From contig WIXG01000324.1 in assembly GCA_009869945.1 (NCBI GenBank), positions 24,530 through 88,529 on the forward strand: DNA of 64,000 nucleotides. Reading direction: 5' to 3'. The stretch comes from Mesaphorura yosii (Eukaryota > Arthropoda > Collembola > Poduromorpha > Tullbergiidae). A program made the translations under genes and the position numbers. Positions 1 to 64,000 of this stretch are shown here, piece after piece; within the stretch, counting starts at the first letter, position 1, and each line of letters begins with the position of its first letter. The notes under the pieces are model-generated. The model ran no database searches. It was given only the letters and a program-made list of their open reading frames with translations, and had not been told where the DNA came from.

Positions 1-834
1 TTTATTGTTGGGCAAGTAATGGACCCAGGTCCGGTTGAGGCTTGACCATGATTTACTCTGACATTGGCATGAACGTTTATCGCCTCATTTTCATGATATC
101 AAAAGATGCGTGTTCATTGTTGTGAGTCAAGCAAAGCCAAGTCGACAATAATGAATGTTCTCCCGTTCGCGTAAGTAATGTCTTCGTGTTCGCAATCGCA
201 CATAAATAACATGGCATTGAATTCGTCTCACCTTGAACGAGTTATGAAATTACACATATAAATTTAAAGTGACAAATCTTAATAGCCATATCATTATTGT
301 TGGTGTTGGCGTAATCTTCTTCCTCATACGCAACAGAAATTAGTTCATGCCATGCAATGCTCACTCAATGTGGCGTGACGTGAGGATTACTAAAGTCAGG
401 TAGCGTTTTCAAAACGTAGAGTGTGGACGTGGACCAACAATGGGCGTGTGTCATTGTTAATTAACTCTTGCATACAGTACTTGACCAGTTTCACTGAGAT
501 TTTTACAGGATACCAGACCTACCAAAACTGTCCAATCCAAATGGATGCCAATTTTAACGCCTTATGTTACTTGTGAATTTGCATGCGATGTAAACTTGAT
601 AACCTCTCAACAGATTCTCCTGAAATTCGCCATTGATGCGAGTTAAGATGCGTATCTCGTGATGATCAAATCATCACACGGCACATGGAACACGGAAGTG
701 TCTCATAAAATGGCGAGCACAGTATATAGCTCGTTGATTTCCTGTTTTGATGCTACTTCAGTTTCTGAGACATCTCAGAAAGGACATTCTTCTTGACCCA
801 ATCACCAGTGCCAAATCCCGCAGTGAATTCAACA
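1..834. other. no gene seen; upstream region
   Basis: No exon with usable splice signals or recognisable protein was found. The stretch ends at the start codon of the secreted Cys-rich gene and presumably contains its promoter. AT-rich, with no evident repeat. Confidence 0.5.
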
Positions 835-1551
835 ATGAGTTTGAAGTCAGGCATTTTAGTGACCCTTCTTGCAATTTGGCAATTGGTAAGACTTTGCAAG
901 GAATTTGATTAAATCAACGTTCTGACGGCTGTTTCTGTTCACAGGATCTTCGCACTGTGACCGGGCTGTGCGCGGACGGCGCTTGCACTCCAGCGTGTCA
1001 ATACGCAACCAAAAATGAGAACGCAGTGGGTCGTTGTGACACGAATTATCCCAACGCTGCGTTTGGAAACGACGCCAGTTGTGTTTGTGGAGACGCTTGC
1101 CTCCCTCGCGTTGTAAGATGTACATCTTTCACAAAAGTCTATTGATCTGACTTCTGGCAATCTTTTGCATTTTCAACAGTTCCTATCATCGATTATGGCC
1201 CCAAACACGCAGCTAGCTTGTGTTGGAGCTCATCACCAGAATTTGTGCCACGCGTGCCCTCCGAGCACTCCAGCGCAAACGTTTGTCGCACACATTTGCC
1301 TGGCTTCACTAGCCGGCACGTCCACGGCGCAATCAAGATCGGGTCAGACGCAGTCCCCGTCTCAGTCGCAGTTCTGTATGTGCATGTGCGTGGGTCCAGA
1401 CGAAACAACGCTGCCGCCGCAATCAGTTAACAGCATTTACAGCCAGCCATACTCCCATTCCCAACAGTACAATCCATACACGTCGTATAATTCGTATAAC
1501 TCATACAATCCGTATTATAACAATTTCGGGTATTACGGGAAGAAGAAATAA
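835..1551 (+). CDS. secreted cysteine-rich defensin-like protein with Tyr/Asn-rich tail
   Basis: Three exons (835-885, 945-1112, 1180-1551), both introns phase 0 with GT-AG ends, giving 196 residues. Residues 1-17 are a short hydrophobic signal peptide. Exon 2 encodes a compact module with C26, C31, C35, C48, C63, C65 and C69: the CxxxC (31-35), GxC (46-48) and CxC (63-65) spacings are the signature of the CS-alpha-beta fold of invertebrate defensins and related peptides. Exon 3 carries a second, looser Cys block (C87, C96, C99, C113, then CxCxC at 139-143), a Ser/Gln-rich linker and a tail of repeated Tyr-Asn-Ser motifs ending in three lysines. The signal peptide and Cys pattern are visible; a role in immunity is inferred, and a cuticular or secretory-matrix role suggested by the tail is possible. 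No family match is claimed beyond the fold pattern. Confidence 0.65.
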
Positions 1552-1790
1552 ATGAAGCGATGGTGGCTTGTTTCTATGTTTCTACAGACTTTTGACGTTT
1601 TGACTACTTGTCCGAAATCACAAGCAAAAATCTAAATTTCTGCTATTCTCTCTGATTCAGTGAGTCCATGCCCAGAAGGATTTGGAATTTCTGAATTCCA
1701 CGCGCTCGCCAATCATTAAAGCCACATTTCTATTTCAAGATGCAATCATTATTGAATTGAGAAAAGACGCCACGACGCATTCAGTCCAAG

Positions 1791-3052
1791 ATGGCGATGG
1801 ACTTTGAGGTTAATTCTCAGAAAAAGAAAAACAGGTTTCACTGGCCAATTATTTTTCAAGCGTTGTCTGTGGTATGCTGCTATTGTCAAGTTGTGCATGA
1901 TCTTTGTTCAATAACTCCATGAATCGCGCCTTAATTTTGCAGGTAGCCGGCATTATTTGCATTGGACTCACGCTTGAGGCAATGCTTCAAGATGACAGAT
2001 TCAACGTGAAATTGATGAATGAAAGACTGCCGCAGCTTCTTGCATCAACAAGTAAATTGGACAATGGAAAATCTGAAAATCGGTATTTGCATGGTTGTTG
2101 TTTCGTTCGCTGACAGTTGTGAATGGAACCCAACTGGTCGCAGAATCTGAAGTCTTGCCGCTCCTGGTCCGTAACGCACCCATGAAGAAAGCGTATTGCC
2201 TGCTGATTGGTTTCGCGACGTCAATCACGATTGTTCATCTCCTTATCTACCTGGTGCTCAAGAAAGAGACCTACCGTTACTCTTTCGTAAGTCTATCCAG
2301 CATTGTTGGAAGACTGCTGCAAACTTCAAAGAGAGAGATCATGCACCCGGTCCGATGTTTGCTCCTCTCTTTACAGACAATTAAGCTGAATGTATTTCTT
2401 GCATTTTTGTACGCATTGGCTGCCCTGTTCTTACTGATCACAGTACTGCAAAATGACAACCGTTATGGCGAAATATTTCGACTACTTCGTGACCGCAAAG
2501 TGCCCTTTGACCCAAACGAGCCAGAGACTAGCATCACCCTGTACATTTTTCGTTATTGTCAAGTTAATACTGGCACTCGTGACGAAGATAAAGTTCCTCC
2601 CATTCCGCAGCGATTCAAGAGAAAAGTCTCCAGTAGTGGATTTGTGTGTCAACACTATAGCTTTAAAATGTCGGCAGTGGTAAGCGCGTAAAAGAGACGA
2701 ATCACGAACCACAGGGACCATTTCCTGGTGTATGCTGAATTGTAATTTGACACAGCTCCTAGCATTCTTCAACTGCCTCTGCTTCGCGGCTGTGATGCTG
2801 ACAGTGAGATCCAATACGGAAGAAATCAGGAAGGCTATTGACACGGCCAAGGATCTGGACGTCGAACCGTGGATGTGGACGCACCCGGACGGAACTCGTG
2901 CATTCATCAGCGAATACATTTATCAGCAGGAGAGGGCCAAGTACATTCTACGAGAAATTGATGTTGCACCTGAGAAACCAGTACGAGACCACCATTTTAG
3001 ACGGCTGACAACACAGAGCAAACCACCTGAGACCACGCCCGCTGAAGCCTAA
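1791..3052 (+). CDS. four-helix membrane protein, unknown function
   Basis: Five exons (1791-1871, 1943-2051, 2117-2286, 2377-2562, 2756-3052) join in frame to 280 residues. The ATG at 1791 puts a short basic N-terminus before the first hydrophobic helix. Four hydrophobic segments are visible: helix 1 spans the first splice junction, helix 2 lies in exon 3 before a basic KKETYR stretch, helix 3 in exon 4, and helix 4 spans the exon 4/5 junction. A roughly 40-residue loop joins helices 1 and 2 and a hydrophilic tail of about 80 residues follows helix 4, rich in acidic, Pro and Thr residues. The layout resembles tetraspan proteins of the MARVEL or lysosomal type, but I see no diagnostic motif. 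The donor after exon 4 (GTTAAT) is weak, so that junction is the least certain. Confidence 0.6.
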
Positions 3053-3316
3053 TCGGCAGTAAGCAGGACACCTGCTTAACGTGCATGCGTTCAAAATTCT
3101 ATGATGATCTGTGCGCCTGACGTAAAAATACATTACTAGATTGTTTGGATCACATTCGACTTTAATAACAATACAATTTATCAGTTAACCAACTGAACAG
3201 CATCAGTATCAGAGAAGCGTTATAAAAGCTATGACATAATATAACAATGGAAAAGTGGCAACTTAATAGCTAAATTGAAACCTTTATCTCAGTTCTTGAA
3301 GGATTATGGGCTCCGG

Positions 3317-4026
3317 TTATTTCCTTTTCTTTCCGGCTGACAGATTAGAATTTAGCGTAGCTGCAGAGCCAGTTGCATAAGTCCTTTGAGAGATTGAATT
3401 CATGTAGTACAGCGTGATGGTAGAAAAGATAAAGCTGAAAAATGCAGAAGTACATTGTAGTTAAAACATCAATGTCTTTTTGAGTAATTTAATTTATGGT
3501 TTACTCATACTCACCACGTCGTAATACACACTCCATGAATTAATCCAGAGGCAAACAAAGCGACAAGGTAGCAAATTACAACTGTAATATTAATGACGCA
3601 TGCAATTAGTTCAGCAAACTGGACGGTCTCATTCTATATTGAAAACTTACCTTCAAAAATTCCAGTCTGATAATTTTTACCAAACACAACTAACTCGAGG
3701 TTGCCAATTGCCTGCAATTGAAACCAAACTTGAGCATAGCAATCATGGCCATCTTGGTCATGATTTCTAAAATTCCTAGAGATCACTTACGGTTAGCACA
3801 AAAAGAAAAACTAAGGCCCCAAGTGCACCTCCTAACACAGTGAGTGGTCCAGAAGATGCTAGCTGATGCCGATATAACTGCATCCCGGCAAAAACCCCAA
3901 TCGACAAAATTAAAGCGACGAGACTGGACATGGAATTTGATAAGCCTGCAATTCCCGTAAGATTAGGACAAGGAATTTATAATTTATAAAACTACGATTA
4001 CAAAGTATCTGTTACTTACTCCCCAT
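3317..4026 (-). CDS. KRTCAP2: keratinocyte-associated protein 2 (oligosaccharyltransferase subunit)
   Basis: Five small exons on the minus strand (4026-4020, 3945-3791, 3711-3651, 3581-3515, 3434-3317) give 135 residues, matching the usual length of about 136. The first exon holds only seven coding bases. Family landmarks appear in order: the FAGMQ motif after the first helix, an N-L-E-hydrophobic-VFGK segment in exon 3, GLIHGVCITTC spanning the last two exons, then FIFS and YYMN, and a KKRK-type basic C-terminus. KRTCAP2 is a membrane subunit of the STT3A-type oligosaccharyltransferase in the ER, which glycosylates nascent proteins at the translocon. All frames close exactly, so the model is secure. 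It is divergent from PRDX4, another secretory-pathway gene, and the roughly 520 bases between may serve both. Confidence 0.93.
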
Positions 4027-4547
4027 GATGTTAACGATTGATCAAGGAATGTGTAAAGACGTCCCCAATCACAGCAATCAGTGAATTTTAATCACTTCGT
4101 CGTACACTTTGCCGGTGTCTCAAGCTCTCAGTCTTGATTTCGCTTTCCATCAATGCAATCCACGTCGACAAGCTACCAAGCTTCATATAATATACACCGT
4201 CTGTATTATCGTTCGAAATGCATGGAACGGCAAAAGAAACAAGGATCATTTCGCATTAAGCTTCGCATAATGTTTATTTGAGTTGGCACTTGGCACCGCA
4301 GACCGCACTCGTTGCCTGGTCTCAACTGCAATAATTATTGCAGGCTTCAATGAAAGCCTGTGTTAATTTCGCTAATCTAATTACAACCCACTTGACTTGA
4401 CAGTGCACGTGAATTTGAGTACACTCCGATCCTCCACGCTAAAGATATATGATCTGATCGCCACAAGATTTAATAACCATATTGAACAAGTTGTCGCGAG
4501 GTTTTGCGACTGATTTCCAGAATCAGGACAGTGAGAGAAGGATTAGA
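4027..4547. promoter_or_regulatory. divergent intergenic region between KRTCAP2 and PRDX4
   Basis: Start codons of two divergent ER-related genes face outward from this 521-base stretch, so it probably contains both promoters. An in-frame ATG at 4482 could extend PRDX4 by 22 residues, but the one at 4548 places the signal peptide near the N-terminus. No sharp TATA box stands out. Confidence 0.4.
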
Positions 4548-5680
4548 ATGGCTATCAAAAGCAATAGCTTCCAGCTGCTGAGATTTGTCAACTGCATCAA
4601 CATTTCCGTGATTGCCACGCTTTTGATTCATGCCCTGGTGGTGTCTGGATTTGGCGAGCCTCAATGTTATTCATTCGCCGACGGCCATGTGTACCCACAG
4701 GAAACCACCAAAACATCTGGACACAGCTTGCAATGGACAAAAGCCATGAGTACGTTTTCAATTCTTTCAATGATACAATTGCCATGTTCGAATCGTGGCG
4801 TCCGACCCGAGGTTATGAGACATGGCGTGAGACATTCTTTGATACTGCTTTTGTAGTCCAAAATTTTGATAACAGTTTCCAAACCGGCACCAGAATTTGA
4901 GGGCACTGCTGTTATCAACGGATCCTTCAAAGCAATTAAGCTGTCTGATTTCAAGGGAAAGTATCTGGTGTTTTTCTTTTACCCACTGGATTTGTAAGTA
5001 GATGTACGTATAACTTCATGCTTATATGAATCTGCAATTAAAATGTTGTTCCGATACAGCACGTTCGTTTGCCCCACCGAAATCCTGGCGTTTAATGACA
5101 GAGTTCAAGAATTTAGGAACATTAATACAGAGGTAAGACAGGTGCCCAGAAATGAGATATTCGACCTTGTTTGGCTAGAATTTTAGCAGGGAATTCTTAC
5201 CTGCAGGTAGTAGCATGCTCAACCGATTCACATTTCACGCATTTAGCGTGGATAAACAGCCCACGCAAAGACGGAGGACTTGGACCATTGAAGATTCCCT
5301 TATTGTCTGATATTACGCATAAGATTTCCAAAGATTATGGCGTGTATTTGGAGGACTTAGGCCATGCGCTCAGGTGAGACGTTCTTTCTTACTGTATCTT
5401 GATTCTCTGGTATTTCGGGATTTCGATATCCTTTCATTGTCATTTCAGAGGATTATTCATTATCGATGACAAAGGAGTACTTCGCCAAATGACTATGAAT
5501 GATTTGCCTGTTGGCCGAAGCGTAGACGAGACTCTGAGACTGGTTCAAGCATTCCAATACACTGACCGACACGGCGAAGTCTGTCCCGTTGAGTGGAAAC
5601 CCGGCGCAGCCACGATTATTCCCGATCCGGAAGCAAAGAAGGAATACTTTTCGAAACTCAAGACTGCCGACGAACTTTAA
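4548..5680 (+). CDS. PRDX4: ER-type typical 2-Cys peroxiredoxin
   Basis: Five exons (4548-4749, 4876-4993, 5060-5132, 5207-5373, 5449-5680) give 263 residues. An N-terminal hydrophobic segment (about residues 20-35) acts as signal peptide and is followed by a PRDX4-specific extension with a Cys before a G-H-VYPQE motif. The thioredoxin-fold domain starts at SKPAPEFEG; the peroxidatic Cys is C111 in FVCPTE, and the resolving Cys lies in the GEVCPVEW motif near the C-terminus. Both GGLG and the C-terminal YF motif are present, the pair that makes eukaryotic 2-Cys peroxiredoxins prone to hyperoxidation. PRDX4 reduces hydrogen peroxide in the ER and passes oxidising equivalents to protein disulfide isomerases. 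The start at 4548 is preferred over 4482 because it gives a standard signal peptide. Confidence 0.95.
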
Positions 5681-6213
5681 TCTATGTCAAACAACTATGC
5701 ATTTCGTATAAAACCTACCGCAATCTGCAATGGCAATACAAAAAAGAATGAAGCTTGAAGAGTATTCGATATTTAATGCCTGTGGTACTTGTCTCTTTCA
5801 GTTTCAATATATGTTGGTTATTTATGCATTTTGTTCAAGATTTATTTTGTTGAATTCAATAAAGCAAATTAAGGAGACTGTCAAGCCAAGGGAATGAACG
5901 TGGAAGTTGAGATATAATGCTATTTTATTACTGCAAATAATTTTCATCTTCGAGCATTCACAGTACGATCAAATCTAGCTCTACACATTAAACATTTAAG
6001 AATCCTTTCTGAACAAACAGGAAGATGAACTGGAATGATTTTATACTGAAGATAATCGTATGAGATTGCGATTTAGTACTTAAGTACAACTAACTACGGC
6101 TACTATCACTTTTGACTACTCACGTGCACGTTGCGCACAAACATGAAGCACATTACAGGAAGTGACTTATGTTTTAGACTCTCTGCTAGTTTGATATAAC
6201 AATGTGCCATTCT
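5681..6213. other. convergent 3' region, no gene seen
   Basis: This 533-base stretch lies between the stop codons of PRDX4 (+) and V-ATPase E (-). An AATAAA-type signal lies near 5858 (caataaagc) for PRDX4. Nothing else recognisable. Confidence 0.5.
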
Positions 6214-7224
6214 TTAATCCATGAATCGGCGGTTTGTGTTTTTACCGAACAGAGCAGTACGAATTTCTGGAATCATCTGTTGTGCAATCATATCCAATCG
6301 AGCCTCCAGAGTATTTGCGATCTTGATTCGGCCCCTCTGTGCAATCAATTCAATACCACCGCAGCTGTGACACAGTAAGAGTTGAATAAATAAAAAGTTG
6401 AATTTCACTATTGCTATAATATGGAAAAGTAAAGTTAGTGATTCTTACGTGGAAGCTGAAAGAAAAGATTCTTTATCGACGGTTACATGAGCATCTTTTC
6501 CAGCCGACTCTTTGTATTTTGGACCGGCGATTTTTATTGCTTCTTCGACCATGCCCAAATCGGCCTGACGGCAGCGTATTACTACATTTTGCTCCAATAA
6601 CTAAGGGTTGATTAAGTATGTTTCAGATTCATGCACATTGTGTAATTGTGTTACAACACAGAATTACTAATTTGAGGGTAAATTACCTGCAGAAGGCCTT
6701 GGACAATTAAAGCATTAAGTAGTTTTTGGTAACTATCACGGTTCTTGGTTATTTCAGCTAAGCGACGCCTGCCTTCATCCAGTACAGTTGTTACATGATC
6801 TTCTCTAGCCTTCAGTTGGCGCAATCTTGCCGCATTCAGCATATTTGACTGTTGACTGCAAAGTTAACAGTACAATTAGGCCATTGCAACATCGTCATAA
6901 ACATCAATTTGAAGACATACATTTTCTTTTGCAGTTCAACTTGCTTCTCCTTCCTTTCATAGTACTCCATAATTTTAAGACGCTGCTGCTGAACGAGCCG
7001 TCCTTTTTCTATATTAAACTCTTCTTCGGCTTTAGCATCAATTTCTTCTGCCTTTTCATTGGCTTCTTGTTCGATGAAAGCCATCATATGCTTGATCTAA
7101 AAGAAATGAGAAATTCGATCTTGTGAATGGAATCAGTCGTCTCGTCGAGAAAGAGTCCATAATAGCCTGACTAATCTTTACGGAATCATACCTGCTTAGC
7201 CACATCTGCATCGCTGAGCGCCAT
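6214..7224 (-). CDS. ATP6V1E1: V-type proton ATPase subunit E
   Basis: Five exons on the minus strand (7224-7192, 7096-6921, 6855-6687, 6600-6449, 6364-6214) sum to 226 residues, exactly the animal subunit E length. It opens with MALSDADV, then [20 protein letters not shown], a long charged helix forming the peripheral stalk with subunit G. The globular C-terminal part contains the LIVQGLLQ segment, CGGIEL, and the conserved ending [25 protein letters not shown] followed by N-T-N-R-R-F-M-D. In the V1 sector subunit E tethers the catalytic ring to the membrane and contacts RAVE/aldolase-type regulators. No anomaly; introns are 77 to 95 bases apart from one of about 65. Confidence 0.97.
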
Positions 7225-9046
7225 TTTGATGGAATTCTTTGTGGAAGTTCCCGATCACAAGTAAAAACCCGACGACAAATCTGTTTTGATATCGCAGTTA
7301 ATTGGATGGACCAATAGGTTGAAGCAAAAGAGTCAGAAAATTACGGCAATGAAATCAAAACTAGTAGAAGTGGAGTGAAAACTGTAATAAATATTAAAGG
7401 ATGGTGATTAATGGCCAACCCAACATGAGCAGATAATTAAAATTCAATGAACAGAATAACAATAGAAAAGGGAGTTCCCTAATATGCCTTGCCTATTCAC
7501 TAGTTGACTCAATTCACTGCAGTGTATTTGCTATTGCTATTTCAACCCAGTGCCAATACTAAAATGTACATATACGAAAAGCACAGGAGAATGAGTACAG
7601 ATGGAACACTGATGCTGTTATAAAAGTAAGCATTACGTGGTAAACTAGCATATGAAACAACGTTTGGTGAGAAGCTTGGGACGGGAGAGGTCTCATTTCC
7701 AAGAAATCTGGAACATGGAAAACTTGTGGAACATATTTGGAATAATTTGGACAATCATCTTGAATTTCTTGAGTTGATCGACTTCTGTTGCATGTTCCAT
7801 GAGCAAATCAGGAATGAAAGTCAACATTAAGAGTAAATGTCCGCTCCCTTTCATTTTCTCAGCAGACAGATCGGCGAAGGGCAGACATTCGTCCGAAACT
7901 TTAAATGTAGGTCAGGTCAGAGGTCGGTTGATACCACCGCGCTGGAGGGACAGATACGACTTATCGTACGAAGCAAAGTTGCCCAATTTCATGTCACTGA
8001 GTACAGAAAGACGCACATATTAGCATTGCGAAATTAATTGGTCTCAGCGAACATCCTCAACCTGGAAGTGACAGCTTGGAAGATTGTATTCCTATATGCT
8101 TTGCTTGATGAACGAAAAGTGAGACAATCGACGCAGTACCTCCACTGATTGTGTAATAGCGGAAACGTTAATGGAAAATGAGGTCTTAAGGTTCAAAATT
8201 CCCCAGTCTATCCTTTTCAAAATCTTGCGGATTAGCCATTGAGTTGAAACGATTGAAGTTTGTATTAGCATTCCGAACTTGCTTCATGATTAGTGATTAG
8301 TCATTGTTTTTCAATTGAACTTGCTTCAGGCTTAGAAAATAAGAATTTATTATCTTGAACCAGAGCAGGCCATCAAATTCATGAAGGAAACTATGTCAAG
8401 AACATGGTCTCCCTGATCCATGTTCAAGGCTTCCAGGTTGCATAATGTGTAATGCTCTGTGAGCTTGTTCATTGCTATGCTATAAGACTTTGTCGTCTCA
8501 AAAACCATGCGCTCCTGAATGATGATCTGCTGCTCTTGAACTCAGAAATTCTAGATTTTCAGGTCACGTCATCAAAGGTGATTTGGACAATTAATTGTGT
8601 GCTCAAACAGCCGGGCCGGTCGCGGCCATGGCCCTGTCTTGTATTACAACGAAGGAGATCTCATCCAAAATCCAAGAGAGCTTTAGCCGTGCCCGAGTGC
8701 TTCAAACAGCCAGACGCTTTGACTTCGTTCAGCTTATATTATCAAATTATTATGGATGAGATTGATCATTCAATTAAAAGAACGCAGTATCAAATTCCAG
8801 TTAAGATAAACCATTTATTTTATTTTCCAGTTCAATTGGATGATTATTATCATGCATTTCAAAGATATTTATAAAAATAGCATTTTAAGATATGATATAA
8901 AAATCTAGGAGTAAATAAATTACGCAATGCTTATCGCTTAATCTCTGTGAAACCTCTGGATTGGATCTCATAGTGGGTGTGTTTGGTTGACACCGGTTCT
9001 TACAACACAACGTCGCTTGGGGTCAAAAGATCAGCAGATGAACAGA
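7225..9046. other. gene-free interval of 1.8 kb
   Basis: Upstream of V-ATPase E and downstream of the small heat-shock gene. I found no exons with matching splice signals and no known protein. One ATG-initiated open frame of 140 codons (8452-8874, +) has no recognisable domain and is treated as chance. Confidence 0.45.
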
Positions 9047-9700
9047 TTACAGTTGCAGCATTGGGAAATCAACAAGCCCAGCCCCTTCTGGGATTGAGTA
9101 ACGACGCGGCGCGACGATTGTGAAAATGCCATCGTCGGAAATATCGCATTTGATGCGTTTTACTTCAGCATCGCTGGGAAGATGGAAACTCTGTGTGAAG
9201 GAGGAAGATGGAGAAGATGTCTCAGAGGTTTCAGAGCTAGTGGAGTTTCCAAGTTCATCTGAAGAGAACAATGAATTCGCGAAATTAGTAAATGAAGCGT
9301 TTGGCGAAAGGTCAAGAATAGCAAAGACAAATGACTACAAACCTGATTTGGTTGGAGTCTGTTGTCCCTCCACTTTGATCCAGTTGTTGGTTCCAACTCG
9401 CACGCTGATCTCTTCCACTTTGTATGGCTTGATGTTGACCATAACCTGAAAGGAAGAGAAAATAGCAATTTATTAATCATCTGATATTAATAAAATTGTA
9501 TACGAACAGAAAGTGAACAATTCGAAAATGGTTCTCACCTTGTACTTGTCGTTTCTGCATTCAACTTCTGAGCTTGGGTTCTTTGACACAAACTCATTTT
9601 GCATTTGACCACCGGCGCAAGAATCTCGGAGGAAGTCAGTGTGAATGTCTCCGAATCCGAAGTATCTCTCTTGTACAGCGTGCGATACAGCGTAAGCCAT
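9047..9700 (-). CDS. small heat-shock protein (alpha-crystallin/HSP20)
   Basis: Three exons (9700-9539, 9445-9343, 9258-9047) give 158 residues. Exon 1 is an N-terminal arm containing a RYFGFGDI motif; exon 2 starts the alpha-crystallin domain with the beta-strand VMVNIKPYKVEEISVRV followed by IKVEGQQ; exon 3 completes it with SFHLPSDAEVKRIKCDISDDGIFTI and APRR, then a short C-terminal extension. The loop between the VEGQ strand and SFHLP, usually a short charged stretch, is replaced by a roughly 20-residue Ser/Thr/Glu-rich insert (DELGNSTSSET...). Small HSPs hold unfolding proteins in ATP-independent complexes. A TATA box lies about 145 bases upstream of the ATG. An in-frame non-ATG extension upstream is not used as the start. 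Confidence 0.93.
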
Positions 9701-9842
9701 TGTTGAGTTTATTGGAGTATTGGAGTCTTGAGAAATAGTTGAAAAAGTTGAGATTGAATTATTAGCTTGTTGGATGTAGTTCTCTTGGTCAGTTTTAGAG
9801 AGCAAATGATCTCGCTGAGTTGACTTTACAGATTTCGCGATT

Positions 9843-9854
9843 GCTTTTATATCA
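9843..9854 (-). promoter_or_regulatory. TATA box of the small heat-shock gene
   Basis: Read on the minus strand this is TGATATAAAAGC. It lies about 145 bases upstream of the sHSP start codon, so transcription would begin near 9815 with a 5' leader of about 115 bases. I could not find a clean heat-shock element (nGAAnnTTCn array) nearby. Confidence 0.6.
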
Positions 9855-11996
9855 AACCGGCGAATTAATCCCCTCGTACTCGTGTCGTGTTGTGTGCAAA
9901 GATTGTTCCATAAGACTGCTCATCTTTGCATCATCATCTGGTTCACCGCAGCTTCTAATCCAATGACTCTAGCCTCCATGACTCTCTTCATAATCCTCTC
10001 TTATCGTATGCTCATTTAGGTAATCCCTCGTCTGTTGTTGATGTTTCGTGCGCAGCGCATCTGGCAAGACAATTTGGATTTGTTTTTCATTTGCAAATAA
10101 ATGAGGTTTCATTGATACAGAGACGAATTAGATCATCGTCATCACCAAATTACGTACGCAGGGCATGTCAGTTGTCAGGTTTTGTTACTGTTACTTCTGA
10201 ATTCCTGTCTTGGGCACGCTCCCACTTCTCACGTCGCAAAAGCGGGATTAAAGGACAAATCCGAAGCCTAGATGGTTGTTTTATTTGTGTCAATTGCGCA
10301 AGGCCAGCGCGAGAGGTAAAATCGTAAACATGTCGGGCCACATCCTTCTTTTATCACTTCTGTCGGGGCCGGGCCGGCTTCGAAATCCCAAGACTAAGAC
10401 ACTTTGCTTGAAAATTGGATATATCTTCCTAGCTTCGTACTCATCTCATGTCTCAATTTGTTCACCGAATCAAGCTGGCAAAAAGGATTTTGAACCCATT
10501 ACTTGCACGCTCAAGCTGTCAGTTGCCAGAAACCCAACTCACTTTTCTTATTAGACGGATTTCCTACACTGATTAATGAGACATTAATGAGCGAATGAAT
10601 GATGGATCAGAGCAATAAAAGTGGTAGAAGTCCACATCTGCGTGTCCTCGTAATGTCGAGTATGCGGATCCACTGCCATAATAATTCTTTCTTCACGACA
10701 AACGCAACAAAATTTTCACTTATCGCATGAGGTGATCACAATTTTTGGACCACTCGACAAACGACCACAGTAAGGGCCTAACATCTCTGCCCTGTTTGAA
10801 TGGACAATCCATCCTATAGCTGATCACGGAACCAGATTCAACCGGTCAGCATCAGAATAATGGCAATGTGCGATAATGATGATAAAAATAAATCCATGGA
10901 CATTAATATTTACGTTCCTCGTGCGTGTGTGCAATGCGAATCCTGGTTGAGATTTTCTCGTTTTAATCGTGATGCCAGAGCCAGAAGCCATGTCAAGTAC
11001 CGCATCTTTCGCAGGCATCCTCGCAGTGGATTATTTCGGTCATTAAATTACAATCTGCTATCTGGATGAACAAGGCCTCTGGCAAATCTGCATATGACGC
11101 TAATTGACTTGATCTTGACTTGAGTCGAGCAAGCTGCAACTACAGTATAACTAAATCAGTGAAGCCAAAGTCTTCATTCTAACCTTTTGTCTGGATTCAA
11201 ATGACTTTTGCCGTAACCCAAAGATTATTTTATTAAAACGGGTTGAAGTCCAATTTGTTTCAGTTTCAGCTGCATACATCATAAGAAGGCAGATGATATC
11301 ACGGCTGGATAATGTCATTATGTATGTGGAATCTTGACCTTGGCTCTTGATCGGTGGCTTTACTTTAACTACAAGGTTTCGAAAAGAAGAGATAGCGACA
11401 GGAGTTTTCCGTGCTTTGCTGCGTGATAAAAACGAGATTGAACTAGGAAATTATTTCGAAATCCGTCAGGGCTTTTCCATAGGCGCTGGGCGGAGGGAGT
11501 TGTGGTCGCCTATGGGTGTGTCGCTGTTATTGGCTTGACATTCCACCTGCACTTGCGAAATTTTTCCTTGCACGACATTGTAACCTGCTACGCGCAGCAT
11601 AAACATTAATCTCCTTTCGAAATGTCATAAACACAACGATGAACTTTGAACTCATTAAGCTGGCTGATCATCGCGGCTGTAGAACAAGTTTCACGATCTC
11701 ATTAGTAAAATTCGATAGGAATTGCGATCGCTGAGCATGAGTTTCAAATCACCCCAACATGTCAATGATGGGTTGTAAAATACTGGGAGTGATAACCACA
11801 AACACCAAAGTAGGAAAGTTCAGATTCAATGATTTCTACTTTATGGCACTTCAATTCAAGTGTTGAACTAATGACACCTGACTGATAACAATAATAGAGC
11901 AAAGGTGTATTAAATTTTACACCTTTTGAATCTCACGTCTCTGAACTGAGTCTCGCAATACACAATACTGACAGTCCCAGGAGGAAAAGATTCGCA
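9855..11996. other. gene-free interval of 2.1 kb
   Basis: Sits between divergently transcribed sHSP (-) and the GGT gene (+). Only short, low-quality open frames are seen (for example 10091-10327 and 11347-11538), none with a domain or splice partners. Probably regulatory or non-functional spacer. Confidence 0.45.
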
Positions 11997-14198
11997 ATGG
12001 ACGGAAAGTGGAACTCCAGGCGATCACCTGTGTACGCGAGAAATGGGATGGTGGCCACAAGTCAAGTAAAAAATTCATTTAAAGAGTTCTACAAGTTTTG
12101 TTGGAGTCTCAGTCTACTCCTGTTGATTGTTGATACGCTGATTTCATTTTAGCCGCTGGCCACCGAAATCGGACTCTCAATCCTGAAAGCTGGAGGAAAC
12201 GCAGCCGATGCGGCTGTGGGTGCAGCCGCAGCCCTCAACTTGGTTCAGCCGATGTCAACAGGTCCGTTCGACGAATCATGTTATTTTTGTGCAACTAACT
12301 GCTTTATATCACAAAACATTTTTAAAGGCATTGGCGGTGACGCGTTTGTTCTTTTCTACGATGCCCGTCAAAAGCAAGTCAAAGGACTAAATGCTAGGTG
12401 TCAGATTTTGTTCTCACAATACGAACACTTTTCTGGATTGTAGTCAATGACCAAATTCTTACTTTTTAGCGGAAGATGTCCAGCTGGTCTCACACTAGAG
12501 GTTCTTGCCGAACTCGGCTACAATGAACAGAACCGGCCGCCAACAGTTTCTCCGTACTGGATAACCACGCCAGGGTAGAACTTTCCACTTTGCAGCAGTC
12601 CAGCATTTAGTATCGAACCCCAACAGCTCTTCATCTCAACTTCTATGCCATTTACAGCGCTGCAGCAGGATGGGTTGACACCGTGGAGTTATTTGGCAAC
12701 GGAAAGTTATCTTTAGCAGAAATTCTTGAGCCAACGATTCGGTTGGCAGATAATGGCTTTCCTGTTCACCCTGTCACAGCTCACACCTGGGAAGTGTACG
12801 CTGCGGACCTCGAATCGGGTTCGCCCAACAGCGGCGAATTGCTTTTGGATGGACGCCCACCAGTCGCAGGCGAAATATTCCGAAATCCCGGACTCGCACA
12901 ATGTTTCCGTGACATTGCCCAGTTTGGGAAAGCGGGTTTCTACGGAGGGCGAATTGCCGACGCCATTGTGGAAGTCATGGAACAGGTTGGCGGATATTTA
13001 ACAGCGTCTGATTTGACGGAACACTTCAACACCCAAGACACGCCTGTACACGTTAACTATCGAGGTGTCGATGTTTACGAGATGCCACCGAATGGACAGG
13101 GCATCACAGCGCTGCTTGCCTTGAATATTTTAAAGGGCTTTGACTTGTCTCAGTACCAGCACAACTCCGTCGAGCATTTACACCGCGTGATTGAGTCTTT
13201 ACGATTAGCGTTTGCTGACACCCGATATTTTGTTGCCGATCCCACTTTTCCGGGAGTTGATGTTCCTGTGATGGGACTTCTCTCCTCAACGTATGCGTCC
13301 CAACGAAGAAGCTTAATAAAGCCTGACGCGGCTTTGGTAAACATCGTAAGTTCGTAAATCATAAGTTTACAAATGTTAGCGCATTTTTCGAGCCATGATT
13401 GTGAATATCGTAGGAACATGGGTCACCTCCTTCCTACTCAAACACGGTGTACTTCTGCGTTGTCGATGGCGAAGGCAATGCGTGCAGCTTCATCAATTCA
13501 CTTTATACGAGTTTCGGCAGTTGTGTAGTTCCGAAAGGCTGTGGATTTGCACTGCAGAATCGTGGAGCTAATTTCTCCTTGGACCCCGCATCAGTAAATT
13601 GTCTTGCGCCAAAGAAACGACCGTGAGTTTTCCATTTCCATCTCACGGGCGGAACTTGAATTTTGACTATTCTCATTTCTTGTAAATGCCTGGTGAGTAC
13701 TAACTCACGACCTTGAACCTTGAAAGGTACCACACAATCATTCCTGGCATGGCACTGAGGGATAGCGAGTTGTGGTGTCCATTTGGAGTCATGGGAGGAT
13801 TCATGCAGCCGCAGGGACACGTTCAAGTTATTTCAAACATGATTGACTTTGGCATGAATCCACAGGAAGGTTACTTGATCTCTGATTCCTACATCAGAAA
13901 CTTACATTACTCACACCATGAAATAATATTCCGCGTTTTGCACTTGAATACAGCTTTGGATGCACCCAGGATGCAAATTCTAGACGGAACTCCAACCGGG
14001 GATATCACACTAGAAAACGGAATTGATGAGAGTGTGCGAGAACAGCTTGCAATAATGGGTCATAAGAATCCCCACATAATTGACGGATGGGGACGGCAAA
14101 ATTTCGGTGTTGGACAAATCATTACTCGTGACTCAGCCACTGGGGTATTGTGCGCGGGCAGCGATCCACGCAATGATGGAATGGCCATCGGATGGTGA
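11997..14198 (+). CDS. gamma-glutamyltransferase-like Ntn-hydrolase (YwrD/HpxW type)
   Basis: Seven exons (11997-12065, 12153-12261, 12328-12397, 12470-12574, 12658-13345, 13414-13622, 13727-14198) give 573 residues. The large-subunit landmarks are visible: the N-terminal [20 protein letters not shown], then GIGGD, and ALNIL. The autoprocessing threonine is T358 in the S-N-T-V motif, followed by [17 protein letters not shown] and the small-subunit motifs [12 protein letters not shown] and [10 protein letters not shown]. This version of the motif is that of the YwrD/HpxW (oxamate amidohydrolase-like) branch rather than the classic glutathione-cleaving GGT with TTHLS. There is no signal peptide or membrane anchor, so a cytosolic enzyme is inferred, unlike animal GGT1. 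The substrate is not predictable; gamma-glutamyl or oxamate-like amides are possible. Confidence 0.93.
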
Positions 14199-15466
14199 AT
14201 TGGGGTTATGTGCGATCATACCAAGTACAAATTAATAAATCATGCAAATATTCCTTCCAATTTGATCATGCGTTTGGAGTCTGGAAACCAGCGGATTAAA
14301 TACTGGATGTGGAAATGTAGTTTAGCCGGGTAAATTTTGCAACCTGTGTCGTGTTTGGGATTTCAGCGTCTTGCAGACGCAATAAAGCAAGATTAGCAAG
14401 TATTTCAAAACAGTCTTTTCCGTTGCTGCGGTTCTTGGTCCGTAGGTGTGTCTGTACAAAGTACAGACCATGATTACTTAATTTTGTGAACACACCTGCC
14501 GTGACGAAATTTGTGTGACCTGTACGCAGTGCAAATTCACTCTCACTTGTCTCTCCAGCTTAAGAAATCTCTGCAGTAATATTGCGAAATTGTGAAAGCA
14601 GGCTTACATGCCAGGCTTAAGGCTCAGTCGTTCAAGGTGTCAATCCATTGCTCCATCGCCAAAGAGCCAAGATTTTGGTTATTACCTAAACGGATAGCTT
14701 TATAATTCTCAGTGGATACTCGTTTTTGGCAGGTCTTTTAAAGACGAATAATGCGAAAAATGCATTTTTTGCACACCATTGCATCGACCGAGAGGGATTA
14801 ATTGCAATAAATTGCATTTTTCTATGATGTCCTGAATTAATTCCATATCCTCAACTTCTCATATACGGGTTAGTTAATTAGTTAACAGCAATAATTGAGG
14901 AACGCGTGATAAAGTTACGCATAACGCGCGAATCATACACGAGTTCCTTGCTCTTTCGGCTCAATTCGTGTTTTGAGCGGAAGACTTCTTGAGTCGTAGT
15001 TTGTTGAGTTAAATGCATATGTATTTTTGACTGTGTTTCTCCTATTCGTCAGTCTCGTGCTACTCGTACATTTTCGGTCATCGTGCAACCACTATTATTC
15101 AAGGACTTTCGGTTGAGGAAATCTTAAATGTTCTTCTTAGTCTTTCTCTACTGAACCTTATCTACCAAGAACCATAGGTTCTTGTGTCATCTACGGAGTC
15201 AATAATTCATTTCTCATTCCATTGGCTTATTACAGTGGCCGTGAATAAATCGTGCAACACAAGTGTCCAGTTTAATGATGCAAAATGCTTTGGAATGATC
15301 AACCAAATGGATTGGTTGATCATTGAATGAGAATGGTTTAAGCAAAAATGTAAGCGCACAATGTACAACTTAAAGGCCGTGTTTAAGTATTAATTACCCA
15401 TTGCACATACTCCTTAACCGATAGAAATGCAACTCCAAAATCAACTGTGATTCATAGTCACTAAAA
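14199..15466. other. gene-free interval with one perfect hairpin
   Basis: No coding exon recognised between the GGT gene and TANGO6. It contains a 13-bp perfect inverted repeat at 15294-15324, listed separately. AT-rich throughout. Confidence 0.45.
15294..15324. repeat. 13-bp perfect inverted repeat, 5-base loop
   Basis: AATGATCAACCAA (15294-15306) pairs perfectly with TTGGTTGATCATT (15312-15324) around the loop ATGGA. It lies about 140 bases upstream of the TANGO6 start codon. Confidence 0.85.
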
Positions 15467-18400
15467 ATGGAACATCAGGAAACTTCAACTTCATCGTCGA
15501 TGGTAGCAGCAGCAACAGAAGAAGATGGAGTCTCGGATGTCGCTGAAATGGTGGAAGGTGTGGATCTTGAGGCAACGAGAAGGTCACATGAATCGAAGTT
15601 CTGGCATGACTTTGACAAAACCAGTGGCGAGGATTCGCCATTGCTTTGCAATTCTTTTGACACTCTAATACATACGCTGGAGATTTGTGGCAATTGGCAA
15701 GAATATGGGCAGCTCAATAAGGGTGAGTTGTTGTCGACAAGTTGAAGATTATAGATTAAGGATTCCTACCTAAGAGAGTTCATTTTCTTCGTCCCCGTAG
15801 ATCCGAAGGACACGAAGGAGGCAAGAGCTCGATCGACAAAATCACGAATCGCTGACCATTGTCATAACATCATTCGAGCAATACAAAAGCAGTACAAAGT
15901 GAATTTTATAACCGAAAGGGAGCTAAACGCGCTTGTGATGCCCTTTGAAGGTGATACTCCGGTTGAGCTATCAGCTCCGTGGAAATTAACGCTCCTGCTG
16001 CTGGATATCATGGGGCAGCTTAAATTGTCTGTTGACGTTCAAGAAAGGCGACAATCGGAATCTGAAAAACACATCGAAGTGCTGAGTCTCACTGCTAAAC
16101 TGAACATGGCCAAAGTGATTGAACTTGTGACTGGTTTCGGTCTTTTGCAGAATATATCAGAAGGTATAATCACACTGACACATTTTCAAAACGATCACGT
16201 ACAGGGAATTAATTCAGAAATATGAAAAATTTGTTTTCAGATCTCAATCTTCCAGCGCTGTCTTCTTTCTCTCGAGAATTTGTGGAACAACTTTCCGAAC
16301 ACGTCAAGCTCACGGCCTTGGCTAGATTCTATCGATTGGCATACATGCTGGATGTGATATGCTTCATAATCAAGTGCCCGTTAATCGAAGGTCGACTTCA
16401 AAGAGTGAACTTGCATTTGCTAGCCTCTGCGCTGCAAGTCATGGATGGCCCGATCACTGCACCCGACAAACAAAATGAACAGTCTAAAAAGAAGAAGTCA
16501 AGGAAGGAGTTAAAGGAGGCTGTCAGGTTTAATTATGAAAATGGATACTACGAAGATATTATGCGAGTGAGACTCGCGGCCCAAGAATGCGTACAAGTGT
16601 ACTTGATGCACTACAGCTATGATACCGAAGTACTCCAGAAATACAGTCCAGCCTTCTTCACAGTGAGAGCAAAAGCTAAACTAATTGCAACCCTCCTTGC
16701 TTTCGGAGCCTTACCAAATCCCAAATGGGTCAAAGAATGTGCTAGTCAACATGCAACTCGAATCCTCATAAATGATCCGAATGGACTTCACATTTACTAC
16801 GTGGCGCTCAGCGAAAACGTAAAACAGAGCCGTGCGCCCATGTCGTCGATGGATGCATTCTGGAGAGTTGCTGGCACAATTGGGAATTTCATCAGTTGTG
16901 TTTTAGTTGATATGAAGAGCGCGGTAGGACGACAAGAATTCGTGTGCTGCATTGCTGAGCAAGCTCTTCGAATGATAATGTCCAACAGTGGCTTACGAAT
17001 TTATGCAACCCAAAAAACCTCCAATGATGAAGGCTCCACAACGAAAGTGGATGGAACCGGCTTGGAAACAGAAGAGAAATGCTTGTTTTCATTTGGGATA
17101 TATGCTGCCTATTACTTAACCAAGTCACACTCAAGGATTGTGATGGAAAGATTTTGGTCAGTCCTGTATCGAGAGTGGCTCGAGCTGCCGACATGTGTTG
17201 AATCAGTAAGTTGTAACTTGCCTATTATTGGTGAACCCCAAAAATGAAAAACATCTACTACACATTGAATGTTGCAAATTTAATTATACAGGTCCTGGAT
17301 CTGCTTGAAATTAGCCAACAATTTCTTTCATGTCGTCACTTGGCTGCTCGAACAGGCCCAACAATGGTGGGCACAAATGGTCACATCGTTTTTCTTATTA
17401 GAATTTGGAGGATCCATCTGTTCACCTTTGTCGCCACTCAGAATTATTTGGAGGGCTCAGTTCAATCTGTGGACGTAGCTGAAAAGCTTAAATTGGTGGA
17501 CGAGAAGTTAGGACTAGTTCTAATAGATTTGTTCGAATCAATTCACGCTACCACAAATCTTCGAATTTGTGATTTACTGGCTAATATGACGTACAACCTT
17601 GACTCGGACACTAATCCATCCGCAACATCTATACGCTGGGTTGAGACCAATGACGAGACAAATCAGTCGAAGGTACGGATTGCAAACAGAAAAATAATTT
17701 TGGTAAAATGTGTTGATTCTAATATGCAAATTTTTATTTTTGCATTTCTATTAGCTGATGCTTTGTATCAAGCCTGTCGAAGATCTAATTGACATTTCAA
17801 GTAATAGCAAAGAGATGTATCGCATAATCGAACAAGGAGTCAAAGCAGTGACAAAGTTGTTGACAAGTCGGCCAGTTTCTTCTGAACTACTCCCGACTAT
17901 ATTTCAAGAGCTCTTGGAGGACGACGTTCGCCGTGAAACCGTATCGAGAGTTGACCCATTCTTGGTGATTGAGCCGGAGAACGTTTTGCAAACTTTTGAT
18001 TTACAACGAAGCTCCGACTGCTCAAGCCTAACTTCAATACTATTGTTGTCCTCATTTGAAAACAATTTGGACGTCATAATTGAGAACCTAGGCATCGATG
18101 ATGGCAAGAAAGCTCTGAATTATCTCATGTTGATACTGCGAAGGGTCGTGCTTCAAATTGAGGAAAGTGCGTCAAAACGTGTGGAATTTGTGTTCAAAGA
18201 CACGTTGCTCAGTTTACTCAGAACAACACAAAGCATCATGGATTTATTGTATGCTTCACAAGCGTTCAACACTTCAAAAACTCTCTTAAATAATTCGGAA
18301 CCACAAGTTAGCTGGGATGGATTTACACCGTTGATTCCGTATCTCCACCGTCTGAAAGAATGCAGTCATCCCACGCTAAAGGATCCCATCATTCAGGATT

Positions 18401-19391
18401 CAGTCAACGATATTCATATTAGAATTGTAACTCATTGCAAGGGAGTCGACCCGAAGAAGTCAACCGAAGAGTCTGAGTTACCTTACTACAAAGCCCTGAA
18501 CGAATGTAATGACAGCGCACCTTACATTCAAGCGAATGGATTGCTGACTTTCCGGCGTCTTGTGGAATCAAAGGATGAACTTGCTTTACGAAATACAAAT
18601 GTGATATTAGGAGTATTTCAAAGCGCCCTCGAACACAGTGACTCCTACGTGTACTTGCAGGCCATCCGCGGCCTCAGCGTTATGGGCTCGACTCACGCTG
18701 CAGAATGTCTTCCAAAAATCATTGGTGATTATAAAAGAGCTTTATTTAAGGGCTCCCAGATTGGCAGCTCGAACACGACTCGGTTTGTGGTCGTTAGTAA
18801 ACTAGGCGAAGCTATAACCAAGATTATGAAGGACCTGGGGCCATTAGCTGTGAAATACCGTGACCTAGTTTTTGATGCCACACTCTGCCTCATGCGAGAC
18901 ACTGATCCATTGCTTCGGACGAGTGGATTGTCAACTCTTGCCGAGTTATGCGAGATTCTGGAGATACCGTTGCAATCGATCATTACTCACGTAAGTCACC
19001 CGACGGGGAGTCTCGAACTCGAAATCCTGCATTCGGTCGTCTTACTTTTATCTTGCTTCCTCAGGTGTGGAATATAATTGAGGGACTGGCTCTGGACAAG
19101 GACGTGCAAGTACGACGCGCAGCATTTCATCTGGTCACAAAGTCACTGAGAGGGATTGTCAACATGGTTGAACGTGACGGACCCGGCATTCTGCTGAGTT
19201 CCGACAATTACGCAGTCTTCCTTCGGAATGCATCACAGAAGACCAAACTCTGGCTGTCAAACGAACGAGACGAACAGTGTCGCCTTCATCTGCAATTAGC
19301 GTACGATGAATTCGATCGAGTGTACAAGACTCTTGTCACCATTCCTCAACCCGACGTGCTGGAGAAGAAAATTAGTATTTTTGGATCTTAA
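15467..19391 (+). CDS. TANGO6: transport and Golgi organization protein 6 homologue
   Basis: Six exons (15467-15722, 15801-16163, 16241-17205, 17292-17672, 17755-18990, 19065-19391) give 1175 residues, close to the 1094 of the human protein. The family is recognised from its C-terminal HEAT-like array: DSYVYLQAIRGLSVMG, a KLGEAITKIMKDLGPLAVKYRD helix pair, a DTDPLLRTSGLSTLAELC repeat and VQVRRAAFHLVTKSLRG, followed by the final QLAYDEFDRVY and EKKISIFG. TANGO6 was found in a fly screen for Golgi organisation and secretion; its biochemical role is poorly defined. The N-terminus is acidic and Ser-rich. Exon 4 reads through a possible 35-base intron (GTGGGC...TTATTAG, near 17365-17400); I kept the open reading because splicing it would break the frame. 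No membrane segments are clear. Confidence 0.9.
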
Positions 19392-19649
19392 GACTAGAAT
19401 TTATTGTCTTCAATTAAAGCAAAGTTTGTGAAACAAGTTTATTTAACTACGAACTGGTACTATTCACCTCAAAATGTTGTCGATAAAATTGGTAGTATGA
19501 TCTCCAATCACTTCATTCGATTGTAGGATTTTTATTGTAGTTGATCAAGGCCGGTCTTAAATTTTTCGTACCTTTGTTTTCGTTATGTATTCGGCCGTAG
19601 TACTTCGAATAAACTCCTTATTTTGTTTCGTCTAAAAGGAATTTACAAG

Positions 19650-19925
19650 TCAACCTCTGAAATATACACCGTGCCGCCGTCTTGCTTCAATGCACTGGGC
19701 TTGGCCAGAAAGAAGACGGGAATCTGAAAGAAACGGATCCTTTTGGGCATCTGCCCCAAAGGATTCCAGGTCTTGTGGATTTGTATTTGGGACTGGGTTT
19801 GCGGCAATGAATACAGCCACAAGTGCAAGTGTGAAAGTAGTCCAAAATATCTACATGAAAATACGTAGTTACAAAAATGTTCCCATTCAGACACAGGAAA
19901 TGTAATTGCGCTTTACCGTCTTCAT
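19650..19925 (-). CDS. candidate amidated neuropeptide precursor
   Basis: A two-exon minus-strand gene (19925-19917, 19850-19650) that encodes 69 residues. Exon 1 contributes only M-K-T; a 66-base GT-AG intron follows. Residues 4-19 form a strong hydrophobic signal peptide, with likely cleavage near the A-A-N-P at 19-22. The propeptide is acidic and Pro/Asn-rich, contains a single Cys (C56), and ends in a tribasic site R60-R62 followed by HGVYFRG and the stop codon. Cleavage after the basic run and use of the terminal Gly would release HGVYFR-amide. Architecture (signal, spacer, basic site, C-terminal amidation Gly) is seen directly; that it is a neuropeptide is inference. I do not recognise the mature peptide; it shares only the general aromatic-Arg-amide ending with RFamide-type peptides. 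A competing open frame over the same bases lacks a start-proximal signal peptide. Confidence 0.6.
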
Positions 19926-21029
<1,104 letters not shown>

Positions 21030-21370
21030 CCAACCATATATTTTCAAGACTCGCGAGCCCAACAGCAGCATCTTTATTTGGCATTATGACATTAGCACTG
21101 ACTAAGCCGACGACATTACTGCGCCTTTTGTCTTCCAAATTATCTAAATGATCTCACAAAATTCTAAAACATTTCATACTTTTTCACATTTTTGTAATAA
21201 ACCGGAAGATTGAATGGTGCATTGCTTTGAGTTTTTGTGAGTAGTGCAGTGTTGTGAATATCACGAGTCGTATTTGCGTGTGCGAGATTCGCTTAGCTGA
21301 AGTTTTGACGAGTTTGTCAGAAGTAGAACGTTCGTTAATGAAAATTCAATAAACGCGTGCTTGCCTTTCA
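21030..21370. other. 3' end of the E2 gene and upstream region of the HMG gene
   Basis: Holds the E2 polyadenylation signal (AATAAA, about 21196) and the presumed promoter of the HMG-box gene. Nothing else recognised. Confidence 0.45.
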
Positions 21371-21900
21371 GTGATCATCAGTGCTCATCATCGAATAATG
21401 TACCGAATTGACAAGCATGGGAAGGGCTCGAAAAAGAAGAATCCGTTCTTCATGTTTGCGAGCGAGAAGAAAATGGAATTGGAACAAAATGGACAACAGT
21501 TTCGAGGTGGGATCAGCGATGTGGTTCTATTAGCTGGAGCAATATGGAAGGTAAGTTTTGCTTAAGGTTTTTGTGGCTGATGAGTCAATAGTCAGGTCAT
21601 GTTGTTCTACACTAGCTTTGCCATAATTACAACACAACAGCCTTCTTAAAGCGTTTCCTAATGGCGAGGTGTCATTTGTAGGACATGACTGAAGAGGACC
21701 GACAGCCCTATAAGCTCAAGGCGAATGAATGGAACGCAAATCATCTGGAGGCAAAGTTGCAGAAGATTCAACCAACCAGATCTATTGCGCCGGCTGCTCT
21801 ACGAGAAGAAACAAAAGCGCCGAAGAATGCTGGAAATATGGAACAAGTGACATACGACTGCGAAAACGAAAACACGACTTCCGGCAATGAATCAACCTGA
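21371..21900 (+). CDS. Maelstrom-like HMG-box protein, short form
   Basis: Two exons (21371-21550, 21682-21900) give 132 residues; an internal ATG at 21398 (MYRIDKHG) is an equally good start. The HMG box begins KKKNPFFMFASEKKMELEQ, continues with GGISDVV and IWKDM, and ends DRQPYKLKANEW. That spacing matches the N-terminal HMG box of Maelstrom, the piRNA-pathway nuclear protein, better than HMGB or SOX boxes. In Maelstrom the box is followed by a large RNase-H-like MAEL domain of about 200 residues. Here only a 60-residue polar tail follows (PTRSIAPAAL, then acidic and Ser/Asn-rich) and the next 285 bases contain no further exon. So this is either a box-only paralogue or a gene whose MAEL domain was lost. 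Confidence 0.75.
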
Positions 21901-22185
21901 TCGCTGACTCACAATCCACAACCTTAATCGGGCCTGCAACTGCAACGCAGCGACACTAATGGATCATAGTCGAAAGACACCAACTCAATTTATTTAAAAT
22001 GACCAGTGATAAAGTTGACATGTTAATTTTAAAAGTATTATTATATTAACAACTGTTACAGTTAAACTAGCAAGTTATATTTAAATGCCTGTTGAACTTG
22101 GTCATAATATACTTTTAAAGATATGTTCACGCTAAATAAAATTATGGACAGGTCAATGTAGTGACTCATATTTGCTCCTTCGCCC

Positions 22186-23018
22186 TTATTCTGAAGTCCT
22201 CGCCTTCTTTGGCGTTGATGGCAGTTGGCTCATTTTGTTCCAATCAATGGATTCAAAATCGATGACAATTTTCTTTGAAGTTGGGATATACTGCGTGTAA
22301 GTGACTCCAGCAGCGTCGAACATTCTCTTAGAGGCAGCACACTCAATCTTGGCCGAGTTCTTGTTTGATAAATAAATCACCTGTGTAAAGACACAAAAGA
22401 AAGAATCAAAGGAACTTTGCATTATCGTTAGAAGCAGACATCTGTGAATAAGTGGCAGTTACCTCACGGATTCCAGATTGAATGATCAGCTTAGCACATT
22501 CGTTGCAGGGAAACATTGCGACAAAGATACGGCATCCGTTAAGTTCGCCCACAATCTTGTTTAAGATAGAGTTGAGCTCAGCGTGGCAGACGTACAAGTA
22601 TTTGTTTTCAATCGGATTCTCGGACTGTTTCTGCCAGGGAAAGTCATCATCGCTGCAGCCAATAGGCATTCCATTGTATCCGATTCCAACTATCTTATTC
22701 TCCTTGTTCACAATGCAGGCTCCTACCTGGAGAATACGAGCAAGTTGAGATCTAAACGATTTCAGTTGGGACATGGCTTCTTACCTGAGTGACTGGATCT
22801 TTTGATCTCATCGCTGACAGAAAGGCGACGGCCATAAAGTAATCGTTCCAACTCAGATAATTCTCCCTCTTCTTGTTAATATCTGGGCCAGGTGAAGAAA
22901 ATACTGCTCCATTTCTGCAATTACTGCATCCCACTTTATTAGCACCAATGCCATTGTTACCGCAGTCTGACTTCGTTGACTTGGTTGAATTTAGTGGATT
23001 AGAATCGTTATCACCCAT
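22186..23018 (-). CDS. DCTD: deoxycytidylate (dCMP) deaminase
   Basis: Three exons (23018-22785, 22726-22463, 22380-22186) give 230 residues. The deaminase domain begins at [31 protein letters not shown], keeps GIGYNGMP, the zinc ligands of the HAEL motif and the PCNEC motif with its two Cys, and the YLSNK segment of exon 3. The catalytic Glu is that of HAEL. DCTD turns dCMP into dUMP, the precursor for thymidylate synthase, and is controlled by dCTP and dTTP. A 50-residue N-terminal extension contains several Cys (CSNC) and Asn/Ser-rich sequence not usual in the family. The gene is convergent with the HMG-box gene. Confidence 0.97.
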
Positions 23019-26000
23019 TTTTGTTACAGACCCAATAACACCTGAATTACACGAACAGGAAATATTGAAGAGGCCAGAATATGCGAATCATCTGCCCCAT
23101 GCGAATGCGAACTTTTGAAACGGAAATGAAACAGATAAGAAACTAGCCATTGACCAGATGTCTGCCAGATGATGACCAGGACACAAGATCACCAAAAACG
23201 TGTATCCTGTGTAGCTGTTAAACTTTGCCCGTCCGTGCAAAAAGTTTCAATTTCAAGCCTCTCATTCCCACCCACATCACAATAGTCTCAGCTTTACATT
23301 CAACCAACGCAAACGCAACGTACTTGTGCCAAGTTGTAAAGTCAGTGAATCAAGTCATCTGCTGCTGTCCGCAAAATTCCATCCCATGTGCATTTCGGAA
23401 TTGTGATGATGAGTGTCTCAGCATACCCATTGGAGCTTGATCTAGGTCTGGGGTTGGAATTTGACAGACTGCGGATGCGAATGGGAGAACCGTTGAGCCG
23501 TTTGAGTCTTGCCTGGGCTGTAAACATCTTGTTCCTACTGCGCACTCAAAAAGAGATTTGCAAACTATTTTCTCTTTATGTTGTATTGTTTGATAGATTT
23601 TGATTGTGGAATCAGAAAAATTCCTTCCATGAGTCTCTTTCACAAAGAGGATTGTTATCGTCGAGCTTGCGGAGCGGAAGCATTTTCAGGAAACCACAAA
23701 CATTTGTTTCATGTTTAGTAGAAAACAGTTGAGCCAGCGGATACCACTGCTGCGACAGAAGCTTCCTCGACAGTTGAAACATAAAAGATATGAGGATGTA
23801 AAATGTAGAGAAGACGCTCGGAAAGTTTTGACGATCAGTGATTAGCGATTGGTGATAGAGATGATGCGATTGAACCGAAATCATCACCGTACTCGTGTAA
23901 TGTATTGTAATGAGTGAGGTTATGTTGTGGTTGTAACCTTACTTCGTTAATTTGCACTTTTCAGACTGATAATTGAAGTCTTGTTAAAATATATGGTATT
24001 GGTACAATTGCGTAATCTTTCGTCATTATTTAATCGCTCGATTTTCAATTTAAGCTCATACTAGTTATTGTTGGACACATGCCATAGCAAAATTGCAGAC
24101 CAGACTCTATGACGATCCGATCATGAAAGTGCTTGATGTTTCCAAAAACCGGGATACAAAATACAGCAGTTGTTTTTCACGTTGATCCGTACTTGAAACC
24201 ACGTCAAGGTCGAGCTCCGCTTTTATACTCGGTATACAGTAATATTTTGCGTCTGACTTCGCCTGTCTGATTTTTAGGATCCAAAGTCTGAACTCTGAAC
24301 TGCAAAGAATTGTTAATTAAGTGGCGAATGATGGGCAGACCAGGCATTCCGAGGCATTAATCATTGATGTCGCAATCAGGAAGATGAGGGATGAGTCGAG
24401 CTCGAGCTGTAAAATCAATAAATAAACCGTAATGGGTGGCCCTAAGCCATAGTTTATGAGACCTCTCCACTTTATCCACAATCCACAGTACACGGCTCCG
24501 AAGCGGCAGGAACATTTAATTCTATTTATGAAATGTTAAGCATATTCCATCCCAAGTCAATTCATCTTGATTCTTTTGTTGGTAAAAAGGTGTGAATTGT
24601 TATCCTCTGGGCGTTGTTGATTCTTCTCGTTATCTCGAGCACTTAATGTCGAGAATTCTCGCTGTAATGCATGGCATTGCTTTCTTTTGCTTTGAATTCT
24701 TGCTCTCAAGAAACGGGTCATGTTAAATTCATACGTGCACTAGCATCCTTCGGTTTTTTTTTTGCCACGCCGCGCCAATTGTCGATGCTGCAAGAGCAGT
24801 CGACCTCAGTCCGATTCGTTTGCTAGTGCCAGTGCTTATGGTCAGTGCAAATAATATCAATCTTTTCCAGTACAATTGAAGTAGCGCATGGTAAACTTTC
24901 TTTCAAGTGTTTCCATTGCCACATTTGGTGCTTCATCGAAGAGATTTGGCCTTGAGTCCTCTGTCTCTGGACACGAAAGCAACTCTGCTGGCAAGTGTTT
25001 ACGCTACCTGTTACGACGAAGGAAGAATGCTTCACGGGCAGGACGTCAAATTACTGAAGAGGTGAGCCAAAGCGTGGAATTTCCCGTTTCGCGGTACTGA
25101 TTCATTTCGGACCGAGTGCCAATAAATTAATAGACATAAAATATGCATAGAGGAATTGTACCAAAAGCTGTTTGTCGTCCGCGACTGTAGCCACTGCAAC
25201 TACCCAGGGTCCATTGTCAGAATGTCAGAATCACAAGTCGGACAATCAATTAGCAAATGGCTCCGCTGGGACTTGGAAAAATCCAAGTCGCATCTTCAAC
25301 TTTTAACTCGCTCGTGTTTTATTCAAGCCAAGCTCTAATTATACGAATAAAGCTTTTAATGCTCCATATCTCCATCCATTTTACGATCCATTAAAATGTT
25401 TGTGAAACAAAAAATCATGGCTGCAAGCTCAAGCTGTAATATTGTGGTGTCTCAAGTCTTGTGTTTTTAGACCACAAAAGTAAAACGTAAATGATACTGA
25501 AATTCAGAGCCACCAAAAGCGGAGGAGTTGGGAAAGCACTCGAAACTTGAAACCGTTGTACTAATCTTTAGAACTGGAGGCATTTGTTTAAACAGGTTGA
25601 TTGTGGTTGATATGTACAGCGCCCGCGCCTGGATACCTGATACCAGTATCCAGGATTTGTATTTACACAGTGTACACTCATTGTGAAGCATGTAAGCTCT
25701 TTTTTGAAGTACCAGATTGATGATTTTTTAATGGATGTTTACTCAAGAGCAGGATTTCATCCAATGCTTTTTCTTTGTGTGTGTGCGGGTTGATCGCAAT
25801 CAAACAATCAAATACTTGAGAGAAAGTGAATCCGCTTTCACTCTTGAGTAATACGGATACCTGCTGCGATCCGGCAGCATTGCAACATGTATCATAAAAA
25901 TGGTTAAGCACACTTTCTAATGCCCCAAAATCAACGACAAAGTGAAATCACCATCTTGGCCATGAATATTACCAATATTCATGCTTTCTGCCTTGTCACA

Positions 26001-27104
26001 CGCTTGCGCAATCATGATTCACGGCCAAATATCAATATTTAGTTTTGTTAAGTTGTCAAATCCAGACCAGAAAAACAACACTCGCCGTTTTCTTTGAAGT
26101 AGCTATAAAAGTCTGCAGCTTAGATCATGCTGACAAACAAAATGCTGCTTTGCTGATACATAATCTACCGATACACGCTACCATCATAAATTATTTATGT
26201 CCGCCGTACCACCTGCCAGGCCGAAAAACAAGTGCGAAGATCAAATATTGCCAATTCGGTGACAGTGTGGGGCAAGCGCAAATATTTAATCATGTAACCT
26301 GGACTTCGTGAACATTTCTTGGCTGATATGTGGGGAAATTCCTCGGAAGTTAATTATTCCTAGAAGTATTGCCGATAATGCATAACTGAAGCTGGAGACT
26401 TCCTGGAACTTATGCTCAAGACGTATGTCAGCCTTTAGTCCATCTGTTTCTTCTTAGCATTGCACTGTCTCGGGGCTATTGGCAATAATCTGTGGTAAAC
26501 TACTGGTTTGGGCCTGGTTTCAGTTTCAGTCTAACAGTTGCAGGCATTTCATGTTATGGCTTATGGTTGCCTTGCCCTAAAAGAGTGAAAGTGAAGGTGA
26601 GACGGATTTAGTTGGACGGACGCCGTCGAAGGGTGTAAAACAGACCCGATACGCGAGTGACTTTCTTCTTGAGACCACAGCTTGTGTCAGAGTCGCGTAC
26701 GCACACGTAGGCGTACAGTTTCATAACGCCTGAAGTGGTGTAATCAAATCTTTAAGATTAATTTCGAAATAATTGCATTAACAGCGTATTAATTACATGC
26801 CAGAAAATGTTGGAATTGGAATTGGAACCTAATTGCTTGGTTAGTGAGAGTGAAGTTAGTTCGCACTTTTGTCCTCTTTCGCTAAGCTTGGTAAGCAATT
26901 AGTTTTTCTCTAGTTGTTACTTTCTAGTCGCATCAAAGGCATGCAATTGTTCGAAGCTTAAACTGCAGTGTCAAGTAAAAAGTTGAGAAGTTGAGTCAGT
27001 GAAAAACTTCTCATAAAAGTTGTATCCTTCATGCAATTTTTATCTATTTTCAGGTTGGAGTTGAGAACAAGTATTCCTAATTGCCACTGAATTCTCAACC
27101 CGAA
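23019..27104. other. 4.1 kb gene-free interval upstream of the monoamine transporter
   Basis: No exon with acceptable splice sites or known protein was found on either strand, although many short open frames occur. It contains a poly-T run (about 24756-24765) and the hairpin at 25961-25983. As the upstream region of a cell-type-specific transporter gene it may hold distal regulatory elements. Confidence 0.5.
25961..25983. repeat. 10-bp perfect palindrome, 3-base loop
   Basis: CATGAATATT and AATATTCATG flank the loop ACC. Short and AT-rich; could be chance or a transcription-factor site. It lies about 1.1 kb upstream of the transporter start codon. Confidence 0.7.
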
Positions 27105-30100
27105 ATGGCCATCACACCACACTCGAGTAACGAGAACAGCACAGACAGCATTGTTGCACATGACGGGAACAACATGTCACGTCGTCACAGCGGACGATCG
27201 GACAACATAATCACTGATTTTGCAATACTCAACAATACAAGTGGGAATAACGCAGACGCTGCGGCCGACGGGCTCCTGGATGGGTCAACAACTGGCGAAC
27301 ACGTACCCTCAAAAGGGAACGAGCGAGAAACCTGGGACAAGAAGATTGAGTTTCTGCTGGCCGTCATTGGATTCGCAGTTGATTTAGGAAACGTTTGGAG
27401 GTAAGAGCACCTTAATTCAAACGTGCCTTTCTTCTTCCGGAATGGGCAATATCAAGATGATCTCTTGCTTGATTATTTTAGATTCCCTTACATCTGCTAC
27501 CAAAATGGAGGGGGTTTGTCACTTGATTCATTCTTGCATGAAATGAACGTCTGAATTTAATATCCTGTTCATCAACAGGTGCTTTCCTCGTTCCGTACTG
27601 CATCATGTACATATTCGGTGGTCTCCCTCTCTTTTACTTGGAACTTGCACTGGGACAGTATCATCGCAGCGGTGCTCTCACCGTCTGGCGCTACATCTGT
27701 CCGGCTCTTAAAGGTCAGTCCGGTGATGGCCGTAATACGAAATTCATGCATAAGAAATTTTAATTACTGAGAATTACACAACGTCTTAAAATTAATGAGA
27801 AAAATAATTGGTTAAATGACGACTCGTCTTAAAAGTTTGATCTCAAGATAAACATGCAATATGTAGCAGCGTTAGTAATGAAGGCAATTATCTTTGACCT
27901 CGGATTCTGCGACAAGTGAAGAATAATTGTTTGGAGATAGTAATAGCAATTGTCTCACTCTCTGAGTCAACGCAAGATTTGCCAGCTTTTAGTTTCTCAA
28001 CATCTCAAACTCGCTAAAAAGCACGATCCCCAGAAAAATCAAAAAATCTCACTTTGTAGTTGTACGGTTCTACCTTTCTTTGCTGCCGAACGCTGAATGG
28101 GTCTCTTGAGAGGTTTGTGAAGTGTGATGACATCCAATTATCAGCCTAACACGAGATCTTTCTTCTGAGGTTTTCCTGTGAGCTTTCCCTTGAATTGACC
28201 CATATTTTCTCAAACTGGACAACCAGATGCTTGTCCCATAATGAATTGCCGCACACAATTACGATTACGACTTAATGGCCGTTAAATTCATGACGGTTTT
28301 TATTCTCTGCTTCAGGCATTGGATACGCAATATGCATAATTGATCTCTACGTCGGCATGCATTACAACACAATCATTGCTTGGGCAGTCTATTACCTCTT
28401 TGCTTCATTCCAACCCAAACTCCCTTGGGTTGACTGTGAAAATGATTGGAACACAGAAAATTGCATTCAAGTTCAAGATTTGGCGAATCTCACCAACTCT
28501 GAGAACGCGACAAGCCCCGCGAAAGAATTCTTCGAGTAAGTCCCGCCGGCGCCGGCGCTCACGCTCAGTTTGGGCCGAAGAGTTACCTGTTAGTACCCGG
28601 TAATTAGAATGGTAAATTGAATTTGTGCAGGCGAAGTCTCTTGGAATTGCACAAGTCAGAGGGATTTGGTGATCTTGGAAATATCAAATGGTCGCTTGTT
28701 CTGTGTCTCCTCGCTGTGTTCCTGCTTGTCTACTTTTCGCTCTGGAAGGGAGTCAGAAGCACTGGAAAGGTAATAGAAACAGTAACAAATGGAAGTAGCC
28801 CTAGCCATAAGTCGTGTTGTCCTTGAGAGGAGTTCAGATAAGCCTGAGCTTGTTTACTTAACCGTTCTCGGGAATTCAGTTCATAGTTTAGACAAATTGT
28901 TGAAAGGCGGTAGACTCCGTGCTAAGAATTCAGACAGCATCACAGATTACCGTAATAATCATATTCAAGTAGTATTTGAAGAGACGCGAAAGCTTTTACG
29001 GATATTAAAAAATCTCACGTTTTTACGTTTTACGCGAAGCGAGAGCACCAGCAACTTTCTGGGCTGTCTGATTCTGATTTGAAATTCAAGAATCCGCGTG
29101 GCTCTGCATCGGGCGAATGGTTGCTCCGTGTTCTTGGACTGGTTACATATTCCAAGTGGGGAGAAACGTTCCAGATTCCAGACGAGAGGAGGAACCTGTT
29201 GATATGTGCCAGCAGCACCAGCAGCTCGACGTTAACGTTAAACGCTTACGAGCTGGCTCATGGCTCATGCGGCAAGTGGAAGCAGAAATTGCGATCTCAC
29301 GCGTCTCTTTACCGCGTTTCGCTTCGTTTCCGCGTACTTTTAGTTGCCTTCGTTTGGAAAAATGTGAGCTTTACTTTTCTCACTTTCTCCAATTGTTTCC
29401 CTTCTTATCACACCATGAATTATGGATGCCAGTACGTCTCGGCACTCGTTGCGAGCGTAGTATTTAGCGGAGTAAGACTTGAGTCTCATTTTTCCCAATG
29501 CTTTATCTGATCAGGGTCATTCCTAATGCCTCTCAGACACTCAATCCTGTCAAAATTGAGTAAATAGTGCAGTGGAGTCGGGACAGGATCCTAGGAAGAA
29601 TTTATTTAATGGCTGACGACGGCCCTGAACTATATAAATGCACTCACACGTACATTAACCATGATTGTATACTCACACACGTGTTTCATATGATCTTAGG
29701 CAGTCTGGATTACAGCGTTAGCACCCTACTTTGTGCTCTTCATCCTGCTTGTGCGCGGCATAACACTTCCTGGGGCCAGTGACGGAATTTACTACTACCT
29801 GACACCACAGTGGGAAAAACTGAAAAGTGTCAATGTAAGCTTGTCTTTGCGCCTTTAATACCGTCTACCGTCACTTAATGACCACGGTCACCGGTTACGT
29901 GTACAGGTTTGGGTGGACGCGGCGACGCAAATCTTCTTCTCATTGGGTCCTGGCTTTGGGACGCTCCTGGCTTTTGCGTCCTACAACAAATTCCATAACA
30001 ATTGCTACAAGTACGGAGATATTAGAATTCGAAAAATGCAACTTATTTATCAATCATCCCTCGTATGTGTTAGCTTTCCAAACGCATTATGATTCTCTAA

Positions 30101-31226
30101 GACACTCTCCATGTTTGCAGGGATGCGCTGATTACAAGTACAGTCAATTGTCTCACGAGTTTCCTGGCTGGCTTCGTCATCTTCTCGGTGCTGGGATATA
30201 TGGCCAAGGTGCAAAACAAAAGCATTGATAAAGTTGGCGTTGAAGGTAACCATCTCACTCATTCAGTAACCCTTATAGCTCGTTTTGTGTTGAAACTTAC
30301 AATTTTCTGCTTGCAATTAGGACCTGGGCTTATTTTCGTCGTGTATCCCGAAGCGATTGCTCTGATGCCAGGTTCCAACTTCTGGTCGATTATATTTTTC
30401 CTCATGTTGATTACGCTGGGACTAGATAGCACATTCGGTGGACTTGAAGCCATCATCACAGCACTGTGCGATGAATATCCGAACGTTTTGAACAAGCGAA
30501 GGGAGGTGTTTGTCGCCGTTTTGCTTCTGCTTGTGTTTGGATTGAGTCTCCCAACATGCACTTATGTAAGCTAATGAAAGATGAGATGAACGCGCAGTGG
30601 TGGGTGCGCAAGACTACTTGATGATGCCGTTGTATTTCAGGGTGGAATGTACTTGGTCAACTTTGTCAACATCTTTGGCCCAGGAATTGCGATCCTGTTT
30701 GTCGTATTTGTCGAGGCGGCTGCCGTGTGCTGGATTTACGGAGTCGATCGCTTCTCATGCGATATTGAAAGAATGATTGGAAGGAAGCCGAACGAATTCT
30801 GGACCCTTTGCTGGAATTTTATCAGCCCAATTTTTATTCTCGTACGTTTTTCTCAGTGAAAAGTGCAAAGCAAAATGTTGAGCCTAACTTCGTGACTATT
30901 TCGCAGGTGATTTTCATATTTTCGTTTTACACAAGCGAGAATTTCGCTTATCCAAAGTGGGCCATCATCCTTGGACTCTGCTTAACGTTGTCCTCAATTA
31001 TCTGTATTCCCATCTACGCGACATACCTCTTCCTCATTACAGAAGGAACTTTGAAACAGGTGAGCTTTCATTTGCGTCATCCGAATTGTGATATCACGCT
31101 TAGCAGCTTTTCATTCGCACTTTGTAAATGGCATTTCAGAAACTCGAGAAGATGATACGTCCAATTCCGCACAAGGACGCCCTTCGAAACCACATTGTTG
31201 CCAAGAATTTTGGAACTTCGGTTTAA
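27105..31226 (+). CDS. sodium-dependent monoamine transporter (SERT-like, SLC6)
   Basis: Twelve exons (27105-27400, 27482-27513, 27579-27713, 28316-28535, 28631-28769, 29700-29834, 29907-30010, 30121-30245, 30321-30565, 30641-30841, 30907-31059, 31140-31226) give 623 residues with 12 helices. TM1 contains Asp93 in [13 protein letters not shown], the monoamine-binding aspartate; TM1b continues NGGGAFLVPY; TM3 has [12 protein letters not shown]. The large second extracellular loop keeps the disulfide pair ([14 protein letters not shown]) and N-glycosylation sites. TM8 is [11 protein letters not shown], with the sodium-site DS pair. GIGYAICII and STFxGLE are SERT-like, while IDAATQ-type VDAATQ and DGPGLIF-like [12 protein letters not shown] recall dopamine transporters, so assignment within the monoamine group is open. 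It returns serotonin or another amine into cells with Na+ and Cl-. One intron of 930 bases lies between exons 5 and 6. Confidence 0.95.
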
Positions 31227-33148
31227 GCTGGATTGCGTCGGTTGTGAATTCCAAAACCTCAGTAATCTCTACGTTTTCTCAAGGTCGAGGTGTTCAAAAC
31301 CTAGTAACCAAAATAACTATCTGTTTAAAGTCAAAATCAACTGCGTTTTTGGCAACCGCAGTCGCAATGATTGCACCCAATTGGCTTCACAAACTGTGAC
31401 GCCTCGGCATTACGCATTTGTGAGGCGTGTCAACTGTCTATGCCAAATGCTCAGCGATGATTTCGCTTTTCGAATGCATTCTCTTCGAAGAGTCAATCAT
31501 AGGTCCAGGTTAATTCAGTCAAGCTTTAATGTACAATTACATTCCACAATTCCGCAGTATTATTACACCGATGATAAAACCACCTTCAACTTAATTTTAC
31601 CACCTTCCGACAGTCATAATTACGGTAATGTTTATAAAGTTAATGCTTCATCACAATAATAATTAATTTCTAAAAAAATATATTTATTAAGTGTGCTATC
31701 ACTTTCATGCAACTCCGTTGATGTTTGTAGGATAGGAATTTGAACACGTGTAAGGTGTAAGAATCCTAACATAGCAATATTATGTGTATGTTGTACTATT
31801 TGTGGTACCTAGTCAAGAAGGACGGAGGAATTGAGTACCGCAATTATGGAATGGCCAAATGGCTATGGATTCATGGTCTGGAGAATACTTGCTGTACTTT
31901 GCACACATAAATTGAATTAAACACGTGTTATTTCGAATGTAAAGATTTTATGGGGTGGTTGAGTTTGAAGTTAATGGTAATTAACAAAATCAGGAATCTT
32001 TAAAATAAATGAAGTTTATTGTTAACCGATGTCAAAAGTCAAATTCTTAACTCTTCATAATTAATGGCACGGAACAGATTTATTAACGTCACATTCAACG
32101 GTCACAAATTGCCCTGCGCTTACGCGTGAAATTTGCAGCGAATTTATCTAATGCGATTTATCATCATGCGACCGACGAGGAAATGTGAAAACCGCATAAG
32201 GCACAAATGAATAAAACGGGTAATGTCTTAATAAAGTTTGCAAGGAAGAATTAAACTCGGAGTCAACGAACGCGGCGTGCTTCTGCAGTGGCCATATGGC
32301 AATGGCTGCTGGCTTTTGTTCAAAGGCTGTAGAGCCGCGAAATATTTGCAATAATATTATTTCGTTACACCATCCCAGTTTATTTTGACCATGTGCAACA
32401 TTTCTTGCCACATGGCATGGTAACGCGTAAAACCCGAATGTCTTCCTGGCTCCACCGATGCATGTATTCTCCGATCAATACTTTTACTACGACTATTTAT
32501 ATTTCAGCCGTTGTGCATGAAAGTTTCACTTTTCTTCAGGCAGGCCACATTTTATGAGCTTCAGGCGGACAGCAGTCGAGTCCCTTGCCGTCGTCTGAGT
32601 TTATCGCAGTTGATATAGTTAACTTTCTAGCTTGACTGGCCCTGGTATTAACTAAAATCGTTAAAATATCGGCTTCTGCTTTCAGTCTGCTGTTATAAAC
32701 TAGCAAACAGACCTCTTGCATTCTGTGTTCTCAATATTGTGAGTTATCAGACAGACGTGGACCGCAAAAAGATGCGAGCTCCAAGAACATTAGCATTAGC
32801 AACACTGTTCTGCGTTAAGACGGCCAGCCACGTCTCAAGTCAGTGGTCGTTTGTCTGCGGTGTTGAAAGCAACTCCTGTCTTCACAATTTGCGTTCGCAA
32901 AAGTTAAAGCCGTGCATAATTCGAAAGGGCAAGACACGCGTGCCACTCGTCTAGTGAACTTGCAAGCGGTGATTTAGACTACGTCGAGACACTACCCTAC
33001 ATGACACGTGGCGGTAGCTATTTAGCGAAGCGTTTTAATTCAGGATGGACTAAATGCCAATTCTTCTCGCGTGACAATCAGCATAGTCTCTGTCAAATCC
33101 TTCCTTCTTAGCAGCACTTGCAGCACATATCCGTATTTGTCCCTCAAG
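31227..33148. other. intergenic region between the two transporter genes
   Basis: No coding exon identified in 1.9 kb. Open frames here, such as one running to 31659, overlap the last transporter exon in another frame and have no domain. Confidence 0.5.
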
Positions 33149-36100
33149 ATGGTCAGTGATGTATCGTTGGAACAGGCTATGTCTCAACTTGGTAAGTCCC
33201 ATTGTATTTGTTTACAAAGCGAAAAGACTCAATGGTTTCCAATAATCGAAATTGGTCTACGGATGAGAAAAGTTGGTTTCTACTGTATTTTTACATTTTT
33301 CTCATTGACGAGAAAGGTGGAAGGATTTTGTCGACTCTTTTGAACATCATGAATTGGGCTTTCGCAATTTCTCAACTTTATCTTTTGGACTAACACTATC
33401 AGCAGTTTCAAAATTCGATCGCCCAAGCTTATAAAATTTACTGTAAAGCAACTGCCATTTATTCATGTCATTATGTAACCCCTTTATAGTTACACAATAA
33501 TGATGGACAGTATTTGATTAAGATGCAAATTAACCCACACTTATGTCGCACATTGTCAGTCAAACCCATGGTGTGTTAGTCAAGGTTAGCTGTATTGTCT
33601 ATTGAATGCTTAATTATCCAACGCCCAAGTTCATGACTCGGCACACGGCACTGGGCTGCATAAAAAAAATTACCTTACGCTTTGACAGGAACTCACTGAG
33701 AAATCCAAGACGAAGTCTATTTTTAGAACGTGGAAGCAGCCCACGTGGGAGAAAATTCGCAAATTCCAGTTCGTACGTATGAGTTATGCGTAGTGGGCAT
33801 GTATGGTCTTGAGAATAGGCTCTGAACCTGCACGCTGACATGTGTCAAGTTGACAAAATATAGAATACGTAATCACAAAGTCTAGACCAGAACCGGATAA
33901 AACTGGTTTACCGCGTATCAAAAGCAGAGCAAAAACACCATAAACATGGTAATTTGATTTTGATGACCCGTGCACAAGTCGCGGTGCAATATTTGCATGG
34001 TACAAAAGGCTGTTTCCTTCAAGAGCCAGTGTCTCAGCTTGCTAGATACACTTATCACAAGTCGGTGTGTATATGTATTACACTCAGCTAAAGAATCTCA
34101 GATTACCAGTCACCACACCGGAAACATAAAGTACAGCAGAAGAACAGAAGCATGATGTAACTTTATCACTAATCGCTATTGATCTTTGACTTTATATTTG
34201 CACTCTCACTCGCATTCGATCCCATCAGTACATGTCCGTGTATGTTGAAATTGCATTGAAGCACAGATTGCAGCGTATTCTTGTTTGACTATAAATTCAA
34301 GCAGTATATTGAAAATCGGGCAGAAGGGAAAAGGGAATTGAACTCTGAGGGGTCATTTCTTAATGAAAATTCTCATTGAACCTCATGGGTGTGAATTACT
34401 TTTTGCAGGAGACTTTGGCAAATACCAATTTCGTCAGCATGTTCTCCATCTTCTGTCTGGATTCCTGGCCGGCGTTCACATGCTGTCATTGACAGTTGTG
34501 GCTCCGAATCCGGATCACCGCTGCTTCATCGACGAATTGGATGGAAGGACCGATTTGTACAACTTCAATGACTCAGCGTCTTCCTACGGATATTTCAATG
34601 ACTCGACGTTATCGGAATTCATACCGTACAGTAAGAAGGATGATTCAAAGTTGGATTCGTGTCATCGGTTTGATTCGGCCACGAAACAAGTCATTTCTTG
34701 TGCTCGTAACTTGTTCGATACTTCAATTTATGAGACGTCACGAGTTATTGAGGTATGATTGTCATAAACATTACTTGATGCCCTTTGCAATAGACTGCAC
34801 TTCTAAGCAGTATTCATTTTCTTGCAGTACGATTTGGTATGTGACAACCGATGGCAGCGTGCAATCATCCAAACCATTTACATGTTTGGGGTGTTGATGG
34901 GTGCCATAATTTTGGGGTCACTGGCTGACAAGTAAGACTCACGACACACGTCTACCGTAGCTGTGGTGCGGATTCGAACTTGAAGCAAACTTGATGACAC
35001 CGATTTATTGCTGCCTTTCCTCGACAGGTATGGACGCAAGACAATCTTCTACATTTCTGGTATCGGACAGCTGGTGTTCGGACTTCTTGGACCATTCATC
35101 ACAAATTTCATCGCCTACTGCACCTCGCTCTTCTTTTATGGAATGTTTGGTTCGGGTGGAGCTTATGTCACTGGATTTGTTCTAAGTAAGTGTTCTTGTA
35201 CTGACACTTTGCTATATCCAAGCAGGACAGTTTACTGATTGTAAGCATGCTGTTCGTAATTGTAGCAATGGAATTGATTGGCGGCAGCAGGCGAACGCTG
35301 TGTGGCACACTATTCAGCTTTGCATTCGCCGTTGGCGTCATGCTAGTCGCGTTTTGGGCGTACTTTATTCCCGATGTGAAGACACTGCAAATTATTTTGG
35401 CCCTCCACAGTTTACTGCTCATCGGTCACTGGTGGTGAGTTAAATGGTTAATCGCTTTACTCATCTGTAGCTACTTGAGTTTCATAAATAGTTTCAGTTC
35501 TGTAAATACAGTTTCCATCTTTTAATGAGAGGGTTACTTGATGTGAAGAAGACCTTTTGAATATCGTATCAATTTAACTTCTTTAGCTGCGGGACGCTGC
35601 AATTGAAGAATGTGGAAGGTATTTCGGTAGTGTTGAAATGCACCAAATGAATGAATTAGCAACAGCACCGAAAGTTGACTGCTTAGAAGTCGAAAGCCGA
35701 CGATGTGACGTGTTAAAGCTAGTCTGGCTCATGTATTTATAAATTCCGCAGGTTGATCGATGAATCCATCCGTTGGCTGTGGGGCATAGGTCGTCGGGAA
35801 GAAGCCATTCGCATCGTTGAGAAAGGTGTCAAGATAAATGGCAGGATCGCGGTTGACATGAAGGACTTGTCAGAGAAGGACACAAATGTCGCCAACGGTG
35901 CTACTTCGGAAAAAGCGGAAGAAGCAAAAGCTGCTGAACCAGAACGATCCTACGGAGCTGGCGACTTATTCAAGGAGCCAGTCATGCGATCCAGGACGCT
36001 TACCGTCGCGTTCTTGTGGTTCACAAACAGCCTCGTGTATTACGGATTGTCTCTCAACACGGGCAATTTTTTAAAAGGAAATCCTTTTCTGAACCTGTTT

Positions 36101-36917
36101 CTCATCGGGTTAGCCGAAGTACCAGGGTACTTAATTGTGATTTGGTGTGTCGACAAAACTGGAAGACGCTTCCTCGAGTCATCGCTGCTATTTGTTGGTG
36201 GAGGAATGTGTCTCGTGGTAGCTTTTCTGACGCCAGGTACCTGTCTGTCAATAGTCAAAAATTAACCCATCACCCGACATTGTGGAGCGCCTTGAATAAT
36301 TGTTGACGAGAATTGCACCATTCATTGATTTCAGGCACGCTTGTAACCGGATTGGTCATGATTGGGAAGCTGGCAATTGCCGGGTCGTTTGCAATCATCT
36401 ACAATTACACGGCTGAACTATTTCCTACTGGTAAATGATTGATTGTGATTAGTGAATACATATCGTTCGCGTTAAGTTAATTTTACCTCTTGTGCTTTGT
36501 TTTGTAGTGGTGAGAAATTCGGCTGTTGGAATTGGGGCCTGCTCGGCAAGATTCAGTGGAATGTTAACCCCTCTCATCGGACTACTGGTAAAACCAGACT
36601 ACTAATTTCAATGCATTGGAATAGTCGTATGCAATAAACAATACTTTACTGATATGCAGGACACGCTTGGAACTCAAGTGCCAACTTTAATCTTTGGAAG
36701 TGTTGCGTTGATCGCGGCTCTGCTCTCATTGCTGTTACCAGAAACTCTGAACAAAGTCATGCCACAAACTCTTGAAGATGGCGAGCGTTTCGGAGTTGGT
36801 GACACAGGCTTCAGAACCTGCTTGGATTGTGTGAGAGGAAGGAAGGGAGGAGCACATTGTCCAGCAGAAGGCCATGAAAATGGAGAGCCCCTCAACAATG
36901 AGGCACTAAAGGCTTAA
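33149..36917 (+). CDS. organic cation transporter-like (SLC22, MFS)
   Basis: Nine exons (33149-33191, 34409-34752, 34828-34931, 35028-35185, 35266-35434, 35752-36236, 36335-36430, 36508-36587, 36660-36917) give 578 residues. The N-terminus has the SLC22 pattern (LEQAMSQLGDFGKYQ), then TM1 and a large extracellular loop of about 95 residues with several N-glycosylation sites and Cys. The MFS signature GSLADKYGRKT follows TM2, and the second-half hallmark VDKTGRRFLE is present, as are the amphipathic helix before TM7 and TM11-12. A Lys/Glu/Ala-rich linker replaces the usual short intracellular loop near residue 330. The C-terminal tail contains several Cys and a Gly-Lys-rich stretch. SLC22 proteins carry organic cations, anions or carnitine across the plasma membrane; the substrate cannot be told. 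A first intron of 1.2 kb precedes exon 2. Confidence 0.93.
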
Positions 36918-37656
36918 TGTATGCCGTAGGTTAATGGCGTGGATACTTTTCACTTTAAAGTGTTTTCGAAGTATGTACGTGACTTCAAGTCTGAAGAGTT
37001 GCAGAGTTATTTTGACTTATACGATGGAATTCTAATGGATTAAAGATTTTCGAGCATATTCGAATACTTTATCGATGCACGCGTGCACTCAGGGCGATAT
37101 TCTCAATCAGATTTCACGGTGAGTGCGCACTCACACTCCATGTGTAAAGTGATAGTGTTGCCAGTGGCGACTGAGTGTGAGTACACCCTCTCCTTCATAT
37201 TGAGAATATCGCCCTCAATGAATGGATGGACGACGAAAGATGAGATTTACCATGTCAACTTCATGTATTATCTACATTTTCCTCGTGTAATTTATTGCCC
37301 GCTCCATTCTAACTGCAGTAGGAACGAATTTACGATGAAATGAAGTGATTCATATTTCATCAAATAAATCATTTTCCGATAACCAAATGACAAATAAGTA
37401 TTGGATCGAGAACGCGATGGAAAATTCAGGAAATTTCGAGAGTTGAACTGCTCGACTGCTGCCACAGCGGGATATTGGCACATAAGCAATAGACAAATGT
37501 AACAGTAAAGGAGATCGGTGTGCTGGTTTCATCATGCTGATTTTATACCTCATTGCAATAGATTTCGCTGCTACGTGGATCTTGTCCCCGGTACGTAGAT
37601 TATATTAATGATGAGTACTGACTGAAGACTGAGGGACCTGGACAGCCCGGGTAGGG
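36918..37656. other. intergenic region with nested inverted repeat
   Basis: Holds the transporter 3' end and the inverted repeat at 37091-37215. No coding exon recognised. Confidence 0.5.
37091..37215. repeat. 125-bp nested inverted repeat
   Basis: Outer arms AGGGCGATATTCTCAAT (37091-37107) and ATTGAGAATATCGCCCT (37199-37215) are perfect 17-bp complements. Inside, ACTCACACT (37129-37137) pairs with AGTGTGAGT (37174-37182). This is the form of a miniature inverted-repeat element or of a structured site; no coding sequence inside. Confidence 0.8.
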
Positions 37657-37667
37657 TATATAAAAAG
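37657..37667 (+). promoter_or_regulatory. strong TATA box
   Basis: TATATAAAAAG, the best core promoter match in this part of the window, 200 bases upstream of a small + strand open frame. Transcription would begin near 37690. Confidence 0.6.
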
Positions 37668-37867
37668 CCTCTTCCAGCTCATCACCCATCATTACGTTCC
37701 CAAACGTTTGAAACCTCATCGAAGAATTATTCTCCATACCTCCAATATTCCCAGTATTAAATTGACCCAGTAGAGAGCTGCTTCTCCAACGGTAAATTCA
37801 GCAATTGCCTTTGAAAACTGACTGTACCAGTACTAGTAGTTTTGCCCCGTACCCTCAGATTCAAAAC

Positions 37868-38044
37868 ATGGACAAACAGACGAAAGACCCCCAAGCCAAC
37901 CGGACCAACCAGTGTAATCCAACCCATACACCAAGTGGGCCTGGGCACAATCATGGTTACACCGGGACAGGGACAAAATCTGACTTGGACAACCATGCAA
38001 ATCAGAAGAATCCAAACAACAAGGAGTATGGTGGAAAGAAGTAG
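37868..38044 (+). CDS. small hydrophilic peptide, possibly disordered
   Basis: A single exon encoding 58 residues, rich in Asn, Lys, Gly, Thr and His, with Pro-Ser-Gly-Pro-Gly and Gly-Thr-Gly-Thr turns and almost no hydrophobic residues. No signal peptide is seen from the ATG at 37868. The evidence that it is real is the TATA box at 37657 and the strongly biased composition. An open frame also runs on the opposite strand, hydrophobic as expected for the antisense of this composition. It could be a stress-type disordered protein or the last exon of a longer one; function unknown. Confidence 0.4.
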   Translation: MDKQTKDPQANRTNQCNPTHTPSGPGHNHGYTGTGTKSDLDNHANQKNPNNKEYGGKK

Positions 38045-38180
38045 TAAACTCAACACACAAAACTCTAAACTGTTAATCATTTTATCAATCCATGAGGCCA
38101 TAAAGTTAGTTGTACTGAAGTGCTAATACGTTTGGAATGATAAACAGAAAGCAGAAAAGTAAATAATAGCTATTAAAACC

Positions 38181-38697
38181 TCAACAGTAGTATTTGCTGA
38201 CACGTTGGTGACCAGTGTGTCGATATTTTCCAGCCATTGTGTCAGCATCTGATTTGTACGGCAACTTTTCAGTAAAGCCCAAGTCACGAAGTGCTTGACG
38301 AACTCGCATAACATCTTCTTCATCTGTCCAGTCGTATGTGTAAATGCAAATTACAGCACGCTTTCCATCTCCAAGTCCATCTGCAAGAAAGGAACAGTTA
38401 CGAACATTAGCACAACTGATTGGGTCAAGGCAGAATGCATTGATACTTACAAGATGAGGATATCACAAGAAACTTACTGTCTTTTCTGGTCGAAACTTTT
38501 GAACCTTGTCCCAAACTCCCTTCTTCTGTAGCCTTCTTAATTACTTCCCACACGGAATCAATTTCGTCATAAGTCCGGAAGATCATCCACTTACCAACAT
38601 TTTCTCTTCCACGTTTAGAATTTCTCGACGTTTCGTTTCTGGCGAAGATCCAGTATCCCTGATCATAGACCGATGGTCTCAGATCTCCTGATGCCAT
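38181..38697 (-). CDS. C11orf68-like protein (UPF0696/DUF1917)
   Basis: Two exons (38697-38478, 38380-38181) give 139 residues. Recognised by the GKWMIF motif, DEIDSVWEVIKKATEEGSLG, KVSTRK, the strand RAVICIYTYD, then DEEDVMRVRQALRDLGF and the LPYKSD and GKY motifs in the C-terminal half. This family, known in man as C11orf68/Bles03, has a fold related to eIF4E and no settled function. The donor of the intron is ambiguous: GACA|GTAAGT (used here) or a second site about 25 bases downstream, which would add eight residues in the same frame phase. It lies just downstream of COX16 on the same strand, separated by 164 bases. Confidence 0.85.
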
Positions 38698-38861
38698 GTT
38701 TGAAAATCTACGAAAGTAATTGGAACAAAGATGACGATAGTCCGTTTCTCGTTTCAAATTTTTTACGGTTTGGCTTTATTGACCGGTTTTTCAACTACTA
38801 CATTAATATTTTAAGCCTAATGAAATAGTATGGGCTAGCTAGGCACTAACTAGTATGATGT

Positions 38862-39197
38862 TTAACTAGACTGAGAGTTGCTTTGTGTTGTAGGTAGTTG
38901 CTTTTGAGTCTCTTCCTCCCAAGGCCTTGGGCCCCTCACATTTTCCCAAGTATCGATATCAACTTTCTTAAGCCGCTCAAATTCTGCCTCGATTGTAGTT
39001 TCCTCTTGTGGCTTCATCGTAATGCCTATAGCTTCCATATCTTCTCGTGATACAGACTGTTGAGCTCTATATTTATATCTGACTTTGGAAAATTCTGCAA
39101 GACCGAGGGCTCCTCCAAACACAAGTGCAAAGAAGGGAATGCCATATTTAAATGTTCTTGAACTTCGAAAACCGCTGATTCTATTAGCTTGGCTCAT
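38862..39197 (-). CDS. COX16: cytochrome c oxidase assembly protein COX16
   Basis: One exon, 111 residues. A short basic N-terminus precedes a single membrane helix (YGIPFFALVFGGALGLAEF), followed by the family motif KVRYKYR, an acidic stretch and the hallmark WENVRGPRPWEEE near the C-terminus. COX16 sits in the mitochondrial inner membrane and helps copper insertion and COX2 joining in complex IV assembly. Length and motifs match the family. The polar C-terminal tail is longer than some relatives. Confidence 0.93.
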   Translation of the reverse strand: MSQANRISGFRSSRTFKYGIPFFALVFGGALGLAEFSKVRYKYRAQQSVSREDMEAIGITMKPQEETTIEAEFERLKKVDIDTWENVRGPRPWEEETQKQLPTTQSNSQSS

Positions 39198-39840
39198 TAT
39201 GGGACTGTGTGCTTCAGGATCCCACCGAGATCCTCCACTGTGTAGAAATAGAAACCAGTACAGAGTACTTTAGAAATTGCCAGTACTCCTACCCTGATCA
39301 GTATTCGCCTTGGCGTGGTTGTATTTCGAAAATTCTGTTCCTGGCTGTTCACTTACCCAACTTATGCTCGTGACAGTGCGAACCGGTCTTCTGTTTCTAA
39401 TTCCAGCAGTATCTCTGGCTAACGCAATGGGTAACAGTAACAATCAGCCATTTGCTCGTAGACCATAGATGAATGAATCACTGATATGGAAGAATCAAAA
39501 CGCTCTAACAGTCTCTCAACACCGACCAAGTAGGAATCAACTAAAGACTTTGAAACAGACTTCTGCCGGCTAAATTCACGTGCGTGCGTATCGAAGATCC
39601 TGCATTCTTTGTTCAGGTCAGTTCAGTTTAACTTGACGATGTCGAGTCGACCTCACAATCAAAGAGGAAGAGGTCAGAAGCCAAAAGCAATCAAAAATTA
39701 ATCATTTATTCAAACATTTTATCGTAAAAAATCTTGCAATAGCACAGTGTAAGTTCATAAATGAAAGCAAAGTTAAAGCTACGGATGCTATAGACATTGT
39801 TTTTCTTGGTCGAGTAATTATGGAAAGTTATAAATGGAAA
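39198..39840. other. upstream of COX16 and 3' region of the RA-domain gene
   Basis: No coding exon recognised. COX16 promoter and the 3' untranslated end of the RA gene should lie here; both genes read leftward. Confidence 0.45.
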
Positions 39841-42800
39841 TTACACGAGGAAGGTTTCAGAAAGCTGATATTTGTCCGAATTGAAGAAGATGCGATTGTA
39901 AGTGTTACTGCTATCGCTGATACTGGCCTTTGCCTTTATTGTACCCGTGTCACTCATGAGGCCCAACATTCGAAACCTGTTAAGCAGCTGGCTTTCCTGT
40001 TCATCACCGTCAATGAGGTCAAGGTGGTTGTATCTTCCTCTTCTCCGTCGTCTGATGAAGTCCTCATTACTTTGAACACTGGACGAGTCCCCTGACGAAG
40101 ACGAGAGGGAATGACTTCTACGCCTTCTCCAGTATTCGTTCATCATCCGGGCTTCAGTGTTACTGTTACTATTACAATTGCTGGTGCTACTCGAGTCTTC
40201 CTCGTCGGTTGGGCTCGTGGAGAGCAGCGACAACGAGTGAGTGGAAAATCTGTCCCTCATCTGAGGCAAATGATGTCGGTGTCGACTGCGATTGTCTCGC
40301 AACGACATTGTGGAGCTCTTAAACGCGGCTGACTTGTTCCGCTCCATCTGCGTTCGTCTTTGCTTCACGAAACATAACTGACGTGCACTCATTGACGATG
40401 ACGATCTGGATTCGGGTAGCGATTCCTCGTCCGCCTGGCGAGATTTTATGATGAGTTTTGTACTCTGCCCAAACTGAGTCGCAATTGTTTGCATTGGGAT
40501 GATCATATCAGTGGCCTCGAGCTTCTGGCTCCATTGCTCGTCGACTTCCTGAGTAGTGATAGGACGTTAGTCTTACATATCTTTTTATAGTGGGAGAAAT
40601 GAGACCCTCTTCTTACCACATGCAATGTGTAAATAAGGCTGGAGGATTTATCCGCTTCATTGCTGCCGGTGGTCGTGAATCGGAACAGAATGTCAATTAG
40701 CTCGCCGGCGGTTGTCTTATCCGAGATCATCACTCCTTTGTAATCCCACTGCAGATGAAGAAGGACAGTGCACAACTCAGCTTATAAATATCTCGTGAAG
40801 ATTTTCTTTCTCGCAGTTCTTCAAGAACTCAAAACTTACTCCGAGTGCTCCCGTTTTGTCATAGATTCTGACCAGTTTTCCTTCCAAGCTCATCTGTAGA
40901 CGGAATTTGGCCTGGCTATTCGGGTAGCATTTTTGAAATTTCAGAGGATGTGCATTGCCTTCTAATGGAATTGAGGCATCCACGTCGGTGCCATCCGCAT
41001 TGCGTATCTTCAGATCCAGTGACAAGTAGAATAATTTCGGGTCCTTGAAAGGTAGCTTGCAATTATTGAAAATCATGTCCACAACTTGGTCGCATGTCGT
41101 CGCGCTGTTTATTCCGACAGTTTTGTACTGAATGTCTGGTCGAAGGCAACCAGCGTACACTCTCAGCGGAACCTGAAATCAAATACAAACGTATGATTAT
41201 TGGACTGTGAACGGGCGTTGAGAGTTCGTAGTGACAAAGTCTGTCGCATTCGCACTGGCTATTTCAGACTCAGTTCTGACGATCTGAACTTCCTGCTTCA
41301 TTTGCTCCTGCTGCCTTCCTTCTTCGTTGTTAATTCTTTGGGTCTCCGTTTCTTGGTCATTTACGCAAGACGCAGTTAAGGATGTGATAATGTGCGTGGA
41401 AAATTAGCCTGAATCCTTTTGCTAGATTCTCTGACTCATTTAAATGCATGGAACGTAAACTTTCCGTCTCATCTGTGCTGCGATTGTTGTCATCCTGTTT
41501 TCTGAAGAGCGCAATTTCATAATTTCTGAGCGCATTGACTTTGCAGCTCAATTAGTGAAAAAAAGGTCATATTTGCAACTCTTATTCATGATTTCACAAA
41601 GTCGGCCGTGCTGCGAATGGGTCACATGCGTAATTTACCTTTGTTCCATTGCAAATTGTGATTGGAAGCGTGTTTGAGATTCGAATCGGCACAATTCCGT
41701 CTCCGTCCTTTCGTTTTTGTTGCCTGATTTGTATTACAGCACTACTTGGCGAAATATTGTCAGGCTCTTCGGTTTTTGCCTCTGCCATGTCTAATTGCCA
41801 ATTGCATTCGCCGCGTTGATTCGTCACACCGGAACTCGGAACATGCACGACAAAAGACACACACACCTGAGTTGAGTATACACCTGCCGCTACACTAATT
41901 AGAAATAGTAATGACAGAGAAATGACTCATGACTCCAGCCCAGATTCTAACACGGCGCAAGCTTGAAGAGGTCGATGACAAGTTACCGAGTGGCAGAAAT
42001 GAATAGAATTGACGCGACAGGGCAGACTGGGACTGAACTTGTTATTAATGCTTGCGGTTTGCATTAAGAATTGAGTAATTCGCTTGGTAAGAAGATAATA
42101 ACAAGGAAAGTAAGCAGCTGATGAAATGGTGACCCTTTCCCATGCCGAACCCATTGCTACAATCTATTCTTACAGTTTAAGTCTGGTCTGGCCTGACTTC
42201 TTTTCTTTCGTAATAAAGAACTTTGTAGTTTGAAGCTTGTAATTTGTCCTTCATGCAATCATTTCATTTCCTGTCTTTGTATTTTGTTCTATCCTGACTT
42301 TGGCCACTGGCACTCAGTACAAGAAAAACAAGTTGACTTCCTCCTGCACTTCTTTCCATGAATTCTTAATTACAAGCAACTACGGTATTTTTAGTCGTCA
42401 AATGCGGTGAAAACAGGTTTCATGAGCGTTAAATGTGAGGAACTGGACAATTAGCCAAGAATGTGTGGGAAATAACCACATTCCTCATCTAGGATGAGAT
42501 TTACGTACAGGAAACCAGCGTTTATGAAATACTCAAGGAATTTACCGAGTTCTCGTGAAGATCCACGGTTGAAGCATTGCTAGCCACACTCAGTGTTGAT
42601 CCCGCCTTTGATTTCCCTGCAGAGAGCATTCCACATTCCAAACTTCCTTTTCGCCGTGTAAGCGTCTTCAGCTTATCTTTGCTCCTCTTCCAAGTTAAAG
42701 ATGGCCCCTTGTCGGATTCGTCCAGACTGGAGCTTCGATTCTTGTAGTGTGAATGAGGATTAGGCAGTGTCGAGCAATCGTACGCGTGAGATTTCGTTTG

Positions 42801-43007
42801 CGCTTCTGCAGGAGCTGATTCTCCGTGTGAGCATGGCGACGTGGATGCGGATGAGAAATTGAAGCTTGAGCACGATGTAGTGGCGCTGCTGCTGGTGCTC
42901 GGAGTTGGGCTGGATGGAGTCGATGAAATGCCGGACACGTCTGTCTCAATGCTGTCTTGCTTGGACGGACGACGCGATAAAGTTGTGTTGTACACGTGCT
43001 TCAGCAT
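39841..43007 (-). CDS. protein with tandem Ras-association (RA) domains; middle exons unresolved
   Basis: Secure exons on the minus strand: 43007-42546, 41866-41639, 41172-40840, 40748-40617 and 40548-39841. The N-terminal 154 residues are a Ser/Thr-rich disordered region. Exon 41172-40840 carries a ubiquitin-fold RA domain (VPLRVYAGCL, a YKTVGINSATTCDQVV segment, FYLSLDL) and begins a second (GKLVRIYD), continued by WDYKGVMISDKTTAGELIDILF in the next exon. The C-terminal 200 residues are Ser/Arg-rich. Between 41640 and 41172 frames do not join cleanly: an exon from about 41494 (DDNNRSTDETESL) and a polar helix-like stretch at about 41240-41345 (EEGRQQEQMKQEV) are in different frames. The RA fold suggests binding to a Ras-family GTPase. 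I cannot name the orthologue. Confidence 0.7.
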
Positions 43008-45164
43008 TTTAAAGCACTGCCTTGTCTACTGTCAATTTGCAACTATACGGATCCTGTGAAAAAGTCCTTGGCTCTTGGGACTGGTTTTAACAGAGAAACG
43101 TTCACCACAATCCAAATAACAATATATTTTCTAGAATTTAGCGGTCCACATTGTAAAACTGTGAGAAGACGACCAACCAACCACACTAACAACAACCGAG
43201 GAAATCATGACTAAAGTTCTCCGCAGAATTTCTTTGTTTGTTGATTCTTCCGTCGACAATTATTTCAAGAATTTATGATCGTAATCTTCAAACCACTGAT
43301 TGGAATTTAATTCTGTTGCCAGCCACATGTGCAATGTGCGTTACTCGATTTCGGTGACAAAGAAACAAACCAAAACCACCAGCTTTACACATTGATTTCT
43401 TGTTGCCTGTGTGGCAGTGGCAGTCGTGTGTGTGCCACTAGATTCCTCTCTAAACTGAATCAGGTTCCAATTTCAGTTAACTTCAAAGTCCAGCAAAGGC
43501 AGACACTAAACTTTGAGCTACGAGTACGATTCGTGTCGGTCGGGAAGAGGATGTGATGCTCTAGAAACTTGTGCTCTATCAATCACTCCACTGACTCCAC
43601 GCAATTCGGTGCCCATCTGCTGCATCTGTTTTGAAATCCGTATTTGTATTGCGTATTTGTACTTCGTATTGTAATTGTAATTTGAGTACACAAACAAAAA
43701 TTAATATTCCATTGCGTCGTGCACTTCCACACTTTGCGCGTACGCGTTCTTGCTTCCACGGAAAATATGACGAATGACTCAAACACAGTGGTCGAGGCTC
43801 GAGAAATCTCTTCAATTCTAAATTCTTACGTAATGGGATGCTGATAAAGTGCGACTAACCTTCGGCATCGGCCAGACAAAGTAGACAAGGAATGCAAGTG
43901 TCTATCTTTGGCAGCAAGGCAGTGTTGATGTTGGTCGTTCTTTTGTGCAAAAATGTCACGCACCAGTAACTCCGAAAACAAAACGACGTAACGACAGTAC
44001 GGGAGAATGAGTTGGCTAAAATCTTTGACATTGTAACCAGAGCACCATAACGCAGCGGCACGATACCTAAAGTCATCATGCATAATAATGAAATGCTTTC
44101 TGGTGCCGAGTATCGCATCATGAGGCTCAAGACCTTCATTGCCCCGTGCAGTGTTTTAATTTCACTTTTGGCATTGCATCAATTGTAGGACGCAGGACGA
44201 TTATTGAAACCAATCCGTGCTCAAGGAATCCTACGTGGGTTCTTTCATGTTCAGCGACAATCCACGCCACGGTTCTTAAAATAGGTTCATGCAATTTCGT
44301 GTGGAATTCAGCCGTGAGATGTGAAAAGTCGTAAATTAACGATATGGTTATACGAGGCCTAATTACAAGCTTAACTTCGAATGAACTCGCGAAATTCACA
44401 TTCCTCTACGTTCTTTGCACTGCACGTTGATCTTGTAATGACAATTGCAATACGTACGCAGTGAATAACTTTAATTAATTGGGTATGCTAGAGTGAAGGA
44501 ATAAATTATAAATAAGGACAGGAGTTACGAATTACGGACGACAAAGAGAAACCTTCGTTGTACCTTCGGCTAATTGCGATATGCGAGAGATGATCTTACA
44601 CATGAAAGTGAAACCATTCTCATTTTCTCATGGATCGGAGGCCTCTCGTCCCTCTCTCCTGACGATTCTGTAAGAACGAGATTTGAGGCTCGGTTGAGCT
44701 ACACAACGTAATGATGATGTCCTCTGATGACTTTTGACAAAAAGAACATACGGAATTACATTTTCAAAAGTTTGCAGCCCGCAGCTCGTCGGCTGTATAA
44801 ACGACGGCAAATTATCTTATCGTGCATTTACCTGAGTTTGGGTAAATGAAAATCATTTTACCTGCAGCGATGCGGAATGCGAGCAGACTGCGTTCTCATG
44901 AAACTCGGTATTAACGAGATTAAACGTTTCCCCAAATTCCTATACATGGTAAACCTAAACTCCAGACAGACATTATACGTATGCTGCTAATTCTTGTATT
45001 TAGCTGGGATTAAATCCACGCTAAACGCGCGTGAACAACTTGATGCTTGAGGTGAGCGAGCTCGAGTCTGCTCTATATTTATGGACGCTACAGGCCTTAA
45101 AATCCATCATGGATTCAGTTGACCGAGGACTTTCAACGCCCCACACGCAAATAACCGAGGCAGG
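43008..45164. other. 2.2 kb interval without recognised genes
   Basis: Lies between the divergent RA-domain gene and the first Nudix gene. Several short open frames on both strands, none with a domain or splice partners. Presumably promoter and spacer. Confidence 0.45.
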
Positions 45165-45840
45165 ATGAGACTTTCATCCACCGTGAAAGTAATTACACTG
45201 GTGGCCGTTCTGTTTTCTACTCCAATTTCAACAGAAAGTGCTGCAAGTAAGTATACTAGCTTACAACGTCCATGATCAATGTTAGTAATGTTTCTTAATT
45301 CCAGTACATTTAGTTCCCCATTTAGGGAAGGAAGATCTGGTCGATGACTACTTGACCGGGTTCGTCCTGTTCCGGCACGTGGGAGCTGACACCGACATTG
45401 AATTTCTTCTCCAAAAGAAGACGGGCGATAATAGAAACGAAGAGTGGGGTCTTGTGCACGGAAATGTCGAGGATACAGACAACTCAATTTTCGATGCTGC
45501 AGTGCGAATCGTCTTCGAACAGACGGGATTAACACCTGAAGACTACGAGCCGCGAGGCCTGCGACAAATGACTCAAGTAAGCTCTTCAAAGCATCTATAG
45601 TGGAAGCTCATTTTATTTAGTTCGATTTAATTATATTGGCTCCTATTACAGTACGTCGATGAAGGGAAAGTTACTCAAGTTAATTTATGGCCAGCCAAAC
45701 TCCACTGGCCGGACATGCCATTCATTCCAGAGTCCCAAGAAACTGAATATAATTGGACGAATATTTCAGTGACAGAGCGCTTGCTCAACAAACGCTGGAA
45801 CGCAGAACTTTCTTTGATACATGACAGCCTCATCCCTTAG
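45165..45840 (+). CDS. secreted Nudix-fold protein, degenerate catalytic motif
   Basis: Three exons (45165-45246, 45305-45576, 45652-45840) give 180 residues. Residues 1-26 are a signal peptide (VKVITLVAVLFSTPIST). The rest matches diadenosine-tetraphosphate hydrolase (NUDT2-like) Nudix proteins: GFVLFRH, FLLQKK, EWGLVHGNVED, the Nudix helix, and a YNWTNIS motif near the end. In the Nudix helix the expected R-E-U-x-E-E core reads R-I-V-F-E-Q, so two of the metal-binding glutamates are lost. Its neighbour 1.6 kb downstream has the intact core and introns at the same positions and phases, so the two are tandem duplicates. This copy is probably not a hydrolase; a binding role is possible. A signal peptide on this normally cytosolic family is itself unusual. 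Confidence 0.88.
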
Positions 45841-47457
45841 AATTATTTCATCACGGATGGTATTCCCGACTCTCTATAGATTTGTGGGCTACCTCGCCGT
45901 CGGCGTCATGGGAAGGCTGAAATGGTCAACTTCAGCAACTATAAATCACGTCAGGTGCTAACTTCCAAGTTTTATGTGTGCCTGACAGTGTCAACATTTT
46001 AACCACTTCTAACTTAACTACAATGAAAACACAAATTCAAGCCTGTGAAAAATGTTAATTACTGGCTTAAGAGTGATAAGATGTTTTTTGAATAAACTGC
46101 AGCAGACACCAAAGCAAAAACCGATCCTTATCAAGGCAGTTGACAATTGGCTGTTGAGCTGTGACCTCGTGCTAATCAGAATGGGAAAAAGTCATGCGCT
46201 GCTCGTATGCACTGAAGCCGTTCGACAAGAAGCCTATAAATTCAACGGTTTTGGACCACTCACGCTTTTCACTCTTTAGTATGACTAGCATACGGATAGC
46301 CAGCTAACCAGCAGTCTCGCGGTGTCATTCTGTAAAACAGTGTTATCATTTATCATTAGAATCGCGGAAAGATTGAAACTGAAACGGGAAATCAGGAATA
46401 AATTTGATGATGGCTAATCTTAAATTTTACAATAAATCCAACAGCGACTGTGGAAAAAATGAGAGCTTGGTGCGTGACGTTCAAGAATGCAAGGAACAGG
46501 TTCCAGATAAAGCTTCTGGCAAGAAAATGTGATGCAATTCCTAATACTCAGCTTATGGATGCATTCGCTGGTTGATGAGGTTGGAAATGTGGACCCATTC
46601 AGGGGTGGTAGCCGTCATCAGGAGGAAAAGAAACACTTTGTCTGGTAAGTCAATTTATACTAAGCATATGGCGACCAGTTTTAGGTTAGCCTGTCGACGT
46701 GTCACACGCGCTGCGCCATTCGACCGTTGAAAATGGGCGTCAGCTTGACCGTTGACTCTGGTTAGATGTCACAAGAGTTGCGGCACATGCTCTGCACGTA
46801 ACGACTCGAATGACTATTATCGCATCAGGTCATGGATTGGCAAATACAATGTGGCATGAGTACAATGCGTGGTGTGTTGGATTTTCACACACAAATTGCA
46901 AAACATTTTAATTATTGTAAGTTATAGTACTTTGTAACCCGCAGATTGCAAAAGTCCATGGTTCACCATGATTCGAAGGTGGAAAACAGCGGAGGTCAGA
47001 CATCACGCGTCAGATAGATGAGCAAAATCAGTGTGCTTCAATTTAATACGATAGCGCATGGTCGCGTCGTTTGCCAGAATTGATCTGCACTGCGATTCAC
47101 TAAATTGCATTGAATTGAAACAAGCGGATAGAATTGAAGCAATTGGAAGGCAACACGCTCGTATGGACATCGATGATGATGCACGTGAGGATACTTGGGA
47201 CAAGGAGTGCTTTGACACGACTTTGTTGTTTGAGAGCATAAAACATGGCAATCCACCCCACCGTCGGTGATAACTTTTTGATCAAAGTACCAGCTTTTGA
47301 CCTATTTGACATTTGATTTGATTGATTCTGAAATTCAAATAAAAATGACAGTTTTCGATGGCTAAATTCAGTTGTTTCTTGAATAGCTAAAACTTCGAAC
47401 ACCTCAATCCGCTCATATCACCTTCGTTGTCGACAAAAAAAATCGAGACCTGCAAAA
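45841..47457. other. spacer between the tandem Nudix genes
   Basis: 1.6 kb with no recognised exon and no third Nudix copy. Includes the promoter of the second gene. Confidence 0.45.
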
Positions 47458-48088
47458 ATGAAGGCCGCCATTGTTGCCGTACTTGTAATTGCGAGCTTCT
47501 GGTCCGTCGATGCTGCAAGTAAGGATCATATCTCGTTCGGCCAAATTCTCTCGTCTTAATCACTTGTTCCTTTCCAGGCATCGGCCAGGAAGAAAATAAT
47601 GATATTGATGAGTACCTCGCGGGGTTTGTCCTTCATCGATACACGGGCAACGTGCGCGAGTACCTCCTGCTTAAGAAAGCGAAGGGTGACAAGGAATGGC
47701 AGCCGGCAAAGGGTCACATCGAAGACATCGACATTTCTGCCTTCGCCGCTGCCGTCAGAGAAGTCGAAGAGGAGACTGGCCTGACAAGACAAGACTACCA
47801 GACCTTTAACCACTATCTGATGCATCAAGTAAGTTCCATGCTTCATTTAATTTATTGCCGTCCATAACATGATTTCATGCCTTACAGTACGTTGCTGGTG
47901 ACAGTACTTCCAAGCAGGTTGAAATGTGGCCGGCTCGAGTCTTCGACTTCAACAAAGAGATTGTTCTCGGTTCCGAACATTCCGAGTACACATGGGTCAA
48001 CATCGACAGCGTCCTCGACTTGGTCAATAAGCGGTGGAGGAACAATGTGTTCCTGCCAGCTGAAGAATTTCTCAACTCCCTGCCGTGA
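47458..48088 (+). CDS. secreted Nudix hydrolase, Ap4A-hydrolase-like
   Basis: Three exons (47458-47518, 47578-47828, 47888-48088) give 170 residues. An 18-residue signal peptide (MKAAIVAVLVIASFW...) is encoded by exon 1, whose phase-1 junction (GCA A|) is the same as in the upstream paralogue. The Nudix core is intact: KGHIED, then REVEEETGL with all glutamates; there is one residue more than usual between the Gly and Arg of the motif, shared with the paralogue. Later motifs include VEMWPARV and SEYTWVNID. NUDT2-type enzymes split Ap4A into ATP and AMP. With a signal peptide it would act in the secretory path or outside the cell, perhaps on nucleotide signals or food nucleotides. Confidence 0.93.
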
Positions 48089-50620
48089 AGACTAAAATGA
48101 ATACATTAAAATCAATTTTGGCTTTCTCGTCAAGTGGTTGAGGTAGAAAATTACAGCAAATTGCCGAAATTCATTAAAGTTACCACAACAGAGCATCGAA
48201 TATAATTCCATTTTCCATACATTTCCCACACTTAGTGATCAGTGAGACTTGGCTGGCTAAGTTCAATAACTTTATTAGATTGGAATTAGATTGATGTGAA
48301 TTTTATCCATAATTTACGAGGTTCATACTTCTGTTTGCTCATTACACAGACATTATGTTCTACGTGTTCAGTTTATAATGTTTCTGATCGATAAAATACA
48401 AGGCTGTGCTGTTTATGGCTGCTATTGGGTTGCAAGCATAAAAGCGAGCAAGCCACATTTGCAAAACGCCACAGTGTTGACAAGCAAGATTATTTTATTG
48501 ACAAGCCAATTTATTCCATCTGTGCAAGTAAATTTTGCATGTTTTGCACTCTAACATCCTTTGTAACAAGAATGTGCAGTGCACATTGATATTTCTTCTC
48601 ACATCAGGACGATCGTGTTAGTTTCATGGACTACAATGACAACCGCAAATGATTTACGCTTCGCAAAGCGTGAGTTCCAATTCAGAATCCAAACAGGGAA
48701 AAGAAGTTAAGCGTTAAGCCATGAGTTAATGAGCTAGTAAAATGCTTCTTCTCCAGCCACAAACCCATAAGCCAAACAGTGCCGTGAAACGAAGCCCCGA
48801 GTCATGCACAAATACAAAACACAAGACTCAAGACTTGGCTTGGATAATGACAATGTCCCGTGTGTGGTGGTACGGATTTTGTGGTCTGCAGAAACAGAAA
48901 CAAATCCAGCTCGTGCATAATGAGGAGAATTCACTCTCTGTTTTATTTCAAGGTTACGTAATACGCAAACCAATAAACTCGACAACTTTTCTGCTTCTCC
49001 TGCCCTGCCCTGCGATGCGAAGATGACGATGACTAAACAACTTGGCAGAACTGGCTTAGCTTTAGTATCTAGCTTGGCTTGGCTTGAGCTTAGAACTAAC
49101 GCGTACCTGTTGTCGTTATGTATGTGTACACACTTGCATGTGCATCGTACGTGAGACTCGTCTCCACCTCGGTTAAACTCCAGTCTGGCTTAATTGAACG
49201 GTAGCTGGGCTGTGCTTATAACAGCGCTATAAAGGTGTGTTTCACAATTTGTAATTGTATAAAAGAGGGGCTGGACAGGATAACGATCGACAGGAAGGGA
49301 TCACAAATAACTTATTCATTCCATATTGTGCAACGGGAACCGAAACACATGGGATGCCAACAACTGACTTCCTGTGCTCACTCGTGTTAGACTATAAACA
49401 TCTACATCTACTTAAACGTGATACACGAAAATATTTTCAAGTAGTTCCATTTCGTTCCCTGCTTCATTTTTCAGCCTTGTTGCTGGATTTACGTTTCTTC
49501 AGTTCAGTGCGGTAACTGACATGGATTACAATCGATTCGCGACATTCTGAAGTGGATTTGGTAATCGTATTCATCTGTCCCTCGAACATTACAACATTAC
49601 CAGGTTAGTTTTCTTCGGAATGCGGTGTCCTTTCCTTCTTTCGTAACCCGGTTCAAGTTGAGTTTGCCTGCTTGCATTATTTCGTGTCTGTCATTCATTC
49701 TGAGACACCGTCCTTGAGACGAGTGTCTTGGCTGGCCGACTGCCTGGACTGGCAGACTCCTCCTCACCACACACACGGCAAGTTAGATGACCAAATTAAG
49801 TGGACACGCATTGCATTTGTTCGTGATTTCACTATAAATTACGACAAAGTTTCACCTGCAGTGTTTCACCGTCGTCGCCACGAGCGAGAAAGAGTGCAAC
49901 TCGCGTGCCTTATTTTGCCAGTGGTAGACAGAAGTAAGGGTTGGTAGAGCAAACCGCAAATTATCTGAGACACACTTCATAAATCATACGCTAAATTGAG
50001 TTAAGTGTCGTAAATTGACAGGACTAGCTGAAATTCAACATCAAAACAATTACAGCATATTCCGGCAGCCGGTAAGTAAAGTCATACAAAATGTGAATCA
50101 CTGCAGACTGCAATGGAATGGGAGACAAGTTAGGATCATTTCTATACATGGCATTCGCATGATCTCATGATTGCGTTAACTTGATTACTTGAAGCAAAAA
50201 GAGCGAAGTCACAACGATCATCAGCAGAATACGGAACGAGCTGGCAGTTTAAGAAAATAGCATTCTTTTTGTGTAGGGTAGGTGGTAGGTGTGATACAAC
50301 ATAAAAAGTCTGGAGAATTGACTCCAAGCAGTTGCAGCACCTTACGTGTCATGCACTATTAGAAGTTTCGAAGCCATTTTCTTCGTAATTGTGGCTTGTA
50401 GATAGCGAATTTAACCGCATTCGTCACTCGCAACTCGTGAGTCTGATAAATTGCACATACTTACGCTCATACCCGTCAATTCTTCAGGCAGTAAAGTGTT
50501 TGTCTGAATAATTAAATGTAAATTCGAAGAATTCTCACAAACAACGTAATTTTGTGTTTGGATCTCCCTTGCAGAGTTGCTGCGTGGAGCTTCCACTCCG
50601 TGTCCAGCGTCGTCGGCAGG
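48089..50620. other. 2.5 kb interval before the CFA synthase gene
   Basis: No exon recognised. Downstream of the second Nudix gene and upstream of the CFA gene; a CTTGCAG acceptor at about 50575 close to the CFA start could end a 5' untranslated intron. Confidence 0.45.
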
Positions 50621-52040
50621 ATGGATCTGGTATCAATATTCTACCCGCTAATCCTGAAGCTAGTGACGATCTTCAGAATTCTGAAACGATCTCTCTACAC
50701 AGTAGGGTACCCAATTGTAAAGCGATTAGTAGTGCAGCGTTTTGCAGCCGCCGGTCTTGAGCTCAACGGCAAGAAACCAGAAGACATTCAGATTCGACCT
50801 GGAAGCGAGAAAGAAGTGATACTGCGAATTGCGTGTGATGGCGAACTCGGACTTGGAGAAACGTATATGGCAGGTATGTCTGAGAATATTCAATCGCCAG
50901 GCGATGGCATGCCCTATGCACTCTGTTAATTCAATTCTTGCATGTCCAAGTCAAATCAATTTGAGGACTGACATTTTCTTCTTTCTTTATGTTAATTTTG
51001 CAGGGTTGTGGGAGTGTGATGCTTTGGACAAGCTCACGTTTCGGTTTCTCAAGAGCGAGCTATACAAAGAAGCAACTACACCCGTGAACCGATTTATTGC
51101 ATACCTCCTCCATGGACTTTTCAACATGCAGAGCCCACACAAAGCTTTTGAAGTGGGAAAACAGCACTACGATACGGGTGAGTTCTAATCTAATTTAATT
51201 AAGTATCGCATGTCTTTGATGAACTGAACTCCGAAATGTCTTCCTCTTGCAGGCAACGATCTTTTCGAGGCTTTCCTCGACCCGTCCATGAGCTACTCGT
51301 GTGGCTACTGGAAGAATGCCAAGACGTTAACCGAAGCACAGGAGAACAAGTTGGAACTTATTGCCAAAAAACTGAAGCTAAGTCCAGGAATGAAGGTGCT
51401 CGACATTGGGTGCGGTTGGGGTGGGCTGTCCAAGTATCTGGCGTCCAGATACGATGTAAAAGTGGTCGGAATCACCGTCGGGAAGGAAGGTGCTGAGTAC
51501 GCGCGCAAAAGGTGCGAAGGATATCCTGTCGATATTCGCGTGATGGATTACAGAGATCTGAATGAGACATTTGACCGAATCGTGAGCGTCGGGATGTTTG
51601 AGCACGTGGGCTCCCGCAATTATCAGACATTCTTCAAAGTGGTGAGGAGGTGTTTGGCCGAGGACGGCCTATTCCTCCTTCACACAATTGGCGTCTGTCA
51701 CCCTCGCATGGACCGGATGGACGAGTGGAGTCTGAAGTACATTTTTACAAATGGCGAACTTCCTTACTACACAACGCTATTCAAATCAACTGAGGATCTC
51801 TTCGTAATTGAAGACTGGCACAATTTCGGCCACGATTATTCCAAAACGTTGATGGCCTGGGCAGACAATTTTACCAAAGCATGGCCTGACCTTGCTCTTA
51901 AATATGGTGAACGCTTCTACCGAATGTGGTACTTTTACTTGGTGACGTCAGCTGGTGCTTTTGAGTCTAGGAAATTAAACCTGTGGCAAATAGTTATGAC
52001 TAAAGACGGACTGCTAGGTGGCTATGAGTCTGTCCGTTAA
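50621..52040 (+). CDS. cyclopropane-fatty-acyl-phospholipid synthase
   Basis: Three exons (50621-50873, 51004-51177, 51253-52040), both introns phase 1, give 404 residues (E. coli Cfa has 382). The enzyme adds a methylene group from S-adenosylmethionine across the double bond of unsaturated acyl chains in phospholipids. The N-terminal lipid-binding part ends LGLGETYMAGLWECDALD; the core has LFNMQS, the GKQHYDTGNDLF hinge, YSCGYW, the SAM motif VLDIGCGWGG at 191-200, and FEHVG, HTIG and EDWHNFG. All five bicarbonate-site residues of the E. coli enzyme have counterparts: C159, E259, H286, I288 and Y338. The first 35 residues are hydrophobic and basic, likely membrane-associating. Similarity is to bacterial Cfa rather than plant fusions, so an origin by gene transfer is likely, with introns gained since. 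No frameshift or stop. Confidence 0.96.
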
Positions 52041-52726
52041 ATTAACTAAATGATAAAGGAACTTATGTGTTCATAAAATGCCTTTCAGGATTCGTGAAGT
52101 CGAAATATGGCAATTGTTCTGAAAGCTGGATTAGAATATGTGCCGTGCGGCTCACTTTTAACAACACTAATCACTAACTGCAGTGCAATATTTAATGCAA
52201 ACCTGCTGTTACCGTCGTAATAATAAATTAGTAATTAGATCTGTACCAAGTATAACTTCATTAACTATTCGTGTTAGCTTGTTGTAGCTGCTCTGGTTTT
52301 GACTAGACGATTTTTATGTTTTCGAACACTCCCATAAAGCTGTACTATTGATGTGATAATTTATCCTGTTGACTTTGTTGATGATGATTATCTCACGCGC
52401 ATCAAGTATTTGCATTCCATGATGCCTTTAAATGATACCTTCATTTAGCATAGAAGAAGCGGTGCAACTACGATTAGCTAAGCTAAGAGCTGTAATATTT
52501 TTAAATAAAGATTTTTGTAATTGTAAAAGCATCAGGGTTATAACTTGTTCTCTTTATTCAATGTTGTAACAACGTAATGGCAACGAACGCGAAATTACGG
52601 ACTTACGCAGATTACGATTTTTGAGTTCTATTCTTGTATTCTACTATCTTTTGAAGGACTACATGAGGCATGAAGTTTTCTCAACGAAAATGACTGAATG
52701 CTTGCATATTGATTTTAAGTTCAAGT
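52041..52726. other. convergent 3' region, no gene seen
   Basis: Between the CFA synthase stop and the IF1 stop. An AATAAAG signal near 52504 probably serves the CFA transcript. No exon seen. Confidence 0.45.
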
Positions 52727-53256
52727 TCACTTTTTGCCAGACTTCTCCACCTCACTTCCTTTCTCCTTGAATCGCTTAATGGCCTCCTGATGACGCTTGA
52801 TTTCTTCTTCATGGTGCTTGATTTCGTCGTTGAAATGCTCTTTCAGTTTCGCAAGCTGTTCTCGTTGCTAAAAAGATCAAAATCGCATTAAATCAGTAGA
52901 ATTCTAATCCTGCCGACTTCCTGAATGATCTTCAGATCCAGAATGAGCTGAAAGACGTGACGCAACCACGCTACTTACCAATTTGTGAAAGTATTCATTC
53001 TCAAGAGCTGATTCTCGTTCTGCGAATTTTCCTCCGGCACCTCTTATGGCTCCGGCTCCGCCTGAAGATTTGTCTTTGTCGTTGGACATCCACATTACGC
53101 CTTGCCTGCAATTAAATAGTGTTAAAATTGAAATTGTTGCCAACGATGAAATGCGCAGTACTTGATGCAAATAGGAAGTTTTGGAGGTACTTACAATTGC
53201 TGAGGAGTGGCTCGAATAGCTCTTACAACACTTCTACCATTTCGGGCAGCCAACAT
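52727..53256 (-). CDS. ATP5IF1: mitochondrial ATP synthase inhibitor IF1
   Basis: Three exons (53256-53195, 53105-52979, 52867-52727) give 109 residues, matching IF1 precursors. Residues 1-25 are a basic mitochondrial targeting segment (MLAARNGRSVVRAIR). The inhibitory region GGAGAIRGAGGKFAERESALENEYF matches the minimal inhibitory sequence of IF1, and the rest is a charged coiled coil (LAKLKEHFNDEIKHHEEEIKRH) with the His cluster used for pH-dependent dimerisation. IF1 binds F1-ATPase when the matrix turns acidic and stops ATP hydrolysis. It is divergent from the ZAD-forkhead gene. Confidence 0.96.
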
Positions 53257-53917
53257 CTTAATTAGTTCAGGCTTTCTTCTTGACGATTAACACTGAAATT
53301 GATTGCTCTCTTCTCCCGTGTTTAAGCGATTTTCCGAATATTTTGATAGCAATAATAAGTCTGTATATCGTGCGGTTCGTCACGTGCGCTCTTTTTCGGG
53401 AAAACCTGCGGTAGAGATGAATTTATATTGCAGCTGCAACTCTTTTCCAGCGAATTCGTTGTTACTTCGTTTGCTTTATGTTATAGCTTTCTTATGTTTG
53501 TATTTGTTTTTACTGTTTGGGGCCACCACTTATAAAGCTTTTACGTTCGTGTCGTTCGCTTATCTGACAGTCGACGGTGATAAGCGATGACACTTAATAA
53601 TGCGACTGAGACGATACAACGAACGACGAAATTCTGAGAACTGCTGATTTAACAGACGCCTAATGGAAGTGACCGGTAAGGATCAAGCGATAATTAATCC
53701 TGTCTTTCCTGCCAACAAAAGCTAATATTGTGATTGCGACACATTGACTACATTGCAGGATTTGGAATTCTGCAGTAACACCGTCCTAAAATGTAGATCC
53801 TCATGCCGCTTCCTCCGCCCACCAACAACTCGGGTCCCTGTTAGATGGTACTAGTTGACGTGGTTGGATAAAGTTACGAACCTTGACCTTGCCGGCAGTA
53901 TCCCGAAAACGCCGCCG
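53257..53917. promoter_or_regulatory. divergent intergenic region, IF1 / ZAD-forkhead gene
   Basis: 661 bases between two outward-facing start codons; promoter content inferred from position only. An open frame at 53303-53590 has no recognisable domain. Confidence 0.35.
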
Positions 53918-56900
53918 ATGGACCAATCACGCCAACAAACCCTTGCGTCCCTGGGAAGAACTTACTATCACCCCAGCAAGTGTCTCAACTGCGACGCTCC
54001 TGTGACCTTGCTCCAGCATCTACTGGATCCATCGGCGAAAATGAGCACAGAGTACTATGTGGAAGTGCTATCATACATCTTCGGACTGAAACATACCGAC
54101 ACTGGGACTCTCCTACTTCGGTTGCTCAACATAAATGAGTACACCTTCTGCAAGCCATGCACTCAGCTTTTAGCTGCGATACGGACAATTCGGAAAAAAT
54201 TTGTTCACCAGACCAAAAAGAATTCATATTTATATCATGCAGTCGTAAATAATCCCAAAAAGACAACTGAGCCCGCAACCAACGTCGCAGCAAAGTTAGC
54301 TAACATTATGTACCAGTGCGAAAAAACTGTGCAGAACAACACTCAATCGCTAACGCAAAATCAAAAGACTACTGGAAATCTAGTGCAGCCAGTCCACGTC
54401 GTAATTGATGACGAGCTAGAAATTATTGGTCAAAGCAAGTCGGTGGTATTGAAGACTACACCTTTGTCTTCCCGATCCACTCTTGATCTCACACAAAATA
54501 CTGCAACTTTAAGGTTGGCGCTTGTAAAAATTGAATAATATAACTGGGAGATAGGAAGTTATAATACTTTTCACTTTAGCAGTGTGCCAGCTTCGTTTTC
54601 CGAATTGCCAAAGACAGTAGATGACATAATGATTCAGGTTAACAGAGATGATCAAGTAAGGGCAATCTCGTCATCTCCTGGCCCAAATGTTTTATGTGTT
54701 AATTGTAACGTTGACGTGCTATTGACGATGTAGGGTCAGGGAGGACAAAAGTATTCGGTCATGCAAGTGATACTGCAGGCATTGGGAACTTCTTCCACGG
54801 GCATGCTTAGCATCAAAGGAATCCAGCACCATATTGCGAAGAATTATCCATGGTATGATGCTGGTCGGAAAGAATGGCATGTAAGAATTCATACTCAAGT
54901 TTCGACTAAATTTTTCCGACTAGTCATGGAATTCTGACAGACTATTTTCTTGTTCTCTTCACAGGACGCACTTTTAGCCATGTTACAGAGATCTGAATAC
55001 TTCGCCGAAGTGCGCCCGAACCCCGCTGATTGTGGTACAACTTTTTGGAAAATCAATCCTAAGTTTGATATGTACACGTTGGTTCAAGAGACGTTTCGGA
55101 AGCAAGCAAGCAATCCTGTGCCGCCTGCGCGAACAATTCTAAAATCAGTGCCAGTACCTAATGTGTTAGCCAAAGTGAACCTGAATGTGGTCACAACCGA
55201 TGACGCCAGTTCATATCCAAAGAGTGATCTTGTCATTACGTCAGTAACTTCCATGGCCGATACTCCTAAAGGTGCGTCGCCTCAACCAAATCCAGTTGTA
55301 GTTGAGTTTGGCACGACTGCCCCTTTGTCTAAGTCAATTTCTACAGAGAAGGAGGCAAAGCGGACCACTGACCGAACACATGACGAATCTAATGAGCATT
55401 CCTCTAAAATAAGACGATTGAATGAGGATCCGAGTGCAAGTTCGCCAACGCCAATCGAAGTAGTACTTCCTGATACTCCATCGCCATCAGGTGAATCTCG
55501 CTCAACTCACTCAACAGATGCGTTCCTTAACCAAAAGCCGGAAACTGAAAAACAGAAAAGTAGATCTATGAACCAGAAAGAGAAAGAGGAGACGAAAGTG
55601 AAGGGCGATGATAATGACGTGTGGGAACGACTCAGCTCACCCGACTTCGAAATAATATCGTCTGATGATGATATTTCTGGTTGTGGCAGCGACAAAAACG
55701 ACGCTGGTGAACTGAAACGTTCAGGGAAAAACCCGAAGGCAGTCGCAAAAATAAGTGCATGCAGTACATCCGTAACTACAAGTGCAAATGACATGCAAAC
55801 GAGTTGTAAATATCAAGACATGGGAGACAACCTCGAGGTGATATCTTCGGACGAAGAGATTTTGAGCTCAGACATAGAGACAAAATTCGAGCCGGTTTCA
55901 TACAATGCTCAACATCTTCAAGTGAATTCCGAAAACACTATACCATCGAAGGTACCTAATTCAATGAGCGGTGCGTTGGCCAGTGTAGTGAAATCACATC
56001 AGAAGGATTCTCTTTTGGATGAAAAATCAGAAACACCTGAAGTAGTTCCCGACCTCTTGGAGGAAGCCATGCCAAAAATTAAGCCCATTTCTGACGAGGC
56101 AAAGCCAGAAGGAAAAAGTCGATGCATGATTTTGTTGCATGATTCTGCCCCGGAAACCTCGAGTTCAACTTCGATTTCGATAAGAAATGATTTATTTGAA
56201 GCACAACCAAGTACGAGTGCATCAGTGTTCTTAGGTTCCATGGTCAATTTGACTAGGTCAGCATCGGACCAGGTCGAATTAACCGAATTACTCGAACCCC
56301 ACCTGCAGCTACCTCAGCGTCAGCGTGGCAAGCGCGTCAGGGTCAGGGCCTTGGCGTCAGAAGAGCAAATAGTTCCAGGAAGCAAGAACAAGATCATGGT
56401 AAATACTCCGAAAGGGCTCCAGTCACTCGAGACTGTTGTCAGTGCGTTGATCAGCGTGATTCGAGAACAGTTCCGACTGATTAATGAAGACTTGAATGCA
56501 CTGCAAGCCAAATGCTTCTTTATCAACACACATCAAATCGTTTCCGTTAATCTGAAACACAGGGTGAAAAAGGAAAGTTGGTCATCCTTTGTCGACATCT
56601 TGAAGATCACGAAAAATGTGGCCGACACTGTGCAGCGTACGTTTCTGATGCTCGACCAAACGATGATAAAAATTCGGATTTTAGCACCACAAAGGCTTAA
56701 ACTGGACGACGAGGCCCCTGATTACCGGCCCCATACAAATATCACAAATCTCCCCGTCGATACTCTTGCAAAATACTTCAAGATTGCACTTCAAGCCGAA
56801 GAGTTCGTTAAATCGGCAGATTACAAGGATTTCCGCATTGTGTTGAAGATAATAAAGTACAAAGTCATTAGAATAGTGAAGCACTTTACGCCAAAAGACA

Positions 56901-57214
56901 ACGAGAACGCTCAGGGAAATGTTAACGACTCATATTTTTATAACATTTGCAATTACCTGAGAACTCAAGAGAATGAGAAGTCAGTTCTGCCAGAAGTTGG
57001 TGGAAACGACCCTGACTTGGAAGATTGGTCTGTGGAGAAAGCTATCCGTCTTTGGGACCAAGTAAAGTTGTTCAAGCACCAAATCAACGTCAACATTGTG
57101 AATTTGGACCACAGCGTGCATGGAATTGCTGGATTCGAGAAACAGTTGTCAAAGATCTGCATTGGAGCGAAGAGAAGAAGGGAGCAACAGCAACTTCAGT
57201 CCACGTCCAATTAA
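53918..57214 (+). CDS. ZAD-like zinc module plus divergent forkhead domain protein
   Basis: Four exons (53918-54513, 54580-54655, 54734-54880, 54965-57214) give 1022 residues. Near the N-terminus C22-x2-C25 and C78-x2-C81 flank a helical stretch, the layout of arthropod zinc-finger-associated (ZAD) dimerisation domains. Residues 231-308 read as a winged helix of forkhead type: KYSVMQVILQAL, MLSIKGIQHHIAKNYPWY, EWHDALLAML, SEYFAEV and FWKINPKFD follow the forkhead consensus, though the recognition helix is altered (no N-S-I-R-H). A long acidic Ser-rich region contains hydrophobic-acidic motifs such as VVIDDELEII (161-170), FEIISSDDD and LEVISSDEE, which resemble SUMO-interacting motifs. The last 230 residues are a predicted helical domain ending in a KRRREQQQ basic tail. 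A nuclear DNA-binding regulator is inferred; I know no orthologue. Confidence 0.8.
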
Positions 57215-57895
57215 CCGTTCCTGTTATTTAGGAGTTTATGTCAGTCACCACGTCGTGGCTTTTCTACCTCATTTCTTCAGACATATTGACTACGTAAAGA
57301 CTTGACACGATACGTACAAAGCAAAGAATTTATTTATATTTTAGAACAATGAAATAAACTAACGTACAAAAAAGTGCAATTGGTTTACTCCATAAAACTT
57401 CAATAATTATTTCACACAACAAAAGAAGGAAACTGTCACAAGACTAAACTGCCGTCTCGTACTTAATTTTCGATCTACGATCTTGCCTACATCATTTTGC
57501 ATTTGAACTTTAATCCTCTTATATTACCTTTAAGACTCTCGAAACTATCAATTGATCCTACTGGTAGTTAATTTGCTCACGCGTGGATATGAATCGACCT
57601 GTTGAGGTATACTTGGGTTGCTTCATTACAATGCGAAATAAGAATATTCTACTTCCCTATTTACCCAAAAAGCAGCAAGAAACCTTCGTAAAACACAATT
57701 AATTTTCTGAGGTCACAAAACAAGGTGAACAGGTTAATGTAAAGTAATTTATACTTTGTACATTTAATTAAACTTAAGTTCTATAATAGATTCTGTAAAT
57801 ATTAGACCAAGATCCAGTTAGAACGTCGAAGTTACAAGACACTATTTTTAGGTTAGCAAGGTTAGACAATGAAAAGAAATGAAAGATGAGGTTTC
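57215..57895. other. convergent 3' region, no gene seen
   Basis: Between the ends of the forkhead-like gene and RBM39. AATAAA-type signal near 57354. No exon or repeat recognised. Confidence 0.45.
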
Positions 57896-60800
57896 TTAAG
57901 CGAGTTTCTTGGATGGTTGCAGGATGCTGTGCGCAGCCATTGAATCGGCAAACAGTGAGTGATAATTCAGAATTGGAACGTAGGCCGCTGTGATAACTCG
58001 GCCGCCAAACCACCGACCATGCAAAGCATTGACGGCAGCGACAGACGCGTTCACAGACGGACACTTGACATACACGTTTCCACCTGCGGAATTCATGTCT
58101 ACGTAAATGTGTACGGCTCCTCCATGCGGTGTACAGGCCTCAAGCACTTCATCACGAATATCCGCTTCGAACTTCGGGTTGCTTAGTTCCCTGCAATAAG
58201 GATATAATATGCAATTTAGAAAAGTGTGACAGAACGTATGAAAGTCGAAAGTTGGGGACAATCAGCTTACTTCAACGGGTCGAACATGTTGGACAACATG
58301 AAGCATTGTGTAGCAATCGCAGGTGTACCCGTGATTGCACCAGGAACCGATGAATTTGCCACAGCCACTTGAGCTGCTGCGAAAGCGTTCTGATTAATCT
58401 GTGATTGGAGGTTCAAAGCGGTCGTTGCTGCTTCAGGTAGCTTCAAATCGGTTCCTAAACGACAAATTGGGGCATTAATTAATTAATCGTTTAATTTATG
58501 GTCCCAAAGGGTTTCAATAATTCCTTGCCTTCAGCTAGTTTTGCCATTAGTTGAAGCCTTCCAGTTACGCCGAGATTAACTCCTGCCCGATCCATTTCGT
58601 CCGAATCAAGAATTGTTTGCGGATTGTACGCGTACTGGCCTTCAGTTTTCTCTGTGACGTATCCAACTTTCATAGGTCTTCCAGCTATTTCGAATCCGTT
58701 TAACTGTTCCATCGCTCTCTTTGCGTCTTCGCCTTCGCGGAACTAGAACAAAATATATCGTAGTGTTTATGAAAGCCTATTAATTGGTGTGTACGTTGGA
58801 GAAAAATAGCATAAAAGATTTTTCAACTTACGGTCAAAAATCCAAACCCTTTGGATCTTCCGGTTTCGTGATCTTTCATCAAAGTAATTTCGTCAATCCT
58901 GCCAAATGGCTCAAAGATTCCTCGCAGCATTTCCTCAGTAATGTTAAAATGGAGCGAACCCACATAAAGCTTCATTGGGCCAGGAGTTGTGGTGGCCATT
59001 GCAGCAGCCATTGCTCCGGCCTTCGCCAGCTGACCAGCACGATTCTTTTCGGCTTGTGACGGTTGCACAATAATTGGTACGCCGAGCAATTTCTGACCAC
59101 CTAAACCAAGAGCTAGTGCAACAGATTCAATATCACGAAATTCAATGTATGCAATCCCCTTGAAGCGACGGGTTTTGTTGCATGTTATCATACGAACATC
59201 GCGAACCTGCCAATTAGAAAAACAATCAAATCGTCAGCAAATAGACTACACGAATACACTTCAAACAGGTTGCCTCATTCCTTACCTTTCCAACTGAAGA
59301 AAAGAATTCTTCCAAATCTCGAGCCCGAACTCTTTGACTCAACTGCATGCAGAAGACTGTTCTTGCATCCCGATCCTCCGGGGATAATGGTGTGTCGCCG
59401 CCTAATTTCAGGGGTGATCGAGAACGTTTTTTATGTCCAGGACGAAGTCTAGGTGGTGTTGATGAACGATCTCTCGTACCCCTGTCCGGATTCCGGGGGA
59501 CCCTGTCCACTCTTTCGCCTGAACGGCTACGTCGTCTTCTGGAATCACGGTCATCACGATCGCGTCTTCCTCCTCGACTTCTACTCCTTCGTCGGTCGCG
59601 ACTACGTCTTCTATCGCGATCTCGATCTCTAGAGTGTCTGTCATCACGGTCCCTATCGTGCCGACTTCTTTTACTGTCACGGTCCCTGCTCTTTGATTTT
59701 GAACGACTTCGTCTCTTTGACTTTTTATCTTTTCTCTCACGATCGTATTCATCCTCTTCCTCGTAGTCCCTGTTTTAGAGCAAATTAGCAAAATTAGCAT
59801 TTTGTAGCAACAAAAACGATGAAGTTAGGTCATAGAACACACCTGTTTGACTCCTTCGAATCGCGATGTCCGTTAGAATCCTTTTCATGCTTAGATCCAT
59901 CCGTCTATTAATCCAAAAAATTGGTGGGTTGCGTCATTTTCAGGATTGAAGGGGCATTGGTTAACAAGGAATCAAGGTATTGTGTAAATGGGGTCGGGAG
60001 AGGAGTGAGAAAAAGAAAAAAACAAAACATTCATCATTAGTAAGAATTCATAAATAGCAATGCGACATTGAGATCGCAAAGAATTCCTCATGGAACGGCT
60101 AGGTTGGACCACATTAGTGAATTGGTGGATTGAAGATGGACGTAGTAAACCTATGCAATCATAAATAAATTTAGTATGATTTGTTGGCGAATTTAAAACG
60201 TCAGTTATGATACATGGCTTCCCAGTTGTTGGAGCCTGTCGCTTGCCAGATACGCAGATTCTAATATAAAAACAAGAACAGATTGTAGAAAAATGGAGTC
60301 AGAAAAGCAAGGGTCAGGAATATTTCAGTTTTTTTTCAAATTAGTCAATGGTCAGTCCCCGGAGTTTACAGATCGCGCATTTCCAGAAGCAAAATTGTCG
60401 CGGGCAAAACTTGAGTTTCTGTTTCTGAGAAGCATTTCTACTTGCAAGACGAAATTTGGGATAAAGGACAGATTTGCAGCCATTACTGCTGGGATTCCAA
60501 CTTCAATACGTACTTACCGATGAATTTTGTCTGTTTTGCAAGCAAACGTTTTCATAAATTATAAACGTGTATCTGGAATAGATATGGAAAAGTATAAATT
60601 AAAGTTTCTCCTTCAAATTCATCCCCTGAGCCCTAAATATCCCGTTTGAATTCAAGTTTCAATTACGTTATCAAAACCAGCAATTTCTGCTGAATCCAGG
60701 AAAGAAAACAATCCCTCTCAAAACCCCTTTGCGCAGTAACTTACCTCGTAGATATTCTAAAGTTTGTGGACAGAACTGCGAATTGTTGCCGTTTCTTGAG

Positions 60801-62784
60801 ATTGTTGATGGTAATACAATTATTAATGCCATGAGTTTTGGATACCTAAGACGAGTCTTAGTAGCTTAATAGTTCCTATCATAGTAGTAGAGTTGTAGCG
60901 TTGTAATGCTTTAAACTATAGTATTATTGATCATTGATGTTTGTATGATTCCTTTCTTGCATAACTCAATAAGACTTATTAAAAAGATATGTTAATTATA
61001 GAATTCGTCTTCTCTTGATTTCGCTCTAACGTAAATCGTTATACCTAACATAGTAAAAGTTACATACATAGGCTTTCTCGTCATTATTAAGGTCTTATTA
61101 ATAATAGTTGTTGCATTTTGTCTGAGGACGTTTGATTATTATGGTCACTCACATTAAATATTAATTATTATCTAGACGATTCTTGGTTTTGCACATGGAC
61201 TTCTATTACAGGCTTGAAGCAGCAGATGTGAAGTTAATTACTTAAAGGATTTTAAATAATTACTTATGTAGTAGATGTTGAAGTCTTATGTTGATGGTTT
61301 TCTTGTTGACTTTTTACTATCTTGAGAAGGTAGGTAGGTGGTTTCGATTTGAGGTATTCTTTTCAATGATGTTGTTGCTAAAAGGCGATGGTGCTGGTAA
61401 TTGGCAACTAACAGGTTCAGCTCAGCATGTTGGTGGTGCTTAGTATGACACGTATGAGTTAGATTTTAATCAGACTTATGTTTGGGTTGTTGTCTGCAAG
61501 GAAGATGGCAAAAATTCCAGTTGATTACAAAATAACAAGAACCGCTTGAATGGGACAAGATCGAAGTATGAGTTCAATAAGCGGTCAAATATCAGGAACG
61601 AGGAAAAGACAAACTGGATATGGTAGAATAGGAGCTTGCTTCAAAGTTCTGCAGAAGCCTACTAAAAGCAGAAAGGTAGCAGGATGTTGATCAGAAACTC
61701 AAGTTTTGCATTAGTATTTACTGGGTACTGGGGACATCTCAGCCGCATGACCATCACCACTGACTAATTACGTTCGCGCAGAAACTGAAATATGGATTTA
61801 AATGGGTTTTCAATTTCAATGAGCCACCAGCTTCCTTTAAAAAATTTGCATGCCATTGCTAAAGCCCAAAGGGCCGGGAGAGTTGGGACGCCTTTGTCAT
61901 ACATCTGTAAAATAGAATCAGATTGGTGAGAAAATCTTCAGCTAGTTTCAAAGCAAACAATTAACACGAATGAACTAAGTTTCTGGAGAGCTGATCGAAT
62001 TCCCTTCCTCTCATTCCCGTCCAACTCCTGTGTACAATACAATAAAAACTTTAAATCTACAGAAGATGCAGACCATCGCAAGTTTAGAAGCAGAATAAAC
62101 CAATTGAACCTCTCATTTAGAAGTAGAACGCATTGCAACTATCGGATGGGACCTAAAATCTGTAGTAAAATGTTGCTCCACTTTTCCTATCAGAGAAAAT
62201 AGAAAATCGTACTTTAGAATATATAGGTTATCTAGATTCTGTCATGATCGCCGTTCGCCTGATCACCACAGACCTCACCAGATACACCGGATATAAGCTT
62301 ATCGCATGTCGTGTCGAATCGAAACAGAATTGCGTCGCAACTTCTGTCTTGGCTCTTGTTCCTTTTTGTCTTACTTTCTAGTGTCCTCTTAGGTCATTGA
62401 ATGCCATATGCGCGAAGGTCGACTGACCAAGTATATTAATTAGGAAGTAATTTTGGATTACTATGTGCCATCATTGCATGCATGCACTATCTGTCTATGA
62501 AGTAACTAACTCTTAGCGCCCGCGCCCTACGCCGTAACTACGTCTGGCGTCTGATTGCAATAAAATCAATGAAGTCGATCAGACAGAATAATCCACACCA
62601 TCAACCCACTCAATTGAAACATGAATTTCGCATAATACATTGTAATCTAAGATCTGAATATTTTCGACGACCATTACCGTTACCACCAAAATTGGCAACA
62701 TCACCATCAAAAGTTAAAGAGGTTACTTACCGATTTGTACAATGCCTGCTCCAACAAATCATCCACGTCAAATTCGTCGCCCAT
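57896..62784 (-). CDS. RBM39: RNA-binding protein 39 (CAPER alpha), splicing factor
   Basis: Seven exons (62784-62731, 59904-59843, 59769-59286, 59206-58832, 58742-58529, 58454-58271, 58190-57896) give 555 residues; human RBM39 has 530. The start MGDEFDVDDLLEQ resembles the acidic RBM39 N-terminus. Exon 3 is the RS region, with many Arg-Ser and Arg-Asp pairs, and begins RRM1 (DARTVFCMQLSQRVRARDLEEFF). Exon 4 completes RRM1 (FKGIAYIEF) and holds most of RRM2 (KLYVGSLHFNITEEMLRGIF). Exons 6-7 carry the C-terminal UHM (RRM3) that binds U2AF65-type ligand motifs: ATQCFMLSNMFDP, GNVYVKCPS and ALHGRWFGGR. It acts in 3' splice-site choice and as a transcription coactivator. The exon 5 donor is GC (GAAG|GCAAGG) rather than GT, and the first intron is 2.8 kb. 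Confidence 0.96.
59905..62730 (-). other. 2.8 kb first intron of RBM39
   Basis: By far the longest intron in the window, between the 54-base first coding exon and exon 2. No nested gene was recognised; open frames such as 60293-60523 (+) lack any domain. AT-rich. It could hold an alternative or poison exon, which is common in RS-protein genes, but none could be picked out by eye. Confidence 0.6.
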
Positions 62785-63048
62785 ATTGGTAAAGTTGAAT
62801 AATCCGATGTGATCAAACTTCCGCTTTCACTACTGTAAACTCAAACTCAAAACAATAGCAATCAGTTCCAATTCCCGATACCCAATCCAATGAAATCCAC
62901 TCCTCCACCCAAGCTTCTTCTTTATCTCTTCAGCTACGACAACGTAAATTAATCAGTACTGTTATGAAACTGCTGCGTTGCTCGTTATTCGTTTCACTAA
63001 ATGACTTGAACTGTAAATAGTTAATCGGGAAATTTAAATAGAACAAAA

Positions 63049-63246
63049 ATGTCGTCGTCTGTTCTCTTTCGCTTTAGCAGATGTGTAGTAATTTTCTCAT
63101 CGCACTCTGCACGTCTGCGCGTAATACAAAGCTTTGCTTACGAGGTAGCGAGCCGTTCCCTTCATTCAATCGCACGTAATAAAGCCATAATACATGAGAA
63201 AGGAAGTGTACTGGCAACGCATAGAGGCCGCGGAGTCCTAATGTAA
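63049..63246 (+). CDS. possible short mitochondrial-type peptide or first exon
   Basis: An open frame of 65 codons with a good start context (AAAAATGTCG). The first half is Arg/Ser-rich with alternating hydrophobics and no acidic residues until residue 32 (SSVLFRFSRCVVIFSSHSARLR), as in mitochondrial targeting peptides. A GTAAAAAG donor-like site overlaps the stop (CTAAT|GTAAAA), so it might continue in a further exon, but no partner was found before the fold-back repeat. An AATAAA signal lies at 63396. It is divergent from RBM39 and only 265 bases away. Family unknown. Confidence 0.3.
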   Translation: MSSSVLFRFSRCVVIFSSHSARLRVIQSFAYEVASRSLHSIARNKAIIHEKGSVLATHRGRGVLM

Positions 63247-63519
63247 AAAGTAAAGTTACAAGTACAAAACTAAAATTATGCTCGAAACTCGTAATTGTCG
63301 TAAGTCCTTAGAAATTCGACTAAATATAGTACAAATGATGAAAACGGTAAAAAAAGCAACCAGACCAAAATCTTGAATGCAATATTTATTCAACAATAAA
63401 TAGGATATTCTTTTTATTAGTGTTTCAGATGTTTTTGTGCATAATATCACGATATGATATTACAGTATAACGTATAACTTAGAATTCCAATAGTTTAGGT
63501 CGTAAGGTCAAACTAGTGG

Positions 63520-63979
63520 TGCTGGGAATATAGCTTCTGAGACTATCTCTTCCTTCTGTAAGCAAATTAGGTTCAAGGGATGGCAATATGTTTGGTTCCG
63601 AAAAATTGTACCCGACAATGTGGCCAAGAATTTTCACTACAGGATATTATCATGCAAAAGCTTCTTAACAGGTCGAACCATTCTTCAATTATTCAGGCAT
63701 GTCAATTTTTAGTCAATATTTTTCTTAGAAAATTACATGACATTAAATACAGTAGAGTCTGATGAAGTACTCAAACTTTTGTGCAAGTTATATCTTCAAG
63801 AGAATTAATTTGTAGGTGATTTTAGGCCTTGTGGGAAATCTCTGCATGATAATATCCTGTAGTGAAAATTCTTGGCCACATTGTCGGGTACAATTTTTCG
63901 GAACCAAACATATTGCCATCCCTAGAACCTAATTTGCTTACAGAAGGAAGAGATAGTCTCAGAAGCTATATTCCCAGCA
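63520..63979. mobile_element. fold-back inverted repeat, 137-bp arms
   Basis: The arm at 63520-63656 is repeated in reverse complement at 63843-63979 with a single mismatch that I can see (TTCAAGGG against CCCTAGAA). The arms begin TGCTGGGAATATAG and end ATATTATCATGCA; the loop is 186 bases, AT-rich, with no coding frame. The form is that of a long-armed MITE or fold-back element inserted downstream of the RBM39 promoter region. The window ends 21 bases after the right arm, so the target site duplication cannot be judged. Confidence 0.85.
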
Positions 63980-64000
63980 ACATTATTATTGTTCGGCTCA

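Follow-up and report, generated by a model that had tools for sequence, protein, structure and literature searches.

A predicted cyclopropane fatty acid synthase gene with introns, member of an apparently old five-copy family in a probable non-insect arthropod genome

Introduction

Cyclopropane fatty acid (CFA) synthases of the Escherichia coli type are homodimers, which cyclopropanate the acyl chains of phospholipids, and CFA-like proteins are, we presume, annotated in GenBank for invertebrates other than the one described here. Residues E239, H266 and Y317 of the E. coli enzyme were named as contacts of a bound bicarbonate, and removal of bicarbonate or mutation of its ligands lowers the activity (PMC11387697; this and all other PMC articles are cited for the accessible part of their text). 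That animals can acquire and keep CFA genes is known from ants (PMC13320244) and nematodes (PMC10876521).

Acyl-type cyclopropane lipids were reported in arthropods, namely in a springtail (sarekensane) and in the millipede Graphidostreptus, where they were found in the springtail cuticle and in millipede females (PMC10825826; see also PMC11321324). The accessible main text of the sarekensane paper (PMC10825826) does not contain the word 'synthase'. Cyclopropanes of the cuticle can be mistaken for alkenes and have to be derivatised (PMC10825826). In soil food-web work cy17:0 and cy19:0 are listed as absolute bacterial biomarkers, synthesized by prokaryotes only (PMC5696395). Among the matches listed from the open-access literature none described a CFA synthase from an arthropod outside the insects, and 'cyclopropane' was not found in the accessible main texts of PMC13342648, PMC4358723, PMC5490193, PMC13389597 and PMC5531438.

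Structure and surroundings of the gene

The DNA analysed here (the window) is a stretch of 64,000 nucleotides on contig C324, which accounts for 88.5 kb of a 93-Mb assembly. The features of the window to which the text refers are the following.

38865–39269: COX16 frame (Pfam)
47523–47864: NUDIX frame (Pfam)
50072–50574, + strand: candidate 5'UTR intron, GTAAGT ... TTGCAG, picked by eye
50621–50873, + strand: exon 1, residues 1–84 and base 1 of codon 85; encodes the hydrophobic N-terminal segment and the first part of the lipid-binding domain
50874–51003, + strand: intron 1, 130 bases, GTATGT...TTTTGCAG, phase 1
51004–51177, + strand: exon 2, from the remainder of codon 85 to base 1 of codon 143
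51178–51252, + strand: intron 2, 75 bases, GTGAGT...TCTTGCAG, phase 1
51253–52040, + strand: exon 3, from the remainder of codon 143 to the stop codon; bulk of the catalytic SAM-methyltransferase domain with C159, E259, H286, I288 and Y338
52504–52509, + strand: AATAAA, putative polyadenylation signal about 460 bases past the stop codon
52907–53233: IATP (mitochondrial ATPase inhibitor) frame (Pfam, 24.7 bits, slightly below the cut-off of 25), on the other side of the Cfa gene from NUDIX

Spliced together, the three exons encode a protein of 404 residues in an unbroken frame, which ends with the TAA stop codon at 52038–52040. Both introns have GT-AG borders, and reading on in frame from exon 1 or exon 2 leads to a stop codon inside the adjoining intron (for exon 2 at 51186–51188). 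The two phase-1 introns, which the original prediction had placed in the gene, are confirmed as predictions from the DNA sequence. Intron 2 splits the motif HYDTGNDLF after HYDT, inside the G codon.

The gene had also been described as lying among ordinary animal genes, and its surroundings bear this out. Eight of the ten window frames tested matched a Pfam family (NUDIX, IATP, gamma-glutamyl transpeptidase, ubiquitin-conjugating enzyme, SNF symporter, RRM, sugar transporter and COX16), the other two matched none. The COX16, ubiquitin-conjugating enzyme and RRM splicing-type frames are typical of eukaryotes, some of the other matched families are also bacterial, and eukaryote-typical matches were found on both sides of the Cfa gene on the same contig. 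The Rfam search gave no family at gathering score within the window. Two long frames of the + strand (53855–54538 and 54938–57214) had no Pfam match; the second one encodes 758 amino acids with acidic and serine-rich stretches, and its product is perhaps a nuclear protein.

The protein and its predicted active site

Against the NCBIfam model of the E. coli-type Cfa (NF008686, curated cut-off 400 bits) the window protein scored 534.9 bits (E=1.1e-160), and the match covered positions 16–382 of the 383 in the profile, which agrees with the earlier claim of a complete Cfa-type gene. The Pfam CMAS family (E=4.3e-90) and the E. coli Cfa structure 6bqc (E=1.2e-119) also matched; judged from their scores, the Pfam, NCBIfam and PDB matches are not due to chance. 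In the alignment the sequence VLDIGCGWGG, which we take to be the SAM-binding motif, is kept, and C159, E259, H286, I288 and Y338 align with C139, E239, H266, I268 and Y317 of E. coli, of which C139 and I268 are, on our assumption, the fourth and fifth bicarbonate-site residues. The SAM motif and the five residues are thus all present in the protein, as originally noted.

The N-terminus of the protein is hydrophobic. The hydropathy maxima of a 19-residue N-terminal segment were 2.01, 1.31, 1.01, 1.17 and 0.96 in the five copies of the gene described in the next section (the starts of all copies except the window gene are uncertain), compared with a median of 0.14 in the 98 prokaryotic rows that had enough residues in this region, with the reservation that the bacterial starts were placed at the nearest Met, which may mask extensions. 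Only two of the 98 rows reached 0.96, the Leptolyngbya protein L109 (1.54) and L079 (0.98), so these two match some of the animal copies in N-terminal hydrophobicity. The hydrophobic segment probably gives the enzyme a hold on the membrane. The Leptolyngbya protein also shares the long N-terminus of the window protein. In its gene, which is carried by plasmid AP017309.1, the likeness to the window protein starts 17 codons upstream of the annotated start, and this start may have been set too late.

A family of five copies

The assembly contains five near-full-length CMAS genes: the window gene on C324 and four paralogs dispersed on contigs C281, C13, C18 and C502, by which we denote them. The products of C281, C13 and C18 show 51%, 59% and 56% identity with the window protein, respectively. 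The fifth gene (L019) is more diverged:

G000:C502:37351–38526: diverged fifth CMAS gene, product about 32–38% identical to the window protein, SAM motif recognisable

Weaker CMAS matches were found on C172 and C772, slightly above the 27-bit cut-off, and on C392, below it; these look like other methyltransferases. The five bicarbonate-site residues are complete in the window protein, C281, C13 and C18. C502 has kept C and E, and has Q, S and M in the place of H, I and Y. Because of these replacements we infer a changed reaction for C502, which is probably a lipid methyltransferase.

The introns of the four paralogs were taken from spliced alignment; a 36-base 'intron' proposed in this way for C281 was dropped and is treated as an insertion of eight residues. 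The window gene, C281 and C502 have two introns each, C13 has five and C18 six, altogether 17 introns at 13 positions, 11 of which are private to one copy. The site of intron 1 of the window gene has no exact counterpart in the paralogs, the closest intron being four alignment columns off in C13. The intron after residue 142 of the window protein is found, in phase 1 and in the same codon, in the window gene, C281, C13 and C18. Such a four-way match cannot be due to chance, therefore at least one intron is older than the duplications that gave rise to these four copies. C18 and C502 have in common an intron after residue 210, in phase 0. If the two introns of C502 are compared with the 12 positions of the other copies, and about 1200 positions are possible, one coincidence by chance has, by our own arithmetic, a likelihood near 2%. 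The original prediction of a single transferred gene did not hold up, since five copies were found, four or five of them with shared introns.

Between the window gene and C13 the differences at codon positions 1, 2 and 3 were 0.336, 0.247 and 0.614, respectively. The same order (position 3 > 1 > 2) was seen in all six pairs of the four close copies, which indicates that these copies have been under purifying selection.

The host genome

We took the cuticle-domain, collagen, SL1, telomere and odorant-receptor families as markers of the respective animal groups. The Chitin_bind_4 cuticle domain had 66 matches in the assembly. Neither the N-terminal domain of nematode cuticle collagens nor SL1 had a match in the assembly, and a nematode host was rejected on these grounds, with the qualification that both markers were silent also in the controls, so that their absence is weak and not a proof. 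The same applies to an insect host, which was rejected because no insect odorant receptor was found in the assembly, this family being silent in the controls, too. Among single-domain arginine kinase chains 4bg4, which we take to be a shrimp protein, was the best match (613 bits), and the two-domain 4rf6 came first by total score. Mitochondrial cox1 had no match in the assembly. A tardigrade host of the Hypsibius type was also rejected, as the assembly contained no exact threefold GATGGGTTTT, the tardigrade telomere repeat given in PMC5531438. The host is probably a non-insect arthropod, perhaps a pancrustacean. Another contig carries a diverged arginine-kinase-like gene (L118; G000:C299, about 28.7–30.6 kb), upstream of which there is an ankyrin-repeat-like frame (NGRSALHYAA...GADPNVKD); the two are possibly fused.

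Relationship to prokaryotic Cfa proteins

The scan of prokaryotic genomes used two exact peptide patterns and was thus biased towards similar sequences; the best match was 54% identical to the window protein (among the best 80 of 325 confirmed relatives). The best prokaryotic row for C13 was L039, with 55.5%. Of 398 genomes sampled from the Pseudomonadota, the phylum of the Gallionellaceae MAG G001, 333 contained matches, none of those listed being more than 53% identical; among the matches listed, 38 places in 36 genomes belonged to the strong class that resembles E. coli Cfa (E ≤ 3.5e-109). The plasmid collection yielded 286 matching records, all less than 60% identical to the window protein. 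Identity among the copies (51–59%) is of much the same order as their identity to the closest bacterial proteins (up to 54%).

The original prediction had proposed placing the 404-residue protein in a tree. Our careful tree consisted of 79 rows, the four close copies and 75 prokaryotic proteins; not included were 31 rows whose organism names pointed to probable close relationship, L122, which is a duplicate, and C502 with its long branch. In this tree the window protein, C281, C13 and C18 formed a single clade (100/100) with a stem length of 0.59, and this clade was not nested inside any supported bacterial group. In its prokaryotic part the proposed tree thus sets the copies apart from the bacteria with full support, but it offers no supported bacterial sister, and because the clade is not nested among bacteria, the tree is silent on the direction of a transfer. 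All five copies, including C502, grouped with a support of 83 in a quick tree of 61 rows, and with 89/74 against 26 prokaryotic rows in a careful tree of 31 rows, where the grouping was not starred. The branch of C502 was very long (3.41). Its kinship with the other four copies appears likely.

A viral route was considered and rejected. Of the 104 pattern matches in viral contigs none was a relative. Only five of 50,697 phage records matched, all with less than 60% identity; one of these, H63, was 54.7% identical over residues 204–393 only. A cyanobacterial donor was not retained either, as the Leptolyngbya protein has more in common with proteobacterial proteins (57.7% identity with Halomonas) than with the window protein (46.0%).

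Discussion

We regard it as probable that the window contains a working nuclear CFA synthase gene, that its family entered the lineage once and long ago, and that the arthropod makes cyclopropane lipids of its own. Several parts of our scheme are inferred, namely the activity of the enzyme, its attachment to the membrane, when and in which direction the transfer took place, the relationship of C502 to the other copies and the lipids that are made. By homology, the window enzyme would transfer a methyl group from SAM to an acyl chain, at a cis double bond; E259, H286 and Y338 would bind the bicarbonate that takes up a proton, whereupon the three-membered ring would close. The hydrophobic N-terminal segment would anchor the enzyme on the membrane. 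The family would have been acquired most likely from bacteria, and introns would then have been gained and copies duplicated; four copies would have retained the cyclopropane-forming site, and C502, having lost most of it, would have become a different lipid methyltransferase. A role in membrane stress tolerance carried over from bacteria can be suggested by analogy, and a use in cuticular, storage or signalling lipids is equally possible.

The observations are best accounted for by one ancient entry, after which introns were gained and the gene was duplicated. Bacterial ancestry with later acquisition of introns is a fitting sequence of events because bacteria, to our knowledge, have no spliceosomal introns. 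The earlier idea of gene transfer and intron gain therefore survives in so far as a bacterial-type protein is encoded with predicted introns, but not as the arrival of a single new gene. If a transfer was the origin, it appears to be old. The bacterial type of the protein might suggest contamination or a recent symbiont insertion, but the introns, the eukaryote-typical neighbours on the same contig, the four further intron-bearing copies and the best prokaryotic genome match of just 54% among the matches listed reduce this explanation to near insignificance. That the gene is a decaying pseudogene without a product is also very improbable, given the complete frame, the canonical splice sites, the conserved catalytic residues and the excess of third-position differences in all six pairs of the close copies. 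A more serious contender is an old gene inherited vertically in animals or eukaryotes and lost in the well-studied animals, which would be compatible with the same enzyme function. It could account for the clade's long stem and its distance from all prokaryotic rows, and for the dispersed copies with their many introns; CFA synthases were reported in plants, fungi and Leishmania (PMC13320244), and the tree of the nematode enzyme FCMT-1 had ten non-nematode animal hits, which implies homologues in other animals (PMC10876521). Against it, the closest sequences are bacterial (up to 54%), although this figure comes from prokaryotic collections only and is weak either way, and separate transfers were argued for ants (PMC13320244) and nematodes (PMC10876521). 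On balance we consider vertical inheritance unlikely, while giving it appreciable weight.

The reaction itself could also be different. The window enzyme might be a fatty-acid C-methyltransferase like FCMT-1, which adds the methyl group without closing the ring and serves the synthesis of branched signalling or cuticular lipids. FCMT-1, which is of CFA descent and belongs to an animal, provides a precedent, cyclopropane lipids are said not to be made by C. elegans (PMC10876521), and the fifth copy, C502, has lost three of the bicarbonate-site residues (H, I and Y). However, the window protein scores as an E. coli-type Cfa, it has the five bicarbonate-site residues intact, as have three of its paralogs, and loss of bicarbonate or mutation of its ligands cuts the activity of CFA synthase (PMC11387697). 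For the window enzyme we find C-methylation improbable, for C502 it is the favoured reading. As a whole, the more detailed picture, in which a non-insect arthropod lineage has four functioning CFA synthases derived from bacteria, makes with them its own cyclopropane lipids for membranes or a water-proofing cuticle, and has turned a fifth copy into a new lipid C-methyltransferase, is a tentative proposal, about which we have more doubt than confidence.

An arthropod that carries four intact CFA synthase genes makes it possible to test the assumption that cy17:0 and cy19:0 are made only by prokaryotes. If the animal does synthesize them, these acids are unsafe as indicators of feeding on bacteria, and one source of the cyclopropane hydrocarbons of arthropods is identified. 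A gene family of this sort is a candidate source of the springtail and millipede cyclopropane lipids, and the cyclopropane lipids of small arthropods may have sources besides bacteria. The shared intron implies that a bacterial-type membrane enzyme was already established in the genome when the family began to expand, and one member of the family has apparently switched its reaction.

It remains to compare the gene with the described systems. It resembles E. coli Cfa in the two-domain layout, the SAM motif, the five bicarbonate-site residues and about 50% identity, and differs from it in its introns, its five-copy family, its longer hydrophobic N-terminus and its animal host. FCMT-1 (F13D12.9 of C. 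elegans) is likewise an animal gene of CFA descent, for which an ancient bacterial transfer was proposed, but it is needed for beta-methyl and not for cyclopropyl fatty acids (PMC10876521; compared here by description only), and the present assembly matched neither of the two nematode markers. By analogy, FCMT-1 may serve as a precedent of the kind of change suggested for C502. The cfa genes of Formica and Iberoformica are similar in belonging to arthropods and in being present in several copies, some of them full-length and expressed (PMC13320244). They were, however, estimated to be about 33 million years old and traced to Sodalis-like enterobacteria, with transfers specific to ant clades, and are about 75% identical to bacterial genes at the CDS level (PMC13320244), compared with at most 54% at the protein level here; their hosts are insects, whereas this assembly had no odorant-receptor match, a weak absence. 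Within the literature searched, the apparent novelty lies in a family of several intron-bearing copies, four of them with unaltered cyclopropane-forming residues, whose host probably belongs neither to the insects nor to the nematodes.
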